Of a DNA stretch of 64,000 nucleotides, positions 1 to 64,000 are shown piece after piece. Under the pieces are notes generated by a model, which was not told the DNA's origin, did not search any database, and saw only the letters and a list, made by a program, of their open reading frames with translations. Each line of letters starts with the position of its first letter. Within the stretch, counting starts at the first letter, position 1. The DNA comes from Clostridia bacterium (GTDB lineage Bacteria > Bacillota > Clostridia > Oscillospirales > CAG-272). The DNA is taken from NCBI GenBank assembly GCA_017625755.1, contig JAGAKG010000063.1:1-64000 (forward strand), given 5' to 3'. Made by a program: the position numbers and the translations under genes.

Positions 1-1
1 C

Positions 2-15
2 GAGTGGGAATAATA
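2..15. repeat. Putative attachment site, left copy
   Basis: GAGTGGGAATAATA, identical to 8610-8623 and differing in flanking bases on both sides. In both places it reads as the last codons of an open frame (Glu-Trp-Glu-stop), consistent with integration at a gene's 3' end. The left host gene lies outside the window. Confidence 0.65.
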
Positions 16-126
16 AACGAAAGTCGAAAAAGCCTTATATATCAAGGGTTTTCGGCACTCAAAGCGAGTTTTTGATACCGTTTTGATACCATTGGTATTA
101 TTCTCATAACAAATTCAATATAAGAG

Positions 127-171
127 ATAGCCTCTCTTGTTGAACCGCTTAAGTTCAGCAAGAGAGGCTAT
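127..171. terminator. Hairpin downstream of the DUF6076 gene
   Basis: A 13-bp perfect stem, ATAGCCTCTCTTG paired with CAAGAGAGGCTAT, with an inner TGAAC/GTTCA stem. It sits 12 bases beyond the stop of the leftward gene at 184. A T-run (TTTTTG) follows on the plus strand, so it may terminate transcription from both sides. Confidence 0.7.
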
Positions 172-183
172 TTTTGTATTCTT

Positions 184-1722
184 TTAGGCTTTAGTTGTTC
201 TGTTCGGGAAACAGCCTTCCATCCAAGCAACGTATTCCTCGACGGTGATTTTTCCGTCCGAACATTCATCGCGCTTGGCGAGAGCTTGGAACTTCCATTT
301 CTTGAAGTCCGCTTCTTTGATCTGACGAGAACGTACACGAGCTGCATAACGCTTATAGTATTTACTGTAAATCGGGAGTGCAGGATTTTCAGCCGCTTTC
401 GCCTTGTAGTTCTCTTGAGCTGCGAGATCTTGACAAGAACGTGTCTGACCTTCTGCAACTCGATCACAGTAGTTCGTATCGTAGTTACCCTTCATAATGA
501 AGTATTTACCGCAACGTTTGCATTTTCTGAATCGGATATCTTGCTCAAGCATCTTTGTGAACTCCAATTCAAGGATTTCGTGAAGAGCACGGAATTCATA
601 TTTGAAAATCATAAAGTGAGGCATACGCAGATTCAGTTCCAACGTTTTTGGATCCATATTGTATTTTTCGGCAAACTCCATATGCTTGTCCGTCATATTG
701 ATGCCATTGCCGATTCGTTTGAATATTTGAACCGCAGGCAAGCCGTAAGGCATAACGGTGCCGCTACCGCCTCCGGTGCTGAAGCTCACAGTTTCCTTTC
801 GTGAAAAGATGGCACCCCAATCGTTGACTCTCCTAAAAAGAAACCATCTTTCTGAAGGCGCCATATGCCCAAGGACTTCGGGATAGTAATTGTCATCAAA
901 ACAGAATTCAAGCATATCCAAGTACTCTTTTTGAAGCATACAGAGGTAGTCATAGTATGATTTTAAAGCTCGGAATTCCGATTGAGTGTCTTTAAACAAT
1001 GGAGGACAAATCGTTGTATAAAGAGAGGCGTAGCCAATATCCTTCATCAGCAAAACTGTGCTTTGATAACGCAAATAATCTTCTACGATGATCTGAGTTC
1101 GATTGTAGATCTTTTCCGGGGCTCTTTCTTGAGTGGCTGTTTCATTGCTCTTGTCGGGTTTCTTTTCGCCAATGGCTTGATTAAGAGCAGAAATGAACGC
1201 TCGGAACTCCAAGGCTTTTTTTGCAGGTGTATGAAAGTCTGCGTAAATAAAATCGAGAATACCTTCACCATATTTTATCTTGACTCGCGCACCACTCAAA
1301 ACGTTGTTGAGGGGGATGCGCTTGATGTCGGGATGATCCACATAAAAGTTATCTATCTCGTGATCAACCATTTCTCTTGAAAGGCAATATTTGCTTTCCA
1401 AAAGCTTGAGCATTTTCTCGTTGTATTCTAATTCTTCCAAACGCAGTTCTTCTCGTTCTTGGCGTTCTTCCTCGCTAATGATCTCTTCGTGAATCTCTCG
1501 ACGATTTTTTTCGTCGGCTGCATATTCGTCCATATCCTCTTTCATATACCAATCTTCGTTGGCAGGGTCAACAAACAAAGTAAATTCACGTTCCTCGGGA
1601 TTGAATCTCGCTTCGTTTATGAAATATGCATACGATACAGCACTATTACCATTTAACTTAGAATTCCGTTTTTCAATATCAGACATCTGATATTCGGAAA
1701 AGTCCAACTTCTTTTTAGCCAT
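184..1722 (-). CDS. DUF6076 family protein of mobile element
   Basis: A 512-residue soluble protein with no signal peptide or membrane segment. The N-terminal third is acidic and helix-rich. Near residues 405-440 is a zinc-ribbon-like set of cysteines: CKRC, then a single Cys followed by Asp-Arg, then a further Cys before Gln-Asp. This matches the family I know as DUF6076, whose members sit beside integrases in Firmicutes mobile elements; their function is unknown. The start at 1722 follows a GAGAGG ribosome site. Its promoter (TTGACA at 1814-1819, TATAAT at 1791-1796, minus strand) overlaps the xis-int promoter. It is transcribed away from xis-int, so its expression is probably exclusive of integrase expression. 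Zinc binding is inferred. Confidence 0.75.
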   Translation of the reverse strand: MAKKKLDFSEYQMSDIEKRNSKLNGNSAVSYAYFINEARFNPEEREFTLFVDPANEDWYMKEDMDEYAADEKNRREIHEEIISEEERQEREELRLEELEYNEKMLKLLESKYCLSREMVDHEIDNFYVDHPDIKRIPLNNVLSGARVKIKYGEGILDFIYADFHTPAKKALEFRAFISALNQAIGEKKPDKSNETATQERAPEKIYNRTQIIVEDYLRYQSTVLLMKDIGYASLYTTICPPLFKDTQSEFRALKSYYDYLCMLQKEYLDMLEFCFDDNYYPEVLGHMAPSERWFLFRRVNDWGAIFSRKETVSFSTGGGSGTVMPYGLPAVQIFKRIGNGINMTDKHMEFAEKYNMDPKTLELNLRMPHFMIFKYEFRALHEILELEFTKMLEQDIRFRKCKRCGKYFIMKGNYDTNYCDRVAEGQTRSCQDLAAQENYKAKAAENPALPIYSKYYKRYAARVRSRQIKEADFKKWKFQALAKRDECSDGKITVEEYVAWMEGCFPNRTTKA

Positions 1723-1790
1723 AACAACCTCTCAATTTTAGAAAATGCAAATCAAACTCATTTTAGACAATCAACATCACTCCAATAAAC

Positions 1791-1833
1791 ATTATACAAT
1801 TCTATTGCAATTTTGTCAAGAGGCTTGTATAAT
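1791..1833. promoter_or_regulatory. Overlapping divergent promoters (DUF6076 / xis-int)
   Basis: Plus strand: TTGCAA at 1805-1810, 17-base spacer, TATAAT at 1828-1833. Minus strand: TTGACA (complement of 1814-1819), 17-base spacer, TATAAT (complement of 1791-1796). Each -35 lies inside the other promoter's spacer, so two polymerases cannot bind together. Confidence 0.7.
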
Positions 1834-1897
1834 ATATTTGGACAATGTGAGATAGGCAAATCAAGATTATCCAAAAACCAAGAAAGGAGGCGGTTTT

Positions 1898-1966
1898 ATG
1901 AAATTGAAACTATCGGGGAAAGGAGGTACGTTGAATGGAGAGAAAGCTTATGGTCACCGCAGTTGA
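1898..1966 (+). CDS. 22-residue leader peptide ahead of xis
   Basis: A short frame starting with ATG 7 bases after a strong AAAGGAGG site. It encodes a basic peptide beginning MKLKLSGKGG. Its codons 8-10 form the AAAGGAGG ribosome site of the excisionase, whose start (1935) lies inside this frame. Translation of the leader therefore passes over the downstream start region, which suggests coupling. No family is recognised, and it is too short to exclude chance. Confidence 0.45.
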   Translation: MKLKLSGKGGTLNGEKAYGHRS

Positions 1967-2132
1967 GATCGTTTCTGATCTCGGAGTTTCCCGCGCTTAC
2001 GCATATAACCTGATCAAGCGTCTGAATGCAGAACTTGAGGCAAAGGGTTATATCACGATTTCCGGCAAGGTTAGCCGCAAGTATTATGAAGAAAAAATCT
2101 ACGGTATGCAGACAGAAATGAAAGGAGCGTAA
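1935..2132 (+). CDS. Small HTH excisionase-type DNA-binding protein
   Basis: A 65-residue protein with a helix-turn-helix at about residues 7-35 (Thr-Ala...Leu-Gly-Val-Ser-Arg-Ala-Tyr-Ala) and a basic C-terminal part. The size, its place directly before the integrase (stop at 2132, integrase ATG at 2135) and the overlapping leader match excisionases/recombination directionality factors of Clostridia elements. The ATG is preceded by AAAGGAGG inside the leader ORF. A role in excision is inferred from context; it could also be only a regulator of int. Confidence 0.7.
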   Translation: MERKLMVTAVEIVSDLGVSRAYAYNLIKRLNAELEAKGYITISGKVSRKYYEEKIYGMQTEMKGA

Positions 2133-2134
2133 TA

Positions 2135-2941
2135 ATGCCAGCTTACAAAGAAAAAGATGCCAAGACTTGGTACGTGTCCGTTCGCTACGAGGATTGGACG
2201 GGCAAGAAAACACGAAAGGTCAAGCGAGGTTTTGCAACCAAGCGCGAGGCTATTGAGTGGGAGAGAAAATTTCTGCTCAAGGAATATGCAAGCCTTGATA
2301 TGACATTTGATTCCTTCTTAGAGCTTTACAAGGAAGATCTGAAGGACAGACTCAAGCTCAGCACTTGGATTATGAAAACAAGCGTGATCGACCAAAAGAT
2401 CCTCCCCTATTTTAAAAACAAGCGTATGTGCGATATCAAGACGTCGGATGTGATTGCTTGGCAGAAGGAGATCATGGCATATAGGGATGAGGACGGCAAC
2501 GCCTACACCCCCACCTACTTGAAAACGATCCACAATCAGCTCAGCGCGATATTCAATCACGCCGTTCGCTACTACGAGCTTGCAAGCAACCCTGCGGCAA
2601 AGGCAGGAAATATGGGCAAGGAAAAGACGAGAGAAATGCTCTTTTGGACAAAGGAAGAGTACACGAGCTTTGTCGAGGAGATTATGGACAAGCCTATTTC
2701 TTTCTACGCTTTCGAAATGCTTTATTGGTGCGGACTCCGTATGGGTGAGCTTCTCGCTCTGACACCGAGCGATTTTGATCTGAAGGAAGGTATCGTCCAT
2801 ATTACAAAATCCTATCAGAGAATTCACGGCCAGGACGTTATCACGGATCCCAAGACCGAGAAAAGCGTTCGCAATATCAAGATGCCCGATTTTCTTGTGG
2901 ATGAGATTAAGGACTACCTTAACGCTTTGTATAGGTCATAA
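2135..2941 (+). pseudogene. int: Tyrosine integrase, C-terminally truncated
   Basis: A 268-residue frame of the Tn916/phage integrase type. It has an N-terminal AP2-like arm-binding domain (about 1-50), a SAM-like core-binding domain (about 55-150) and the start of the catalytic domain, including the first catalytic Arg in CGLRMGELLAL (about residue 200). Family members run about 370-400 residues. The frame stops after the segment equivalent to the catalytic Lys region, so the HxxR, His/Trp and nucleophilic Tyr motifs are missing and no continuation is seen downstream in any frame. The protein should be unable to recombine DNA. The break marks the left edge of the inner insertion. Confidence 0.85.
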
Positions 2942-3236
2942 GTAAATCCATACTCTTGTTCTCCTTTCTTTCGTGATAGCGTTTTCTTATACACCATAAG
3001 AAAAAATTGACATACCCCTATAAAAGTGCGAAAAATACGCCCTTTCGGTATGTGTCTAAATCGAAGTGCCGAAAAATGCGTACTTTCTATATACACTATT
3101 AAGCGTTGCTTACAGCACCCTTGAAATTACGCCAATCTCCGTATTTTCATAGTGCGCCTAAATCAAAAATTGAAGTGTGCAACGCATTTTCGGCGTGGTA
3201 TAATGGAGTAAAGAAAAACAGAAAAGGGCGCATATT
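2942..3236. other. Junction region without a clear gene
   Basis: About 295 AT-rich bases between the truncated integrase and the DUF6809 gene. They contain two imperfect copies of a motif around GTGC(C)GAAAAATGCG (near 3028 and 3068) and a TATAAT-like -10 just before 3237. No protein-coding frame with a ribosome site is seen. This is the likely left junction of the inner element. Confidence 0.5.
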
Positions 3237-3524
3237 ATGAGAGGAATACTTGAAGAATTATGGTACGGCAATGTACACCCACAAGAACAATGCACGGACG
3301 GCAACAAGCGGATTAAACACTTGCTTGATCTTATGGGGCGTAATCGTGATGAACTCACCGCCACAATGACCGACAAGCAAAAGGAAATACTTGAAAAATA
3401 CGAGGATTGCCTAAATGAAATGAACGGCGTTATAGAGTGTGAAATATTTGCTCACGCCTTTCGGCTCGGAGGTAAGATTATGCTTGAAACGGTTGGTACA
3501 GATACAGAGGAATATCTAATATAA
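3237..3524 (+). CDS. DUF6809 family small protein
   Basis: A 95-residue acidic, helical protein. The opening pattern (LEELWYGNVHP) and the ending in which a Phe-X-X-Gly-X-X-hydrophobic helix closes the protein match the family I know as DUF6809, common on Firmicutes mobile elements and of unknown function. It starts at an ATG behind AAAGGGCGC and is followed by an intrinsic terminator, so it is a monocistronic unit. No catalytic motif is visible. Confidence 0.7.
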   Translation: MRGILEELWYGNVHPQEQCTDGNKRIKHLLDLMGRNRDELTATMTDKQKEILEKYEDCLNEMNGVIECEIFAHAFRLGGKIMLETVGTDTEEYLI

Positions 3525-3535
3525 GCAAAAAAATA

Positions 3536-3560
3536 ACGGACGAAATCAATCGTCCGTTTT
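3536..3560 (+). terminator. Intrinsic terminator after the DUF6809 gene
   Basis: Stem ACGGACGA/TCGTCCGT with a six-base loop, followed by TTTT. Confidence 0.75.
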
Positions 3561-3583
3561 GCTATATAGATATGTGTTTTTAG

Positions 3584-3608
3584 GAGCGGCGCAAGCCGCT
3601 CTTTTTTT
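3584..3608 (+). terminator. Second intrinsic terminator
   Basis: Stem GAGCGGC/GCCGCTC with a GCAA tetraloop followed by seven T. It lies 24 bases after the previous terminator, in the gap before the convergent ribbon-helix-helix gene. Confidence 0.8.
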
Positions 3609-3672
3609 ATGCCGTTTCGTTTTGAATGTTAATTTTCAAAAATGCCGGTGTGAGAAAGATCAAACAACTTGC

Positions 3673-3912
3673 TTATTTTTTATCGTCCGTCCGGCGTGAA
3701 ATATGGGAAATACCCCCGCCTTGCTCTATGCGTTCAAGCTCGGTATCAATCAATCTGTTAATAAATGCGTTCACGCTTTCGCCGTTCGCCTGCGCCGCCG
3801 TCTGTATGCTTTCCTTTTTTCCTTTGGGGACGGTCAAGTTAATACGGTCATACGCTTGCTTGTTGTATTCGTTATTGTATTTGATTGCGGTTGATCTGTC
3901 TTTATAAGCCAT
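3673..3912 (-). CDS. Ribbon-helix-helix (Arc-like) autorepressor
   Basis: A 79-residue protein with a basic N-terminus, a beta-strand RINLTVP (about 23-29) and two helices, with the Asn-Ala-Phe-Ile-Asn segment of the ribbon-helix-helix fold near residue 48. It is divergent from the 91-residue gene at 4103. The 190-bp gap carries three CATTG-N2-CAATG dyads; one overlaps this gene's own -35 and one lies in the spacer of the opposite promoter. I infer a dimeric repressor controlling itself and the rightward operon. It starts at an ATG after GGGGGTG. An antitoxin role is possible but no toxin partner is adjacent. Confidence 0.7.
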   Translation of the reverse strand: MAYKDRSTAIKYNNEYNKQAYDRINLTVPKGKKESIQTAAQANGESVNAFINRLIDTELERIEQGGGISHISRRTDDKK

Positions 3913-3938
3913 AATAGCACCCCCTAATTATATACATC

Positions 3939-4049
3939 ATTATAGCACACTTTGGAACATTGTGCAATGTACAAAATAAACAAATCGTCAAAAAGAGCAT
4001 TGTGCAATGTGCCAATTGACGACCATTGCGCAATGTGCTATACTATAAT
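3939..4049. promoter_or_regulatory. Divergent promoters with three operator dyads
   Basis: Dyads of form CATTG-N2-CAATG lie at 3958-3969, 3998-4009 and 4024-4035; the last is a perfect palindrome. Minus-strand promoter: TTGCAC (complement 3962-3967), 17 bases, TATAAT (complement 3939-3944), with dyad 1 over the -35. Plus-strand promoter: TTGACG 4016-4021, 17 bases, TATACT 4039-4044, with dyad 3 in the spacer. Confidence 0.75.
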
Positions 4050-4102
4050 CACGGCAAGGGCAAACGCCCACGCCGAATATATTAACAAAGGGGACAATAA
4101 CA

Positions 4103-4378
4103 ATGTCAACACACGAAATGGAAAGCAAGATCGCAAAGTTGCAAGAGTGGGAAACACTTGCAGAAGAAGCCAGAGCAGAAGCCGAAGCATTAAGGGACGA
4201 AATCAAAGCCGAAATGCTTGCAAGGGACACGGAAGAATTAGAAGCAGGGCGTTTTATTTGCCGTTGGACTTCTGTGTTAAGTAACAGATTTGATACTACA
4301 TCATTTAAGAAAGAACACGCCGATATGTACAAGCAGTACATCAAACAGACGGCAAGCCGCCGCTTTAGTATTGCATAA
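4103..4378 (+). CDS. Small phage-like coiled-coil protein
   Basis: A 91-residue protein. The first 50 residues form a highly charged Glu/Ala-rich coiled coil. The C-terminal part (FDTTSFKKEHADMYKQY, then a tail ending SRRFSIA) resembles small proteins found beside YqaJ-type recombination genes in Firmicutes phages and elements. Function unknown. It is the first gene of the unit controlled by the CATTG-N2-CAATG operators, and an attenuator-like hairpin separates it from the SprT-like gene. Confidence 0.6.
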   Translation: MSTHEMESKIAKLQEWETLAEEARAEAEALRDEIKAEMLARDTEELEAGRFICRWTSVLSNRFDTTSFKKEHADMYKQYIKQTASRRFSIA

Positions 4379-4443
4379 AGAAAGTGCCTTGTATAAACCG
4401 CCGACCAAAGCAATCATACAAGACACTTGACCCACAACCGCAG

Positions 4444-4479
4444 GGGAGCGGGACAATAATATTATACACGCCCGCTCCC
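4444..4479 (+). terminator. Hairpin between 91-aa gene and SprT-like gene
   Basis: Stem GGGAGCGGG/CCCGCTCCC with an 18-base AT-rich loop, followed by TTAAAA. The weak T-tract suggests a leaky terminator or RNA-processing site. Confidence 0.5.
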
Positions 4480-4520
4480 TTAAAATCAATATCAATATAA
4501 TTGAAAGGGAGTAAATAACT

Positions 4521-5171
4521 ATGAAACAAGTAACCAATATGTCAAGACTTGTCAACCAATTAGAGAAAATGTTTAGGGCATTAAACGCCGATATGTTCAA
4601 CAATGCACTTGACACGCCCGTTATAACTGTAACGCCGTCAAGCCGATCATACGCACACTATACGCCGTGGGATGCTTGGAGTGCCGGAGATACACAAAAG
4701 CGTGAAATCAATATAGCAAGCGGAACACTAAACAGACCGCTTGAAGCTATCACCGCTTCATTGCTTCACGAAATGGTACATATGTACAATGATACCATAC
4801 TGAACATTCAAGACACATCAAGGAACGGAACATATCACAACAAAGCATTTGCAACCGCTTGTAGAGATCACGGGTTGATATGCACCAAAACAGAAAAATA
4901 CGGGTGGTCGCATACAGAGCCGGACGATACCCTGCTTGAATGGCTGTTAAACCATAACGAGCTACGGGAAATAGAAATGTGCCGAAATGATATAGGATAT
5001 ATGTCTGTTGGTGTTGGCGCACATTCCGCAAGCGGTGGTATTCAAATCACCACAACCGCAAAAGGCAATAGCCGCCGTTATATCTGCCCTTGCTGTCATA
5101 CGATAGTTAGAGCAACGCGCACAGTAAACATTGTATGCGGTGATTGCGCCGTGAAAATGATAGAGGGGTGA
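4521..5171 (+). CDS. SprT-like zinc metalloprotein
   Basis: A 216-residue soluble protein. It carries HEMVH (residues 83-87), the HExxH zinc site of the SprT/Spartan fold, a further His-containing helix near residues 105-118, and a C-terminal zinc ribbon formed by CPCC (189-192) and CGDC (206-209). Spartan relatives are DNA-dependent proteases; bacterial SprT-like proteins on mobile elements are uncharacterised. It lies second in the operator-controlled unit and overlaps or abuts a tiny membrane ORF. A role in handling protein-DNA adducts such as relaxase or recombinase complexes is only a guess. Confidence 0.75.
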   Translation: MKQVTNMSRLVNQLEKMFRALNADMFNNALDTPVITVTPSSRSYAHYTPWDAWSAGDTQKREINIASGTLNRPLEAITASLLHEMVHMYNDTILNIQDTSRNGTYHNKAFATACRDHGLICTKTEKYGWSHTEPDDTLLEWLLNHNELREIEMCRNDIGYMSVGVGAHSASGGIQITTTAKGNSRRYICPCCHTIVRATRTVNIVCGDCAVKMIEG

Positions 5172-5177
5172 TGTGCA

Positions 5178-5294
5178 ATGCTGAACGATACAGAAACTTG
5201 CATTGTGATTTTCTTACTTTTGATATTGTCCGCAGTTTTGCCGATAGTTGCAGGGGTGATATTCTTTATTCTTGCATACAAGCGGATTATATAA
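5178..5294 (+). CDS. 38-residue single-span membrane peptide
   Basis: A short frame starting 6 bases after the SprT-like stop. It encodes one hydrophobic segment (about residues 8-33) ending in a Lys-Arg tail, typical of small membrane peptides on elements. An alternative overlapping frame starts at the ATG sharing the SprT stop (5171) and encodes a Cys-rich 49-residue peptide. I prefer the hydrophobic frame because of its coherent membrane segment. Confidence 0.4.
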   Translation: MLNDTETCIVIFLLLILSAVLPIVAGVIFFILAYKRII

Positions 5295-5302
5295 AAGTCA
5301 AC

Positions 5303-5333
5303 GAGGGGCGGCAGGGTTAGTCCCTGCCCCTCT
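5303..5333 (+). terminator. Terminator closing the SprT-like unit
   Basis: GAGGGG(CGG)CAGGG pairs with CCCTGCCCCTC across a five-base loop: an 11-bp stem with a three-base bulge. No long T-tract follows. Confidence 0.5.
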
Positions 5334-5339
5334 CACACA

Positions 5340-5420
5340 GTACCAAAACTGACCTATTTCACGATTGTACCAAAAGCGCAGACGGCGCAAGGCGTTTTTG
5401 CCTTATCACAGCGTACCAAA
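5340..5420. repeat. Three GTACCAAA motifs before the recombinase
   Basis: GTACCAAA occurs at 5340-5347, 5367-5374 and 5413-5420. A CGTACC pair also occurs at the right end of the outer element near 8492-8510. The motifs may be recombinase or integrase binding sites, or mark an older element end. Confidence 0.4.
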
Positions 5421-5462
5421 TCAGACGGTCGTTAAATTTGAACACAGAAAGGAATATAACCA

Positions 5463-6152
5463 ATGACAATATACGGATATGCACGAATTTCCACGCCTAA
5501 ACAAAGCATTGACAGACAGATACGAAATATAAAAACGGCGTACCCTAAAGCGATCATTTTACAAGACGAGTTTACGGGTACGAAACTATCCCGCCCTAAT
5601 TTTGATAAATTGCTAAAAATCGTAGTTGAGGGGGATATGATAGTTTTTGACTCTGTGTCAAGAATGTCCCGTAACGCCGCTGACGGCTTTGCGGTATATC
5701 AAGAGCTTTACAATAGGGGCGTAGAGCTTGTTTTCCTTAAAGAGCCGCAAATCAATACACAGACCTATAAAAAGGCGGTAGCAAGCTCTGTGAAGCTCAC
5801 GGGGACGGCTGTGGATTATATTTTAGAGGGTATCAATAAATATCTAATGGAATTAGCCAAAGAGCAAATAAGGATAGCATTTGAGCAAGCGGAAAAAGAG
5901 GTAACAGACCTACACCAACGCACCAAAGAGGGCATTATAACCGCTCGGCTGAACGGAAAGCAGATAGGACAACAAAAGGGCGCAAAGCTCACCACCAAAA
6001 AGAGCATAGCGGCAAAAGAGATTATCCGCATACATTTAATTGATTTTGGCGGATCTCTAAACAACGCCGAATGTCAACGCCTTGCCGGAATATCCCGAAA
6101 CAGTTTTTATAAGTACAAGCAAGAGCTTGTTTTGGAGCAAGGGCAGTTTTGA
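5463..6152 (+). CDS. Serine recombinase (resolvase/invertase type)
   Basis: A 229-residue protein with the resolvase catalytic domain: Ser10 in YARIST, the conserved Arg residues in the DSVSRMSRN segment near residue 65-72, the long dimerisation helix (about 100-145) and a C-terminal helix-turn-helix (about 180-220). Size and order match small resolvases/invertases rather than large serine integrases. It starts at an ATG behind AGAAAGGA. It likely resolves or inverts DNA within the inner element; the GTACCAAA motifs just upstream are candidate crossover or accessory sites. Confidence 0.85.
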   Translation: MTIYGYARISTPKQSIDRQIRNIKTAYPKAIILQDEFTGTKLSRPNFDKLLKIVVEGDMIVFDSVSRMSRNAADGFAVYQELYNRGVELVFLKEPQINTQTYKKAVASSVKLTGTAVDYILEGINKYLMELAKEQIRIAFEQAEKEVTDLHQRTKEGIITARLNGKQIGQQKGAKLTTKKSIAAKEIIRIHLIDFGGSLNNAECQRLAGISRNSFYKYKQELVLEQGQF

Positions 6153-6173
6153 ATATTATTATTCAACAAAGCA

Positions 6174-6201
6174 AATAGACCGCCATTGCTGACGGTCTAT
6201 T
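6174..6201 (+). terminator. Terminator after the recombinase gene
   Basis: Stem AATAGACCG/CGGTCTATT with a ten-base loop, between convergent genes. It may serve both strands. Confidence 0.6.
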
Positions 6202-6237
6202 GCTATTATGTATTTGATTGTATGCTTGAAAAGTCGG

Positions 6238-6927
6238 TTAATATCCTGCGCCCTCGATCATTTCTGCCCCTGCCATATGGCGTGCAAGTTTGATTAAGTC
6301 CCTGCCATCAACATTGCTATCCTTGTTTACATCTGCTCCGTATGTGTTGATCTCCGTTTCCAAATAAACCAAATAACGAGCAAGCTTAACAACATCAGCA
6401 CTATCAACAGAAAGATCGTTATTGACATCGGCGAGAAGATAGCGAAATATTGTGATTTCCCCCGCCTCCACTTGCAGGGGAATACGGGAGCCGTTTTCAT
6501 CGCAAATATCGTTTTCGTTAAAAAGGAGCGTAACGGGATATTTGCCCTCTCTTGCTCCCTCTTTAACAACAAAGGTTAAAGTGAAAACGGGTTCTTGTCC
6601 GACAGCCATATTTTGAGGGTGATACCAAATAAATTTAGGGTTGGTGGGATTTTCGTTGTATATAAAGCTACCGCCCGATATGCCACACTCAACATTAACC
6701 AACTCTAAAGCGGTAAAATCAAAATCGGGAGTAAAGGTCAAGCAAGCAAATTCTTCCTCAGAATTGATATAAAAGGGGATTTCAACCGTTTCTCCGGCTT
6801 TTGCTCTTGCGTTGTAGGCATAAACATAAACATCACCTTCCGCAGCAGAAGCGGACACGGAGCAAACGCTGACAAGCGTTGTCATAAGGCATACAGCCAT
6901 TAAGAGTGATAATATTCTTTTTTTCAT
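6238..6927 (-). CDS. Secreted cohesin-dockerin protein
   Basis: The chosen ATG at 6927 lies 7 bases after a GAGGT site; an in-frame ATG at 6942 lacks one. The 229-residue protein has a signal peptide (basic MKKR, hydrophobic stretch, Ala-Ser-Ala cleavage region), a cohesin-like beta-sandwich (about 35-155) and a C-terminal type I dockerin with two Ca2+-binding loops (DVNNDLSVDSADVVKLARY and DVNKDSNVDGRDLIKLARH). Cohesins and dockerins are the paired modules of cellulosome-like assemblies, so one protein carrying both could bridge scaffolds. It follows the XRE gene with an overlap-scale gap and is probably cotranscribed with it. Finding it on a mobile element is unusual. Confidence 0.8.
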   Translation of the reverse strand: MKKRILSLLMAVCLMTTLVSVCSVSASAAEGDVYVYAYNARAKAGETVEIPFYINSEEEFACLTFTPDFDFTALELVNVECGISGGSFIYNENPTNPKFIWYHPQNMAVGQEPVFTLTFVVKEGAREGKYPVTLLFNENDICDENGSRIPLQVEAGEITIFRYLLADVNNDLSVDSADVVKLARYLVYLETEINTYGADVNKDSNVDGRDLIKLARHMAGAEMIEGAGY

Positions 6928-6938
6928 AGATATGTACC

Positions 6939-7235
6939 TCATTTCTTTTTGTTTTCCATAAATACATTAACCATTTCGCATACTGCGGCGGCTTCCCGCT
7001 CCGATAGACCCGATATATCCAAATACCGTTTACTATCAATACATAATAGATAGTCGGTTGTAACGCCGTATAACAGCGCAAGGCGTATCAGTATATCATA
7101 AGACGGTTGCCGTATATCCGTTTCGTATGCACTTATAACGGCACGGGTAACACCCACATATTGAGCAACTTGCGCTTGTGTTAGATTTTTATTTATGCGC
7201 AATTCTTTCAAGCGCACAGACAAGCATACAATCAT
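6939..7235 (-). CDS. XRE-family transcriptional regulator
   Basis: A 98-residue protein. The start at 7235 is placed 6 bases after GAGGTG; the longer upstream frame lacks a ribosome site. A Cro/CI-type helix-turn-helix spans about residues 9-62 (Leu-Thr-Gln-Ala-Gln-Val-Ala...Ala-Val-Ile-Ser-Ala-Tyr-Glu), followed by a short helical tail containing LSEREAAAV. It lies directly upstream of the cohesin-dockerin gene on the same strand and divergent from the lipoprotein gene, so it may control either. Confidence 0.8.
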   Translation of the reverse strand: MIVCLSVRLKELRINKNLTQAQVAQYVGVTRAVISAYETDIRQPSYDILIRLALLYGVTTDYLLCIDSKRYLDISGLSEREAAAVCEMVNVFMENKKK

Positions 7236-7363
7236 AAACATCACCTCTTTATATAATTTTACCAAGAGTGATGTTTCCCATAGAAACATTGGTGATTTAT
7301 TTCGTTGCTTTTCGTGAAAAAACGAAAAAAGTTGCTGATTGTAGGTATAATTGTTTCTGTCAG

Positions 7364-7392
7364 TTGCTTTATTCACAATTTTATGTTATAAT
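7364..7392 (+). promoter_or_regulatory. Promoter of the lipoprotein gene
   Basis: TTGCTT 7364-7369, 17-base spacer, TATAAT 7387-7392. Confidence 0.65.
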
Positions 7393-7426
7393 TACTTAAA
7401 ATAAATCGTCAGTAGGAGCGGCACAA

Positions 7427-8344
7427 ATGAAAAAATTATTTGTACTGTTATTAGCGGTTGTAATGCTGTTTTCATTTTCCGCTTGTAATAATGATAATCA
7501 AAAAGAGAATAACAACGATAAACAATCTATTTCGGATTATATGGGAGAATGGAAAGCAAACTCCCTTAAATCTCGTTTTGATAATGAGATAACATATCAA
7601 GTTGCAACAATCACTTTGCAAGAGGACGGCACTTGTATCTATAAGGGTGAAAGCGCAAAATGGGAATATATTGCCGATCTAAATCAATTCATTTTTACGC
7701 TTGATAAAAACGGCGTAAGCGGTGTTTTGGAAATTGCAGACGAAAACGGAAAGACCGTCTTAAAGTATGATACAGAGATATACTACAGACCCGCTGATTT
7801 TGTTGCCAAAGACAAAGAATATGTTGATAATGGCGGCGTAAACACAGACGATACGCAGACAACACATACCAATTCCAAAGAAATTACTATAACGCTTGAT
7901 AATTGGAACGATTATTTTGATGTGATAGAGTACCCCTATTGGAAAGAGAATGCCTTTGGGGAAATTGATGATCTTGCTGTTTGGTGGGGTATCTCTCTTA
8001 AAGAAGAATACTATTCTCTCATTGACATAGAAAAAGAGCAAAGCGTTGCCTTTGAATTGTCGGGTAAGTATAACAATTACGGTATTCAAGTTGATACAAG
8101 CCAAAAGCAATATGCCTATACGGATTTGATATATGCGGACGGTGAAGAAAGCGTTAAGGAAACTACCACCTATGATTTTTTAGGTCAGTATAACTCCGAA
8201 ACAAAAGAATATAGTTTTCTGCGTGTATGGAGTTCCGGCATTGGTGAAGCAGAGAAAGACGGAGAAATGATCGAAGCGATATATCGTTATTATGATATTT
8301 CCGTTTTAAGAGCAGAGGGTAAAATATACTTGTTAGAGCAATAA
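7427..8344 (+). CDS. Lipoprotein of unknown function
   Basis: A 305-residue protein with a lipoprotein signal peptide (lipobox Phe-Ser-Ala-Cys, Cys20) and an Asn/Asp-rich linker. An N-terminal beta-rich region (about 38-120) resembles the lipocalin-like domains of Firmicutes lipoproteins, and a second beta-rich region follows a Thr/Asn linker (about 150-305). No enzyme motif is seen. It has its own promoter and starts at an ATG after GGAGCGG. It is the last cargo gene before the right end of the element. Confidence 0.7.
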   Translation: MKKLFVLLLAVVMLFSFSACNNDNQKENNNDKQSISDYMGEWKANSLKSRFDNEITYQVATITLQEDGTCIYKGESAKWEYIADLNQFIFTLDKNGVSGVLEIADENGKTVLKYDTEIYYRPADFVAKDKEYVDNGGVNTDDTQTTHTNSKEITITLDNWNDYFDVIEYPYWKENAFGEIDDLAVWWGISLKEEYYSLIDIEKEQSVAFELSGKYNNYGIQVDTSQKQYAYTDLIYADGEESVKETTTYDFLGQYNSETKEYSFLRVWSSGIGEAEKDGEMIEAIYRYYDISVLRAEGKIYLLEQ

Positions 8345-8779
8345 AAAATGATTACTCGGACAGAGTATGGAAACCTCGCAATTATCCCTCTCAAAAAGGG
8401 CAAAAAAACGCCGTTTTTTGATGTTGTTCGGATAGCAGGTTGAAAATATAAACTACCCCGTGAAACACACGAAAAACAGCTTTTTTATGGCGTACCAAAA
8501 TCGTACCAATATTTTTGAGAGCCAAATTTTTGTGAGATTTTAGGCGCAAAAAATGAGAATAAATAGACTAAATAGACCCATAAAAACCATTGATAAAATA
8601 ATCAATCTTGAGTGGGAATAATATCAACACCTCTCTCCCCATCATATCTTATAATACGGATATTATCCTTGCCGATTGCATAAAATTATCTATCCGATAA
8701 AAATTCCTTTGTTATAACCTTAAATTTCCTTAAATGGCATAATTTTTTTACAATTTGTTAAAAAAATTAATTATTATGC
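8345..8779. other. Right end of the mobile element
   Basis: AT-rich, with no convincing gene. It contains the tandem CGTACC motifs near 8492-8510 and the right copy of the 14-bp repeat at 8610-8623. The run around 8520-8620 looks like the standard terminus that normally follows an intact integrase in such elements, which supports loss of the int 3' end rather than simple displacement. Confidence 0.5.
8610..8623. repeat. Putative attachment site, right copy
   Basis: GAGTGGGAATAATA, identical to 2-15. Confidence 0.65.
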
Positions 8780-8808
8780 TTGACACGGCAAATTAAATGT
8801 GTTATAAT
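8780..8808 (+). promoter_or_regulatory. Promoter of the zinc-ribbon/TM2 operon
   Basis: TTGACA 8780-8785, 17-base spacer, TATAAT 8803-8808. A leader of about 130 bases follows, with the hairpin TTTTCTGC/GCAGAAAA at 8835-8858. Confidence 0.8.
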
Positions 8809-8942
8809 GTCGTAAACAATCATAGAGAAGTGTTTTTTCTGCCAAAAAACGCAGAAAATCCCTCCTGTTGGTTGTATCTTATGAAATTGCTTTCAATTTT
8901 AGAAAGTAAAATATATTAATCACTTCTTTGGAGGATGAAAAA

Positions 8943-9338
8943 ATGGAAGAAACCACCACCACGAATGTTGAAACAAAATTCTGTAAGGAATGTGGTCAGA
9001 AGATCGCTGCTAAGGCGGTTGTTTGCCCTCACTGCGGATGCCAGGTTGAAAACCTTGACAACTCTGCTGCAGGAGCTGCTCCTCAGATCGTTATCAACAA
9101 TAGCAACAGCAATGAGAACGCAAATGTCAATGCTACTCCTGCAGTAACAGGTAACGCAAAGAACAAGTGGGTTGCATTCTTGCTCTGCTTCCTGCTCGGC
9201 GCATTCGGCGCTCACAAATTCTATGAAGGAAAGATCGGAATGGGTATCATCTATCTCCTTACCGGAGGTCTCTGCGGTATCGGTGTTATAGTTGACCTTA
9301 TAATGATCCTTCTTAAGCCCAACCCCTACTACTGCTAA
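8943..9338 (+). CDS. Zinc-ribbon plus TM2-domain membrane protein
   Basis: A 131-residue protein. The start at 8943 lies 8 bases after GGAGG; a TTG further upstream is rejected. Residues about 13-33 form a zinc ribbon (CKECGQK...CPHCGC). An Asn/Ala-rich linker follows, then a TM2 domain with two membrane helices (residues about 75-125) including the [12 protein letters not shown] signature. TM2 proteins are widespread but functionally unclear. It shares a promoter with the membrane protein at 9395. Confidence 0.8.
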
Positions 9339-9394
9339 TTGTGAGTCATTAAAGCCGAATTCAACCTAACAACCAACTCAGATAGGAGAACAAA

Positions 9395-9862
9395 ATGAAG
9401 GTAGAGTTTAATGGCAACGGTTTTTCTGCCAATATGGGTGGAAACAACTCCACTAGTAATAACGGTCACGCACAATCTGAACAGGTTGTACGCGAAATAT
9501 TGGAAAAAAAGCCGATCAAAAACTTTTTACCCTTGGTATTAGGCATAATAGCTCTGGTAATAGCACTCGTGTTGATTCCCTTTGGATTGATTGCTACTAC
9601 CGCTACCACTTCTGGAACGAGTACATTCTTGTTTGAGCTTTTTGATTTGAGTCAGGCAAGCTTCGTAATGGCGTACATATTCATGATATTAATTGTCGCG
9701 TTGATTTCTTGTACGCTTGGGATTATCGCTTGTGTCGTTTATGCCAAGAGTGATAAAAAGGGCGTAGCAATGGCAGGCTTGGCAGTGTCAATACTTTCTT
9801 TTGTCGTTGTCGCAATGGGAATAACATATAATATTATTGCGATCGTATTGAATATGCTTTAA
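9395..9862 (+). CDS. Small membrane protein, DUF4190-like
   Basis: A 155-residue protein: a polar, Asn/Gly-rich 40-residue N-terminus followed by three hydrophobic segments (about 43-68, 87-115 and 127-153). The last pair, with an intervening Lys-Lys-Gly loop, resembles DUF4190-type proteins. It starts behind GATAGGAG and ends before a strong terminator, so it is the second and last gene of the TM2 operon. Function unknown. Confidence 0.6.
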   Translation: MKVEFNGNGFSANMGGNNSTSNNGHAQSEQVVREILEKKPIKNFLPLVLGIIALVIALVLIPFGLIATTATTSGTSTFLFELFDLSQASFVMAYIFMILIVALISCTLGIIACVVYAKSDKKGVAMAGLAVSILSFVVVAMGITYNIIAIVLNML

Positions 9863-9880
9863 GCTTTCTAAAGCTATTAT

Positions 9881-9918
9881 AAACAAAAGCACCTCGTTTG
9901 TTGAGGTGCTTTTGTTTT
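9881..9918 (+). terminator. Intrinsic terminator
   Basis: Stem AAACAAAAGCACCTC/GAGGTGCTTTTGTTT with a seven-base loop and a T-rich 3' arm. Confidence 0.9.
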
Positions 9919-9946
9919 GAAACTTCTTGATATTCAGGAGAGAACT

Positions 9947-10774
9947 ATGTATTCACGCGTTTATGTGGAAATAACTAACATCTGCAATATGAATTGTTCG
10001 TTTTGTCACGGGCACTCGCGCGCGCCGAGAAGAATGACTAAAGAGGAATTTTCGCTTATACTCGACAAGCTCGCGGGTCATACGAATTATATATATTATC
10101 ACCTTATGGGCGAGCCGCTGACTCACCCCGAGCTGCCCTCTTTTCTGCAAATGGCAAAGGAAAGTGGGTTCAAATCCATAATAACGACAAACGGAACGCT
10201 CCTCGCAAAGCGTGGAGATGAGCTTATCCGCGCGGGGCTTCACAAGGTAAATCTGTCGCTGCACAGCTTTGAGAACGGCTCGGACGCCGACTTTGAAGCT
10301 TATATAAAAGGTACGGCGGATTTTGCAGACGCCGCGGCGCAGGCGGGCGTGATAGTCGTATTCAGGCTTTGGAACAAGGGATATGACTGCGGCAAAAACG
10401 CCAGAATAATTGAGCTTTTGCGCTCCCGACTTGGCGGCGACTGGGCAGAAAACGCAAGAGGCATCAGAATTCGCGACAGACTCTATCTCGAATGGGGCGA
10501 GCGCTTCGGGTGGCCCGACAGAGAGGCACCCGTTCAGGGCGACGAGGTCTTCTGCTACGGTATGCGCGACCATTTCGGCATACTTTGCGACGGCTCGATA
10601 GTCCCCTGCTGCCTTGACAGCGACGGAGTAATAACGCTTGGAAACATTTTCACCGACGATATAGAAGCAGTTCTCTGCTCCGACCGCGCAACGGCGATAA
10701 AGCAGGGCTTTGAGCGACGCCACGCCGCCGAGGAGCTATGTCGCAGATGCGCCTACGCGCAAAGGTTTGTGTGA
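9947..10774 (+). CDS. Radical SAM / SPASM-type protein
   Basis: A 275-residue protein. The start at 9947 follows CAGGAG; an earlier in-frame ATG lies in the terminator. The radical SAM 4Fe-4S site is C13-x3-C17-x2-C20, followed by the GEPLTHPEL SAM-binding segment near residues 48-56. A shortened SPASM-like C-terminus has Cys residues in the CYGMRDHFG, CDGSIVPCC and CRRC segments, enough for one auxiliary cluster. Such proteins modify peptides or act as anaerobic maturases. An OPT transporter and a PqqD-like protein lie just downstream, but in a separate transcription unit. The substrate is unknown. Confidence 0.85.
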   Translation: MYSRVYVEITNICNMNCSFCHGHSRAPRRMTKEEFSLILDKLAGHTNYIYYHLMGEPLTHPELPSFLQMAKESGFKSIITTNGTLLAKRGDELIRAGLHKVNLSLHSFENGSDADFEAYIKGTADFADAAAQAGVIVVFRLWNKGYDCGKNARIIELLRSRLGGDWAENARGIRIRDRLYLEWGERFGWPDREAPVQGDEVFCYGMRDHFGILCDGSIVPCCLDSDGVITLGNIFTDDIEAVLCSDRATAIKQGFERRHAAEELCRRCAYAQRFV

Positions 10775-10811
10775 CTCCAACCTATAACAAAGTTCATAAA
10801 TTTAAAAGAAT

Positions 10812-10869
10812 GGGCTGATTCCTTCAGGCAGAACAAAAACTCAAGTTCTGAAGTTTAATGAATCAGTCC
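10812..10869 (+). terminator. Repeated hairpin, copy 1 (GGGCTGATTC family)
   Basis: Outer arms GGGCTGATTC and GAATCAGTCC (one G-U pair) enclose an inner CAGAAC/GTTCTG stem. The same outer motif recurs at 13291 and 23522. It probably terminates the radical SAM gene. Confidence 0.6.
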
Positions 10870-10897
10870 TTTGCCTTATATTACTTGCCAAAAGCTC

Positions 10898-10926
10898 TTG
10901 AATTTTTTTGCTATATATGATATAAT
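10898..10926 (+). promoter_or_regulatory. Promoter of the OPT-PqqD operon
   Basis: TTGAAT 10898-10903, 17 bases, TATAAT 10921-10926. The leader to 11010 can form a 7-bp hairpin (GCGGTAC/GTATCGC) and a CTGCC/GGCGG hairpin just before the ribosome site. No known riboswitch was recognised. Confidence 0.7.
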
Positions 10927-11009
10927 GAATAGAATTATAAAATCTGACGCGGTACGGGCGTATCGCGCGAGCTCAAAAAACTGCCTTTTGGCGGACAAGG
11001 AGAAAAACA

Positions 11010-12935
11010 ATGGACAACAAAAACACCGAATTCAAGCCGTATATTCCCGCGGGAAAGATTACCCCAGAATTTACGATAACCTCGATAATTATGGGCATTC
11101 TCCTCGCGATAATATTCGGCGCGGCAAACGCTTATCTCGGTCTGAGAGTAGGTATGACTGTATCGGCTTCAATTCCAGCCGCAGTTATCGCAATGGGAGT
11201 TATTCGGGTTATAATGAGAAAGAACTCGATACTTGAAAGCAATATAGTACAAACGATTGGCTCTGCGGGCGAGTCGCTTGCGGCAGGCGCTATATTCACT
11301 CTCCCCACCCTCTTTCTCTGGGCATCCGAGGGACTTATGGATAAGCCCAATCTGCTTGAGATAACGCTTATCGCCCTGCTCGGTGGTCTGCTCGGCGTAT
11401 TCTTTATGGTACCTCTCCGCAACGCGCTTATAGTCAAGGAGCACGGCGTACTTCCCTATCCCGAGGGCACGGCTTGCGCCGAGGTTCTTCTTGCGGGCGA
11501 GAAGGGCGGTGCCAACGCTTCTACGGTTTTCGCGGGTATGGGCTTTGCGGCAGCATTCAAGTTCATAATCGACGGAATCAAGGCAGTCCCCGGTGAGGTA
11601 TCTCTCAAAATCAAGGGATTTTCTGGCGAGATCGGTACACAGATCTACCCCGCTGTAATGAGCGTGGGTTACATCTGCGGACCGCGTATCTCCTCATATA
11701 TGTTCGCGGGCGGCGTACTTAGCTGGCTCGTACTTATTCCGCTTATAGTTCTTTTCGGCGGAAGTATCGTTATGTACCCCGAAGCGACAAAAACTATCGG
11801 CGAGCTGTTCGAGGCAGGCGGAGCGAGCGCGATCTGGAGCTCGTATATCCGTTACATAGGCGCGGGCGCTCTTGCGGCGGGCGGAATTATCAGCCTTATC
11901 AAGTCGCTCCCCCTTATTATCCGCACTTTCGGCGGCGCTCTTAAGGGTATGGCTTCCTCGACCACTATCGCACCCGAGAGAACCTCTAAGGACCTCAATA
12001 TGAAGTTCGTTATCGTTGCCATTGCAACGCTCACACTTGCCGTGTGGCTCGTTCCCGCGGTTCCCGTATCATTCCTCGGAGCTATTATCGTAGTCGTTTT
12101 CGGATTCTTCTTCGCAACCGTTTCCTCGCGAATGGTCGGACTCGTCGGAAGCAGCAACAACCCCGTGTCGGGAATGGCAATCGCAACACTTCTTATCGCA
12201 ACTCTTATTCTGAAATTCACAGGCTCCGACGGTGCCGCAGGAATGAAGGCGGCTATCGCTATCGGCTCGATAATCTGTATCGTAGCGGCGATATCGGGAG
12301 ATACCTCTCAGGACCTCAAAACGGGTTATCTCCTCGGAGCGACACCCAAAAAGCAGCAGATTGGCGAGATAATTGGCGTTTGCGCGGCGGCGCTCGCTAT
12401 CGGCGGAACGCTTTACCTGCTTGACAGCGCGTGGGGCTTTGGCTCTCAGGAGCTTGCCGCTCCTCAGGCAACCCTTATGAAGATGATAGTTGAGGGCGTT
12501 ATGAACGCCGAGCTTCCCTGGAATCTCGTATTCATTGGAGCGGCTATCGCCGTCGTCGTTGAGATTATCGGCATACCCGTTCTCCCCTTCGCCATAGGAA
12601 TCTATCTCCCCGTTCACCTCAATGCTTGTATTATGGTAGGCGGTCTTGTCCGTCTTGTATTCGACAAGATGAAGTGTTCCGAGGATAAGAGGAAAAAGGC
12701 AACCGAGAACGGAATACTTTTCTGCTCGGGAATGATTGCGGGCGAGGGACTCGTTGGTATTCTCCTTGCAATCTTTGCGATATTCGGGCTCGACAAGTTC
12801 ATTGACCTCTCAGGCAAGCTTGGTCTGCCCCCCGTAGTCTCCTCGATAGGAAGCATCATAGTCTTTGGACTTATAATCCTCAGTCTCCTGAAATTCTCTA
12901 TCTGGAAAAAGAATAAAAAGGACGATATCAAATGA
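11010..12935 (+). CDS. OPT-family oligopeptide/metal-chelate transporter
   Basis: A 641-residue, strongly hydrophobic protein with about 15 membrane segments. It has the OPT family hallmarks: the opening FTITSIIMGILLAIIFGAANAYLGL segment, a KEHGVLPYPEGTACAEVL loop near residue 142, and the later NPVSGM and SGDTSQDLK motifs. OPT proteins take up peptides or metal chelates with protons. It starts at an ATG after AAGGAG and overlaps the PqqD-like gene by 4 bases (ATGA), so the two are translationally coupled. Confidence 0.9.
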   Translation: MDNKNTEFKPYIPAGKITPEFTITSIIMGILLAIIFGAANAYLGLRVGMTVSASIPAAVIAMGVIRVIMRKNSILESNIVQTIGSAGESLAAGAIFTLPTLFLWASEGLMDKPNLLEITLIALLGGLLGVFFMVPLRNALIVKEHGVLPYPEGTACAEVLLAGEKGGANASTVFAGMGFAAAFKFIIDGIKAVPGEVSLKIKGFSGEIGTQIYPAVMSVGYICGPRISSYMFAGGVLSWLVLIPLIVLFGGSIVMYPEATKTIGELFEAGGASAIWSSYIRYIGAGALAAGGIISLIKSLPLIIRTFGGALKGMASSTTIAPERTSKDLNMKFVIVAIATLTLAVWLVPAVPVSFLGAIIVVVFGFFFATVSSRMVGLVGSSNNPVSGMAIATLLIATLILKFTGSDGAAGMKAAIAIGSIICIVAAISGDTSQDLKTGYLLGATPKKQQIGEIIGVCAAALAIGGTLYLLDSAWGFGSQELAAPQATLMKMIVEGVMNAELPWNLVFIGAAIAVVVEIIGIPVLPFAIGIYLPVHLNACIMVGGLVRLVFDKMKCSEDKRKKATENGILFCSGMIAGEGLVGILLAIFAIFGLDKFIDLSGKLGLPPVVSSIGSIIVFGLIILSLLKFSIWKKNKKDDIK

Positions 12936-13279
12936 AAAAGAAGGTAGCCGAAAATTATCTTGAAAAAACTCCATTTCGCGCGGAGCATATAAAATGGTCG
13001 GCGGACGAGGACGGCAAGGTAACGCTTGATATTGAAAACAAAGGATTTTTTAACCGAATTGCGCAAAAGCTCTTGGGAAAGCCCCGCGTATCTCACATAC
13101 ATCTCGATGCCATCGGAAGCTTCGTTTGGCCTCTGATTGACGGCGAGCAGACTATTATGGATATCGGCGAGATAGTCGAGCGAGAGCTTGGCGAGCGAGC
13201 GCACCCCACATATGAGCGTCTCGCGAAATTCTTTCAGATTCTTGACAGCTACGGATTTGTTAAGTGGAAGGATAATTGA
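12932..13279 (+). CDS. PqqD-like protein
   Basis: A 115-residue protein. The C-terminal two thirds match PqqD-type winged-helix domains (ISH-x-LDAIGSFVWPLIDGEQT followed by DIGEIVERELGE). PqqD domains bind leader peptides in RiPP pathways (RRE fold), but stand-alone copies also sit beside OPT transporters without an obvious precursor. It overlaps the OPT stop by 4 bases and is followed by a strong terminator. The role may be regulatory or chaperone-like. Confidence 0.75.
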   Translation: MKKKVAENYLEKTPFRAEHIKWSADEDGKVTLDIENKGFFNRIAQKLLGKPRVSHIHLDAIGSFVWPLIDGEQTIMDIGEIVERELGERAHPTYERLAKFFQILDSYGFVKWKDN

Positions 13280-13283
13280 ATAC

Positions 13284-13314
13284 AAAAAAGGGGCTGATTC
13301 CTTCAGCCCCTTTT
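13284..13314. terminator. Bidirectional terminator (GGGCTGATTC family, short form)
   Basis: AAAAGGGGCTGA pairs with TCAGCCCCTTTT across a five-base loop. It serves the OPT-PqqD unit and, from the other side, the Sel1-repeat gene. Confidence 0.9.
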
Positions 13315-13325
13315 AACACCTTATT

Positions 13326-15338
13326 TTATAATTTAAGCAATGCTCGCTTGGCACTTTCGTCTCCCCCGGCTGCCGCTTTCTGCCACCATTCGACTGCCTT
13401 GGCATGGCTCTTAGGCACCCCGCGACCTTCGTCATAAAGTACGCCGAGATTATATTGAGCTTCCGGATTTCCCTGCTCCGCCGCTTTTCTATACCACTGG
13501 GCAGCTTTGGCAGAATCCTGCGGTACGCCGTGACCTTTCGAATAACACCAACCAAGCCTTGCTTGACCGCCCGCATCTCCTTGCTCCGCTGCCTTTCGAG
13601 ACCATTCTACCGCCTTGGCGTAATTCTGAGGCACACCGTAGCCGTTGTAATAACAATTGCCGATGTTACATTGCGCCGTCGAGCTTCCCTGATTTGCCGC
13701 CTTTAGATACCATTCATACGCCTTGGAATAATCCTGCGGTACGCCCAGACCGTTATAATAACAGTAAGCAAGCTCACATTGCGCATCTACATACCCCTGC
13801 TCTGCCGCCTTTTGATACCACTCTACTACCTTGGCATAATTTTTCGGTACACCGTGACCGTTTTCATAGCACCCAGCAAGTCTAAATTGCGCTCTCGCGT
13901 ATCCCTGTCCTGCTGCCTTTTGATACCATTCTACTGCCTTGGCATAATTTCTCGGCACACCGCGACCGTTTTCATAGCACCAAGCAAGGCAACATTGTCC
14001 TTCCTCGTTTCCCTGCTCAGCCGACTTTTGATACCACTCTGTGGCTTTGGCATAATCCTTTGGTACGCCCTGACCAAACTCATAACACACGCCAAGTTTA
14101 CATTGCGCTCTCGCGTGTCCCTGCGCAGCTGCCTTTTGATACCATTCTACGGCTTTGGCGTAATCCTTGGACACACCGCGACCGTTATAATAACATTTTG
14201 CAAGACTGTATTGAGCCTCGTCAAACCCCTTCTCTGCGGATTTTCGATACAGCTCCACCGCTTTGGCGTAGTTTTGCGGTACACCGTGACCGTATTCGTA
14301 GAACTGACCAAGGTCATATTGTGCAACCGCATTACCCTGCTCTGCCGACTTTTGACACCACTCTACCGCTTTGCCGTAATCCTGTGGCACGCCGTGACCG
14401 TTATAATAAAACCAACCAAGATTAGATTGCGCTCTCGCATCTCCCTGAGCCGCCAGCTTTTTATATATCTCTGCCGCCTTGGCGTAATCTCGCGGTATAC
14501 CGCGGCCGTTGTAATAACATGCGCCAAGATTATATTGAGCCTCTGTATTTCCCTGAGCCGCCGCCTTTTGATACCACTCTGCGGCTTTGGCATAATTCTG
14601 AGGTAGAACACGACCGTTGTCATAACATCTGCCAAGATTATACTGGGCTACCGCATTTCCTTGCTCTGCCGACCTCTGATACAGCTCTGCGGCTTTGGCA
14701 TAGTTTTGCGGTACTCCGTAACCGTTTTCATAATACCATGCGAGATTACATTGCGCTCTTGCGTTTCCCTGAGCCGCCGACTTTTCCCACCACTGGGCGG
14801 CTTTGGCGTTATTTTTAGGAACGCCAAAGCCCTTTGAATAACACTCGCCAAGAATATATTGCGCCTCTGAATTTCCCTGTTCCGCCGATTTTTGATACCA
14901 CTCTGCCGCCTTGGCGTGATTTTGCGATACGCCGCACCCATTTGAATAACATCTTCCAAGATTATATTGCGCTATCGCATTTCCACTCTCCGCCGCCTTT
15001 TGCCACCACTGAGCAGCTTTGGCGTAATCTTGAGAAACGCCACGACCGTTGCAATAACAGTATCCAAGACTATTTTGCGAGCCCGAATTACCCTGCTCTG
15101 CCGCCTTTTGATACCATTCTACTGCTTTAGCGTAATTTTGCGGTACGCCGATACCGTTTTCGTAACATGCCCCAAGCATACCCTGCGCTTTCGCATTTCC
15201 CCCCTCTGCCAGACTTAAAAATATTTCAACGGCTTTGGGGTAGTTCTTTTGTTTATAATATTTAATTCCATCTTCAATAAGCTCGTCAGCCGTTTTATTT
15301 GTACCATTCGAAGAGTAAGAAGATGAACGATTTTCCAT
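13326..15338 (-). CDS. Sel1-like repeat protein with 17 repeats
   Basis: The start at 15338 follows AAGGAGAAAC; a longer frame from 15374 runs into the promoter. The 670-residue protein has a Ser/Asn-rich N-terminus, one capping helix pair, 17 full 36-residue Sel1 repeats (pattern AEQGNAxAQYNLGxCYxNGxGVPQxYAKAxEW) and a short C-terminal cap. There is no signal peptide or membrane segment, so it is probably cytoplasmic. Sel1 repeats form alpha-solenoids that scaffold protein complexes. The repeats are similar enough at DNA level that copy number may vary. It is monocistronic. Confidence 0.9.
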   Translation of the reverse strand: MENRSSSYSSNGTNKTADELIEDGIKYYKQKNYPKAVEIFLSLAEGGNAKAQGMLGACYENGIGVPQNYAKAVEWYQKAAEQGNSGSQNSLGYCYCNGRGVSQDYAKAAQWWQKAAESGNAIAQYNLGRCYSNGCGVSQNHAKAAEWYQKSAEQGNSEAQYILGECYSKGFGVPKNNAKAAQWWEKSAAQGNARAQCNLAWYYENGYGVPQNYAKAAELYQRSAEQGNAVAQYNLGRCYDNGRVLPQNYAKAAEWYQKAAAQGNTEAQYNLGACYYNGRGIPRDYAKAAEIYKKLAAQGDARAQSNLGWFYYNGHGVPQDYGKAVEWCQKSAEQGNAVAQYDLGQFYEYGHGVPQNYAKAVELYRKSAEKGFDEAQYSLAKCYYNGRGVSKDYAKAVEWYQKAAAQGHARAQCKLGVCYEFGQGVPKDYAKATEWYQKSAEQGNEEGQCCLAWCYENGRGVPRNYAKAVEWYQKAAGQGYARAQFRLAGCYENGHGVPKNYAKVVEWYQKAAEQGYVDAQCELAYCYYNGLGVPQDYSKAYEWYLKAANQGSSTAQCNIGNCYYNGYGVPQNYAKAVEWSRKAAEQGDAGGQARLGWCYSKGHGVPQDSAKAAQWYRKAAEQGNPEAQYNLGVLYDEGRGVPKSHAKAVEWWQKAAAGGDESAKRALLKL

Positions 15339-15376
15339 AATTTGTTTCTCCTTAAAAGAATAAGATTCCCACACTC

Positions 15377-15405
15377 ATTTTACCATATAATTAATCTTCT
15401 GTCAA
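15377..15405 (-). promoter_or_regulatory. Promoter of the Sel1-repeat gene
   Basis: On the minus strand, TTGACA (complement 15400-15405), 17 bases, TAAAAT (complement 15377-15382). Confidence 0.8.
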
Positions 15406-15432
15406 CCAAAACACGCACCGCTCCCAAAAAGC

Positions 15433-15468
15433 AAAGCATATCCTTCGGTCACCCGACGGATATGCTTT
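15433..15468 (-). terminator. Terminator of the P-type ATPase gene
   Basis: AAAGCATATCC/GGATATGCTTT, an 11-bp stem. GCTTTTT follows on the minus strand. Confidence 0.8.
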
Positions 15469-15473
15469 TACTT

Positions 15474-18119
15474 TTATTTGTTTTTCTGTTTCTTCTTAAG
15501 CAAAAGTCTCTCAAAGACCTTAACTATCTCAACCAAAGGAATTATGAGGAAGGCAAGACCGAGAGCTATGAAATACTCCTTAAGGTCTATATGCTCAAAC
15601 TCAAACGCGTTTGCCATAAAGGGAATATAGATAACCGCCGTTGTGAGAAGCAGAGCAAGCGCACCTGCGCCCCAGAGCATAATATTCTGCGTCTTGAGGG
15701 TGAATAGCGAGCCGTGGCGGCTTCTCATATTGAACGCCTGGAAAATCTCTGCCATCGACATCGTGAGGAACGCCATCGTAATTCCGTCGGGGCTTTCGGT
15801 TATCTCCCAGACACCCGCTTCAATATAGTGTCCTATAAAGTACGCCGCAAGTGTGAGAATTGAAACGAGTATACCCTGATATACAACGCCCGAGAGAAGT
15901 CCGTCGGCAAATATTCCCTCCTTGGGGTCTCTGGGCGGAACTGTCATAGCGTCCTTCTCGGACTTTTCCATACCGAGCGCAAGCGCGGGCAGACTGTCTG
16001 TGATAAGGTTTATCCAGAGGATATGCGCGGGCTTCAGTATCGTAAATCCGAACATCGTGGCAACGAATATGCTTATAACCTCGCTGAGGTTAGAGGAAAG
16101 CAGGAACTGTATCGCCTTCTTGATATTCGCGTATATACGGCGACCTTCCTCAACCGCGCCTACTATCGTTGCGAAGTTATCGTCGGCAAGTATCATATCG
16201 GCAACATTCTTGGTAACATCGGTTCCCGTGATACCCATACCGACACCGATATCCGAGCTCTTTATACTCGGCGCGTCGTTCACTCCGTCTCCCGTCATAG
16301 CGCATATCTTTCCGTGAGCCTTCCAAGCCTTGACTATTCTGACCTTGTGCTCGGGCTGAACACGCGCGTATACCGAATAATTCTCAATGACCGCCTCAAG
16401 CTCCTCGTCGCTCATAGCCTCAACATCGGCTCCCGTGAGCGCGCCCTCGGCGCTCTCAAGTATCTGAAGCTGCTTCGCTATTGCAACAGCGGTATCCTTG
16501 TGGTCGCCCGTTATCATAACGACTCTTATTCCCGCAATATGACATTGAGCGACCGCATCCCTGACCTCGGGGCGTATCGGGTCTATCATACCCACAAGAC
16601 CGATATAAACAAGCTCTCTCTCAAGTGCCTCGGGAGAGGTGTCCTCGGGAATAGAATCATATCTTCTCATAGCTCCGCCAAGCACGCGGAGCGCGTCGTC
16701 AGCCATCTGCTTGTTCTGCGCGAGAATATTCGCTCTGTCCTCGTCGGTAAGCTCTCTTATTCCCTCGCCCGTATAGATAAACGAGCATCTTTTCAGCACC
16801 TCGTCGGGTGCGCCCTTAGTGAACTGAATATATCCGTCGCTATCCTTGTGAATAGTCGACATCATCTTTCTCATAGAGTCAAAGGGAGCCTCGGCTACTC
16901 TGGGGTAATCCTTTTTCAGCTTGCGCTTATTCAGCTTTCTATCAAGCGCGAAGGAGACGAGCGCGTTCTCGGTGGGCTCACCTATAACCACACCGTCCTC
17001 GCCAACCTCGGAATCTGTGCAGAGCGCCATTCCCCTTGCAAGAAGGTCATCGTCGGCGCTATATGATTTTACAACCGTCATCTTGTTCTGCGTGAGCGTT
17101 CCCGTCTTATCAGAGCATATCACCTGAGTACAGCCAAGTGTCTCAACCGCTGTAAGACGGCGTATGACGGCGTTTCTCGCCGACATTTTGGTAACACCCA
17201 TAGAGAGCACGATAGTCACGACCGCCGCAAGTCCCTCGGGTATCGCCGCAACCGCAAGGCTGACCGCAAGCATAAATGTATCTATCATTACAGATGTGTT
17301 TATCTCTCCTGCCTTTATGATACCCGCGGCAAAGATAACGACGCAGATGCCAAGAACAGCGATAGTCAATATACGGCTGAGCTGAGAGAGCTTACGCTGA
17401 AGGGGCGTTGCCTCGTCCTCCGCCTGAGCGAGCGCGTCGGCTATCTTACCCATCTCGGTATCCATACCGCAGGCGCAGACGACCGCCTTGCCTCGTCCGT
17501 AAACAACGGTGCTTCCCATATATATCATATTCTTTCTGTCTCCGAGCGGAACATCAGAAACGCCGCCCGCGAGCGCCGCATTGGTCTTTATAACAGGCAC
17601 AGACTCTCCCGTCAGCGCAGCTTCCTCGACCTTCATAGACGCGCACTCGATAATTCTCGCGTCCGCGGGAACCGCATCTCCCGCCTCAAGCACGATTATG
17701 TCTCCAACCACGAGGTCCTCACTCTTTATCGTCATAAGATTTCCGTCTCTTATGACCTTTGAGGTCGCCGAGGTCATTTCCTTCAGAGCGTCAATGGCTT
17801 TTTCCGCCTTACTCTCCTGAAATACGCCGAGAACCGCGTTGAGAACGACCACGAAAAGTATTATAAACACATCGGTGGGCGCCTCGTGCTCATAAACCGC
17901 CGTAATTGCCGAGAGAACCGCCGCAACCAGAAGCACGATTATCATCGGGTCTGCAAACTGGGAGAGGAATTTCTTTATAATTCCGTCCTTCTTTGCCTCG
18001 ATAAGCTTGTTTTTTCCGTTCTTTTCAAGTCGGGACTGCGCCTCTGCGGCAGACAGACCGTTCTCGTCAGCACCAAGCTTTCGAAGTACATTTTCTTTTT
18101 CTTCAAGATAATGTTTCAT
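15474..18119 (-). CDS. P-type cation ATPase (Ca2+/Mn2+ type)
   Basis: An 881-residue P2-type ATPase. The start at 18119 lies after AGAAAGGAAAG; the upstream extension lies in the leader RNA. Features in order: N-terminal cation ATPase domain, four membrane helices, LTGESVPV actuator motif (about 170-177), AAIPEGLAAV in M4, phosphorylation site DKTGT (Asp337), TGDH, MTGDGVNDAP (about 609-618) and six C-terminal membrane helices. It exports Ca2+ or Mn2+ from the cytoplasm. The upstream yybP-ykoY riboswitch, which senses Mn2+, favours a Mn2+ or Mn2+/Ca2+ export role; the fold alone would be called Ca2+-ATPase. Confidence 0.9.
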   Translation of the reverse strand: MKHYLEEKENVLRKLGADENGLSAAEAQSRLEKNGKNKLIEAKKDGIIKKFLSQFADPMIIVLLVAAVLSAITAVYEHEAPTDVFIILFVVVLNAVLGVFQESKAEKAIDALKEMTSATSKVIRDGNLMTIKSEDLVVGDIIVLEAGDAVPADARIIECASMKVEEAALTGESVPVIKTNAALAGGVSDVPLGDRKNMIYMGSTVVYGRGKAVVCACGMDTEMGKIADALAQAEDEATPLQRKLSQLSRILTIAVLGICVVIFAAGIIKAGEINTSVMIDTFMLAVSLAVAAIPEGLAAVVTIVLSMGVTKMSARNAVIRRLTAVETLGCTQVICSDKTGTLTQNKMTVVKSYSADDDLLARGMALCTDSEVGEDGVVIGEPTENALVSFALDRKLNKRKLKKDYPRVAEAPFDSMRKMMSTIHKDSDGYIQFTKGAPDEVLKRCSFIYTGEGIRELTDEDRANILAQNKQMADDALRVLGGAMRRYDSIPEDTSPEALERELVYIGLVGMIDPIRPEVRDAVAQCHIAGIRVVMITGDHKDTAVAIAKQLQILESAEGALTGADVEAMSDEELEAVIENYSVYARVQPEHKVRIVKAWKAHGKICAMTGDGVNDAPSIKSSDIGVGMGITGTDVTKNVADMILADDNFATIVGAVEEGRRIYANIKKAIQFLLSSNLSEVISIFVATMFGFTILKPAHILWINLITDSLPALALGMEKSEKDAMTVPPRDPKEGIFADGLLSGVVYQGILVSILTLAAYFIGHYIEAGVWEITESPDGITMAFLTMSMAEIFQAFNMRSRHGSLFTLKTQNIMLWGAGALALLLTTAVIYIPFMANAFEFEHIDLKEYFIALGLAFLIIPLVEIVKVFERLLLKKKQKNK

Positions 18120-18157
18120 AGCTTTCCTTTCTTCCGTTCGGAATATTACTATTTTAT

Positions 18158-18276
18158 GAAAAAAACGAGACTCATATACTTCAGTCGTATATGAGTCTCG
18201 TAAATTAAGATAAGCCAGACCTTTCGGCCATGAATGTTGACTTATCACACTTTCGTGCAAACTACTCCCTCACGGT
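18158..18276 (-). promoter_or_regulatory. yybP-ykoY (Mn2+) riboswitch with terminator switch
   Basis: The minus-strand leader contains, in order, GGGAGTAG (complement 18262-18269), GTCAACAT, a GGCCGAAAGGTC hairpin and ACGAGACTCA, the conserved pieces of the yybP-ykoY aptamer. P1 can form from TGAG and CTCA. The 3' strand (complement 18187-18201) is also the 5' arm of a perfect 15-bp terminator (second arm complement 18165-18179) followed by seven T. Aptamer closure and terminator are thus mutually exclusive, which implies an ON switch when ligand binds. Confidence 0.85.
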
Positions 18277-18282
18277 ATATAA

Positions 18283-18311
18283 ATATTACCACAATCTTCC
18301 TTTTTTGTCAA
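18283..18311 (-). promoter_or_regulatory. Promoter of the riboswitch-ATPase unit
   Basis: On the minus strand, TTGACA (complement 18306-18311), 17 bases, TAATAT (complement 18283-18288). Confidence 0.85.
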
Positions 18312-18335
18312 GCAAATTAAGAAAAAGTTAAAATA

Positions 18336-19052
18336 TTATTCACCGAGATAAGCTTTTTTGATTCTTTCGTCGTTTATAAGCTCGGAAGCCGCGCCGTCGG
18401 CAGTTATGCTTCCCGTTTCGAGAACATAAACTCTGTCGGATATCGACATAGCCTTCTTTGCGTTCTGTTCAACGAGAAGAACCGTCTTTCCCGCCTCGCG
18501 GAAGCTCTTGATTATCTCAAAAATCTCCGATACGAGCAGAGGAGAAAGTCCCATAGAGGGCTCGTCAAGCACTATCAGCTCGGGATTGGCAAGAAGCGCG
18601 CGTCCCATAGCGAGCATCTGCTGCTCTCCGCCCGAGAGCGTTCCCGCAAGCTGACGGCGACGCTCCTCAAGTCTCGGAAACTGCTTGAATACATTTTCAA
18701 GATTTGCGGCTATCTCCGCCTTATTCTTCTGAGAATAAGCGCCCATCAGGAGGTTTTCGTAAACCGTAAGGTTCTGGAAAACTCGTCTTCCCTCGGGAAC
18801 ATGAACCATTCCCATAGAAACTATCTTATGCGCGGGGATATGACCGATATCGGCTCCCTTGTAAAGAATAGTGCCGTGCTTGGGACGGATAAGTCCCGTG
18901 ATGGTGTGAAGCGTGGTGGTTTTTCCCGCTCCGTTGGCTCCGATAAGAGATACGATCTCGCCCCTGTCTACATGGAATGATATTCCCTTAAGGGCTTTTA
19001 TAACACCGTAATATACTTCAAGATCGGTTACTTCGAGTAAGCGTTCTGACAT
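18336..19052 (-). CDS. livF: Branched-chain amino acid ABC transporter ATPase LivF
   Basis: A 238-residue ABC ATPase: Walker A GANGAGKTT (about 36-44), signature LSGGEQQ, Walker B LIVLDEPSMGL and the His switch replaced in the usual LivF way by VEQN. The GLxPLLVSEIFEII segment after Walker B is typical of LivF. It is the last gene of livKHMGF, 23 bases after livG. With LivG it powers uptake of Leu/Ile/Val or similar amino acids through LivH-LivM. Confidence 0.92.
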   Translation of the reverse strand: MSERLLEVTDLEVYYGVIKALKGISFHVDRGEIVSLIGANGAGKTTTLHTITGLIRPKHGTILYKGADIGHIPAHKIVSMGMVHVPEGRRVFQNLTVYENLLMGAYSQKNKAEIAANLENVFKQFPRLEERRRQLAGTLSGGEQQMLAMGRALLANPELIVLDEPSMGLSPLLVSEIFEIIKSFREAGKTVLLVEQNAKKAMSISDRVYVLETGSITADGAASELINDERIKKAYLGE

Positions 19053-19075
19053 ATCAACAATCTTCCTTTCCTGAA

Positions 19076-19873
19076 TTATTCTCCTATGTATGCCTTGATA
19101 ACCTCGGGGTTATTGAGAACCTCAGAGGTCTCACCGACGGCAAGCTCTGTACCGAAGTTAAGCACCGTCAGCTTTTCGCATATACCGCCAACAAGACGCA
19201 TATCGTGCTCTATAAGCAGGATAGTGATATCAAACTCCTTGCGTATAAAGGAAATAACATCCATAAGCTCCTGAGTTTCGTTAGGGTTCATACCCGCGGC
19301 GGGCTCGTCGAGAAGCAACAGCTTGGGATTAGTTGCCATAGCTCTTGCTATCTCAAGCTTTCTCTGCTTACCGTAGGGCAGATTTGCCGCAAGATAGTCC
19401 TTATATTCGTCGAGCTTGAACACCTTGAGCAGCTCAAGCGCGCGCTCGTAATATTCCTTCTCCGACTTTCTGTGTCTTGGGAGGCGAAGCACCGACTGAA
19501 CGAGATTGCAGGGTATCTGATTTGCAAGTCCGACCATAACATTCTCAATTACCGTAAGGTTATTGAAAAGTCTGATGTTCTGGAAGGTTCTCGCGATTCC
19601 CTTCTTGTTCATTTCGGCGGGTGCCTTTCCCGTAAGATCCTCTCCGCAGAGATAAAATCTTCCAAGCGTCGGCTTATAAACACCCGTGAGAAGGTTAAAG
19701 ACCGTCGTCTTTCCCGCGCCGTTAGGACCGATAAGTCCGTAAAGCTCGCCCTTCTTTATCTCGAGGTTTACATTGTCGACCGCTTTAAGTCCGCCAAACT
19801 GTATGCAAAGGTGGTCTGCCTTGAGAACGATCTCGCGTCCGTCCTCGGCGTATATCTTCTTTATCTCAGCCAT
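19076..19873 (-). CDS. livG: Branched-chain amino acid ABC transporter ATPase LivG
   Basis: A 265-residue ABC ATPase: Walker A GPNGAGKTT, a LivG-type insert between Walker A and the signature (ARTFQNIRLFNNLTV...), degenerate signature LPYGKQRKLEIARA, Walker B LLLDEPAAGMNP and switch His in LLIEHDM. It starts 2 bases downstream of the livM stop, indicating translational coupling. It is the second ATPase of the LivFG heterodimer. Confidence 0.92.
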   Translation of the reverse strand: MAEIKKIYAEDGREIVLKADHLCIQFGGLKAVDNVNLEIKKGELYGLIGPNGAGKTTVFNLLTGVYKPTLGRFYLCGEDLTGKAPAEMNKKGIARTFQNIRLFNNLTVIENVMVGLANQIPCNLVQSVLRLPRHRKSEKEYYERALELLKVFKLDEYKDYLAANLPYGKQRKLEIARAMATNPKLLLLDEPAAGMNPNETQELMDVISFIRKEFDITILLIEHDMRLVGGICEKLTVLNFGTELAVGETSEVLNNPEVIKAYIGE

Positions 19874-19874
19874 T

Positions 19875-20924
19875 TCAGTTTTCCTCCTTTGCCACGGTAT
19901 CGGAGGTCACCTCTGCCGTCTTTTTCTTCTTTGAGAAAAGCTTTTTGAGGTTGTATTTCTCTCGGAAATTTTTAAGTCCGGGAGCATTTCTGTATATAAC
20001 GATACCTATAAGTATTACCGCGTAGATTATATCCTTCAGCACCGCGAGGTTTCCTGTGAGGATATTCGCAAGCTCACGGTTCAGGAATGTAACAAGCACA
20101 GCGGAAATGATAGAGCCGCCGATATTGCCCATTCCGCCGAGAACGACGATAACGAGTATCTCGATGGAATAGTTATAATCGAATATCTGGCTTGATACAT
20201 TGAACTTCGTATAGCTGTAAAGCACGCCTGCAAGTCCCGCGAATACAGCGGAGAGAATAAAGCCTATAAGCTTATAGCGGGTAACATTGATACCCGTTGC
20301 TCTTGCCGCTATTTCGTTGTCGCGTATCGCCTTTATAGCGCGTCCGTGCTTGCTTCGGATAAGATTCTGAATAACGAACAGAGTTATCAGCACCATTATG
20401 AAGCAGATAACATAAAACCATTCCTTGTTGAATCTGGGGGTAGGCAGACCTATGGGGCCGCCGAAGCTTTCCTCGCTTGTGTTAAGGAATATCGTTCTGA
20501 CTATTTCACCGAACGCAAGCGTTGTAATAGCAAGATAGTCACCTCTGAGTCGGAGAGCGGGAAGTCCGATAAGAAATCCGCAAATACCCGCGCATATTCC
20601 ACCAACAACGAGAGCAATCACAAGAATCACAATATTAAGTATTGGATCGTCTTCTCCGAGCTGCTGTGTAAGCACATACGCGACCTTTCCGCCGAGATAC
20701 GCGCCAACGCACATAAATCCCGCGTGACCGAGAGAAAGCTCACCCAAAAATCCGACCACAAGGCTCAGAGACACCGCAAGCATTATCTTTATTGCGATTT
20801 CCTCAAGCAAAATAGCCGTCGATGCCTTCAGTACTCCCGAAAGAGAAAGTATTACGCAAATTACCGTTACCAAGCCTATAACTATATAGCTTATGTAATT
20901 CTTTAAGCTCGTAAATTTTTTCAT
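19875..20924 (-). CDS. livM: Branched-chain amino acid permease LivM
   Basis: A 349-residue integral membrane protein with about nine helices. It has the LivM motifs GYLGELSLGHAGF-like (here FLGELSLGHAGFMCVGAY, near residue 60) and the EAA-like loop GRAIKAIRDNEIAARATGIN near residue 200. It has a charged Lys-rich C-terminal tail of about 40 residues, longer than usual. It lies directly after livH and before livG. Confidence 0.92.
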   Translation of the reverse strand: MKKFTSLKNYISYIVIGLVTVICVILSLSGVLKASTAILLEEIAIKIMLAVSLSLVVGFLGELSLGHAGFMCVGAYLGGKVAYVLTQQLGEDDPILNIVILVIALVVGGICAGICGFLIGLPALRLRGDYLAITTLAFGEIVRTIFLNTSEESFGGPIGLPTPRFNKEWFYVICFIMVLITLFVIQNLIRSKHGRAIKAIRDNEIAARATGINVTRYKLIGFILSAVFAGLAGVLYSYTKFNVSSQIFDYNYSIEILVIVVLGGMGNIGGSIISAVLVTFLNRELANILTGNLAVLKDIIYAVILIGIVIYRNAPGLKNFREKYNLKKLFSKKKKTAEVTSDTVAKEEN

Positions 20925-20925
20925 C

Positions 20926-21846
20926 TTATACCTTCTCCCTTCTCATCTTACCCAACAAGCCCGAGGGCTTGACCAGAAGCAGAATTATAAGAATTGAAAA
21001 TTCAATCGCGTCTGTATAGGGAGAAATTGCGGGGACAGCTTGAGCAAAGCACTCTATAACGCCGAGCAATATTCCGCCGATCATAGCTCCGGGAATAGAG
21101 CCTATTCCACCGATAACGGCTGCCGTGAACGCCTTGATTCCGGGCAGAGAGCCGAAGGTAGGCGTCATAGTAGGAGCCTTCAAAAGGAAGAACACGCTTG
21201 CGAGAGCGGCGAGCGCCGAGCCTATCGCAAAGGTTATCATAATTATTCTGTTAACATTTATACCCATAAGCTGAGCCGCGCCCTTATCCTCGGATACGGC
21301 GACCATCGCGCGTCCCGTTTTCGAGAACTTTACGAACAGACTGAGCGCAATCATAACGAGTATCGAGCAAACAAGGGTAATTATCGTGTTGTATCCGATA
21401 GCAAGACCGCCTATCTTAAGGATTCCGAAGTCGAGAGCTTTAATATTGACATGCTTCGGAGCCGAGCCGAATATCATCTGAGCCAGACTCTGCAACAGAT
21501 AGCTGACACCGATTGCGGTGATAAGCACCGCCAGAGGCGATGCTCCGCGAAGCGGCTTATATGCCACCTTTTCGACTACTATACCCAGCATCATACAGAA
21601 TACCATCGCCGCTATTATCGCTATTATAGAGCTTATTATCGCTACTGTGGGATTATATACCCCACTTAACAGAATAGCTAAAAACGGCAGAACGGTATGA
21701 ACGGTATATCCGCCGACCATTATGATATCGCCGTGGGCGAAGTTAAGCATTTTCGCAATTCCGTAAACCATAGTATATCCGAGCGCTATCATCGCGTAGA
21801 TACCGCCGAGACTAAGCCCGTTTACGAATGTTGTTAAAAATTCCAT
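20926..21846 (-). CDS. livH: Branched-chain amino acid permease LivH
   Basis: A 306-residue membrane protein with about eight helices. It shows the LivH signatures GLSLGGIYAMIALGYTMVYG at the N-terminus, MLNFAHGDIIM, and the cytoplasmic loop TGRAMVAVSEDKGAAQLMGI (about residues 190-210) that contacts the ATPase. It is separated from livK by about 96 bases holding a hairpin, so it may be expressed at lower level than the binding protein. Confidence 0.92.
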   Translation of the reverse strand: MEFLTTFVNGLSLGGIYAMIALGYTMVYGIAKMLNFAHGDIIMVGGYTVHTVLPFLAILLSGVYNPTVAIISSIIAIIAAMVFCMMLGIVVEKVAYKPLRGASPLAVLITAIGVSYLLQSLAQMIFGSAPKHVNIKALDFGILKIGGLAIGYNTIITLVCSILVMIALSLFVKFSKTGRAMVAVSEDKGAAQLMGINVNRIIMITFAIGSALAALASVFFLLKAPTMTPTFGSLPGIKAFTAAVIGGIGSIPGAMIGGILLGVIECFAQAVPAISPYTDAIEFSILIILLLVKPSGLLGKMRREKV

Positions 21847-21867
21847 AGTATTTCCTTTACTATTTTA

Positions 21868-21909
21868 AGAAACAATTGCCAACGCAAATATGCATCGGCA
21901 ACTGTTTCT
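21868..21909 (-). terminator. Intercistronic hairpin livK-livH
   Basis: AGAAACAGTTGCC/GGCAATTGTTTCT on the minus strand, 13 bp with one G-U pair, followed by a short T-rich stretch. It likely acts as a partial terminator or RNA stabiliser, letting livK exceed livHMGF. Confidence 0.6.
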
Positions 21910-21942
21910 AACTTTAGTTATTCAATTGCGTATCAAGCAAAA

Positions 21943-23130
21943 TTACGCGTTCTTTTCCTTTACGATATACTTGATAGCTTCCTTAACGACTGTTCCGTCC
22001 TCGCTCCAACTGATGTGGGACTTCTCGTCGCCTTCACACTTACCTGTGATTCCTCTGAACTCGAATGTATCGCTGTTGAATACCTTCTTGAGGATCTCGC
22101 ACATATCGCTTGCGGATGTGTCTGCGTCAACCTCCTCGCCGTTCTCAACAGCTACCTTGAGAGCCTCGTAGATAGCGTATACGCAGTCGTAAGCAGCAGC
22201 ACCGAACTGGTTAAGGGGCTCCTTCTCCTCGTCGTACTTGTCGTTGTACTTCTTGATGAAGTCAGCGGCAGGTCCCTCTTTTGCGGTGGAGTTGAAGTGA
22301 GAGAGCATACTGATCTCCTGAGGAATTGTTGTGATATCGAAGCCTTCGATAGCGTCGATTCCGTCAAATCCGTCGCAGCCGTAGTAGGTTACGATCTTGT
22401 TCTCAACCTTGGTTGCCTGGGTCATAAACTGAGAAGCGGGTGTGTAGTAAATGGGCATGAATACGACTTCGCAGTCCTTAAGAGTCTGGATCTGAGAGTC
22501 GAATGTGGAAGCCTCGCCTGTAAAGTTAGCTTCCTTAAGGTCTGCGCTGAAGGAAGCGTCAAGAGCGTCCTTGAAGTTCTTTGTGATACCTGTGGAATAC
22601 TCGTCGTCAGCCTTGTAGAAGATACCTATCTTCTTGCCCTCGTAGTTGTCATTGAAGAACTCAGCAGCAGCAGTACCCTGGTTGGAATCTGCAAAGCACA
22701 TCTGATATCCGTTTGAGAACTCGGGGACAGCGTCACCGGTTGCAGAGGGTGTGAGGAAGAATATGTTGTCTTCCTTGGAAAGGTTCTTGAACTCAAGACC
22801 GGGCTTTGTGGTAACGGTTCCGAGAGAAACCTGCATACCGTCCTCAACGAGAGCGGTGTAAAGATTTTCAACATTCTCGGGCTTATGCTCGTCATCACGC
22901 ATATCAAGCTCGAACTTGATGCCGTTGAGACCGCCTGCCTCGTTGATCTCGTCAACCGCGAGCTGAGCGGAGTTCTTAACTGCGATTCCGTAAATGGAAG
23001 CGCCGCCTGTGAGAGGACCTGTGAGACCGATTTTGATCACATCGTCCGATTTCTTACAGCCTACGAATGCCGCGCCTACCATAGCGAAGCACATAAGAAC
23101 CGCAAGAATCTTGCAAATTGTCTTTTTCAT
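21943..23130 (-). CDS. livK: Branched-chain amino acid binding lipoprotein LivK
   Basis: A 395-residue periplasmic-binding-protein type I fold. It has a lipoprotein signal with lipobox Phe-Val-Gly-Cys (Cys25), IKIGLTGPLTGGASIYG at the mature N-terminus, and the conserved domain order of Leu/Ile/Val binding proteins, including DSNQGTAAAEF and YYGCDGFDG. It is anchored outside the membrane and delivers ligand to LivH-LivM. It is first in the operon, with its own strong promoter. Confidence 0.92.
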   Translation of the reverse strand: MKKTICKILAVLMCFAMVGAAFVGCKKSDDVIKIGLTGPLTGGASIYGIAVKNSAQLAVDEINEAGGLNGIKFELDMRDDEHKPENVENLYTALVEDGMQVSLGTVTTKPGLEFKNLSKEDNIFFLTPSATGDAVPEFSNGYQMCFADSNQGTAAAEFFNDNYEGKKIGIFYKADDEYSTGITKNFKDALDASFSADLKEANFTGEASTFDSQIQTLKDCEVVFMPIYYTPASQFMTQATKVENKIVTYYGCDGFDGIDAIEGFDITTIPQEISMLSHFNSTAKEGPAADFIKKYNDKYDEEKEPLNQFGAAAYDCVYAIYEALKVAVENGEEVDADTSASDMCEILKKVFNSDTFEFRGITGKCEGDEKSHISWSEDGTVVKEAIKYIVKEKNA

Positions 23131-23197
23131 GGTTATTCACCTCATAAAAATTTTATTTTGGAAAAGCCGAAAGCCTAACCAATTTTCTATACATTAA

Positions 23198-23226
23198 ATA
23201 ATATCATAACATTTCCTTGATGTCAA
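23198..23226 (-). promoter_or_regulatory. Promoter of the liv operon
   Basis: On the minus strand, TTGACA (complement 23221-23226), 17 bases, TATTAT (complement 23198-23203). Confidence 0.8.
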
Positions 23227-23391
23227 GTTTATTTTTCTTTTAAAAAAATATTTTGTCATATTTCACAAAAAAACAGGCTTAGACCGTGTATATCGAGTAA
23301 CATTGTAACATTATCATTATATACAAGAAGTTTTCGAGAGCAAATCTCGATTTGAAAGCAAAAATTAGTTATTTATGCATATTTGCAAATT

Positions 23392-23419
23392 ACAACACTC
23401 TTTGATTGTGTTGTTTTTT
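23392..23419 (+). terminator. Orphan terminator in the livK-GH3 gap
   Basis: ACAACAC/GTGTTGT with a nine-base loop followed by six T on the plus strand, although no plus-strand gene precedes it. The rest of 23227-23520 is AT-rich with no gene seen. A small plus-strand RNA ending here is possible but unsupported. Confidence 0.5.
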
Positions 23420-23521
23420 ATAATTTATATTATATATGTTTCACATTTACATACTTTTATTCGATATTATATGCGTTAAAAAGCACAATACAATACAGCA
23501 GATTATAATTTCAAAGCAAAA

Positions 23522-23592
23522 GGGCTGATTCACTTAGATACCAAAGCCGCAAGTTAGTTCTTGTCGCCGCATCAAATGAATCCGCCCTTTTT
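23522..23592 (-). terminator. Repeated hairpin, copy 3 (GGGCTGATTC family)
   Basis: Arms GGGCTGATTC and GAATCCGCCC (one mismatch) flank an inner 46 bases with little pairing. It follows the GH3 stop on the minus strand and ends in a T-rich stretch. Confidence 0.6.
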
Positions 23593-23618
23593 GGTTATAA
23601 TTCCCGATAATCGTCCTG

Positions 23619-25757
23619 TTACTCCGCGACTCTCAGGGTAATCTCTTTGAAATTCTTTCCGTCGCCGCTTATAAAGAGCGCAAATTCGCCCGCGTCAACG
23701 CAATACTTGCAATCTCTGTCGTAATATCCGAGTCTCTCGGTATCCACCGTAAAGGTTACCGTACTGCTCTCCCCTGCGGGGATAGTCACTTGCTTGAAAT
23801 CTATCAGCGTCCTTACAGGAGTCAGCATCTTGCAAATCTTATCTCTGAAATAAAGCTGTACCGTTTCAATTCCGCAGTTCGCGCTGTCGTTGGTTATTTC
23901 AACAGAAAGCTCGGTCTTTTCTCCTCGCTTCAAAACAGTTTCTTTAAGCGCAGGCTCACCGTAAACGAAGTTGCTGTACGAAAGACCGAATCCAAACGGA
24001 TACGGGCTACCCTTAGGCACATCTACATATTTTGAGCCGTGCCAATAGTCGTATTGATTGTAATAGCAAGGCAACGCCGCCGACGAATAGGGGAAGGAGA
24101 TAGGCAATCTGCCGCTGAAATTCTCTTTACCCTTGATAAGGTTCGCTATCGCGAGTCCACCCATATCGCCACTATTGAAAGCTTCCACGATAGCGTCGGC
24201 ATAAGGCTCAAGTTCGCCAAGCTCCAACGGCTTTCCGTTGATAAGCACGACAATAACAGTCTTGCCAAGCTCCTTGACTCGCTTTACAAGCTCGATCTGG
24301 CGTCCGCTAATGACGAGGTTAGCGCGGTCTCTCTTTTCTCCGTTCTGCTTGAGCACATCACCGATAACCACGACGCAGGCATCTGCCCCCGCCGCCGCAT
24401 CGAGCGCTTCGTTCATCCACCTCTCGCTCGTCTGCGCATCCTCGTCGCCCAGCACTGAACAGCCCTGCGCGTATATGATCTCGCTATCCGAATACGCCTC
24501 GCTTATACCCTTCAGAACAGTGTATGTGCAATCCTTTGCGGTCTCGTGAGGCTTGGAATTCGGGTGAGAGAAATATGTCCAGTCTCCATACTGTGCCCTG
24601 ACATCTGTCGCGTTAGGTCCAAGCACCGCAATTTTCTTTGCGTCGGTAAGGGGAAGCGCCCCGTTATTTTTCAAAAGCACCGTGCTCTTGACCGACATTT
24701 CATAATTGACCTGCTGATGCTCGTCGCAACCGATAATATCGCGAGAAAGAGGATTTTCACGCTTGCCGTCAAGCAATCCGAGTCGAGCCTTAACTCTGAG
24801 AATGCGTCTGACCGCATTGTCGATTATATCCATAGAAATACGGCCCTCTCTCGCCGCGTTTACGAGCGCAGCGTAGAAATCGGGGCTGTTCATACTCATA
24901 TCGTTGCCCGCAACGATACCCTCTACGCACGCATCATCCATACTTTCAAACAGATGCTGACCGCGCACCATAGAGATGAAATTCTCCCAGTCAGTCACCA
25001 CGAATCCATCGAAGCCGAGCTCCTCTTTAAGTATCTCGGTGAGATAACGGTGACTTACCGTAAGCGATTCACCGTCAATTGAGCCGTAAGCCGTCATAAA
25101 GGTCATGCAGCCCTCGTCAACAGCCGCTTTGAAGGGACGCAAGAATATCTCACGCGCCTTGCGCTCGGTAATCTCGGTATCGTAGGAGTCGCGTCCTCCC
25201 GTAGCCTCACCGTAGCCAAGATAATGCTTGGCGCAGGCAGCCACCTTTCCGTTTTTCTGATATCCTCTGATTATCGCCGCGCCCAACCGAGAGATAAGCT
25301 CGGCATCTTCACCAAAGGTTTCGTCAATTCTTCCCCAACGCAGGTCTCTGCCGATACAAAGCACAGGAGAAAACACCCAATTAAGTCCGTCGGCGGCAAC
25401 CTCATCCGCAGTCACCTTTCCGACCTTCTCGACCATATCCGTATCCCACGAGCAAGCCATAGCAAGCTGTGATGGGAATATCGTCGCAGATTTAAGCAAC
25501 GCGTGTCCGTGAATCGCGTCAATACCGAAAATAGGGGGAACCTTTAATTTTGACTGATATGCGTTTTCCAAAAAATCGCCTGTTTCTTCGCCGAGAACAT
25601 GCAAATACGAGCCAAGCGTTCCGTCTGCCTTGAATTTGTCAAAAAGCTCCTTCGTGTCAGCCTTTTCCGAAAGCTGCAGCATCTGCGCCACTTTTTCCTC
25701 CAGCGACATTTCGGATAAAATTCTTTCTGCTTTTGCGTAACAATCCTGAGTATTCAT
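23619..25757 (-). CDS. GH3 family beta-glucosidase
   Basis: A 712-residue glycoside hydrolase family 3 enzyme. It has an N-terminal TIM-barrel with the GIDAIHGH segment, KHYLGYGEATGGRDS, and the catalytic nucleophile Asp in FVVTDWENF (near residue 255). An alpha/beta sandwich domain follows, then a C-terminal fibronectin III-like domain (about 610-710). There is no signal peptide, so it acts in the cytoplasm on imported beta-glucosides or xylosides. The start at 25757 is chosen because AGGAG lies upstream; a GTG at 25760 is equally possible. It is monocistronic. Confidence 0.92.
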   Translation of the reverse strand: MNTQDCYAKAERILSEMSLEEKVAQMLQLSEKADTKELFDKFKADGTLGSYLHVLGEETGDFLENAYQSKLKVPPIFGIDAIHGHALLKSATIFPSQLAMACSWDTDMVEKVGKVTADEVAADGLNWVFSPVLCIGRDLRWGRIDETFGEDAELISRLGAAIIRGYQKNGKVAACAKHYLGYGEATGGRDSYDTEITERKAREIFLRPFKAAVDEGCMTFMTAYGSIDGESLTVSHRYLTEILKEELGFDGFVVTDWENFISMVRGQHLFESMDDACVEGIVAGNDMSMNSPDFYAALVNAAREGRISMDIIDNAVRRILRVKARLGLLDGKRENPLSRDIIGCDEHQQVNYEMSVKSTVLLKNNGALPLTDAKKIAVLGPNATDVRAQYGDWTYFSHPNSKPHETAKDCTYTVLKGISEAYSDSEIIYAQGCSVLGDEDAQTSERWMNEALDAAAGADACVVVIGDVLKQNGEKRDRANLVISGRQIELVKRVKELGKTVIVVLINGKPLELGELEPYADAIVEAFNSGDMGGLAIANLIKGKENFSGRLPISFPYSSAALPCYYNQYDYWHGSKYVDVPKGSPYPFGFGLSYSNFVYGEPALKETVLKRGEKTELSVEITNDSANCGIETVQLYFRDKICKMLTPVRTLIDFKQVTIPAGESSTVTFTVDTERLGYYDRDCKYCVDAGEFALFISGDGKNFKEITLRVAE

Positions 25758-25865
25758 CACTATTATTTCTCCTAACATTAAGTGTCGTAATTCTGATTTT
25801 CGATTCGTATTTTAAGAAGCAAAGCCAAGCGCCGTAGCCATTCAGACGCCGCAGCCTCTTGGTTT

Positions 25866-25894
25866 ATAATACCATATAAGATAAAAAATGTCAA
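25866..25894 (-). promoter_or_regulatory. Promoter of the GH3 gene
   Basis: On the minus strand, TTGACA (complement 25889-25894), 17 bases, TATTAT (complement 25866-25871). The rest of the 352-bp gap to 26110 holds this promoter, the opposite promoter at 26007 and nothing else recognised. Confidence 0.8.
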
Positions 25895-26006
25895 GCCTAT
25901 TCCGTTCTCTTACATTCCGCAGGTATGCTTTCGACAAATATTCCTCGATTTTTTTGTGCGAAATGCTATTTGTATTGATGTTGTTCACAAACTTGCCGCA
26001 AAACTC

Positions 26007-26035
26007 TTGACTTGCGGAGCAAATAATGGTAAAAT
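26007..26035 (+). promoter_or_regulatory. Promoter of the 1500-aa surface protein
   Basis: TTGACT 26007-26012, 17 bases, TAAAAT 26030-26035. Confidence 0.75.
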
Positions 26036-26109
26036 GATATATATTATATTAATTTGATAAATTTCACACTATAATTTACCAAAAAAACAACGAAGTAGGT
26101 GGTTAATTT

Positions 26110-29100
26110 ATGAAAAAAGGATTGTTTGTACGAATTTTTGCCATATTGATGATAGCCGTTATGCTTGTAGGCTCTTGCCTGAGTATCTCGGCAGCGTCGG
26201 TATCGGCACCCGGCAACACCGCCGACGAAAACGAGAATTATTATACGATCTCGCTCGAAGACGGCGTTCTGACGGTAAGGCTCAACCCCGACAAGATCCA
26301 CGCTCTGCTCAAGGACGGAAGCTTGACGAAGGAGGAGCTGACAAATTTCATTCCTGCCGATGTGCTTGACACACTCTCAAAGGGCAAGGAACTGACGCTT
26401 GAAGATCTGACCGAGCTCGCTTCCAATTACATAACAGTAGACGATATCAAGGAGCTCATAAATTCTCTCCCTCCCGAGATACTCGGTAAGTATTTCACAT
26501 CAGATATGCTTCTCGAGGTCATCACGGTAGACGAGATGCTTTCGATAATAAAGGTCGATGAAATACTCGCTTCGGTAGAGGAGGACGACCTCAAGGCGCT
26601 TATAAACGAAGACGCCATCAAGCTTATGCTCACGGAAAAGGTTAAGGAGCAGGTCCTGACCGACGACTTTATGACATATCTTGTTGATGAGACTCCTCTC
26701 GTTGATGAGATAACGGTCAACAAGCTCGACGAGCTGCTTGCGCTGGTAACCCCCGAGATAATTTCGGCTATTCTCAACGACCACAAGGCTTCCCTTGAGA
26801 CGCTCGTATCCGACAAGGATACAGTTATGGATATGATAGAAATAACCGAGGTCAGGGATATACTCGAGGATTACCTCGTTTCCGACAGAGATACCGTCAA
26901 CGAATTTCTCGACGACTCCGCGGTAGATACGGCGCTTCTCAATATGCCGAGTATCAAGACTTATCTCCACGACCATAAGCAAGACATAATCAAGGCGCTC
27001 GTTCAACAGGGTGTTTTCACAAAGGATAACATTACCGTTATCATCAATGACGACGCGGCGCTTGAGGAGCTTCTCACAGAGGATGTTCTCCTTGCGCTTA
27101 TGAACAACGACGATGTCATTGATGATGTTTTCGCCAACGATACGCTCGTAAACAAGCTGATCACCTCGGATATCACCGCGGCTATGATAAACTCGGGACT
27201 TTCACCCACGGCTACCAACAACGATACCAAGACATTCCTTCTTAAGCCCGAGAACGCAAGCTTCAGAGCAATGTTGGCAGAATCCGCAAAAGCTAACCTT
27301 AGCTTCGATGAGTGCTGGAGCGTCGTGGATATTGAGATCCTCGCCAACACGATTGATGATGCTACGCTGGAGCGTGTAATTCACGACCACCCCGGTATAT
27401 ACAACAATATCTTCGTCAACAACAATGTTGCGCCCCACGATATAGTTACCGCAATAGGTCTTGCCGAGTGTGAGCATATAATCCACGACCACGCCGACGA
27501 GCTTATCCAGAATGTCGGAATGGATCTTATTCTCGATCACTACGAGCTTGACGGCATCATTAAGGCACTTGGCGGATATATCGATATAGTCAAGAAGCAG
27601 TATATTCCCCTTAGCGACATAGCAACGGCTTGCGGCGGATACACAACGCTCATAGGTTACTTCGATTCCGACGACCTTTTCGAGCTTGTCGGACTTGACG
27701 CTGTTATCGAATATATCAATATCGCCGAAATGATAGACTCCCTCGGCGGATACGCTTCCGTAATATCTATGTATTCCCCCGACGAGCTGAAGGAAATAAT
27801 CAAGGCTATCGGAAACGATGCCATCAAAAACTTCATTAAGGATACAGGCATTGCAGAAAAGATAGACCGCAAGCAGATAGCAAACGATTTCATAGAGCTT
27901 GTAAAATCCAAAAAAACAGAGATCAAGGAGCTTCTCAAGACTCTCGGAAAGAACGCCCTGACATTCCTGCTCTCGGATGTTGACGGTATATACCTTAACG
28001 GAACGCAGATATTCAAGGCAGGCTCGTTCGACCTTGATAAGATAATCAAGGAAACTCTCCGCGCGCTTCCCACCGTCGATAGCTTCCTCAACCTCTCGGC
28101 AGACGATATATTCGCTGAGTACCTACTCACCGTAGAGATTGAAGATGATGAGTACAATTTCGGCGTAAGATTCGGATTTCTCGGAGACCCCGCAAAGCTT
28201 CAGAATACTGTCAAGAGACTTGCGGACAACTATAAGCTCGACATTTATGACGACGGAAGCATAGACCTCACGGTAGTAGCTCCCGAGGTCGTATCAAACA
28301 TCTATGTAAAAATTCTCGAATCCAACAAAATTCCCGCATCAATCAAGGGCAAGCTTATTGAGCTTCCCACTATGACCGTTGCTGATGCAAAAGCCTTCCT
28401 CGAAGGAATAACAGACGAACAAATCGGAACCGTTATCGACGAGCTGAAGGATAAGCTTGACGATATTAAGGATAAGGCTTACTCCAAGATAGAGAAGCAA
28501 AGCGAGACAGTTGCCCTCTCCAACGACGAAAAGAGCGAGCAGATCAGCGCGGCAAAGGCTGCGGTCGACAGAATTATAGAAAAATTCGCGACAGTTGACA
28601 ACGCTAAAAAGTTGATAAATAAAGCTATCGCAACGATAGACGCGCTTCCCGACGGTCTGAAGACCAAGCAGGTAATTGATTTCTATAACGGAGACGGAAA
28701 CTTCACCGCAAGCGGCGCGGCTTCTGTGGATATTCTCTCGGTTATCCGTAAATTCATAACCCTTCCCGAGAAAGCAAATCTCCTCTTCACATCTACCGTT
28801 CTTTCCTACAATGTAGACGCGGACATCACGATAAACGGTCTGAGCGAGTTGAATCTCATACTCGCAGACGGCTCGGTATACCGCACACTTCTCCCCAAGG
28901 GTGTATCTCTCGATGTACTTAATAATGTCGGAGCCCTCGGAGATGTATCCTCGGGCTTCTGCGCGGCTGACGCTACCGATGTAGCTACTATGCCCGCAGG
29001 CGATGTAACGCTTTACAGCAACGACCTCTATCAGGTAGCCTTTATGGCGAACGGAACAAAGGTCGCAACGGTATTTTATGTCAACGGCGCTACCTCGATT

Positions 29101-30612
29101 GAGGAGCCCGCAATTCCCGCAGGAAACGACAGAGCGGGTTACTCGGTAAGCTGGGAGGATTACACCCTCGGTCTCGAACCCAGAATGACCGTCAATCTCG
29201 AATACACACCTATCAAGTACACCGCAACCTTTATGGTAGACGGAAACGCAGTATTCACAAGATACTTCACGGTCGAAGACGACGCTATCCCGAATATCCC
29301 CGCAGTTCCCGAGAAGGCAGGTTACACAGGCGCTTGGGAGGCATACGAGATAATCGCTGACAACATAACCGTCAACGCTGTTTACACGCTCAACACCTAC
29401 ACGATAGAATTCGTGGCAGACGGACAGGTAATCGGAAGAGATACATTCACCGCAGAGGATATGAACATCACGGTTCCCACCGTTCCCGAAAAGGCTGGCT
29501 ACACAGGCGCTTGGGAGGCATATACGCTTATATTCGACAACATAGTAGTTGAAGCGGTCTATACTCCTATTCAGTACACAGCTTCCTTTGTTGTTGACGG
29601 CAAGGTAATCGGAACAGACACATTTACCGTTGAGGATCTTGTGCTCGACACTCCCGAAATCCCCTCGAAGATAGGCTATACAGGAGCTTGGGAGGAATAC
29701 GAGATAATCGCCGAGGATCTGGTGATCAACGCGATATACACACCTATCAAGTACACGGCAACCTTTGTGGCTGACGGCAAAGAGGTAGGTAAGGTTCAGT
29801 TCACTGTTGAGGATAAGACACTCGTAGCTCCCGATGTTCCCGAAAAGGTTGGATACAGCGGTCATTGGGACAACTACTCACTCGAAGCTAAGGACATTAC
29901 AGTAAACGCTGTATACACGGCAAATGTATATACCGCAACCTTCGTCGCTGACGGTAAAGAGGTAGGTAAGGTTCACTTCACAGTTGAGGATAAGTCGATC
30001 GCCGAGCCTGCGGTTCCCGCCAAGGACGGCTTCACAGGCGAATGGGAGGAATACACTCTCGGCGCTGAGGATATAACCATCAACGCAATCTACACCCCCG
30101 AAAAGGGCGGTATGTCGATTTGGTGGTGGATACTCATAATTCTTGCGATAATCGTAATCGCGGTAGTCATATTCTTCATAATCAAGACCAAGACTCCTCC
30201 CGATGAGCCCACCCCCGAGCCCGAGCCCGTAGTTGAACCCGAGCCCGAGCCCGAACCCGTGGTAGCTCCCGTGATTGAGGAGGTTGAAGATGTTGCCGCA
30301 GACGAGGTCGACGACCTTATGAGCGACGACGACGCGCTTGCAGGCGTTGTAATAGCAGACGGCGAGCCCTCCGAGGGACAGAGAGCTATAATCAACATCG
30401 GAACCATCAACGACAACTTTGTTGACGGCGAGACGGTAAATCTTGAAGTGCTCAAGGAGAAGAAGCTCGTTCCCGCCAAGGCTTGCAGACTCAAGGTTCT
30501 GGCTGACGGACATCTCAACAAGCATCAGCTTACCGTTGAAGCTAACAGCTTCTCGGTTCAGGCTATCAAGATGATTCAGCTCACAGGCGGTACCGTTATT
30601 CAGAAGAAATAA
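26110..30612 (+). CDS. Giant surface protein with uL15-like C-terminal domain
   Basis: A 1500-residue protein. It has a signal peptide (MKKG..., cleavage near Ser-Ala-Ala), then about 900 residues of Asp/Glu/Leu-rich helical repeats of loose 25-30-residue period. Six InlB-type B-repeats of about 59 residues follow (about 974-1333, pattern YTATFVADGKEVG...GYTGAWEEY...INAIYT), then one membrane helix (about 1337-1358) and a Pro-Glu spacer. The last 80 residues match ribosomal protein uL15 (VNLEVLKEKKLVP, ADGHLNKHQLTVEANSFSVQA). If the signal peptide is cleaved, the uL15-like domain is cytoplasmic. Function unknown; adhesion or envelope-to-ribosome tethering are guesses. It is monocistronic. Confidence 0.85.
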   Translation: MKKGLFVRIFAILMIAVMLVGSCLSISAASVSAPGNTADENENYYTISLEDGVLTVRLNPDKIHALLKDGSLTKEELTNFIPADVLDTLSKGKELTLEDLTELASNYITVDDIKELINSLPPEILGKYFTSDMLLEVITVDEMLSIIKVDEILASVEEDDLKALINEDAIKLMLTEKVKEQVLTDDFMTYLVDETPLVDEITVNKLDELLALVTPEIISAILNDHKASLETLVSDKDTVMDMIEITEVRDILEDYLVSDRDTVNEFLDDSAVDTALLNMPSIKTYLHDHKQDIIKALVQQGVFTKDNITVIINDDAALEELLTEDVLLALMNNDDVIDDVFANDTLVNKLITSDITAAMINSGLSPTATNNDTKTFLLKPENASFRAMLAESAKANLSFDECWSVVDIEILANTIDDATLERVIHDHPGIYNNIFVNNNVAPHDIVTAIGLAECEHIIHDHADELIQNVGMDLILDHYELDGIIKALGGYIDIVKKQYIPLSDIATACGGYTTLIGYFDSDDLFELVGLDAVIEYINIAEMIDSLGGYASVISMYSPDELKEIIKAIGNDAIKNFIKDTGIAEKIDRKQIANDFIELVKSKKTEIKELLKTLGKNALTFLLSDVDGIYLNGTQIFKAGSFDLDKIIKETLRALPTVDSFLNLSADDIFAEYLLTVEIEDDEYNFGVRFGFLGDPAKLQNTVKRLADNYKLDIYDDGSIDLTVVAPEVVSNIYVKILESNKIPASIKGKLIELPTMTVADAKAFLEGITDEQIGTVIDELKDKLDDIKDKAYSKIEKQSETVALSNDEKSEQISAAKAAVDRIIEKFATVDNAKKLINKAIATIDALPDGLKTKQVIDFYNGDGNFTASGAASVDILSVIRKFITLPEKANLLFTSTVLSYNVDADITINGLSELNLILADGSVYRTLLPKGVSLDVLNNVGALGDVSSGFCAADATDVATMPAGDVTLYSNDLYQVAFMANGTKVATVFYVNGATSIEEPAIPAGNDRAGYSVSWEDYTLGLEPRMTVNLEYTPIKYTATFMVDGNAVFTRYFTVEDDAIPNIPAVPEKAGYTGAWEAYEIIADNITVNAVYTLNTYTIEFVADGQVIGRDTFTAEDMNITVPTVPEKAGYTGAWEAYTLIFDNIVVEAVYTPIQYTASFVVDGKVIGTDTFTVEDLVLDTPEIPSKIGYTGAWEEYEIIAEDLVINAIYTPIKYTATFVADGKEVGKVQFTVEDKTLVAPDVPEKVGYSGHWDNYSLEAKDITVNAVYTANVYTATFVADGKEVGKVHFTVEDKSIAEPAVPAKDGFTGEWEEYTLGAEDITINAIYTPEKGGMSIWWWILIILAIIVIAVVIFFIIKTKTPPDEPTPEPEPVVEPEPEPEPVVAPVIEEVEDVAADEVDDLMSDDDALAGVVIADGEPSEGQRAIINIGTINDNFVDGETVNLEVLKEKKLVPAKACRLKVLADGHLNKHQLTVEANSFSVQAIKMIQLTGGTVIQKK

Positions 30613-30635
30613 AAAATAACCCAAAACGCAAAAAT

Positions 30636-30674
30636 GCGGCGGTCTCATAACGAGACCGCCGCTATATTTTCTTT
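30636..30674. terminator. Terminator between surface protein and asnS
   Basis: GCGGCGGTCTC/GAGACCGCCGC with a five-base loop and a T-rich tail on the plus strand; it can serve the convergent asnS. Confidence 0.85.
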
Positions 30675-30690
30675 TCATTTTACATTAATA

Positions 30691-32085
30691 TTAGTATTCT
30701 GCGTTTCCTACCGTTCTGGGGTAAGGCAGTACATCTCTTATATTGGAAATACCCGTAAGGTACATTATAATACGCTCAAATCCAAGTCCGTAGCCTGCGT
30801 GCTTCGTGCCGCCGAATCTGCGGAGATTGAGATACCACCAGTAGTCCTCCTCGGCAAGACCGCACTCTGCCATTCTCGCGGTGAGAACATCAATTCTCTC
30901 TTCACGCTGAGAGCCGCCGATTATCTCGCCGACACCGGGGACAAGCAGATCCATAGCCGCTACCGTCTTTCCGTCGTCGTTCAGTCTCATATAGAACGCC
31001 TTTATCTCCTTGGGATAGTCGATAACGAACACGGGACATTTGAACACCTGCTCGGTGAGATATCTCTCGTGCTCGGTCTGAAGGTCTATACCCCATTCAA
31101 CGGGATACTTGAAATCAGCTCCGCTCTTTTTGAGTATGTCAACCGCCTCGGTGTAAGTCACCTTCTTATAATCGCTGTTGGCGAGCGTAATGAGACGCTC
31201 CTTGAGCCCCTTCTCAACGAAGCTGTTGAAGAAGTCTATTTCCTGCGTGCAGTTTTCAAGAACATGGTTTATGATAAACTTTATCATATCCCAAGCGAGC
31301 TGCATATTGTCGTTAAGGTCGGCAAAGGCTATCTCGGGCTCTATCATCCAGAACTCAGCCGCGTGTCTTGCCGTGTTGGAATTCTCTGCTCTGAAGGTCG
31401 GGCCGAATGTGTATATCTTACCGTACGCAAGCGCGTATGTCTCGCCCTCGAGCTGACCCGAAACCGTGAGGTTTGCAGACTTTCCAAAGAAATCCTGCGA
31501 GAAATCTATCTCGCCGTCCTCGCGTCTTGGGGGATTATTCATATCTAGCGTGGTTACTCTGAACATCTCACCCGCCCCCTCGCAGTCAGACGCGGTGATA
31601 ATAGGTGTATGCACATAAACGAAGCCACGGTCGTGGAAGAACTTGTGGATCGCGTAAGCCGCCTCGCTTCTCACACGGAACGCCGCCGAGAAAAGGTTCG
31701 TTCTCGGGCGCAGATACGCCTGCTCTCTGAGAAATTCAACAGAGTGACGCTTGGGCTGAAGCGGATATTCGGGGGTCGATGTTCCCTCGACCGCTATCTC
31801 GCAAGCCTTTATCTCAAAGGGCTGCTTCATTGCGGGAGTAAGCTCGACCGTGCCGCGTATAACGAGCGACGCACCGACATTCTGCTTTGCTATTTCATCG
31901 TAATTCGCAATCTTATCGCGCTCAAATACGACCTGAACGCACTTGAAGCAGCTTCCGTCGTTCAAATCTATAAATCCGAACGCCTTACTGTCGCGCAGAT
32001 TTCTAACCCAACCGCCGACTGTGACCTCTCGTCCGCCGTAGGCTTCGGGATTTTCATAAATTGACTTGACAAAATCTCTTTTCAT
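30691..32085 (-). CDS. asnS: Asparaginyl-tRNA synthetase
   Basis: A 464-residue class IIb synthetase. It has an N-terminal OB-fold anticodon domain ([21 protein letters not shown], about 20-40), motif 2 ([21 protein letters not shown] near 225) and motif 3 ([13 protein letters not shown] near the C-terminus). It charges tRNA-Asn directly with Asn. GatCAB is encoded immediately upstream, so in this organism the amidotransferase is probably needed mainly for Gln-tRNA-Gln. It has its own promoter just after the gatB stop. Confidence 0.95.
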
Positions 32086-32120
32086 TTGTATTGACCATTC
32101 CTTTTCAGATAATCTATATC

Positions 32121-32149
32121 ATTATACCACCAAGCTTGAACTTTGTCAA
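32121..32149 (-). promoter_or_regulatory. Promoter of asnS
   Basis: On the minus strand, TTGACA (complement 32144-32149), 17 bases, TATAAT (complement 32121-32126), beginning 7 bases after the gatB stop. Confidence 0.85.
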
Positions 32150-32155
32150 TCATAT

Positions 32156-33583
32156 TCATTGACTTTTCAGTATTTCTTGGGTAAGCTCGCCGAGCAGAGC
32201 GGGATTTGCCCTTCCGCCCGTTGCCGACATCACTCTGCCAACTACCGATTTTGCCGCCACGGTGCGTCCGCTCTTATAGTCGGCAACCACCCTTGCGTCG
32301 GCTCTTATCACCGCGAGGATAGCCTCTGTGAGCGCTTCTCTGTCGTTTATCTGGAACAGCTCCTCTCGCATAACGACCTCGCGCGGCGGCTCGTCAGAGA
32401 GCCACAAACGCTTGATAAGCTTCTTCGCGGTCGAGCTGTTTATCAGTCCCTCTCCCGACATATCCGCAATCTCTGCAAGATTTTCGGGCGATATCGGGCA
32501 GTAAAAATCCTCCTGCTCTACTCTGCCGAGAATTTCCGATATGAGGATATTCGCGAGCAGCTTCGGATAAGCCGAAGTCCTTACCGCCGCCTCAAAATAG
32601 TCAGCCAAAGCCATATCCGAGGTAATTATTTCGCTATCGTACTCACTCAGCGAATACTTTGAAATATACTCCTCTGCCCTGAGGTCGGGCAGGCGGGGAA
32701 GCTCGTTTGCAAGTCGCGCTACCGTTTCCTCCGAAACGGTAAGGGGCGGCAGGTCTGGCTCGGGGAAATATCTGTAATCCTCGGCGCTCTCCTTGGAGCG
32801 CATAGCGTATGTTTTGCCGCTCGACGCGTCAAATCTGCGCGTCTCTCGGGTCAGCCTCTCCCCCCGCTCAAGCAGAGCTGTCTGTCTCTCAAACTCATAT
32901 TCTATCGCCTTTGCGGCAAACGCAAAGGAATTGAGATTTTTAATCTCGCACCTCTCGCCAAGCTCGCTCGAGCCGACAGGTCTTACCGAAATGTTGACAT
33001 CACACCTGAGCGAGCCCTCGTTCATTTTGCAATCCGACACTCCCGCGTAAAGCATAAGCGAACGGAGCTTTTTAAGATATAGCTTCGCCTCCTGAGCCGA
33101 GCGTATATCGGGCTCGGAAACTATCTCTATTAGCGGAACGCCGCATCGGTTGCAGTCTATCATCGTACCCCGCTCACCGTCGTGTATCAGCTTGCCCGCG
33201 TCCTCCTCAATATGGATACGCGTAATACCTATGCGCTTCTTCTCGCCGCCAGACTCGATATCAAGCCAACCGCCATAACAAAGAGGTCTGTCATACTGCG
33301 ATATCTGATACGCCTTTGGCAGGTCGGGATAAAAATAATTCTTGCGGTCAAGTCCTGTTTGCCTCGCTATCCTGCAATTCGTGGCAAGTCCCGCCTTTAT
33401 GGCGTACTCCACCACGCGGCGGTTAAGCGTCGGCAACGCGCCCGGAAGCCCCATACAAACGGGACAGCACTGCGTGTTCGGCTCTGCCCCGAATATTGTG
33501 GGACAGGAGCAGAATATCTTAGTTTCGGTCTTAAGCTCAACATGAACCTCAAGACCTACTATCATTTCATATCTCTCAGCCAT
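32156..33583 (-). CDS. gatB: Glu-tRNA(Gln)/Asp-tRNA(Asn) amidotransferase subunit B
   Basis: A 475-residue protein starting MAERYEMIVGLEVH. The ATG at 33583 overlaps the gatA stop by 8 bases; the longer frame is rejected. It has the GatB kinase-like N-terminal domain with GLEVHVEL, the zinc-site cysteines (Cys-Ser-Cys-Pro and Cys-Pro-Val-Cys near residues 24-45) and the C-terminal YqeY-like tail domain. It activates the misacylated tRNA in the GatCAB complex. Confidence 0.95.
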   Translation of the reverse strand: MAERYEMIVGLEVHVELKTETKIFCSCPTIFGAEPNTQCCPVCMGLPGALPTLNRRVVEYAIKAGLATNCRIARQTGLDRKNYFYPDLPKAYQISQYDRPLCYGGWLDIESGGEKKRIGITRIHIEEDAGKLIHDGERGTMIDCNRCGVPLIEIVSEPDIRSAQEAKLYLKKLRSLMLYAGVSDCKMNEGSLRCDVNISVRPVGSSELGERCEIKNLNSFAFAAKAIEYEFERQTALLERGERLTRETRRFDASSGKTYAMRSKESAEDYRYFPEPDLPPLTVSEETVARLANELPRLPDLRAEEYISKYSLSEYDSEIITSDMALADYFEAAVRTSAYPKLLANILISEILGRVEQEDFYCPISPENLAEIADMSGEGLINSSTAKKLIKRLWLSDEPPREVVMREELFQINDREALTEAILAVIRADARVVADYKSGRTVAAKSVVGRVMSATGGRANPALLGELTQEILKSQ

Positions 33584-35027
33584 TTTTCGCCTCCCCGAGC
33601 CGCTCGAAGGCATAAGCCGCTCTGTAAAGCAAAGCCTCGGAAAACGAGTCGCCCATAAGCTGCATACCTATCGGCAACCCCTCTGCGCTGACTCCGCAGG
33701 GCAGAGACAATGCGGGTATTCCCGCGATATTGGCGGGTACGGAGCAGATATCTGTCGCGTACATCTGCGTTGGCGAATTTTTCTTTTCTCCGATTTTGAA
33801 CGCCGTCTCTGGCGTTGTGGGCGAGAGGAGCAGGTCGCACTCGCGAAATACTCTCTCAAAATCCCGCTTTATCAGCGCAGCCGCTCTGCGCGCGCGTGCG
33901 TAATACTCATCGTAATACCCTGCCGAGAGCGCAAATGTACCAAGCATTATGCGCCGTTTGACCTCATCTCCGAGCCCCTGTGAGCGTGAACGCAAATAAA
34001 GCTCGGTTATATTTTCATATTCCGCCGCGCGGTATCCATATCTTACACCGTCAAATCTTGAAAGGTTAGATGACGCCTCGGCGCTCGATATCACATAATA
34101 CGCGGGCAGGGCGTACTCCAATGAGGGCAACGACACCTCAAACACCTCAGCGCCCATATCCCCGTATTTTTCAGCCGCCGCCAGAACCGCTTCCCTTACC
34201 TCGCGTGATATTCCCTTTCCGAAAAGCTCTCTCGGAAATCCTATTCTGAGTCGGCTCACACCGCCCGAGATATCACTCTCAAAATCGGCTGCCCCGACAG
34301 ATGCAGTTGTTGCGTCCTTTGCGTCCTGTCCCGCCATCATCCCGAGCAGAGCGGCGTTGTCTGCCACAGATGAGGTTATGACCCCTATTTGCTCAAGCGA
34401 GGACGCGAATGCGACAAGTCCGTATCTCGACACTCTGCCGTATGTCGGCTTCATTCCGACGGTACCGCAAAACGCCGAGGGCTGACGAACCGAGCCGCCC
34501 GTATCCGAGCCGAGAGCGCAAGGCGCTTCAAAGGCGGCAACAGCCGCGGCAGAGCCACCCGAGCTTCCGCCCGCGACTCTCTCATTATCAAACGGATTTT
34601 TAGTTATCTTAAACGCCGAGTTTTCACAAGACGAGCCCATTCCGAACTCGTCCATATTAGTCTTACCTATTATTATAAAGCCATTCGCACGCAGTCGCTC
34701 TATTACGGTAGCGTCGTACGGCGGGATATATCCGTCAAGCATTTTTGAGGCGCAGGTCGTAGGCATAGAGCGGGTGCAGATATTGTCCTTCACGGCTATC
34801 GGTATTCCGTCAAAACGACCGCGCGACACCCCATCTGCTCTGCGCTTATCCGACTCTCGGGCAAGGTCAAGCGCCCTCTCGCAGTCAACATACAGAAACG
34901 CGTCAACCGACGCTTCCTTTTCTTCTATTCGCGCAAGATAAGCGCGAACAAGCTCCTCTGCGGAATATTCCCCTCGCGCCAGAGCCTCCGCGTGCTCAAT
35001 TACTCCTCTTTTAACGATATCTCCCAT
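33576..35027 (-). CDS. gatA: Glu-tRNA(Gln)/Asp-tRNA(Asn) amidotransferase subunit A
   Basis: A 483-residue amidase-signature enzyme. The catalytic Lys is in IPIAVKDN (about residue 75), with the Ser-cisSer-Lys triad completed by AGGSSGGSAAA and SDTGGSVRQP (near 150-178). It liberates ammonia from Gln for GatB. The ATG shares its A with the gatC stop (TGATG), so the two are coupled; an upstream in-frame ATG at 35078 lies inside gatC and is rejected. Confidence 0.95.
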   Translation of the reverse strand: MGDIVKRGVIEHAEALARGEYSAEELVRAYLARIEEKEASVDAFLYVDCERALDLARESDKRRADGVSRGRFDGIPIAVKDNICTRSMPTTCASKMLDGYIPPYDATVIERLRANGFIIIGKTNMDEFGMGSSCENSAFKITKNPFDNERVAGGSSGGSAAAVAAFEAPCALGSDTGGSVRQPSAFCGTVGMKPTYGRVSRYGLVAFASSLEQIGVITSSVADNAALLGMMAGQDAKDATTASVGAADFESDISGGVSRLRIGFPRELFGKGISREVREAVLAAAEKYGDMGAEVFEVSLPSLEYALPAYYVISSAEASSNLSRFDGVRYGYRAAEYENITELYLRSRSQGLGDEVKRRIMLGTFALSAGYYDEYYARARRAAALIKRDFERVFRECDLLLSPTTPETAFKIGEKKNSPTQMYATDICSVPANIAGIPALSLPCGVSAEGLPIGMQLMGDSFSEALLYRAAYAFERLGEAKNG

Positions 35028-35347
35028 CAGCTCTCCCCCTCCCCTATAACTCTGGGGACGGTTATAAATCCGTCGCAAGAGGTTGCGGCGGCGCTTATAA
35101 GCTCGTCTTTCGGAATACCGCCCGATGAGATATCCTCTCTCAGAGAGTCGACAGACAGACTGTCCGTCTCGACAGAGTCCCCCTCAGTACAAAGCTCGGA
35201 AAGCTTTGAGGCAAAGGCTATTATATCGCTCATATCAGCGCATATTTTTTTAAGCTCGGACTCGGAAAATCCAAGCTTCGCAAGCTCTGCGATATGCTCG
35301 GCTTCCTCGGGAGAAAAAATCCTTTTCTCTCTGCTTTTATCAGTCAT
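35027..35347 (-). CDS. gatC: Amidotransferase subunit C
   Basis: A 106-residue GatC: N-terminal helices with IAELAKLGFSESELKKI, then an extended tail that normally wraps GatA and GatB. It is the first of gatCAB and lies 44 bases after rlmH, behind GAAAGGAG. It is slightly longer than typical GatC (about 95). Confidence 0.9.
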   Translation of the reverse strand: MTDKSREKRIFSPEEAEHIAELAKLGFSESELKKICADMSDIIAFASKLSELCTEGDSVETDSLSVDSLREDISSGGIPKDELISAAATSCDGFITVPRVIGEGES

Positions 35348-35391
35348 CGCACGGTCTCCTTTCGTAATATTACAGTTTAAATCAATGCCGT

Positions 35392-35871
35392 TTATTTGTG
35401 GTATTTAGTTCCCGATATGATATTGAAGGCTCTGTATATCCCCTCAAGCAGCATAACTCTGAGAAGCTGGTGCGGAAAGGTCATCTCGGATACGGAAAGT
35501 CTCATATCGCAAGCGCTCTTGACCTTATCCGAGAGTCCGTGAGAGCTTCCGATAACGAAGCAGACCTCGCTGTGTGTGTTTGATACGGTATCCAACTTCT
35601 CGGCAAGCTTCTCCGAGGACAGCTGCTTTCCCTCAACGCACATAGCTATCTTGTACGAGCGCGGTGAAAGCTCGGAGAGTATCGCCTTTGCCTCGTCCTC
35701 AAGCGCCGCGTCTATCTCCTTCTCCGACGGAGAATCGGGCAGTCTCGTTTCCTTCAACTGAACGACAGAGAGCTTGCAGTATGCCGAAAGACGCTTCGAA
35801 TATTCGGCAACCGCCTCTCGCAGGTAGCTCTCCTTAAGAGTTCCCACCGATATTATCTTCACCGAAAGCAT
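35392..35871 (-). CDS. rlmH: 23S rRNA (pseudouridine1915-N3)-methyltransferase RlmH
   Basis: A 159-residue SPOUT methyltransferase: MLSVKIISVGTLKESYLREA at the N-terminus, the SAM-binding knot region CFVIGSSHGLSDKV and the C-terminal HQLLRVMLLEGIYRAF motif. It methylates pseudouridine 1915 of 23S rRNA. The start is set at 35871 behind AGGAG and overlaps the walJ 3' end by 38 bases. The walJ-rlmH pairing is characteristic of Firmicutes. Confidence 0.95.
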   Translation of the reverse strand: MLSVKIISVGTLKESYLREAVAEYSKRLSAYCKLSVVQLKETRLPDSPSEKEIDAALEDEAKAILSELSPRSYKIAMCVEGKQLSSEKLAEKLDTVSNTHSEVCFVIGSSHGLSDKVKSACDMRLSVSEMTFPHQLLRVMLLEGIYRAFNIISGTKYHK

Positions 35872-36676
35872 ATACCTCGCTCTCCTTTCCAAAAATCATC
35901 TCCGTCGGGGCATCGGGTGCCGCTACCGAGACCGATATACTCGTATCGGCGATAGCGGATATAAACTCGTCGAACGCCGTGTCGGGCGTGTTATTCTCCT
36001 CGCTCAGGTGAGCCAACAGAAAAAACCTCGTACCCGTCGCCGCAAGGTGCGCCCCAAATACCGCGCTGTCTCTGTTTGAAAGATGCCCTCTGTTGGAGAG
36101 TATTCTCTGCTTTAATTCGTAGGGGTAGGGACCGCTTTTCAGCATCTCGATATCGTGATTAGATTCAAGAACTACCGCCTCACAGCCCTCGAGAGCCTTA
36201 CATATCCCCTTTGTGACATACCCGATATCGGTCGCGACTCCAAATGAGTGCGCTCCGTCGTCGTCCGAAAAATCTATTCTGTACCCAACGCTCATAAGGC
36301 TATCATGAGGAGTGCGGAAGGAGCGCACACGCAGCTCTCCAAGATATTCCTCGTATTCCTCCGTGTGCCTTACCAGATTTCTGTGTATGAACGCCTCGGG
36401 CTTTCTGTCAAATTTTTCAGCGCTTATGTCGGTAATGTGTATCGGAATAGAATGCTTCTTGCTCAACACCTCAAGCGCCGAGATATGGTCGCAATGCTCG
36501 TGAGTTATAAATATCGCGTCTATCTCCGAGATATCGCTCCCAATCTCAGAAAGAGCGCGGCACAAAGACCGCGCGTTCTTTCCCGCATCTATAAGTATCT
36601 TCTTTCCTGCCGCGCATATATAGACCGAGTTTCCGCCCGAGCCCGAGTAAAGCGCGCATATTCTGTATTCACTCAT
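35834..36676 (-). CDS. walJ: Metallo-beta-lactamase fold protein WalJ
   Basis: A 280-residue MBL-fold hydrolase of the WalJ/YycJ/VicX type. It has SGSGGNS near the N-terminus, the metal motif THEHCDH (about 58-64), a further His in RTPHDSL and a C-terminal HLSEENN. YycJ-type proteins are linked to DNA exonuclease and repair functions and normally accompany walRK; here walRK is absent and the gene sits with rlmH. It overlaps the upstream membrane gene by 4 bases. Confidence 0.88.
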   Translation of the reverse strand: MSEYRICALYSGSGGNSVYICAAGKKILIDAGKNARSLCRALSEIGSDISEIDAIFITHEHCDHISALEVLSKKHSIPIHITDISAEKFDRKPEAFIHRNLVRHTEEYEEYLGELRVRSFRTPHDSLMSVGYRIDFSDDDGAHSFGVATDIGYVTKGICKALEGCEAVVLESNHDIEMLKSGPYPYELKQRILSNRGHLSNRDSAVFGAHLAATGTRFFLLAHLSEENNTPDTAFDEFISAIADTSISVSVAAPDAPTEMIFGKESEVYAFGEDNIGGNS

Positions 36677-37089
36677 AGTCCTAACATCTCAGCAAAGAAA
36701 GGAACCACTATAAGCTCGACAGCCTCAATGGCGAATGTGAAGAAAAACGCAAGTATCACAACGAGCATCCATCTTGACTTTTTGAGTCTTTCCTTGCCGT
36801 CATCTATAAATTTTTTCTTTTGCTCATCGCTCCACTCAGAAGGAAGCATATCCGCGGTAATTCCTCTGCGTGAGAGTCCGCGGTTGTATATAAGATAGGC
36901 AAAAACGAACGCCGCCTCTATAACCATATACGCGATAAGCACCAACTCGAAATACTGATAATTTACCAGCACACGGTATGTGCCAAACACAACGACAGAC
37001 GCCACTATAAGTATTACAAGCAATATTATTCCATCGCGGCTGAGTGGCTTACCCTGCCGCCCTCTTTTTTCATCAAGCTTTTTTGACAT
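36673..37089 (-). CDS. Small membrane protein of unknown function
   Basis: A 138-residue protein with three hydrophobic segments (about 21-40, 48-68 and 108-130), a basic N-terminus and a charged middle loop. No family is recognised. It is sandwiched by ATGA overlap with walJ and a 9-base gap after galK, so it is translated as part of the operon. Confidence 0.65.
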   Translation of the reverse strand: MSKKLDEKRGRQGKPLSRDGIILLVILIVASVVVFGTYRVLVNYQYFELVLIAYMVIEAAFVFAYLIYNRGLSRRGITADMLPSEWSDEQKKKFIDDGKERLKKSRWMLVVILAFFFTFAIEAVELIVVPFFAEMLGL

Positions 37090-37098
37090 CCGACGACC

Positions 37099-38382
37099 TC
37101 ATATAACCTTTATCGCGCCGTAGGGGCGAATCTTCAGAACGATACATCTTCCCTCTCCGAACGCGGAATCCATCAATGCGCGGAAGCCCTCTGCGTCGTC
37201 AGCGTGAACGAACGCCTGAATAGTTCCCGCAAATCCGCCGCCGTGAACTCTCCACGCGCCTCTCTTGTCCGAAAGATAAATCTCCGCAAGGCAGAGAGCA
37301 AGAGAAAGTCCCTGCTCCTCAAGATTCTTGTTTGTATAAACATTCTGCAAATAACAGAAGGACGACCTTCCCGACGCGAGAACGCCTGCGAAGAAATCAT
37401 CAAGTCTGCCGTCTATGAGCGCCTGCTTCTGCGTGGCAACACGACGGTTCTCCTCGAAGAAATGCAGAGAACGAAGGATAGCTCTGTCTCCAACCTTCTC
37501 TCTGAGCGCTGGTATCGAAGCTATAATATTGCCCTCGTCGACCTCTCTTAGCACCTCAGCGCCAAGCAGATGCGCTACCTCCTTCATCTCTGCGGGAACC
37601 GACGCGTAATCGTCGGTAAGGTCGGCGTGGTTGCCGCCCGTGTTTACGATACAAAGATTGTATCCCGCTCCGCTTATATCAAAATCAAGCTTATCTATTA
37701 CGGGTGCCGTGGGATTCTCAAAGTCGATAGCGACGATACCGCCTGCGGCACACGCCACCTGGTCCATAAGTCCGCAGGGCTTGCCGAAAAATTCGTTCTC
37801 GGCATACTGAGCGAGCTTTGCTATCTCAATATTATCTACCGCTCCGTGGTTGTATGTGTGATTGAGTATGTTGCCTATCATATCCTCAAACGCCGCGGAC
37901 GAGGAAAGTCCCGAGCCCTTGAGAACATTAGATGTGGTATATGCGTCAAAGCCGCCAATGGCATATCCGTCCTTCAGAAATCCCGCGCACATTCCCGCAA
38001 TAATAGACGCAGATGTGCCGTATTTCGACGCATCGGGAGCGCTATACTCGGCAAAATTCACGCAATCCTCGGGAAATCCCTCGGATTTAACACGGATGAC
38101 CGAGTCCTCTCTCGCCGCCGCAACGGCGATTATATCGAGGTCGATAGACGCTGCGATAACACAGCCGCGGTTGTGGTCGGTGTGATTGCCCGAAAGCTCG
38201 CTTCTACCCGAAACCGAATAGATCGCAACCTCTCTGCCGTCTCCGTAAATTCGGTCGAACTCGTCAACTGCCGCCGCATAACGGCTTCTTTGGTAGCTCA
38301 GCGCGTCCTCTCCGTAAATTCTCTCGAGAGCGCAGTCAAGCTCTCCTTGATTTATGTATTCCAACATTTCTCTTGAGTTCAT
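37099..38382 (-). CDS. galK: Galactokinase (GHMP family)
   Basis: A 427-residue GHMP kinase. The start at 38382 is preceded by GGGGGAAT; the longer frame runs through the promoter. Motif 1 is GRSELSGNHTDHN (59-71), the clostridial variant of GRxNLIGEHTDYN. Motif 2 is KGSGLSSSAAFE (about 150) and motif 3 is VHGGGFAGTIQ near the C-terminus. It phosphorylates galactose or a related sugar with ATP. The Asn in place of Glu in motif 1 leaves the exact substrate open. It heads the operon running through walJ, rlmH and gatCAB. Confidence 0.85.
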   Translation of the reverse strand: MNSREMLEYINQGELDCALERIYGEDALSYQRSRYAAAVDEFDRIYGDGREVAIYSVSGRSELSGNHTDHNRGCVIAASIDLDIIAVAAAREDSVIRVKSEGFPEDCVNFAEYSAPDASKYGTSASIIAGMCAGFLKDGYAIGGFDAYTTSNVLKGSGLSSSAAFEDMIGNILNHTYNHGAVDNIEIAKLAQYAENEFFGKPCGLMDQVACAAGGIVAIDFENPTAPVIDKLDFDISGAGYNLCIVNTGGNHADLTDDYASVPAEMKEVAHLLGAEVLREVDEGNIIASIPALREKVGDRAILRSLHFFEENRRVATQKQALIDGRLDDFFAGVLASGRSSFCYLQNVYTNKNLEEQGLSLALCLAEIYLSDKRGAWRVHGGGFAGTIQAFVHADDAEGFRALMDSAFGEGRCIVLKIRPYGAIKVI

Positions 38383-38422
38383 AATATTCCCCCTGATATT
38401 AAAATTATAATCATCTTTCTTT

Positions 38423-38451
38423 ATTATAACACATATATTCACTTTCGACAA
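38423..38451 (-). promoter_or_regulatory. Promoter of galK
   Basis: On the minus strand, TTGTCG (complement 38446-38451), 17 bases, TATAAT (complement 38423-38428). Confidence 0.8.
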
Positions 38452-38491
38452 GAGCTTTTTCACGGAAAATATAAAAGATAAAAATATGCTA

Positions 38492-38520
38492 TTGAAAAAA
38501 CGGCTCGGGTATTGTATAAT
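38492..38520 (+). promoter_or_regulatory. Promoter of the 278-aa membrane protein
   Basis: TTGAAA 38492-38497, 17 bases, TATAAT 38515-38520; divergent from the galK promoter. Confidence 0.8.
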
Positions 38521-38553
38521 GTATGTGTAAAAATTTTTCACTCAAGAGGAACT

Positions 38554-39390
38554 ATGAGTTACTTTAAAAGATTTACGGATTTTTGCGCGGGATTTACCGC
38601 TTTTCACGCAATTATATATATCATAGGACAGTTTATGTCCTTCAGACCTGCGGGAGATGTCGTCGGTATACTCGATAAGCTCAAGCTGTTTTTGGCAAAG
38701 GACCACCCGAAGTCGCACAGAGAGTATATCATTTTGATAGCGCTGCTTATTCTCTCGGTCATAGTCGGAAGAATATTTGAAAAGCTACCGTATGTCAGTA
38801 TGCTCTTTTCTCTGTTGCCGATGATGAAGATAATCCTTATGTTCTGTGACGACAAGCTCCGTGACCGCCCTATGCTCTATATCATTCTCGGAGTTCTTCA
38901 TGTCGCGGGAAATGTCGTTCACGCCGCGGTACTCGACAGAGCGGACGGCAAACGCAGAGCCTTCGTATCGACAAATCTTTTCGGAGTTGCGGCGTTCTCT
39001 CTCGGACTTGCCCTCAAAATGCGGGCTGAGAAGCTCGCTCTGCTCGGCGAGGAAGCGCGGGTGGAGCTTGGCGCGCTCGACCTTAAGATTCTCGACGGAG
39101 TCGAGAGCGGCATCTACGAGGTGGTTTTCAAGCTCGGCTTGTTTGTTCTCATAAGCGTCGTCGTGAGCCTTATTTTAAGGGATATATATTTTATCGACGC
39201 TATACTTGCTATCTTCCCCTTGGCTCTCACCGTCTATATGCTCAACGCGGATAAGCTCACCGCATTCCCCGCAATAATTCTCGCGGTGGTGTTTCTCTAT
39301 TTTGCGTTCAGGGTACTCGTGCTTGTCGCAGAGCCTATGGCAAAGAAATTCTCTCTGCCGTGGAAGAAAAATAATAAGCAGGAAATATAA
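38554..39390 (+). CDS. Polytopic membrane protein, no family recognised
   Basis: A 278-residue protein with about eight hydrophobic segments and a short Lys-rich tail. The start at 38554 follows AGAGGAAC; the longer frame begins inside the promoter. No transport or enzyme motif is visible. It is monocistronic, between its own promoter and a terminator, and divergent from galK. Confidence 0.7.
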   Translation: MSYFKRFTDFCAGFTAFHAIIYIIGQFMSFRPAGDVVGILDKLKLFLAKDHPKSHREYIILIALLILSVIVGRIFEKLPYVSMLFSLLPMMKIILMFCDDKLRDRPMLYIILGVLHVAGNVVHAAVLDRADGKRRAFVSTNLFGVAAFSLGLALKMRAEKLALLGEEARVELGALDLKILDGVESGIYEVVFKLGLFVLISVVVSLILRDIYFIDAILAIFPLALTVYMLNADKLTAFPAIILAVVFLYFAFRVLVLVAEPMAKKFSLPWKKNNKQEI

Positions 39391-39394
39391 AACC

Positions 39395-39420
39395 AGGGGC
39401 GATTCGCAAATCGCCCCTTT
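39395..39420 (+). terminator. Terminator after the membrane protein
   Basis: GGGGCGATT/AATCGCCCC with a four-base loop and TTT; convergent with the HAD gene. Confidence 0.85.
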
Positions 39421-39444
39421 AAAATTATTCGCATTCCCGCGACC

Positions 39445-40203
39445 CTATTCCAAATCCTCTATAATTTTCGCCAAGGCGTGGTTTTCTGCCGAGACGGTAA
39501 TTCTATCGGCAACGGCTTTGAGCGACTCGCAGGCGTTGCCCACGGCATAGCCTATATCGGCACTCTCTATCATACTTATATCGTTCTCAAAATCGCCCAC
39601 GCAAACAAGGGTACTCGCGCCCACTATCCGCGCCAGCCGCTTCACGGCGGCGCCCTTGCAGTCGCGGGCATTCTGCATCTCAATTCCGCGCAGAGAGCTT
39701 CTGGTAACCAGATATCTTTCGTCAATTATCTCAGATATCCGCTCCACTACCGAATCGCTGTCCTCGGACTCGACAGAGTATGTAATCTTATACATATCGT
39801 TTTGGTTATGCTCACAAACAAGGGCATCGGAGAACTCCTCTCGGTTCACCTTCACCATTTTGTCGACAGTAAAATAATGAAAACTCTTTATCTCGGGTAT
39901 CTCACGACAGATGACACGGTGATATTCCTTCAATCCGTCCTCAACGAAGCTCTCGTAAACCTTGTCGCTCCCATCGAGCATAACGATAAGTCCGCCGTTG
40001 AAACCGCACACATAGGTGTTCGGTCTGACCTTTCCGAGCATATCCGCGAGCATCCACTCGGGACGCCCCGAAACGAGAGTGAAAAGTCCGCCGTTTTGCT
40101 TGAAATATTCAATTGCCCTGAAATTCTCCTCGGATATCGCTCCGTTCACATACAAAGTCGAGTCAAAATCCGTACAGAGAAGTATTCCGTCAAACCTTCC
40201 CAT
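39445..40203 (-). CDS. HAD-superfamily Cof-type phosphatase
   Basis: A 252-residue protein. HAD motif I is DFDSTL (about residues 11-16), motif II Ser in LVSGRPEWM, the type IIB cap lies between, and Lys motif III and DFENDISMI (motif IV) lie near residue 210. Cof-type HADs dephosphorylate sugar phosphates or flavin nucleotides. The start at 40203 is chosen for the GGGGT site; substrate unknown. Confidence 0.88.
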   Translation of the reverse strand: MGRFDGILLCTDFDSTLYVNGAISEENFRAIEYFKQNGGLFTLVSGRPEWMLADMLGKVRPNTYVCGFNGGLIVMLDGSDKVYESFVEDGLKEYHRVICREIPEIKSFHYFTVDKMVKVNREEFSDALVCEHNQNDMYKITYSVESEDSDSVVERISEIIDERYLVTRSSLRGIEMQNARDCKGAAVKRLARIVGASTLVCVGDFENDISMIESADIGYAVGNACESLKAVADRITVSAENHALAKIIEDLE

Positions 40204-40290
40204 ATCGTCTACCCCACAGAAAAGATATTTCGACAAGATTATTATATTATTTTATCTCGCTACTAATATGAACAAATTATGTCTTTTGTG

Positions 40291-40863
40291 TTAATTACTT
40301 GTCTTTCTCCTCTCAATTCGCTCCGCGGCAAGTCGGAGCGCTTTTGCTTTCATTCTGAACGCCGTGCTTCTCGATACTCCAAGCAACTCCCCGCACCGCT
40401 CAACTGGCTCTCCCTTGATATAGTGATAATAAAGCAAAAGCTTTTCGTTGCTGTTCTCCATACCCATAATAAAATGTCTTATCTCGAACATTCTCGCCCT
40501 CGCTATCGGAGCTTCTCCAAACGCCTCGATATCACTCTCGTCGGTATGAAAGAACTCCTTTTCATATCTGTCAAGCCTGAGCAGCTTTCTGTTAAGCTGA
40601 TATCCGCGAAGATATTCGTCAGCCTTTCTCAGCCTTTCAGACGCGTCAATCTTTACAGCTTCGGTCATATTCTCCCCCTCGCTTTCTTTGTTGTAACAAT
40701 CTATGCAATACGGTTTTCCGTATGAAAATTCCATATCATCATATTCGCATATAACAGAGCCGCATACCGAGCATAACCCCACAGCTCTCCCCCTTTCCGC
40801 GCTCTCTCCCTCATACTCGGGACAAGTGGGCGGACACTTGTATTTGCCACAAATTCGGCACAT
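40291..40863 (-). CDS. Zinc-ribbon plus sigma-like HTH protein
   Basis: A 190-residue protein. The N-terminus carries CRICGKYKCPPTC, then CSVCG and CIDCY, enough cysteines for two zinc sites (residues 2-62). The C-terminal 110 residues are helical and end in a sigma-70 region 4-like helix-turn-helix (ERCGELLGVSRSTAFRMKAK). Similar HTH modules occur in phage-type ArpU/sigma-like regulators. It faces the S24 repressor gene through interlocked promoters and may be part of the same switch. Confidence 0.65.
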   Translation of the reverse strand: MCRICGKYKCPPTCPEYEGESAERGRAVGLCSVCGSVICEYDDMEFSYGKPYCIDCYNKESEGENMTEAVKIDASERLRKADEYLRGYQLNRKLLRLDRYEKEFFHTDESDIEAFGEAPIARARMFEIRHFIMGMENSNEKLLLYYHYIKGEPVERCGELLGVSRSTAFRMKAKALRLAAERIERRKTSN

Positions 40864-40910
40864 TTTCCCTCCTTTTTTATCTTATTTGGTATTGTTTTTA
40901 CAGATTCCTA

Positions 40911-40984
40911 TTGACAAAATATTTCATTTGTTTTATAATTATCTCGTATGGGTATATTATATCGCATTTCCGAAGTATTGTCAA
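40911..40984. promoter_or_regulatory. Face-to-face promoters between HTH gene and S24 repressor
   Basis: Plus: TTGACA 40911-40916, 17 bases, TATAAT 40934-40939. Minus: TTGACA (complement 40979-40984), 17 bases, TATAAT (complement 40956-40961). Each promoter fires toward the other, so initiation at one runs through the other. Confidence 0.8.
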
Positions 40985-41038
40985 GATGTATTTCACATTT
41001 CATAACTATTTGTTAAATATAACCGAAAGAGGTATGCT

Positions 41039-41662
41039 ATGAACTACAAAAAATTTGAAGCTTTGTTGAAAAGTAATAATACCACGGCATATAAGGTCGC
41101 ACGCGCGACAGGTATCGCGCAATCCACTTTTGCGGACTGGAAAAGCGGACGCTCAACGCCGAAAGCCGATAAGCTCAAAAAAATAGCCGATTACTTTGGA
41201 ATAAATGTCAGCTATCTGATAGACGGCGACGAGCTTGACGGGCTTGGCGCCGACACCTCGAAATACAGCGCGGGAAAGCTCGTACCCATTATAGGAGAGA
41301 TACGCGCGGGCGCGCCTATCATAACAGATGAAACTATTATCGGTTATGAGCAGGCGGATATCGACAGCGTCGAGGACTTTTTCTACCTCAAGGTCTGCGG
41401 AGACAGTATGAAAAATATTGGTATGGTCAACGGCTCGATAGTCCTCTTTCATAAGCAGCAGTACGCCGAAAACGGAAATATCGTTGCCTGCCTCGTCGGG
41501 GGCGACAGCGCGACCGTCAAAAGATTTTACAGAGAGCATAAGAGGGTTCTGCTCCTTCCCGAAAACGAGGAATATTCCCCCATTGAGCTTTCAACCGACG
41601 ATTTTGAATCGGGAGAGGCGAGAATACTCGGCGTTGCCGTGGAAGTTAAAATAAAGCTTTAA
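41039..41662 (+). CDS. XRE-S24 (CI/LexA-like) repressor
   Basis: A 207-residue repressor. It has an N-terminal Cro/CI helix-turn-helix (about 5-62) and a C-terminal S24 peptidase domain with nucleophile Ser123 (CGDSMKN), general base Lys161 (ATVKRF) and a candidate Ala90-Gly91 self-cleavage site (EIRAGAP). The sequence thus has all the parts of a RecA-responsive, self-cleaving repressor. No phage genes follow, so it may control chromosomal genes, including the divergent zinc-ribbon/HTH gene. The ABC-F gene follows 14 bases later. Confidence 0.88.
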   Translation: MNYKKFEALLKSNNTTAYKVARATGIAQSTFADWKSGRSTPKADKLKKIADYFGINVSYLIDGDELDGLGADTSKYSAGKLVPIIGEIRAGAPIITDETIIGYEQADIDSVEDFFYLKVCGDSMKNIGMVNGSIVLFHKQQYAENGNIVACLVGGDSATVKRFYREHKRVLLLPENEEYSPIELSTDDFESGEARILGVAVEVKIKL

Positions 41663-41676
41663 CGAGAGGTTTTTCA

Positions 41677-43626
41677 ATGATTGCAATAAGCGTAAACAAG
41701 CTTGCCCTCTCGTTCGGCACGAACGAGATCTTCCGCGATGTTTCATTTGCCCTCAACGAGGGAGACAGGCTCGGAATTATCGGAGTAAACGGTTGCGGAA
41801 AGTCCACGCTTTTCAAGCTCATTCTGGGTGAGCTTTCAGCCGACGAGGGCAATGTTTTTATTTCTAAGGACAAATCGGTAGGTGTGCTTCGTCAGGACGG
41901 GGCCTTTTCCACCGAGATTACAAACGACGAAAGGCTAAGCGCACTCGAGGTGATGTATCTTTCATTCCCCGAGCTTATAGCCGCGGAGCAAAAGCTAAAG
42001 CGCCTCGAGGGTATACTCGCCTCGGGTAGCTTTGAGAGCGGCAGAAGCGAGGATTCCTATGTTGCCGAATACACCGAACTTAACGATAGATTTATAAGAG
42101 ACGGCGGACTTGAATTCAGAGGACGATGCGCCTCAACCCTACAGAAGATGGGATTTGACGAGAGCGCTATGAATCTGCCCTTTGAGCTTCTCAGCGGCGG
42201 TCAGCGCACACGCCTCGCGCTCTCCCGAGAGCTTTGCCGAGAGCCCGACATTCTCCTGCTCGACGAGCCGACCAACCACCTTGATGTCGAAACTATGTCG
42301 TGGCTCGAAAACTTTCTCGCGTCATACAAAAAATGCCTTCTCGTTATCTCGCACGACAGATATTTTCTTGACCGTGTAACGACAAAAACACTCTGCATCG
42401 AAAACAAGCGCGCCGCACTATATAACGGCGGATACAGCGCAAGTATGAAGCAGAGAGAGCTCGACCGAGAGATAGCCGAGCGGCATTATAAAAATCAGCA
42501 AAAGGAAATAGCGCGTCAGGAAGCGTATATCGCTCAGCAGAGAGCGTGGAACAGAGAGAGAAATATAGTTGCCGCCGAGAGCCGTCAGAAAATGCTCGAC
42601 AAGATGGTGGTTCTTGAGCGACCAAAGGAAGCTCCCCGCCCTGTCAATATAAAATTTTCCTCGTCAACATCGAGCGGAAACGATGTTATGACACTCAAGG
42701 AAGTGTCTTTCGGATATTCCGCAAAGCCTTTATTTGAAGGACTCTCCTTTCAGGTAAAGAAAAACGACCGACTTTTTATCGTCGGTCCGAACGGCTGCGG
42801 AAAATCCACTCTTATAAAGCTGATGATTGGAAATCTTTCCCCAACATCGGGGTATATTGAGCTCGGTTACAATGTCAACGCGGGCTATTACGACCAGGAA
42901 AATCAGAATCTAACACCGACTAACACAGTTCTCGACGAGCTATGGAACGCCTATCCCACGCTCCCTGAGCTGAAGATAAGAAATACTCTGGCTATGTTCC
43001 GCTTCTTCGGAGACGATGTATTCAAGAGCGTGGCTATGCTGAGCGGTGGCGAGCGCGCGAGACTGACTCTCGCGAAGCTTATTCTGTCCGAGATGAATCT
43101 GCTCATTCTCGACGAGCCTACTAACCACCTCGACATAGACTCCCGCGAGGCGCTCGAAACTGCGCTCAGCGGATTTGACGGAACCGTTATAACCGTCTCA
43201 CACGACAGATATTTTCTTTCAAAATTAGCAACGAGAATAATCGATATGACCGCCGTGCCTTCCTCATCTTACGCGGATATACACATAACCCGCGCGGGTG
43301 AGGCGTATGACGAGCTTTGCCGTGACAGAGAGCGCCGTGAAAATCTTTCGGGCGCAGATGCGGGCGTGGCAGGTACAGTCAGAGTGGAATCCTCAGCAAA
43401 GGAGTCCTATCTCAGAGGTAAGCAGGAAGCCGCCGAGGAGAGAAAACGGAAAAAGAGACTCGAGCGACTTCAGGCTGAAGCTAAGGAGCTTGAGGCTGAG
43501 CTTGATAAAATCGACGCTGAAATGATGGGCGACGCCGCTACCGATTATCTGCGCGTGGCGGAGCTTGACCGCCGTAAAACCGAAATAGAGGACAGACTCC
43601 TCGAAATATATGAAGAAATAGTTTGA
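41677..43626 (+). CDS. ABC-F family ATPase
   Basis: A 649-residue protein with two ABC domains and no membrane segments: Walker A GVNGCGKST (about 36) and GPNGCGKST (about 370), signatures LSGGQRTRLALS and LSGGERARLTLA, and two LDEPTNHLD Walker B motifs. A linker helix between the domains and a C-terminal coiled coil (about 570-640) follow. ABC-F proteins bind the ribosomal E site; subgroups act in translation rescue or antibiotic protection. The domain order and C-terminal coiled coil resemble the Uup/YdiF-like group. It lies 14 bases after the S24 repressor, suggesting cotranscription. Confidence 0.88.
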   Translation: MIAISVNKLALSFGTNEIFRDVSFALNEGDRLGIIGVNGCGKSTLFKLILGELSADEGNVFISKDKSVGVLRQDGAFSTEITNDERLSALEVMYLSFPELIAAEQKLKRLEGILASGSFESGRSEDSYVAEYTELNDRFIRDGGLEFRGRCASTLQKMGFDESAMNLPFELLSGGQRTRLALSRELCREPDILLLDEPTNHLDVETMSWLENFLASYKKCLLVISHDRYFLDRVTTKTLCIENKRAALYNGGYSASMKQRELDREIAERHYKNQQKEIARQEAYIAQQRAWNRERNIVAAESRQKMLDKMVVLERPKEAPRPVNIKFSSSTSSGNDVMTLKEVSFGYSAKPLFEGLSFQVKKNDRLFIVGPNGCGKSTLIKLMIGNLSPTSGYIELGYNVNAGYYDQENQNLTPTNTVLDELWNAYPTLPELKIRNTLAMFRFFGDDVFKSVAMLSGGERARLTLAKLILSEMNLLILDEPTNHLDIDSREALETALSGFDGTVITVSHDRYFLSKLATRIIDMTAVPSSSYADIHITRAGEAYDELCRDRERRENLSGADAGVAGTVRVESSAKESYLRGKQEAAEERKRKKRLERLQAEAKELEAELDKIDAEMMGDAATDYLRVAELDRRKTEIEDRLLEIYEEIV

Positions 43627-43627
43627 G

Positions 43628-43683
43628 GATGCGGGTTTTGAGGGGAACTTTTCTCAAAAAGTTCCCCTCGCATAATCCGCATC
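43628..43683. terminator. Bidirectional terminator
   Basis: GAGGGGAACTTTT/AAAAGTTCCCCTC (13 bp), nested inside GATGCGG/CCGCATC outer arms, between the convergent ABC-F and aconitase X units. Confidence 0.9.
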
Positions 43684-43696
43684 TCCGCAGTCCCTA

Positions 43697-44140
43697 TCAC
43701 TCAACCTCAACGATGCCGTTTTCCTTGACTGTTATCGACATACCGTCCTTAACATAATCAAGAAATTCATCACCGAGAGAGTCAACGACAGGCATACTTG
43801 CGCCCTCAAGCCATACATCGGCGAGAATAACTCCCGCACCCGCAAGTGAGTCTATCGGCTGAGAGAATAGCATACACGCGGGCTGTCTGCCCATAGCGCA
43901 GGCGCAGTAAAGCACGAGTCCACCCGTGGTCGAGCCTATCGTCTGCGGCAGGCAAAGCGCCTTCCCCGCCATCTGTTTACCGTAGAGGTCGGGGTTATTC
44001 TGGTCGCCGCAGGTAGCGGTCTTATCGCCAAACTGAAGCGCTTTTTGGAAAGAAGCGAGGGTATTGAGTCCGCCGTGGGATACGACAGCCTCTGCCGTGA
44101 CCTCACCGGGAGCCACGACTCGTCCGTTAAATATCTTCAT
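43697..44140 (-). CDS. Aconitase X swivel (small) subunit, DUF126
   Basis: A 147-residue protein of the aconitase X swivelling-domain family: GRVVAPGEVTAEAVVS at the N-terminus, then LPQTIGSTTGG and AGAGVILAD. In two-gene AcnX enzymes this pairs with the large catalytic subunit. Its ATG shares a base with the large-subunit stop (TGATG), so the two are coupled. Known AcnX reactions are dehydrations such as cis-3-hydroxy-L-proline dehydratase and archaeal mevalonate 5-phosphate dehydratase. Confidence 0.9.
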   Translation of the reverse strand: MKIFNGRVVAPGEVTAEAVVSHGGLNTLASFQKALQFGDKTATCGDQNNPDLYGKQMAGKALCLPQTIGSTTGGLVLYCACAMGRQPACMLFSQPIDSLAGAGVILADVWLEGASMPVVDSLGDEFLDYVKDGMSITVKENGIVEVE

Positions 44141-45417
44141 CAGTTTTTACCCCCTTTCGTAATCTGCTCAAGTATCTCGTCATCGGTATAATAACGCGCC
44201 GTCGTATAAGTACGAAGCTTGTTAGACGAGGTTATAACAGGCATCTTTCCGCAGAGCGGATTGTTCATATACATAAGCGGGCAGATATAGGAAACTATAA
44301 CGCCCATCTCTTTGAGCTTTGCGGAATATTCCGTCTTGTCAAACTCGGCAATGACCGCGGGAGGCGCGGTGAATACCGTGGGAATGACTACCTTTTTGTT
44401 TCCCGCCTCGGCAAGCGCCGCATCAAGTCTCTCTGTCCAGCTCTTGAGCTGCTCGAGGCTCATATGAGGACAACCCATAAAGCAAAGCTTAGGCTTTGCG
44501 TCGGGATTCTTCCATATCACGGGATAGCTCTCGTAAACTCTCTGAAGCTCCGCGTCGTCTATAACATAGACCTTCGCGCCCTCTCGGATAAGTCTCTCTC
44601 CCAGCTCCTTTGCCTCGGGGGTGAGATTTTCAACATGGTAAAGTCCAACGGCGCCGTTGGAAGCAGTCGCCGCGCCGAAATCCTTCAGATAAGTGCACGC
44701 CGCATCGTCAAGCTCCTCTCCAAGCCACTTATCGAGTCCCTTGATATAAGGAACATCCTTCATTACCTTCATTCCGATAGCCGAGCCGAGAAGCTGAGCC
44801 TCGGGCTTCTTTGTTGTCTTTATCTCGACTATCCAGCTCGCGCGGCGTCCCTCGTCGGTCAGAAGTCCGAATTCGGGAACATAGCCCGCGATAGAACCCA
44901 TAATGTCTATAATACCCGAGTTTCTGTTGCAGCGCGCGCCGAGAACCGAGTTTGCGTAAACAACTGCCGAGGATTCAGCCCAGCTCAGTACATCACCCTT
45001 ACCCGGCTTGTTGCCCACCTCATCCATATAGCAGGCGCAGGTGAAGGCGTTATCGTCCATAAGACCGAGAGATTTGAGCTGTCCCTCGTAGAAATCCTGA
45101 GTTGAGTACATAAATTTATTAAAAACGAGGTTCTGTAAAAAATTCTTCGGAACATTTTTGTCAAGCGGACGAGGGTCTGCCGAGAATTTCTGCTGTGAGG
45201 TAACGCCCGCGTCTATAAGCTGCTGCATAAGGTCGAACACGGGTGTCATCATCTTCAGTCCGAAGGATGTGACGAGGTGGTTGTATTTACTCGTCACGGG
45301 TACGAGGCGCTCCGCCCCGAAAAGCTCGCCGTAGCGAATGACGGTCTGCATTACCTTGGCAAGTGTCTCGCCCTGCGCACCGTCAAGCATCGCCTTTTGT
45401 TCGTCTGTTAAAATCAT
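44140..45417 (-). CDS. Aconitase X catalytic (large) subunit, DUF521
   Basis: A 425-residue AcnX large subunit. It shows the family Fe-S and substrate regions: ARCNRNSGIIDIMGSIAGYVPEFG, FMGCPHMSLEQL, and a C-terminal CPLMYMNNPLCGKMPV with cysteines for an Fe-S cluster. It catalyses a dehydration whose substrate cannot be read from sequence. It is preceded by an old-yellow-enzyme type reductase 12 bases upstream, so a dehydration-then-reduction sequence on one substrate is plausible. Confidence 0.9.
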   Translation of the reverse strand: MILTDEQKAMLDGAQGETLAKVMQTVIRYGELFGAERLVPVTSKYNHLVTSFGLKMMTPVFDLMQQLIDAGVTSQQKFSADPRPLDKNVPKNFLQNLVFNKFMYSTQDFYEGQLKSLGLMDDNAFTCACYMDEVGNKPGKGDVLSWAESSAVVYANSVLGARCNRNSGIIDIMGSIAGYVPEFGLLTDEGRRASWIVEIKTTKKPEAQLLGSAIGMKVMKDVPYIKGLDKWLGEELDDAACTYLKDFGAATASNGAVGLYHVENLTPEAKELGERLIREGAKVYVIDDAELQRVYESYPVIWKNPDAKPKLCFMGCPHMSLEQLKSWTERLDAALAEAGNKKVVIPTVFTAPPAVIAEFDKTEYSAKLKEMGVIVSYICPLMYMNNPLCGKMPVITSSNKLRTYTTARYYTDDEILEQITKGGKN

Positions 45418-45429
45418 TCTCTTTCCTCC

Positions 45430-47502
45430 TTATATCTTCATACAAACATCCCACGCGCTCCAGATAACGGTGCGGAGATTTCCGACTTCCTTCGCGTCTC
45501 CGATAACATGGACATTCTTGCCCTTTGAGACGAGGGGAGCGGGGGTATAGCCTATCGAAAGTATTGCGCTGTCCGCCGCAACCTCGGTTACTTCGCCCGA
45601 CTTGCTCACTATCTTCACAAATCCCTCTCCTATCTCGCTCACTCCGCTCTCGAGGTAAACGGGAACCTTATTAGCCGCAAAGAAATCGCGCAGATAGCTC
45701 GAGTTCGCAAGGCATATTCCCTTTGATACGATAAGGTCGTTCTGCATCTCGACGATTATGGGCTTCTTGCCCTTGAGATAAAGCTCGTAAGCAATCTCAC
45801 AGCCCGTAAGACCGCCGCCGACTATAACGACATTCTCTCCGACCTCGCGCTTGCCGAGCAGATAATCGACAGCCTCGATTCCCCTTTCCATACTCTTGGT
45901 CGGAATCTTCTTGGCACGAGCTCCCGTCGCGACTATCACCTCGTCAGCTCCGAGCGACGCGACATCTGTAACCTCGCTGTTGAGCTTCACGGTTATCGCG
46001 GAATACTTTGCTATCTCGCGCTCGTACCACGCGATAAGCATACGATCCTTTTCCTTGTAAGAGGGAGCCGCTGCGGCTATAAACACACCGCCAAGACGGT
46101 CGCTCTTTTCGTAAAGCGTTACCTTATGTCCGCGCTTTGCGCACACGATAGCCGCCTCCATACCGCCGATACCGCCGCCGATAACAGCGACATTCTTTAT
46201 CTTCTTGGCAGGCTCTATCTTGTATTTGTCAGACTGCATTACCGTAGGATTGAGCGCGCATCTCGCGATATGGCTTGCGTCGTATATCGACTGAGCATTA
46301 GCCACGCCCTTGTAATGCGACATATTGAAGCAGGCGTTGTGGCAGCAGATACAGGGACGGATATCCTCCGTTCTGTTCTCTATGAGCTTGGTCACCCACT
46401 CGGCATCCGCAAGGAACTGACGCGCGACACCCACGCCGTCGATAAGTCCCTTTTCAATCGCCTCAGCACCCACATCGGGCTCCATTCTTCCCGCGCATAC
46501 CACGGGGATATCAACGAATTTCTTTATATGCGCAACATCGTCAAGGTTGCAGTTGAGGGGCATATACATCGGCGGATGCGCCCAGTACCACGAATCGTAG
46601 GTTCCGTTGTCGGCGTTGAGCATATCGTAGCCCGCGTCCTGAAGATACTTCGCGGCTCTCTCGCTCTCCTCCATATCGCGTCCTATCTCGGTGTATTCCT
46701 CACCGGGGAGAGCTCCCACGCAGAAATCCTTGACCTTAGAGGTTACCGAATAACGCAGAGAAACGGGATAATCCTCGCCGCATCTCGCCTTGATAGCCTT
46801 GACTATCTCCACGGGGAAACGGTAACGGTTCTCAAACGAGCCGCCCCACTTGTCGGTACGCTTATTGGTATATTTCAGGGTAAACTGGTCGAGCAGATAT
46901 CCCTCGTGAACGGCGTGGACCTCCACTCCGTCAACTCCCGCCCACTTGCAAAGCTCGGCAGTCTTGGCAAACGCCTCTATTATATCGTTTATCTCATTTT
47001 CGGTTATAGCGCGGCACTTGACCTTATCGCTCCATCTTGAGGGAAGCTCGCTGGGGCTCGCGCTCTGATAAGGAATATTGATAATAGGCTTTATGATGTC
47101 TCTTACAACGGGCGCGTTGTGAAGCATAACTAGAGGGGTGGGTATTGCCCAAGAGCGTCCCATTCCCGCGGTTATCTGCACGAACAGCTTCGCTCCCGTT
47201 TTATGTATCTCCTCCATAAACTCCTTCAGCTCCTCGAACATCTTCTTGTTCTGATAGAGCCACTGTCCCATAAAGGTACTCTTTATCGGCGCAATTCCAG
47301 GGATTATGAGTCCGACATTGTTGTTTGCCTTTTCAAGGAAGAACTTTGCGGCTTCCTTGTCGAAATGGTTTCCCGTGTGTTCCATCCAGCCGAACAGAGA
47401 TGTGCCGCCCATAGGACACAGAACTATTCTGTTTTTGATTTCCACATTGCCGATTTTCCACGGCGTGAATAAAGCTTGATATTTGGGATCTGTTTTTTCC
47501 AT
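45430..47502 (-). CDS. FMN/Fe-S/FAD enoate reductase (old yellow enzyme, FadH/BaiCD type)
   Basis: A 690-residue protein. The N-terminal FMN TIM-barrel (about 1-370) has the GVDGVEVHAVHEGYLLDQF segment and GGSFENRYRF. A 4Fe-4S motif follows (CICCHNAC and a further Cys, about 380-410). The C-terminal FAD/NAD(P)H domain has GGGIGGMEAA and a second dinucleotide site VIVGGGLTGCEIA. Relatives include 2,4-dienoyl-CoA reductase and bile-acid enoate reductases. It is first in the operon with AcnX. The promoter carries two dyads, suggesting substrate-controlled repression. Confidence 0.92.
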   Translation of the reverse strand: MEKTDPKYQALFTPWKIGNVEIKNRIVLCPMGGTSLFGWMEHTGNHFDKEAAKFFLEKANNNVGLIIPGIAPIKSTFMGQWLYQNKKMFEELKEFMEEIHKTGAKLFVQITAGMGRSWAIPTPLVMLHNAPVVRDIIKPIINIPYQSASPSELPSRWSDKVKCRAITENEINDIIEAFAKTAELCKWAGVDGVEVHAVHEGYLLDQFTLKYTNKRTDKWGGSFENRYRFPVEIVKAIKARCGEDYPVSLRYSVTSKVKDFCVGALPGEEYTEIGRDMEESERAAKYLQDAGYDMLNADNGTYDSWYWAHPPMYMPLNCNLDDVAHIKKFVDIPVVCAGRMEPDVGAEAIEKGLIDGVGVARQFLADAEWVTKLIENRTEDIRPCICCHNACFNMSHYKGVANAQSIYDASHIARCALNPTVMQSDKYKIEPAKKIKNVAVIGGGIGGMEAAIVCAKRGHKVTLYEKSDRLGGVFIAAAAPSYKEKDRMLIAWYEREIAKYSAITVKLNSEVTDVASLGADEVIVATGARAKKIPTKSMERGIEAVDYLLGKREVGENVVIVGGGLTGCEIAYELYLKGKKPIIVEMQNDLIVSKGICLANSSYLRDFFAANKVPVYLESGVSEIGEGFVKIVSKSGEVTEVAADSAILSIGYTPAPLVSKGKNVHVIGDAKEVGNLRTVIWSAWDVCMKI

Positions 47503-47530
47503 AAAAACCTCCTGAAATATTCTTTTGATT

Positions 47531-47572
47531 AGGTGTCACCTTATTTTACCACGGCTTTGTTGACTTGTCAAC
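47531..47572 (-). promoter_or_regulatory. Promoter with operator dyads upstream of the reductase-AcnX operon
   Basis: On the minus strand, TTGACA (complement 47566-47571), 17 bases, TAAAAT (complement 47543-47548). GTTGAC-N2-GTCAAC (47559-47572) covers the -35, and AGGTGTCACCT (47531-47541) lies just downstream of the -10. Confidence 0.75.
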
Positions 47573-47663
47573 TTTTTATTGAAAATAACCGACTGGGTGG
47601 CAGAATTACCGTACAAATCAGAATAAATATTGTTAAAATATAATTAAATATAATCTTTTTATA

Positions 47664-47692
47664 TTGACACGGAGACACTTTGCGGATATAAT
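47664..47692 (+). promoter_or_regulatory. Promoter of the DUF1858 gene
   Basis: TTGACA 47664-47669, 17 bases, TATAAT 47687-47692. Confidence 0.85.
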
Positions 47693-47753
47693 ATAGTTGT
47701 AATTTGAAACACAACAGAGGTATCCCCAGCGGAGTCCTCGGAAAGGAATAATT

Positions 47754-47957
47754 ATGGTAGTTACAAAAGCAAGCATCATCGGTGATGTTCTCGATTTTGA
47801 TCCGAACACAGCAAAATTCTTTTTTGAAATAGGTATGCACTGTCTCGGTTGCCCCTCGGCAAGAGGAGAGTCTATCGAAGCAGCGTGCATGGTTCACGGA
47901 ACCAATGCAGACGAGCTCGTTGCAAAGATAAACGAGTATCTCTCATCTAAAAACTGA
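47754..47957 (+). CDS. DUF1858 protein
   Basis: A 67-residue DUF1858 domain: helix ASIIGDVLDFDPNTAKFF, then GMHCLGCPSARGES with a CxxC (Cys residues near 30-33), then a C-terminal helix. DUF1858 is found alone or fused to hybrid-cluster and ScdA-like proteins and is associated with anaerobic Fe-S or nitrogen-oxide chemistry; the activity of stand-alone copies is unknown. It starts behind GGAAAGGA with its own strong promoter. Confidence 0.85.
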   Translation: MVVTKASIIGDVLDFDPNTAKFFFEIGMHCLGCPSARGESIEAACMVHGTNADELVAKINEYLSSKN

Positions 47958-48068
47958 AAAGTTTTTCGGGAGTGTCCGCAATAAAAACTCGGGGGATGGA
48001 AAGGCTTCTTGAAAGAAAGCGTCCGTTCCCCGATTTTGATTACAGATTTTTAATCACCGAGGTATAAA

Positions 48069-48752
48069 ATGAATTCACCAAAATTATCCGAAAGGCTTCT
48101 CGCCGCGGCAGACCTTGCGCGCGAGGGCTCCTTCGTGGCAGATGTGGGAACAGACCACGCGTATCTGCCCATATATCTTTTCTTGCAGGGCAAGATACGA
48201 GGGGCGGTCGCGTCCGACATAAACGAGGGGCCTGTCCAGAGAGCAAAAATAAATATCAGAAGCTACGGGCTTGACAAAAAGATATCGGTCATACGCACCG
48301 ACGGTCTGCATAGAATAGACATCTTTTTCCCCGACGATATCTTTATCTGCGGAATGGGCGGAGAGCTTATCGCAAGGATAATCTCGGACGCCGAGTGGAC
48401 GCGCGAGAGGAGGACAAGGCTTATACTTCAGCCTATGACACACGCCGACAAGCTCCGCGATTACCTGAACCGAGAGGGATATACGATAGTCGGCGAGCGC
48501 CTCGTAAAGGAAGATAAAATATATCAGATAATCTGCGCCGAGTATACGGGCAGAAGCGAGAATTATTCCGATATTGAGCTTATATTCGGAAAACAGAATC
48601 TTTGCGCGGGCGGAAATCTTCTTCGTGAGTACGCCGAGTTCGTCAGAAGCGTATTTATCACACGGCGGGACGGAAAGCGCGCGGCGGGAGCGGATATCTC
48701 ATACGAGGAGAATATGCTCCGCGAGTTGGATAAAATCATAACGAACACTTGA
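48069..48752 (+). CDS. trmK: tRNA (adenine22-N1)-methyltransferase TrmK
   Basis: A 227-residue class I SAM methyltransferase. LSERLLAAADLAREGSFVAD leads into motif I DVGTDHAYLP (about 25-34), then ICGMGGELI (motif IV region) and LILQPMTH. TrmK makes m1A22 in tRNA. It is followed 16 bases later by the Nif3-like gene, its usual Firmicutes partner. Confidence 0.92.
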   Translation: MNSPKLSERLLAAADLAREGSFVADVGTDHAYLPIYLFLQGKIRGAVASDINEGPVQRAKINIRSYGLDKKISVIRTDGLHRIDIFFPDDIFICGMGGELIARIISDAEWTRERRTRLILQPMTHADKLRDYLNREGYTIVGERLVKEDKIYQIICAEYTGRSENYSDIELIFGKQNLCAGGNLLREYAEFVRSVFITRRDGKRAAGADISYEENMLRELDKIITNT

Positions 48753-48768
48753 TATAAAGGCGGTATTT

Positions 48769-49536
48769 ATGAAAACTTCAGAGCTTTATAATTTTTTGAA
48801 TAACGCAATCCCCTCCTCTCTCTCCTGCGAGTGGGACAACGACGGGCTTATGTGCTGTCCCGACGGCGACAGAGAGGTAAAAAGCGTTCTCGTGACGCTT
48901 GACATAACTGCGGAGGCGGTAGAATATGCCAAGGCAAAGGGGTGCGATGTTATAATATCCCACCACCCACTTATCTTCAAGGGAATAAAATCCATAAACG
49001 CCGAGAACTGCGTTTCGGCAAGAGCTATCGAGCTGATAAAGAGCGGTATATCGGCTATGTCCTTCCACACAAGGCTTGACGCCCTCTCGGGCGGCGTGAA
49101 CGACACGCTGGCAGAGAGGCTCGGAGTTGTGAACACGGCTCCGTTCGGCGTTGACGGCGAGGAGATCGGTCGCGTGGGCGAGCTTCCCAAGTCTATGACT
49201 CTGTCCGACTTTGCCCTGCTCGTCAAAAAAGCTCTCGGAGCGCCCGCCGTGCTTTGTGCCGACGCGGGACGAATGGTAAAACGAGTTGCGCTTCTCGGCG
49301 GCGAGGGCGGCGACGATATCGCCGCGGCAAGAGCTGCGGGAGCAGACACATATCTTAGCGGTCGGCTCGGCTACCACGCTATGACAGACGCACCCGAGTG
49401 CGGAATGAACCTTATCGAGGCGGGACATTTTTACACAGAATTCCCCGTCTGCGAAAAACTCCGCGAGCTGCTCAGACAAGCCGACGCGGATATTGAATGT
49501 GAAATATTTTTGAGCAACAAAATAGAATTGATATGA
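48769..49536 (+). CDS. Nif3-like dinuclear metal-centre protein
   Basis: A 255-residue NIF3/DUF34 protein. The metal motifs are ISHHPLIFKG (about 63-72), HTRLDA (about 102) and C-terminal HFYTEFPV. DUF34 proteins form hexameric rings with two metals per subunit; their activity is debated (an annotation as GTP cyclohydrolase type 1 exists). It lies directly downstream of trmK. Confidence 0.9.
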   Translation: MKTSELYNFLNNAIPSSLSCEWDNDGLMCCPDGDREVKSVLVTLDITAEAVEYAKAKGCDVIISHHPLIFKGIKSINAENCVSARAIELIKSGISAMSFHTRLDALSGGVNDTLAERLGVVNTAPFGVDGEEIGRVGELPKSMTLSDFALLVKKALGAPAVLCADAGRMVKRVALLGGEGGDDIAAARAAGADTYLSGRLGYHAMTDAPECGMNLIEAGHFYTEFPVCEKLRELLRQADADIECEIFLSNKIELI

Positions 49537-49555
49537 TATAGGAAGGGGTATAGCT

Positions 49556-50236
49556 ATGACTTATGTAATTTCGGATATTCACGGAAACTATGAAAAATTC
49601 AAGGAGATGCTCGAGAAGATACGCTTCAAGGACAATGATGTTATGTATGTCCTCGGAGACCTCGTGGACTACGGCGAGGACCCTATCGGTCTTATCTGCG
49701 ACATCAGTATGAGATATAATGTGCTTCCGATCCTCGGAGAGCGGGACTATAACGCGCTCGAAATGCTCACCGCGCTGAACGCGATGCTTGAGGGAGAGGC
49801 TCCCGATCCCGACGCGCTCTCTCGTATGGCTCAGTGGATGACGGACGGCGGACAGACGACGATAGAGGGATTTAAGGCGCTTGACTCGGATATGCGCGAG
49901 GGAGTTATCGACTACCTCACAGATATGGCTCTCTACGAGGAGCTCGAGATAGGCGGAAAGAAGTATCTTCTGCTCCACGCGGGAATTGCCGACTTTGACG
50001 CGTCGGTATCCCCCGACGAATATATGCCCGAGGACTTTATCTCCACTCCCCTCGACCCCACGAAAACCTATTATGAGGATATCACTATGATAGTCGGTCA
50101 TACCCCCACCTCCGAGCTTGGCGGCAACGGTCGCATATTCCGCGGAGAGTCGAGTATTCATATCGACTGCGGAGCGGCAGAGGGCGGTCTGCTCGGTTGT
50201 CTGCGCCTTGAGGACGGCGAGGAGTTCTATGTTTAA
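49556..50236 (+). CDS. PPP-type metallophosphatase with altered motifs
   Basis: A 226-residue protein. SDIHGN (4-9) and GDLVDYGED (about 34) give the first metal motifs, and LLHAG and VGHTPT supply the later His ligands. The usual GNHE/GNHD motif reads GERD (about 60): the Asn ligand is Glu and the catalytic His is Arg. This could lower activity or mark a subgroup with another substrate (bis-nucleoside tetraphosphatase-like enzymes are relatives). Its stop overlaps the rlmD start. Confidence 0.8.
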   Translation: MTYVISDIHGNYEKFKEMLEKIRFKDNDVMYVLGDLVDYGEDPIGLICDISMRYNVLPILGERDYNALEMLTALNAMLEGEAPDPDALSRMAQWMTDGGQTTIEGFKALDSDMREGVIDYLTDMALYEELEIGGKKYLLLHAGIADFDASVSPDEYMPEDFISTPLDPTKTYYEDITMIVGHTPTSELGGNGRIFRGESSIHIDCGAAEGGLLGCLRLEDGEEFYV

Positions 50237-51603
50237 TGAGTGAATTTAAAAAGGGAGAGCGCCTCACGCTCGATATCACCGACCTTAACAATCTGGGGTG
50301 CGGTGTCGGACACGCGCCCGACGGACGAGTGGTGTTCGTCAAGGGAGCGGTCAGCGGAGACGCCGTTGAAGCAGAAATAATAAAAGTGAATAAAAGCTTT
50401 CTCGTGGCAAGACTTTTGCGCGTTCTCTCACCCTCGCGTCACAGAACGGCAGAGGATTTTTGCGCCGCACCGCTTGCCTGCGGAGGGTGCGTTTACCGCC
50501 ATATAAGCTATGAATACGAGCTTGAGCTGAAGCGCGAATATGTAAGAAGCGCATTTAATAAGGCGGGACTTGGCGAGGTCACTGTTCTCCCCACGCTCCA
50601 CGCTGGGAAAACCTCGGGCTACCGAAACAAGGGGCAGTATCCCGTGGCGAGAACTAAGGACGGAGTCAAGGCGGGATTTTTCGCGGTAAAATCGCACAAT
50701 ATAATCCCTGCCGACCGTTGCGCTCTGCAAAACGAAAGATTTGCAGACATCGTGGGAGAGGTCTGCGCATTTGCCGACGAAAGCGGTTGGAGCGTATACG
50801 ACGAGACGAGCGGCAAGGGGCTTTTGCGCCATATCTATCTGCGTGTCGGAGAGGTGACGGGTGAGATTATGCTCTGCCTTGTGGTGAACGGAGACTCGCT
50901 TCCCTGCTCTGATAGCTTTATAAAGAAAATAAGGGAGAGTTTCCCCGAAATCACGGGAATACTGCTCTCGGTCAATAAAAAGAATACCAATGTCGTGCTT
51001 GGCGAGAGATTTATCACGCTTTGGGGCAAGGACTATATCGAGGATGTCCTCTGCGGACTTCGCTTCCGCGTGAGCGCAGACTCCTTTTATCAGGTCAACC
51101 GTAACGGTGCTGAGCTTCTGTATTCGCTCGCGGCGGATATGGCAGGGCTTGGGGGCGACGAGACGCTTCTCGACCTCTATTGCGGAACGGGAACTATCGG
51201 TCTTTCAATGGCGAAAAATGTCGGACGGCTCTGCGGTGTCGAGATAGTACCTGCCGCGGTCGAGTGCGCGAGGGAGAACGCCGAGAGAAACGGCATTACC
51301 AACGCCGAATTTTTGTGTGCGGACGCGGGCGAGCGCGAGACGATACTGCGCGCGGCGGGCGGCAAGCGCCCCGACGCGGTGGTCATTGACCCGCCGAGAA
51401 AAGGAAGCACGCGCGAGCTTGTCGAATGTCTTTCGAGCCTTGAAGTGCCGAAGGTCGTATATGTCTCATGCAACCCCGATACACTCGCGCGCGACTGCGC
51501 GTGGTTTAAGGACTCGGGGTACACGATAGGCGAGGTTCAGCCTGTTGATATGTTTCCGAGGACAGGACATGTGGAAAGTGTCGTGTGTCTTTGCAAACAA
51601 TAG
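50236..51603 (+). CDS. rlmD: 23S rRNA m5U methyltransferase (RlmD/RumA family)
   Basis: A 455-residue protein. It has an N-terminal TRAM domain (RLTLDITDLNNLGCGVGHAP), a Fe-S cysteine set (Cys-x5-Cys-x2-Cys in CAAPLACGGC, about 74-83), SAM motif DLYCGTGTIGLSMA, and catalytic Cys in VSCNPDTLARD with general base in the C-terminal region. It methylates U1939 and/or U747 of 23S rRNA. It shares a base with the phosphatase stop, and a repeat cluster follows. Confidence 0.92.
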   Translation: MSEFKKGERLTLDITDLNNLGCGVGHAPDGRVVFVKGAVSGDAVEAEIIKVNKSFLVARLLRVLSPSRHRTAEDFCAAPLACGGCVYRHISYEYELELKREYVRSAFNKAGLGEVTVLPTLHAGKTSGYRNKGQYPVARTKDGVKAGFFAVKSHNIIPADRCALQNERFADIVGEVCAFADESGWSVYDETSGKGLLRHIYLRVGEVTGEIMLCLVVNGDSLPCSDSFIKKIRESFPEITGILLSVNKKNTNVVLGERFITLWGKDYIEDVLCGLRFRVSADSFYQVNRNGAELLYSLAADMAGLGGDETLLDLYCGTGTIGLSMAKNVGRLCGVEIVPAAVECARENAERNGITNAEFLCADAGERETILRAAGGKRPDAVVIDPPRKGSTRELVECLSSLEVPKVVYVSCNPDTLARDCAWFKDSGYTIGEVQPVDMFPRTGHVESVVCLCKQ

Positions 51604-51639
51604 TTTCAACATCTATATGTGTCACCCGATATAACGCTT

Positions 51640-51760
51640 CACAACTCGATATGCCCTGCGGGGCGAGAGATAGCACATATCCATATCGAATGTGAACGAA
51701 GTGAGCATATATCGATTTCTCACATTGTGAGCAAATATCGAGTTGCGAAACAACATATCG
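51640..51760. repeat. Cluster of interleaved inverted repeats
   Basis: CAACTCGATAT (51642-51652) pairs with ATATCGAGTTG (51735-51745). Between them lie more ATATCGA, GTGAGC and CTCACA-T-TGTGAG elements. It resembles palindromic intergenic repeats of Clostridia, possibly a mobile non-coding repeat. Confidence 0.6.
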
Positions 51761-51856
51761 ACGAAAAGAAAGGAGATTTGTCATTTTCGAGCAAAGTCCA
51801 AACTCTCGTTTGCAACAGTAACAGCAATACTTAACGTATATAGGAAGGAAAAAATT

Positions 51857-52027
51857 ATGGAATTGAATGAACGCGCGCTATACGAGTTTTCATTTTTCAA
51901 ATATATGGAAAGCATCGGCTACCCTGCCGAGATGATGCTCCGAAACTTTAAAACACTCTCAAGCAGGCATATAGACCTTGCGGTTTTCGCCGAAGATTTG
52001 GCGCACGGGATTTTAATTTATAAATAA
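51857..52027 (+). CDS. Small protein of unknown function
   Basis: A 56-residue protein: MELNERALYEFSFFKYMESI followed by a helical, Arg/Phe-containing region. The start is chosen at 51857 behind AGGAAGG. It ends 9 bases before an intrinsic terminator, which supports a real transcript. No family is recognised. Confidence 0.6.
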   Translation: MELNERALYEFSFFKYMESIGYPAEMMLRNFKTLSSRHIDLAVFAEDLAHGILIYK

Positions 52028-52035
52028 TTTTGTCA

Positions 52036-52070
52036 GATGCTCTCGGTAAAACGGGAGCATCGCTTTTTTT
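52036..52070 (+). terminator. Terminator of the 56-aa gene
   Basis: GATGCTC...GAGCATC stem, closed further by CG pairs, followed by a run of seven T after GC. Confidence 0.85.
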
Positions 52071-52091
52071 ACTTTCTGCGATGCAAATTTT

Positions 52092-52118
52092 GAGGGCCGA
52101 CCGTCTTGGTCAGCCCTC
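52092..52118 (-). terminator. Terminator of the hydrazine-synthase-like operon
   Basis: GAGGGCTGACC/GGTCGGCCCTC on the minus strand with one mismatch, 9 bases past the stop of the last gene. The T-tract is weak (CAAAATTT). Confidence 0.65.
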
Positions 52119-52126
52119 TGTTAGTT

Positions 52127-55111
52127 TTATTTTGTCTTTATATTTTTCTTCTTTTTTCGAATAATTATTACAGTACCTGTTGCTACTGCTGCAACAGCAG
52201 ACAGTGCTCCGCCACTAATCAGTAAAACCTTGGTCAATGAACTACCTTCGTACGGTTTTGGCTCGCTATCATTATCCTGAATTTCACTGCTGTCATTGTC
52301 ATTGCTATCCAAAATTTCGGAGTTCGTGCCAATGCTAAGCACAAAGCAGCACAAATCCTCAAGTTCTTCGTTCGTAAGATCCGCAACGTCACCGTGAGTA
52401 CCCGTGAGATTGCGGGTGGTAAGCACGTCAAGGATAGTTGCCGCGCTACCGTCGTGCAGATAAGGAGCAGTACGCCACGACTCTACCAAAGGAGGCACAA
52501 GAAGACCTCTGGTCTCTGTCTCGGACTGAACAAAGTTTTCATATATGAGCGTGTCTTTACCATAGAGCTCTCCCGAATGGCAGGAAGCGCAATTTGCTTT
52601 TCCGTAGAAAAGCTCCTGACCGCGAAGCGCACTCTCGGAAAGCTTGCCGTCTACAAGATACGGACTTTCCTCTGCCTGAATATTCTTAGTATAAGCATCT
52701 ATTTCAATCATTTCACTTTCAGGTAAGCCGGCATTGAAGCAAATATATTTCAAGCCCGCGCGGTTAGCTGCCATAGTATTCGGGCGAATACCCGTCGCCA
52801 TCACTCTGCCGCGATACCATGATCCAACCATACTTCTTGCCTGCTTTGGAGTTCCCATGCCATCGTTCATATTATCCCAGTTGAGAGCGTCAACTCTGCC
52901 ATCGGGGTGGCAGCTGGCGCAACTTTGCCATTGACCGAAGCAGATAGTAGCATCGTTCCAAAGGCGCTCGCCGCCACGTGTCTCATCCTCTTCGAGAGCG
53001 GTGGTGAGTGACAGTTTATTGAGAGACTCCTCACTCATATCGTAAACGCTTATGCTTCCACTGTAGTAGTTAGCCGTATAGACCTTATTACCGACGATCT
53101 CGATTCCGCGAGGGCCATCTTGACCAAGATCTATCCTCTGCTTCAAGTGTGTTGTAAATGTAAGGTCATTAGCTATATCTTCAGGTGTTTCGAGGTATAT
53201 GTTACCGCCGATATCTCCCGAATATACCTTTTCTATCTTCTCTCTGAGAGCATTTCTATCAATGATCATCATCTCTTGCGTTCCCGCGATAGACAGCACA
53301 ATCTTATCCGCGCTTACATCTATACCCCAAGGGTTAGCTGCACCAAGATCGAGATCGTCCACCAGCATAGTCGCTCTCACTGTATCGTCCGACGTGCGTA
53401 TCTCGGTAATGGCATTGGTGTATATCCAACCTCTGTCAACATGGGTGGTAGACACGTTCCAGCGTCCGATGGCATGTGTTACGTAAAGATACTCACCGTC
53501 GGGTGAAAGAGCAATGTCTTTCAAGTTTGTAGATCCGCTTACCATAGTAATGGTCTTTTTAACTGCCATTTTATTGGCATCAACTACTACAACCTCGCAG
53601 GATATACTTTCGTCATCCATACTTCCCGTGGGAAGGTGTCCGCCAACATAGAGCTTCCCTTCGCGCAGAGCTATGCTCATAGGCTCTCTCGTCACGTATA
53701 AGCCCTCGCTTGCTACCGTTCCTTCCGCAATCTCGCCATTGGTAAGAGGTACAGTCTGAACCGTTCCGTTAAAGCGGTTTGCAATATACAGAGTCATTCC
53801 ATCCTCGCTTATCGCAAGAGCGCTTGGCGTATGTCCGACCGAGACCTCTCCCGCGGAGAGACCCGTTACGGTATTTATTGCCTCAACCTTACCGCAAGAC
53901 ATGCCCGTAGCAACATAAAGATACTTTGCGTCGGGGCTAAGAATAAGGGTATTCGGATTTTGGCTTACCTGAAATTCATTGATAAGCGCGTTATTTACCG
54001 TGTTGATGACCTCTACTGTATTGTTAGTCTCATCTACCACGTACAATCTGTTCGTGAGCATTGTTCCGACAGCGTCGAGCGGAGAACGGTAATTCGCCGT
54101 TTTGGCGGGAGTAAAGGTCTTTTCCTCATCACCGCCCTTGAATACCGAACTGTCGATATCGTCAAGGATCGCTACGTTTGAAACGGCGCTACCGATATTC
54201 ATACTCCAAACGATCTCAGGATCCGTTTCGGGGTTGGAGATTTCGATTACCGAATCCCCGCTGGCACCGCCGTGTCCGCCCCAATTGGCAAACACAATAT
54301 TTCCATTTTCAAGAACGTTTATTGCCGCTACAAATCCAAGTGACACTCCCTCAATATCGTTCTGCTCTATCTTCCAGATCTCTGATCCGTCGCTTGCGCT
54401 AAAGCAGGTTATAGTGTGAGAATCTCCGCCTGCGACGATCGTATCGCCATTATCTTTACGAATAGCGGTAAAGCCCCCCGCGGGATACTCGGCGATCTTT
54501 TCACCACTCGAAGAATATTCCATAGTTTTTGCGACATTCATAGATGCAAGAAGATATGTTCCTTCTTCAGTCTTGTATATCTGGCGTACCTGAGAGTGGC
54601 TATTGCCTCCTGAAGACCAGTCTTCAAGGTCATCAATCACTTTTCGTACATTGCCCTGAATATCAAGCTCTACTATTCTAACATGCGTTTTGTAAGCTTC
54701 ACAAACCAGTACTCCGCCATCAGGCAATACCTGAGACGTGTGATTCTCTCCTCCGCCTGGAATTTCGTATGTCCAAAGCTCCTCGTATCCCGTCTTATTG
54801 GCATAGTCGGGCTTTACCATATATACCGTTGAATGTGTATCGGCTCTGCATGCGAATACGATATTTCCGTTAGGAAGCATATCTGCATCGTTGACTTCAA
54901 CCCAACCTATTTTAGCTTTCGGAAGCGTCCAGAGCGATTCACCGTCCTTGTCAACGACCTCTATCCTGTCCAAGCCGCTTCCGCTTATCAGCGAAACGTG
55001 AGCAACCTCCTCCGAGCCGCTGCAAATCACCACGGTCAGTGTTATCATAACAAGGATCAGCACAATAGACAGTGCTATGGCGGCTTTGGTAAATATTGAT
55101 TTTGATCTCAT
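52127..55111 (-). CDS. Hydrazine synthase beta/gamma-like dihaem protein
   Basis: A 994-residue protein. It has an N-terminal signal anchor (about 8-30) and a PQQ/arylsulfotransferase-like propeller (about 35-330; MLPNGNIVF, VLPDGGVLV). A YVTN-type propeller follows (about 350-700; LYVVDETNNTVEVIN, KYLYVATGMS), then a bacterial dihaem cytochrome c peroxidase-like domain with CASCH at 731-735 and 841-845 and the TAPYLHDGSA His segment. A C-terminal membrane helix and Lys-rich tail follow (about 960-994). Propeller plus dihaem peroxidase fold is the arrangement of HzsB and HzsC, which are fused in some anammox bacteria. The extra first propeller and C-terminal anchor are additions. It is the last gene of the operon, 45 bases after the HzsA-like gene. 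Substrate unknown. Confidence 0.75.
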   Translation of the reverse strand: MRSKSIFTKAAIALSIVLILVMITLTVVICSGSEEVAHVSLISGSGLDRIEVVDKDGESLWTLPKAKIGWVEVNDADMLPNGNIVFACRADTHSTVYMVKPDYANKTGYEELWTYEIPGGGENHTSQVLPDGGVLVCEAYKTHVRIVELDIQGNVRKVIDDLEDWSSGGNSHSQVRQIYKTEEGTYLLASMNVAKTMEYSSSGEKIAEYPAGGFTAIRKDNGDTIVAGGDSHTITCFSASDGSEIWKIEQNDIEGVSLGFVAAINVLENGNIVFANWGGHGGASGDSVIEISNPETDPEIVWSMNIGSAVSNVAILDDIDSSVFKGGDEEKTFTPAKTANYRSPLDAVGTMLTNRLYVVDETNNTVEVINTVNNALINEFQVSQNPNTLILSPDAKYLYVATGMSCGKVEAINTVTGLSAGEVSVGHTPSALAISEDGMTLYIANRFNGTVQTVPLTNGEIAEGTVASEGLYVTREPMSIALREGKLYVGGHLPTGSMDDESISCEVVVVDANKMAVKKTITMVSGSTNLKDIALSPDGEYLYVTHAIGRWNVSTTHVDRGWIYTNAITEIRTSDDTVRATMLVDDLDLGAANPWGIDVSADKIVLSIAGTQEMMIIDRNALREKIEKVYSGDIGGNIYLETPEDIANDLTFTTHLKQRIDLGQDGPRGIEIVGNKVYTANYYSGSISVYDMSEESLNKLSLTTALEEDETRGGERLWNDATICFGQWQSCASCHPDGRVDALNWDNMNDGMGTPKQARSMVGSWYRGRVMATGIRPNTMAANRAGLKYICFNAGLPESEMIEIDAYTKNIQAEESPYLVDGKLSESALRGQELFYGKANCASCHSGELYGKDTLIYENFVQSETETRGLLVPPLVESWRTAPYLHDGSAATILDVLTTRNLTGTHGDVADLTNEELEDLCCFVLSIGTNSEILDSNDNDSSEIQDNDSEPKPYEGSSLTKVLLISGGALSAVAAVATGTVIIIRKKKKNIKTK

Positions 55112-55156
55112 TTAATCAACTCCTATTTTGAATTGCATTTGTGTGCCTTTTATGCT

Positions 55157-58100
55157 TTACCAATCAGGAAGCTCTGAGTAAGCGTGTCCCGGATTTTCTT
55201 TGGTCGGCCAGCCCGGCCACTTTTTATTATGCGAGCTCATCGCTTCTTCGTGATCCTCATCGTAAAGCTTCGTTCCGTTAACAATAGCCGCTCGATTTGC
55301 TGCCTCCATAGCATCGTACAGCGCTACCTTCTCGGTCCTCCATGCATTCATTTCACATTGCTTATATGAATTAATGCCCAAGAGCGGGTTTCCCGGAACG
55401 CTCGTCAATCCCTTCCAGTCAGTGTCGGGATTGGTACGTAACCTCTTAAGCCCCTCCTCTATGAGCGCCAACGCCTTATCGTATGCCTCTCCCGTCTTGC
55501 CCTTCAATATGGGACTTAACTCAGGATTATCAAAGTAAATCGCGCTGTTCAAGCTATTCAGATTAAAGCTACTGAAGTTAAACTGTCTAGTATCGCCTAT
55601 CTGCTGGCGTTCGGCATAGGTAAGCGGAGAACGTCCTCCATTGTTGTAGCTATAGTTGGAATCATAATCTCCGTAATAGGTCGCGTTAAGGTCTACCCAC
55701 TCGGCAATACGACGCTTTTCAGCATCGGTAAGCCGACTTGCGTGAGCCTCGTCCTCGTAGATCATTTTAATTAGCGGGCTATTATAAGATCCCCAATCTT
55801 TCGCGTTATAGAAAGTAGTGTCTCCCGCGCCTATAGCGCCCAACAAATTTTCAAATGGAACGCCCGATATGTTTCTGTCAACCCACAGATTGATATACGC
55901 GGCGTTAAATATAACATCCTTATCGGGAACAAGCGACAGATTTGCTTCTTTCTTTTCATATCCGTGACATTGCAAACAGTTTTTGGTAAATATCGGCTGA
56001 ACCTCAGTCAAAAAGTTCATCGTAGGAAGATCGGTGCAATCCCAATCTGTAAGTATATCCTCTCCCATTTCAAACAACAGCTCTCTCTTTTGTGGAACGT
56101 CGGGGGTATTGACAGCGATGGTCTTGGGAAGATCGCTGCCCTCGGTATACTCCGGATTGTCTATTACTTTGATGTTGGCTTTAAGCGCTATGGGCGTATC
56201 GTATCCCGTTGATGTGGAGGGAGTAGTTTTTCTATCCTCGTGGCATCCGACGCATCCCGTCGTTTCTCCCGATTGAACGAGAGTACCCGATCGCATCGAT
56301 TGGATCATCCTACCATCTTTATCGAGAAGTTGGAAATAGACGAAAGTGTCCTGCGGCACTTCAAAGTACGCGGATCCGTCCTCATATACGGGAACCTCAC
56401 CAATAACTCGCTTTACTTCAAAGCTATGCCAATTCACGCCTGGATTCTGCTGGCCCTGCGCTCCCCACTGAGCTGACTGACTAATATATTTCTTGTCAAC
56501 AGACTCAACAATACGAAGTGTTTTGACCTCTCCTCGCTCAACGCCTTCCATATGTGTTCCCTGATAGACGTCCTGAACGAAGAAAGTACCAACGTCATCG
56601 TTGTAATTTCGGCGTTCGGAGGTCACCATCTCCTCCTCGCGAGGTTGGATAATAGTTGCGTCAAAGGCACTCATATCGGAGTCATCCTCGTATAAGAGAG
56701 TCTCGTTTCCGTAAACATCAACAAGATATATTCCCATTTTGTTGTTCCTACCCGGAATAGTACGGGAAACAAGGAAGTAATTTTCATCGAGGGGTTGAGG
56801 ATCCTCATACTTTACGCCAAGCTTAACATATGCGTCTATATTAATACTATCTCCCGGCTCTCCAATGGCACTCTTGACCGAAGCAGGCCACGTCATCTCG
56901 ACAGCATCTTGACCGTCAACGCCTAATGAACGGTCTATAACGGCGAGCGCTCCCCAAGAAACATCATGTGTGGAAGTGAGGACTGCCAAAACCTTTTGAG
57001 TTCCGGGAATCGCCTTCGCATCAATTACCGCGCCCGTAGGCGAATTGTTTCCATAATAAGTATCCTGCTTCGTGCCATCCTCATAAACCGTCCACAAGCC
57101 CTGAGCAGATCCAAAATCTCTGTCGTTGTATTCCCAACGGTCATAGAGAATGCGACCGTCAGGCAATACGTCGGTAGGTCTTTCAAAGAGGGTACTTGAA
57201 GTTATTTTTACAATATTCGCGCCATCGGATTCCATTCTGTAAATATTGGCGGCAATATGTCTGTTACACATAACGTATTTGGGGTCTCTGGTAGACGAAA
57301 ATACGATATTTCCGCTAGGCATATACATAGGATCCATATCATCGGCGGTAGACAGAGAAGTGAGCTGCTTCGTGCTGACTACGGAAAGTCTGTCATCGCT
57401 CAAAGTATACTCTACAATGTTGTAAACCGAGTCTCTGTTTTCGCGATAGGAAAGAAGAATCCGATCGGAATCGTAAGATACATCGAGGTCTCTGTAAAGT
57501 CCGTCGGGATCTTCAAGAAGCGTAGTGACCTCTCCCGTTCTCAGATTCATTATCTTTACAGCTCCTCCTGGCGTAAAATTGGTCTTATCACTTATCTCGC
57601 CGTTATATGCGGGGAACATATTGTGGGTGTTATGATGGTCCGTCTTATACTGATAGTGTACTGTAAAGATCATAAATCCACTTCCCAAAGCGGGATTGGA
57701 CGCGTTGATCCTATCCTCAAGCCCCTCCATATCCTCTATCCATTTTTCCAGCAGTTCCGAAGTATCGCCAATCTTTGCTATGCGTTCAAGTCTTCGTCTC
57801 ATAGCGTTTACCGCGTCGAGAAGCACCTCGCCGTCGGGATATTCCTCCTCAGAATACTGAACCATAAAATCTTCGATCTTGGTAATCAGACCTTCAAAAT
57901 CCTCTTCCTGCCAGCCTGTATCGTCCATCAACTGTTCAACTGTCAAATGGCTGTCGAGCGCGGGGAAGCAGAAGCTTCCTCTTATATTATCCACACCGAA
58001 CCAAGCCCACCCTTTTATAGTATCGTCAACAAGCTTAATAATAAGCTCATCTCCCTCGTCAAATTTCCCCGTTAGGTCAATTTCAACATGGGTAAATTCC

Positions 58101-59707
58101 CAACTATTCAAACTGGTTTTTATTTTAGCTATCTCCTTACCGGTGTTCGCATCACAAACCGACACATAAGACTTGACGCCTCCGCCGTTAAGGTCCATTG
58201 ATATATAAGGCTCATCAGGATTAAGAATAAATACGGGAGACACGAATTCACCCGTAAAGCTTTCGTTATAGCGTGTCGCGTCATCGGGATCCGTAAGCAC
58301 GCTGTTAAGGTAAAGACTGCCGTGGGGGATAGAGTTTTGGGTGCCGTTTCCGTCAGCGGTAGATGCAATGATACCTGCTCCCCATACCTGCTCCGTCTTA
58401 AACGGGAATATCGTCCCTTGCTCAAAGCTCCAAATAACGCTCTCATAGGTGTAACCGTTAAGCGAGTAATCCTCGTCTATCTCCCCCTTAATTCTGATAT
58501 CGTCAACGAGAATAAATCCCCAGCCTGCCGTGTCTCCGTCAACTATCTTAAGATAAACGCTATCCTCCGAAGAATAAAGTTCTTCGGGAACGGTGATCGT
58601 TACGTTAGTGAACATATTTCCGGACGAATATGTCTCGCCGCTGTCAATTATGCCATTGCTGTTAGCGTCAAATTCATACGTTGGGAATGTCGTGTTATGA
58701 TATCTTACAAGCTCTTTACCGTCAGATACGCGAACAATAGCAACGTAGTTTTTATCGCTTGTTCCGCCGCCTATCTTTAGGGAGAACGTGGGATCTTTCA
58801 TTTTGAATATGGGAGATCTTATCTCTGCCATAATTTTATGCTCATAATTATCCAGGGTATTATCTACGTCAACTGTAGAAAGATAGTAGTCCCCCTGCTT
58901 GTTTATTTCACCGTAAGGATAGTTTCTTTCCTTATCCCAGCAAACGATGGGACACTCACCCAATGCTCCCGACACAACCTCAAAGGGAGCAAGCGCGCCG
59001 TTCTCGAAATTCCAATAGATCATATCGTCGACATTCTCTATCGTCTTGTTTTCATCAACCTCACCGTTCGCGCAAAAATCATCAAAGGTTATATATCCCC
59101 ATTCATCGGTACGGTTGTCAACGATCTTTATAAATACGTATTCGCCAACTACGCCGTCATAGGTCAGATCCCACTCAACGCGGATCATTGTTTCACTATC
59201 ATTCCCTGTCGCTATCCTGACCTCATTACCATAAAGATCACATAAAGCGACAAATGTTTTATCCGAGCTTCCACCGCCGATTAAGAAGTTTACCTTCGCA
59301 TCGGTCAAACGAAACATAGGAGAATGGATCTCACAAATATATTCGCTGGAAGGCTTCGTCATCTTCGTACCCGCTTTTCCAAACTTTTCAGGAGCGTCTT
59401 CCTTAGAATAGTACTCTGTGGTCTCGTAGGTAGACAGATTATATTTCCCTTCCCTAAAGAAAATCGAAGCCGTATCTCCACCGTGATTGTACGGAATATC
59501 CGAAATTATATTTCCGTAAGAACCGCTTACAAGCTTGAAGGGCGCAAGCTCTCCGTCCTCAAAGTCCCAGATAATTGAATATTCATCATCGTCTTCCAAC
59601 GAATCTGCCGCAATGACATTTCCGAGCGAGGTCGTACCTACGGCGCTCAAAACGATTAAGAACGCCATTAGACCTGAACCCAACTTTTTAAAAAATTTCT
59701 TTTTCAT
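55157..59707 (-). CDS. Hydrazine synthase alpha-like dihaem protein
   Basis: A 1516-residue exported protein. After a signal peptide (about 1-34) come three related beta-sandwich modules starting near residues 45, 230 and 421 (WDFEDGELAPF, WNFENGALAPF, WSFEQGTIFPF), then a helical linker (about 582-672). A propeller with the HzsA-type motif VLPDGRILYDRWEYNDRD (about 845) follows, then CVGCH (1152-1156) and CLQCH (1244-1248) in two haem domains and a Trp-rich C-terminus. The propeller-plus-two-haem layout matches HzsA. The Tyr ligand that follows the first CXXCH by four residues in Kuenenia HzsA is Lys1160 here. It starts after AGGAGG, 33 bases from ccsA. I call it an HzsA relative, not proven hydrazine synthase. 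Confidence 0.75.
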   Translation of the reverse strand: MKKKFFKKLGSGLMAFLIVLSAVGTTSLGNVIAADSLEDDDEYSIIWDFEDGELAPFKLVSGSYGNIISDIPYNHGGDTASIFFREGKYNLSTYETTEYYSKEDAPEKFGKAGTKMTKPSSEYICEIHSPMFRLTDAKVNFLIGGGSSDKTFVALCDLYGNEVRIATGNDSETMIRVEWDLTYDGVVGEYVFIKIVDNRTDEWGYITFDDFCANGEVDENKTIENVDDMIYWNFENGALAPFEVVSGALGECPIVCWDKERNYPYGEINKQGDYYLSTVDVDNTLDNYEHKIMAEIRSPIFKMKDPTFSLKIGGGTSDKNYVAIVRVSDGKELVRYHNTTFPTYEFDANSNGIIDSGETYSSGNMFTNVTITVPEELYSSEDSVYLKIVDGDTAGWGFILVDDIRIKGEIDEDYSLNGYTYESVIWSFEQGTIFPFKTEQVWGAGIIASTADGNGTQNSIPHGSLYLNSVLTDPDDATRYNESFTGEFVSPVFILNPDEPYISMDLNGGGVKSYVSVCDANTGKEIAKIKTSLNSWEFTHVEIDLTGKFDEGDELIIKLVDDTIKGWAWFGVDNIRGSFCFPALDSHLTVEQLMDDTGWQEEDFEGLITKIEDFMVQYSEEEYPDGEVLLDAVNAMRRRLERIAKIGDTSELLEKWIEDMEGLEDRINASNPALGSGFMIFTVHYQYKTDHHNTHNMFPAYNGEISDKTNFTPGGAVKIMNLRTGEVTTLLEDPDGLYRDLDVSYDSDRILLSYRENRDSVYNIVEYTLSDDRLSVVSTKQLTSLSTADDMDPMYMPSGNIVFSSTRDPKYVMCNRHIAANIYRMESDGANIVKITSSTLFERPTDVLPDGRILYDRWEYNDRDFGSAQGLWTVYEDGTKQDTYYGNNSPTGAVIDAKAIPGTQKVLAVLTSTHDVSWGALAVIDRSLGVDGQDAVEMTWPASVKSAIGEPGDSINIDAYVKLGVKYEDPQPLDENYFLVSRTIPGRNNKMGIYLVDVYGNETLLYEDDSDMSAFDATIIQPREEEMVTSERRNYNDDVGTFFVQDVYQGTHMEGVERGEVKTLRIVESVDKKYISQSAQWGAQGQQNPGVNWHSFEVKRVIGEVPVYEDGSAYFEVPQDTFVYFQLLDKDGRMIQSMRSGTLVQSGETTGCVGCHEDRKTTPSTSTGYDTPIALKANIKVIDNPEYTEGSDLPKTIAVNTPDVPQKRELLFEMGEDILTDWDCTDLPTMNFLTEVQPIFTKNCLQCHGYEKKEANLSLVPDKDVIFNAAYINLWVDRNISGVPFENLLGAIGAGDTTFYNAKDWGSYNSPLIKMIYEDEAHASRLTDAEKRRIAEWVDLNATYYGDYDSNYSYNNGGRSPLTYAERQQIGDTRQFNFSSFNLNSLNSAIYFDNPELSPILKGKTGEAYDKALALIEEGLKRLRTNPDTDWKGLTSVPGNPLLGINSYKQCEMNAWRTEKVALYDAMEAANRAAIVNGTKLYDEDHEEAMSSHNKKWPGWPTKENPGHAYSELPDW

Positions 59708-59740
59708 TTTTTCCTCCTGATAATGATAACTTTTTTAAGG

Positions 59741-60520
59741 TTAAGTATAGGTATGAAGCGAGCCTGCTACATTGGGCAGAACATTCACACAAAGGAACGT
59801 GAAGATGAGAGCGAAAAAGCCAAGAACAGCAAATACTCCTGATGCCTTTTTCATTTTCTTGACACGTCTGGCGTGAAAATAACATAAATACGCAACAACG
59901 GTTATCAAAGACCATACCTCCTTGATATCCCACGTCCAATAGTTGCCCCAAACCTGGTCTGCCCAAAGCGCCCCAAGCAACATACCGCAGACCATAAAGG
60001 GAAAGGCGATTCGAAGTATTACGCAAGATGCCTCCTCGTATATGTCCCACTCGCGCCTTTTGATATATCCGATAACCAATACCAAAAACGCGACCACACA
60101 AAGCGCGTAGGAGAGGACGTAGCTAAAAACGTGAGGCACAAAATAAGGCGAGCGAAGCGCAGGTGCCAATGTCCAATGCATATTTCTGTCCATAAACAGG
60201 GTTCCGACAAGCGGGAGCATCGCGCCAAAACAAAAATAAGGCGAAAGCCATTTCATATCGGCTCGAAATCTGATTATCACCACCATAAGTATCACGAACA
60301 AAAGCGATATATCGCTAAGCACCTGATACATACTCGCGAATGGCGGATATCCGTTGATATACCAATTCTTGACGAAAATACCAAGATTGGCAACCCAGCC
60401 AACGGCAGAAAGAATATATGCGAGCTTCTGCTTTTTAAAAATAAACGCAACTCCCGCGGAGAAATAGCTACAAACGGCAATTATACATATCACCGTCGCA
60501 AAAACCTCAAGCACAGTCAT
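59741..60520 (-). CDS. ccsA: Cytochrome c assembly protein CcsA/ResC-like
   Basis: A 259-residue membrane protein with about eight helices. The haem-handling WWD motif is clear (WGNYWTWDIKEVW, about 192-204). Conserved His residues lie in the SPYFVPHVFSY segment (about 128) and near the C-terminus (SLHTYT). It is the System II synthase component that presents haem to CXXCH apoproteins outside the membrane. It overlaps the ResB-like gene by 4 bases and precedes two dihaem proteins, its obvious clients. Confidence 0.9.
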   Translation of the reverse strand: MTVLEVFATVICIIAVCSYFSAGVAFIFKKQKLAYILSAVGWVANLGIFVKNWYINGYPPFASMYQVLSDISLLFVILMVVIIRFRADMKWLSPYFCFGAMLPLVGTLFMDRNMHWTLAPALRSPYFVPHVFSYVLSYALCVVAFLVLVIGYIKRREWDIYEEASCVILRIAFPFMVCGMLLGALWADQVWGNYWTWDIKEVWSLITVVAYLCYFHARRVKKMKKASGVFAVLGFFALIFTFLCVNVLPNVAGSLHTYT

Positions 60521-61371
60521 AATCTATCCCTTCCTTTCGGTTTGATAAGCAAAAAGCATTCTATAAAGGTGCCTACGATCGTCATCCACATGCCGACAGC
60601 AAAGGGAATGTTTGCGGGGTCATTTTTTACGTACAGATTAACATATTGCATACCTTCCGTATCATAGCCCATAAGGTAGAATTTCCAACCCTTATATGTA
60701 TACGGTTTATTTACGCCAAGCTCCGCTTTCTTTATCTCTCCTTCGTCGTATATCTGAAATACCGCAGTATAATTTTTATCAATTTCTTCATTCTTTACGA
60801 GTACATATCCGTTTTCTAAAGTGTAATATTTAACATATTCGCCGTCTTTTTTCAATTCAACCGCCGATACCGTTCCATATTCACCCATATCATATATCCC
60901 ATTTCGATTTTGGGATACGGTTTCTATAACAATATTTTTTTCGACAAAATCGGTTTTGCTGTTATATAAGCAATACTCCGCGTCGTATTTTTCCACATCA
61001 AAGGACGCTACGGATATATAATATCCGAATTCCATAAAAGCACCGTCATTCTGCTGAACCTCTCCATAAAACGAATCGGGATCTACCGGAATAGCGAAAG
61101 AAGTTTCCTTCAAGGTCAATGCGGAAACGATCGAGCAGACAATGATAACAAGAACGCCCGTATGACAAATATAAAAACCCAATTTTTTTAACGAAAATTT
61201 GCATCTTACAAGGCAAATTATAAGAACTATAGTAAAGACGACTATAGCGACGATGAAAAATATGGATCTATGATAGCTATCCCATATGCCAAAAGCGGCG
61301 CAAAGAGATCCAATAACAAGGAACACGCCAATTATTGCCATAATCCAGACTGAGGCTTTGAGCAGTTTCAT
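60517..61371 (-). CDS. resB: Cytochrome c biogenesis protein ResB/Ccs1-like (short)
   Basis: A 284-residue protein with four hydrophobic segments (about 8-30, 36-56, 66-88 and 258-277) and a large extracytoplasmic loop ending in a ResB-type stretch (NKPYTYKGWKFYLMGYD, then QYVNLYVKNDPANIPFAVG). The segment around GFYICHTG holds the membrane His typical of Ccs1/ResB. It is shorter than Bacillus ResB (about 540), closer to the minimal forms in fused CcsBA. It is first gene of the operon, behind GTAGGAG. Confidence 0.8.
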   Translation of the reverse strand: MKLLKASVWIMAIIGVFLVIGSLCAAFGIWDSYHRSIFFIVAIVVFTIVLIICLVRCKFSLKKLGFYICHTGVLVIIVCSIVSALTLKETSFAIPVDPDSFYGEVQQNDGAFMEFGYYISVASFDVEKYDAEYCLYNSKTDFVEKNIVIETVSQNRNGIYDMGEYGTVSAVELKKDGEYVKYYTLENGYVLVKNEEIDKNYTAVFQIYDEGEIKKAELGVNKPYTYKGWKFYLMGYDTEGMQYVNLYVKNDPANIPFAVGMWMTIVGTFIECFLLIKPKGRDRL

Positions 61372-61407
61372 TTTTGCAACTCCTACAATTTTATAATACG
61401 TAAAAAC

Positions 61408-61436
61408 ATTATAACATAGTTATGTTTACTTGTCAA
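61408..61436 (-). promoter_or_regulatory. Promoter of the c-haem operon with embedded dyad
   Basis: On the minus strand, TTGACA (complement 61431-61436), 17 bases, TATAAT (complement 61408-61413). The 14-bp dyad AACATA-N2-TATGTT (61413-61426) lies in the spacer, touching the -10. Confidence 0.85.
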
Positions 61437-61467
61437 TAACTCGCCGAAAAATTTTGTTTAAAAGAGC

Positions 61468-61501
61468 AGAACGCTCAAACATAATTATGTTTGAGCGTTC
61501 T
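61468..61501 (-). terminator. 34-bp perfect palindrome, terminator-like
   Basis: Perfect arms of 17 bp centred at 61484/61485 (AGAACGCTCAAACATAA and its complement). The centre repeats the AACATA-N2-TATGTT dyad of the neighbouring promoter. It lies downstream of the glycoside hydrolase gene and is followed by TGCTCTTTT on the minus strand. Confidence 0.75.
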
Positions 61502-61603
61502 TACCTTTTATTCATAATAATAAAGCAATACAATAATCAACAACTCATACTTTTCAAAAAACAGTTTTTTGTGAAACTGTATAAAAATTGTTTTTGCGGT
61601 AAA

Positions 61604-62878
61604 TCAACCCTCGATACAATACAGCTTCATTTGTCCCGGCGCATACCAATCTCCGCAAATATACTCATTATCCGTTACATTAGTGTATTTACCGCAAACC
61701 AAATTACTGTTCCAATCCCACTGAAGCACAGATTTTGCCTTCTTTGATACGTGGATACGAATAAGTCCGGTTTCGGTAGGCGAATTGTTGACAACCGCAA
61801 CATATTTTTTACCTTCCAGCTCAAAAAAGCCTATCACCGCTTTAAGGTTATGCGGACTTGATACGTCCATAACCAGATTGTCGCTCTTATCCTTTTCCCA
61901 CAGCTCAAACTCGCCGTAGGCTTTTCCGTAATGAAGCGTTTTTATCCACTTGGCGCGGTTGAAAAAGTCTCCGAACTGGTGCAAGAAATACTTGTTTGTA
62001 CGCGCAAGCCAATTAAAGGTCTCTGTACGCTCACCAAACGCGTCAATAGGGGCGAGTCTGTAATTCAGTCTGCATTCGCGTTCATAGATATGGAACCACA
62101 TAATTCCCTCCATACCCGAAGCAACCGCGGTACTCAACTGCCAACGCAAATCGTCTTCATTCGGGCAACGGTACTTCCAATGACCTACGGAAAGCAAGGT
62201 AGTCCACGGAGAAATCCCCATACGCTCGGCGGCTTCCCGATAGAGGTGCAAATTGCGGAAATACATATGTATTCCTTCCTCTTCCGAGTCAGGCTTGGGA
62301 TCGCGATCATATCCAAACAGCTTCAGGTGCGCTTCCTTTTCCATTTCGGGATTCAGCTGAGTATAGCAATCATAGCTTAACACTTTCAAATTCGCGTCCT
62401 TTATCATCTTTGTTGCCCAATCCAGAAACGACGGCGCTTTTAATATCGTCTCCTCCTGCCCCTCCCAATATGGAAGAAAATTCAAAAAGGGAGTCAGATT
62501 GGGCGCCAACTCAAGCTGTATGTTGTGCGCGGCAACGCAGTCGGGAAAATCATTTCCCCTCTCCGGTTCATCTCCTATCTCAAAGCCAAAAACCGCAGGG
62601 TGCTTCCCAAAGTCCTCATAAGCGGCTGCCGAGCGGGCTCTGTATTCCTCGGGGCGCTCCGATGCGCCCTTCCAGAAAGTGCGTTTGTCACACATTATCA
62701 CCTTAATGTCATTCTCGGCGCAGGCATCCAATATCTCAAGTATGGTTTTCTTATCCGTGTCCTCTGTGATATTGGGGCTGCTTGCCATTGTCATACCAAG
62801 CTCCACCCAATCCTTTACATCCTTGGCTGAAAGCTCTCCCGTCGTATAATTCCAAAAGCCTATCGGAAATCTGTTCAT
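61604..62878 (-). CDS. Putative TIM-barrel glycoside hydrolase
   Basis: A 424-residue protein without signal peptide. The N-terminal part (about 1-320) has barrel-like spacing with GFEIGDEPERG (about 98), where Glu residues would fit an acid/base of a GH-A type clan enzyme, and later EGIMWFHIYERE with another candidate Glu. The C-terminal 90 residues form a beta-sandwich (AVIGFFELEGKKYVAVVNN). The start follows AATGGAGG. It follows an oxidoreductase remnant, so it was perhaps part of a sugar-catabolic operon. The family cannot be fixed by eye. Confidence 0.6.
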   Translation of the reverse strand: MNRFPIGFWNYTTGELSAKDVKDWVELGMTMASSPNITEDTDKKTILEILDACAENDIKVIMCDKRTFWKGASERPEEYRARSAAAYEDFGKHPAVFGFEIGDEPERGNDFPDCVAAHNIQLELAPNLTPFLNFLPYWEGQEETILKAPSFLDWATKMIKDANLKVLSYDCYTQLNPEMEKEAHLKLFGYDRDPKPDSEEEGIHMYFRNLHLYREAAERMGISPWTTLLSVGHWKYRCPNEDDLRWQLSTAVASGMEGIMWFHIYERECRLNYRLAPIDAFGERTETFNWLARTNKYFLHQFGDFFNRAKWIKTLHYGKAYGEFELWEKDKSDNLVMDVSSPHNLKAVIGFFELEGKKYVAVVNNSPTETGLIRIHVSKKAKSVLQWDWNSNLVCGKYTNVTDNEYICGDWYAPGQMKLYCIEG

Positions 62879-62935
62879 TGCAATTTTCCTCCATTATTGA
62901 TTTGTAGATTTGTTTTTTGCTCTTTGAGCGGGGCG

Positions 62936-63079
62936 TTATCCCAGCCTGATCGGCTCTCCGTCATAAATGCTCCGATAAGCGACGTCGATAATCTCCATTG
63001 TTTTGCTATGGTATTCCAAGGAAACGGTAGGCTCCTTGCCGTATACAGGGGCGTTCACCTCAACTGTCGATGTTTTCAT
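62936..63079 (-). pseudogene. Gfo/Idh/MocA oxidoreductase C-terminal remnant
   Basis: A 47-residue frame ending in SKTMEIIDVAYRSIYDGEPI, the typical C-terminal helix and tail of Gfo/Idh/MocA dehydrogenases (IDAAYRSAxxG pattern). The rest of the roughly 350-residue enzyme is not present in any frame upstream, where two inverted repeats and the GLUG-protein stop lie instead. I read it as a gene remnant left by insertion or deletion. Confidence 0.5.
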
Positions 63080-63086
63080 CGAACAA

Positions 63087-63123
63087 GAAAACCTCCAAGT
63101 CAATAATTGTCTCGGAGGTTTTC
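63087..63123. repeat. Inverted repeat GAAAACCTCC / GGAGGTTTTC
   Basis: Perfect 10-bp arms (63087-63096 and 63114-63123) with a 17-base loop, located directly at the broken 5' side of the Gfo/Idh/MocA remnant. Confidence 0.6.
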
Positions 63124-63149
63124 AAGGATATCTGCATTTTGGGTTCAGA

Positions 63150-63192
63150 CCGACGCCGTAACGCTACTTATAGGTAACTTACGCGGCGTCGG
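63150..63192 (-). terminator. Inverted repeat after the GLUG protein
   Basis: CCGACGCCG (63150-63158) and CGGCGTCGG (63184-63192), 27 bases past the stop of the leftward gene. GC-rich stem with no T-tract; possibly a terminator or an element end. Confidence 0.5.
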
Positions 63193-63218
63193 TTGAGCCG
63201 CTAAAATTTTATCCTGTC

Positions 63219-64000
63219 TTATCTGGAAGCCGAACCCGAGACCGAAAGAAGCTCGATTGCGGTATTTTCCGCGTTTTTAGCGGTAAATTCCACCTCAACA
63301 GAGGTCCAAGCGTCGGAAACAACGTCTGTAACAACCGCGCCTATAATAGCCGAGTTTTCGGTAACAAGGCAACGCTTGTTCTCAGAAATTATGCTCTTGA
63401 AGGCTCTCAATTCGCCGTTTGTGAGCGTGTAAGAAAGATCCTGCGCGCCTGCCTTCTTGAAGGTTATCTTCATTTCCGCGGACGCTACCGAAGCGAGAGA
63501 AGCCTCGTCAACAACCAAAATAATTCTTACGTTATGCTTACCCGTGGAAGCGTTAACCTCTGTCATCTGGATATACGCCTTGGCAGAGCCGTCGTCATTA
63601 GCCGAGAGCAGAATGGGGTTAGTGTAGGAAACTCCGTCGTCAGCCAGCGATACGATAGGACCGCCAACAACAGGATAAGAGTCTGTACCAAGCGTCTGAC
63701 CGAAGTTGTTTCCGAGACGGTAAGCAACCTCACCCGAGGCAAACTTATCCGCGTCCATAGCTACCGCGTTGGATATGTTAACGAAAGCGGAGTTAGCCGC
63801 AGACGCGTATCCCGCCGTATTCAGGTAATAGAAATCCGATACGGTAACGTCTCCGTCGTAGCCTCCGAAGTTATAGAGAGACGCTGTACATTTTTCGGTA
63901 TCCGTTGCGCCCGCGTTAAAGCAGTTGGAAAGCGTAACCTTGCTGTATCCATCGGTTCTGAGCATTCCAACGAGCGCGCCCGAGTCAACGGTTTTGTTTC
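63219..64000 (-). CDS. GLUG-repeat surface protein, 3' part
   Basis: Partial: the frame is open to the window end and upstream codons continue (SGALVGMLRTD), so the annotated Met is internal. The visible 260 residues begin with GLUG-type repeats (GALVGML...VTLSNCFNAGA...FYYLNT), which form beta-helix-like surface structures. A beta-rich domain of about 140 residues follows (ILLSANDDGSAKAYIQM to the end), resembling a cohesin/Ig-like fold. No sorting signal or anchor is seen at the C-terminus. The full protein is probably a large secreted or surface protein. Confidence 0.75.
   Translation of the reverse strand, partial: NKTVDSGALVGMLRTDGYSKVTLSNCFNAGATDTEKCTASLYNFGGYDGDVTVSDFYYLNTAGYASAANSAFVNISNAVAMDADKFASGEVAYRLGNNFGQTLGTDSYPVVGGPIVSLADDGVSYTNPILLSANDDGSAKAYIQMTEVNASTGKHNVRIILVVDEASLASVASAEMKITFKKAGAQDLSYTLTNGELRAFKSIISENKRCLVTENSAIIGAVVTDVVSDAWTSVEVEFTAKNAENTAIELLSVSGSASR

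Follow-up and report, generated by a model that had tools for sequence, protein, structure and literature searches.

A hydrazine-synthase-related c-haem operon with its own maturation genes in Clostridia: a candidate system of carbohydrate catabolism

The window, a stretch of 64,000 nucleotides from a Clostridia bacterium, carries on its reverse strand a four-gene operon in which homologs of the hydrazine synthase (HZS) subunits are coupled to a dedicated ResB-CcsA pair. We somewhat favor the reading that it encodes a cell-surface redox enzyme system acting in carbohydrate catabolism, with a carbohydrate as its putative substrate. To our knowledge, HZS was long considered to lack homologs, and we know of no characterized enzyme in the non-anammox HZS-like family; the role of these relatives and the ancestry of the key anammox enzyme are a standing question that the operon touches. 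It represents a compact, self-contained HZS-like form in fermenting Clostridia, a cultured strain included, and shows that bacteria seemingly incapable of haem synthesis can own a c-type haem enzyme system complete with maturation genes of its own. With a cultured carrier, and with regulation and operon structure tying the genes to a particular kind of pathway, the question of the HZS relatives becomes directly testable. Since alpha/beta-gamma pairs related to HZS were reported outside anammox bacteria in 2025, mainly from Planctomycetota and Desulfobacterota (PMC12758564), the kinship to HZS alone is not new. New are the following: the presence of this pair with a dedicated ResB-CcsA in several Clostridia genera; a leader shared with a GntR-linked DeoC-FGGY operon, the in-line run of these genes in genome G134 and the DeoC, kinase, alcohol dehydrogenase (ADH) and SDR neighbors in other phyla; and 16 alpha-positive genomes of the family without a ferrochelatase match.

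The operon and its spread in Clostridia

The four genes read leftward: ResB and CcsA overlap by 4 bases, and gaps of 33 and 45 bases separate CcsA from alpha and alpha from beta-gamma. Their positions, strand, lengths and gaps are exactly those of the original prediction, and its tally of two CXXCH motifs in each of the two large proteins is borne out:

60517..61371, reverse strand: ResB-like protein, 284 aa, first gene of the operon, cytochrome c maturation (Pfam ResB 1.9e-10)
59741..60520, reverse strand: CcsA, 259 aa, haem handling/cytochrome c synthase, WWD-type (Cytochrom_C_asm 4.3e-27)
55157..59707, reverse strand: alpha-like subunit, 1516 aa (Pfam HZS_alpha 3.9e-33), two CXXCH
52127..55111, reverse strand: fused beta-gamma-like subunit, 994 aa, two CXXCH

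The first two genes constitute a System II (Ccs) maturation pair, with a cytochrome c assembly domain in CcsA, which reaches 4.7e-36 against CcsB/TIGR03144, below the cut-off of that family. The grouping is not fortuitous: the four genes lie side by side in other genera of the family and in the cultured Bacilliculturomica massiliensis. CcsA is present in all 16 alpha-positive genomes of the family as against 3 of the 180 alpha-negative ones (Fisher p about 8e-21; 4e-9 at the genus level), and ResB adjoins CcsA in all loci of the window type and in most of those of a second Clostridia group. The label of a Clostridia-type genome fits, and contamination or a chimaera is unlikely because the arrangement recurs in genomes of 8 genera and contamination stands at 1.07%. 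A further lineage of the phylum (G257, G435) has alpha and a beta-gamma-like gene without CcsA nearby.

Ferrochelatase (PF00762) gave no match in the 16 alpha-positive genomes, with the control positive in 8 of 14, and no AhbD scored above the cut-off. Given the lack of a ferrochelatase match in these 16 genomes, the haem is probably scavenged from the surroundings.

The alpha-like subunit

This protein comprises a signal peptide, three beta-sandwich repeats, a TolB-type propeller, the HZS_alpha domain and a c-type cytochrome domain. HzsA (5c2v_A) is the top PDB match of its model (pLDDT 89.8; Z 33) and is matched by profile with E 3e-35. Its features are:

57938..59587, reverse strand: three beta-sandwich domains (residues ~41-590) with repeated WxFE..G...PF stretches
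56237..56533, reverse strand: HZS_alpha (PF18582) middle domain (residues 1059-1157)
56240..56254, reverse strand: alpha-I haem motif CVGCH (1152-1156), then EDRK, without Tyr at +4
55964..55978, reverse strand: alpha-II haem motif CLQCH (1244-1248)
55742..55744, reverse strand: His1322, equivalent of alpha-His772, the distal alpha-II ligand in HZS (alignment HASRLTDAE / LHNKFLTQDE)

At the alpha-I site the Kuenenia sequence, taken for residue comparison from the PDB alignments, reads CSGCHYGSY against CVGCHEDRK here, such that Lys occupies the position of Tyr591; a Tyr at +4 of this motif (CxxCHxxxY) is found in 1 of 87 homologs. His1322 is invariant across the Clostridia set and variable in the wider family. 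The strictly invariant non-haem residues of the alpha propeller, namely Cys814, His914, Arg857, Trp858, Tyr860 and Asp862, together with Glu1148, which is kept in 78 of 78 homologs, look from their conservation like an active site. The beta-sandwich domain precedes alpha N-terminally in 25 of 80 loci and found no family match in PDB or Pfam searches; because it matches no recognized family, a role in carbohydrate binding, suggested by its look only, is a guess.

The beta-gamma-like subunit

A signal or TM segment is followed by an extra propeller of the Mala_s_1/3no2 type, an HzsB-type propeller, the di-haem gamma domain and a C-terminal TM segment. The best match of the HzsB-type propeller is HzsB (5c2v_B), both by profile (E 7.3e-31) and by model (Z 43.0 over 337 residues).

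53042..54085, reverse strand: HzsB-type seven-bladed propeller (residues 343-690; NF052340 5.1e-23)
53414..53455, reverse strand: STTHVDRGWIYTN (about 553-566), a conserved insertion loop and counterpart of the HZS gamma-alpha tunnel loop
52907..52921, reverse strand: gamma-I haem motif CASCH (731-735)
52577..52591, reverse strand: gamma-II haem motif CASCH (841-845)

The gamma-II haem site of the window type retains a second His in a THG motif, equivalent to His332, which we take to be the gamma-II ligand in HZS; it is lost in the second Clostridia group. The beta-gamma protein of G134 bears a dockerin. The HZS counterpart of the insertion loop sits in the gamma-alpha tunnel (PMC12607021, PMC12758564). 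The gamma domain was judged by sequence alone, since the beta-gamma model is weak in this part (pLDDT 68).

The site of gamma-His144, the equivalent of the catalytic Trp position of the peroxidases (PMC12758564), is Ala in the window and A/V/I/T/S/F in nearly all relatives, with Trp in locus L058. At the gamma-Cys165 site a Cys is seen in the window by pairwise alignment, where MAFFT places a gap, and in L023, with Leu, Met or Gln in other relatives; on these alignments the family as a whole does not keep this third, covalently bound cysteine.

Relationship to hydrazine synthase and its homologs

The pair is truly homologous to HZS, with HzsA, HzsB and HzsC as its top PDB profile matches. The search by HMM and structure proposed with the original prediction thus returned HzsA/B/C by profile and fold, rather than a non-HZS fold or generic cytochromes, and the prediction was right in that a fermentative member of Bacillota encodes a 2+2 c-haem complex related to HZS, extracellular and served by maturation genes of its own. 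Like the Kuenenia stuttgartiensis HzsABC (5c2v), the window type has an alpha subunit with a propeller, HZS_alpha and cytochrome domain and two c-haems, a beta propeller with the tunnel loop, a di-haem gamma, and the second histidines of alpha-II and gamma-II. Unlike HzsABC, it has beta and gamma fused, an extra propeller, beta-sandwiches, the dedicated ResB-CcsA and an inferred carbohydrate regulon. The NCBIfam equivalog cut-offs are missed by far (HzsA 27 of 800 bits, HzsB 82 of 560, HzsC 49 of 625, fusion 92 of 1250), and HZS forms a very long outlying branch relative to its homologs. Judged by its residues, the window complex is not an HZS: alpha Tyr591 is absent, gamma-His144 is replaced and gamma-Cys165 is not conserved across the family.

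The published non-anammox homologs fall into clades I-IV (Syntrophobacter, Thermogutta, Aquisphaera, Anaerohalosphaera), in which, as here, alpha adjoins a fused beta-gamma and the HZS key residues are absent (PMC12758564). In contrast to the Ala of the window, clades I-III carry Trp at the gamma-His144 site, and clade I has extra c554 haems; that report describes neither a Ccs pair nor Clostridia and states no function (PMC12758564). The nearest published group is probably clade IV, via the Sedimentisphaerales relative L092.

Regulation and gene neighborhood

61408..61436, reverse strand: extended sigma-A-type promoter, TTGACA-17-TATAAT with TG, perfect (12/12)
61388..61510, reverse strand: 123-bp leader with a palindromic stem-loop (61468-61501) and the promoter

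A palindrome, ACATAACTATGT, overlaps the promoter -10. A copy of the leader (118/123 bp, 96%) precedes a GntR-linked operon on contig C33 of the same genome, coding for DeoC, an FGGY kinase, an Fe-dependent ADH, a glycyl radical enzyme (GRE) and its activase. The full-length leader occurs at two sites in this genome and at none in the rest of the 196 family genomes, and with two full copies only, a genome-wide repeat was rejected; an Rfam search of the leader gave nothing near the gathering score. We infer that both operons belong to one GntR-linked regulon under GntR control.

In G134, orthologs of GntR (49% identity), DeoC (56%), FGGY (45%), ADH (49%) and the activase (45%) lie on one strand with ResB-CcsA-alpha-beta-gamma. 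With just 27% identity to the GRE of the window genome, which itself scores below all named GRE cut-offs, the GRE of G134 may act on a different compound. Such genes also adjoin alpha in three other phyla: IclR-SDR-DeoC-FGGY-alpha in Kiritimatiellae (L064), alpha-IclR-SDR-DeoC in an Akkermansia MAG (L048) and alpha...ADH-DeoC in Lentisphaerae (L066). Among the 80 named loci, 3 have DeoC close to alpha, a modest signal (chance probability 0.002-0.03), and loci of the second Clostridia group, like most of the PVC ones, have no DeoC cluster nearby. Other Clostridia copies adjoin sugar-type regulators and genes: LacI, AraC, Gfo/Idh and xylose-isomerase-like.

Deoxysugar and diol fermentation clusters, such as GRM5 for fucose/rhamnose (PMC4207490), share the kinase, aldolase, alcohol dehydrogenase and GRE reaction types; they differ in a class II aldolase, DeoC-type here, and lack the link to an extracellular haem complex seen here. 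Reading the DeoC aldolase as one for fucose/rhamnose, by way of planctomycetal microcompartments, was dropped, the aldolase there being class II; no shell proteins were noticed in the 18 kb of L125, where the GntR protein lies at 7808-8527.

Proposed function and alternatives

ResB and CcsA would attach haem to the two secreted proteins, which would assemble outside the cell, presumably at its surface, into a complex of HZS architecture. In it, the HzsB-type propeller with its tunnel loop would connect the gamma di-haem site, of the peroxidase/MauG superfamily, with the alpha-I haem beneath the alpha propeller. Such a complex would make no hydrazine; most likely it would oxidize or reduce a carbohydrate, either free or within a glycan held by the beta-sandwich domains. 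The product would be taken into the cell for the FGGY kinase, DeoC-type aldolase and Fe-dependent ADH, with the GRE joining its processing in these Clostridia.

The gamma domain weakly matches CCP_MauG, MbnH and the cytochrome c551 peroxidases, with which it shares a superfamily. Gamma-I could hence reduce H2O2 or oxidize a partner with it, protecting the anaerobe at oxic surfaces, with alpha and the propellers as a scaffold. We consider this unlikely: HzsC outscores every peroxidase (E 9e-29 vs 7e-17), the catalytic Trp/His is missing, with mostly Ala/Val/Ile/Thr/Ser at its position, the peroxidases have no alpha partner, and the locus is linked to carbohydrate genes with no stress genes noticed near it. 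Less likely still is a surface cytochrome serving as donor or acceptor in extracellular electron transfer, devoid of chemistry of its own: extracellular c-haems, dockerin or membrane anchoring and the anaerobic host would suit it, but there are only four haems, set in enzyme-type folds, and the invariant alpha residues resemble an active site. The NO, hydroxylamine or N-N chemistry of HZS, considered in the original prediction, is very improbable and lacks support: HzsA and HzsB are the nearest folds, and the four haems, second histidines and tunnel loop are kept, but alpha-Tyr591 and gamma-His144 are missing, gamma-Cys165 is not conserved across the family, HZS is an outlying branch, and regulation and neighborhood point to carbohydrate catabolism. 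An HAO-type search of the 16 genomes gave no match, and as the control was equally silent this says nothing on absence.

For the favored role in carbohydrate catabolism, the tie of HZS-like genes to sugar-breakdown rather than nitrogen genes suggests a role for the non-anammox relatives at large. Tentatively, and with less confidence than for the window complex, the non-anammox HZS superfamily might be a widespread class of haem enzymes that work outside the cytoplasm in the carbohydrate catabolism of gut and sediment bacteria, with an unrecognized active site formed by the invariant Cys/His/Arg/Trp/Tyr/Asp of the alpha propeller beside a c-haem. If true, the anammox hydrazine synthase would descend from a sugar-processing haem complex.

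Homology to hydrazine synthase

As originally predicted, the operon comprises four leftward genes (window 52127-61371; overlap of 4, gaps of 33 and 45 bases): ResB, CcsA, a 1516-residue alpha-like protein and a 994-residue beta-gamma-like protein. Pfam assigns ResB and Cytochrom_C_asm to the first two proteins and HZS_alpha (3.9e-33) to the 1516-residue one; in the 994-residue protein it recognises two propellers, one of Mala_s_1 type and one of lactonase/YVTN type, and gives weak CCP_MauG/cytochrome c matches. In NCBIfam this last protein scores best against the beta-gamma fusion family of hydrazine synthase (3.8e-26), followed by beta (5.1e-23); all its hydrazine synthase matches lie far under the equivalog cut-offs.

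A single-sequence PDB search already recovered chains A, B and C (HzsA, HzsB, HzsC) of the Kuenenia stuttgartiensis hydrazine synthase (HZS) structure, 5c2v. Using family profiles, HzsA was the top match of alpha (3e-35), and HzsB (7e-31) and HzsC (9e-29) were the top two of beta-gamma, above generic propellers and peroxidases. Modelled with AlphaFold (pLDDT 89.8), the alpha core fits 5c2v_A from the propeller through the middle domain to the cytochrome domain (Foldseek TM 0.65/0.61; VIA Z 33.2, 581 residues, rmsd 2.8), whereas TolB propellers reach a VIA Z of 25.9 across 250 residues; the beta propeller matches 5c2v_B with Z 43.0 over 337 residues (runner-up 35.8). Therefore, the HZS-like architecture stands, and the claim of homology to HZS was correct.

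Divergence at key residues

The roles of key HZS residues are drawn from PMC12607021 and PMC12758564. The c-haem site alpha-I reads CSGCHYGSY in Kuenenia, whereas the window counterpart, CVGCHEDRK, has no Tyr; Tyr occupies this ligand position in 1/87 homologues. Where HZS has gamma-His144, the window has Ala, and almost every relative has a small or aliphatic side chain. A Trp of the peroxidase type, reported at this site for clades I-III of non-anammox homologues (PMC12758564), occurs among the relatives only at locus L058. Pairwise alignment places a Cys opposite gamma-Cys165 in the window and at locus L023, but not in other relatives. Retained features are the second histidine of alpha-II, that of gamma-II in the window type, and a blade insertion (signature TTxxDRGWxxTN) whose HZS equivalent occupies the gamma-alpha tunnel. 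HZS forms an outlying branch of the beta-gamma protein tree, at about 3 changes per site. Given this branch and the missing residues, the window pair is, judged by sequence, an HZS superfamily member and not a hydrazine synthase. A reading in terms of HZS-type nitrogen chemistry is unsupported, both the alpha-I Tyr and gamma-His144 being missing.

A leader shared with a carbohydrate operon

A perfect, extended promoter, preceded by a long palindromic stem-loop, stands before the operon; the leader spans 123 bp (window 61388-61510). A palindrome within it pointed to another 123-bp copy, 96% identical, in the same genome (G000:C33:30510-30629; L125 8510-8629). This copy is flanked on one side by a GntR/UTRA regulator and on the other by an operon encoding:

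deoxyribose-phosphate aldolase (DeoC), above cut-off
xylulokinase-like FGGY kinase
Fe-alcohol dehydrogenase
glycyl radical enzyme of uncertain substrate (L125:12204-14255), with its activase

Both copies carry the stem-loop, palindromes and promoter, and each precedes one operon; among 196 family genomes the full leader occurs at these two places only. The glycyl radical enzymes L125:12204-14255 and L023:51-2249 have a shortened N-terminus and fall under every named NCBIfam cut-off. Upstream of the GntR operon (L125:776-4538) lie two possibly glycoside-hydrolase-like proteins with an RQLFVDDFLI motif and no NCBIfam match. Upstream of the window operon, a 424-aa protein (61604-62878) that matches nothing in Pfam resembles a glycoside hydrolase by eye; between it and the operon lies a terminator-like stem-loop.

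In the relative G134, orthologues of the regulator, aldolase, kinase and dehydrogenase are followed on the same strand by ResB, CcsA, alpha and beta-gamma, and these by an activase and a glycyl radical enzyme. Aldolase, kinase or dehydrogenase homologues also adjoin alpha in Kiritimatiellae (L064), an Akkermansia MAG (L048) and Lentisphaerae (L066), some of these neighbourhoods including an SDR and an IclR regulator. DeoC near alpha in 3/80 loci is on its own just modestly unlikely by chance; the joint case for a link between alpha and carbohydrate genes is strong, because the same gene set recurs in several phyla and the leader is duplicated. Further Clostridia alpha copies adjoin LacI, AraC, Gfo/Idh and xylose-isomerase-like genes. 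A dockerin is present on the beta-gamma protein of G134. The L048 alpha (recorded as Akkermansia muciniphila; IclR-SDR-DeoC) falls among Kiritimatiellae-like sequences in the tree, and the species name may be wrong.

Proposed role

The pair is best read as a redox enzyme, on the cell surface or outside the cell, with a carbohydrate as its substrate; its redox step would feed a kinase-aldolase-dehydrogenase(-glycyl radical) fermentation. Cys814, Arg857, Trp858, Tyr860, Asp862, His914 and Glu1148, invariant in 78 alpha homologues, are candidate active-site residues beside alpha-I. Roles with peroxide, with NO or in pure electron transfer are possible, but gene context lends them no support. What makes the operon valuable is the dedicated maturation pair (ResB, CcsA), the spread to cultured Clostridia, and the regulon link, through which non-anammox HZS relatives gain a role open to testing.

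Haem supply

Ferrochelatase gave no match in 16/16 alpha-positive genomes (control positive in 8/14), and AhbD none above cut-off; haem is probably taken up by these Clostridia. A multi-haem HAO search gave no match, but its control was silent too.

Distribution and origin

Alpha occurs in 16/196 genomes and 8/71 genera of the family, and is absent from four other species of the window's genus. Exactly one CcsA is present in each alpha-positive genome (16/16), vs 3/180 alpha-negative ones. There are two Clostridia types. Alpha precedes beta-gamma in the window type, to which the window, G016, G134 and Bacilliculturomica belong. In the second type beta-gamma comes first, and the C-terminal modules are different. 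At L024-L030, the C-terminal part of second-type alpha has a jelly-roll module like that in sialate O-acetylesterases (7kmm_A) and a C-terminal F5/8-type-looking module, neither seen in the window type.

HZS_alpha is rare across the phylum (3/398). In another of its lineages, G257 (L116:7055-11612) and G435 (L117) pair alpha with a 526-aa beta-gamma-like protein bearing one CXXCH, with no CcsA nearby. Named genomes hold hundreds of alpha relatives, mostly in Planctomycetota, Verrucomicrobiota, Lentisphaerota, Kiritimatiellota, Hydrogenedentota and Bacteroidota, the closest being Bacilliculturomica massiliensis (62%) and Lentisphaeraceae (56%). The alpha tree joins the window type to Lentisphaeraceae with full support and puts the second type with other planctomycetes; repeated entry of alpha into these Clostridia is therefore probable.

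PMC12758564 describes alpha and beta-gamma homologues co-localised in Planctomycetota and Desulfobacterota, giving no function; PMC10732223 proposed a broad family with other substrates. Among 80 named loci, beta-gamma lies near alpha in only 10, and the Ccs pair only in Bacilliculturomica (alpha-ResB-CcsA-betagamma). The Mala_s_1-type propeller, fused to beta-gamma in the window, lies near or is fused to the alpha N-terminus in Lentisphaeria/Planctomycetia (L087, 2555-3316; L089, 8491-9285); this suggests that the two proteins act together. Four loci (L047, L065, L080, L110; Planctomycetota, Verrucomicrobiota, an unassigned MAG) carry 2-4 tandem alpha-type paralogues with one beta-gamma nearby.
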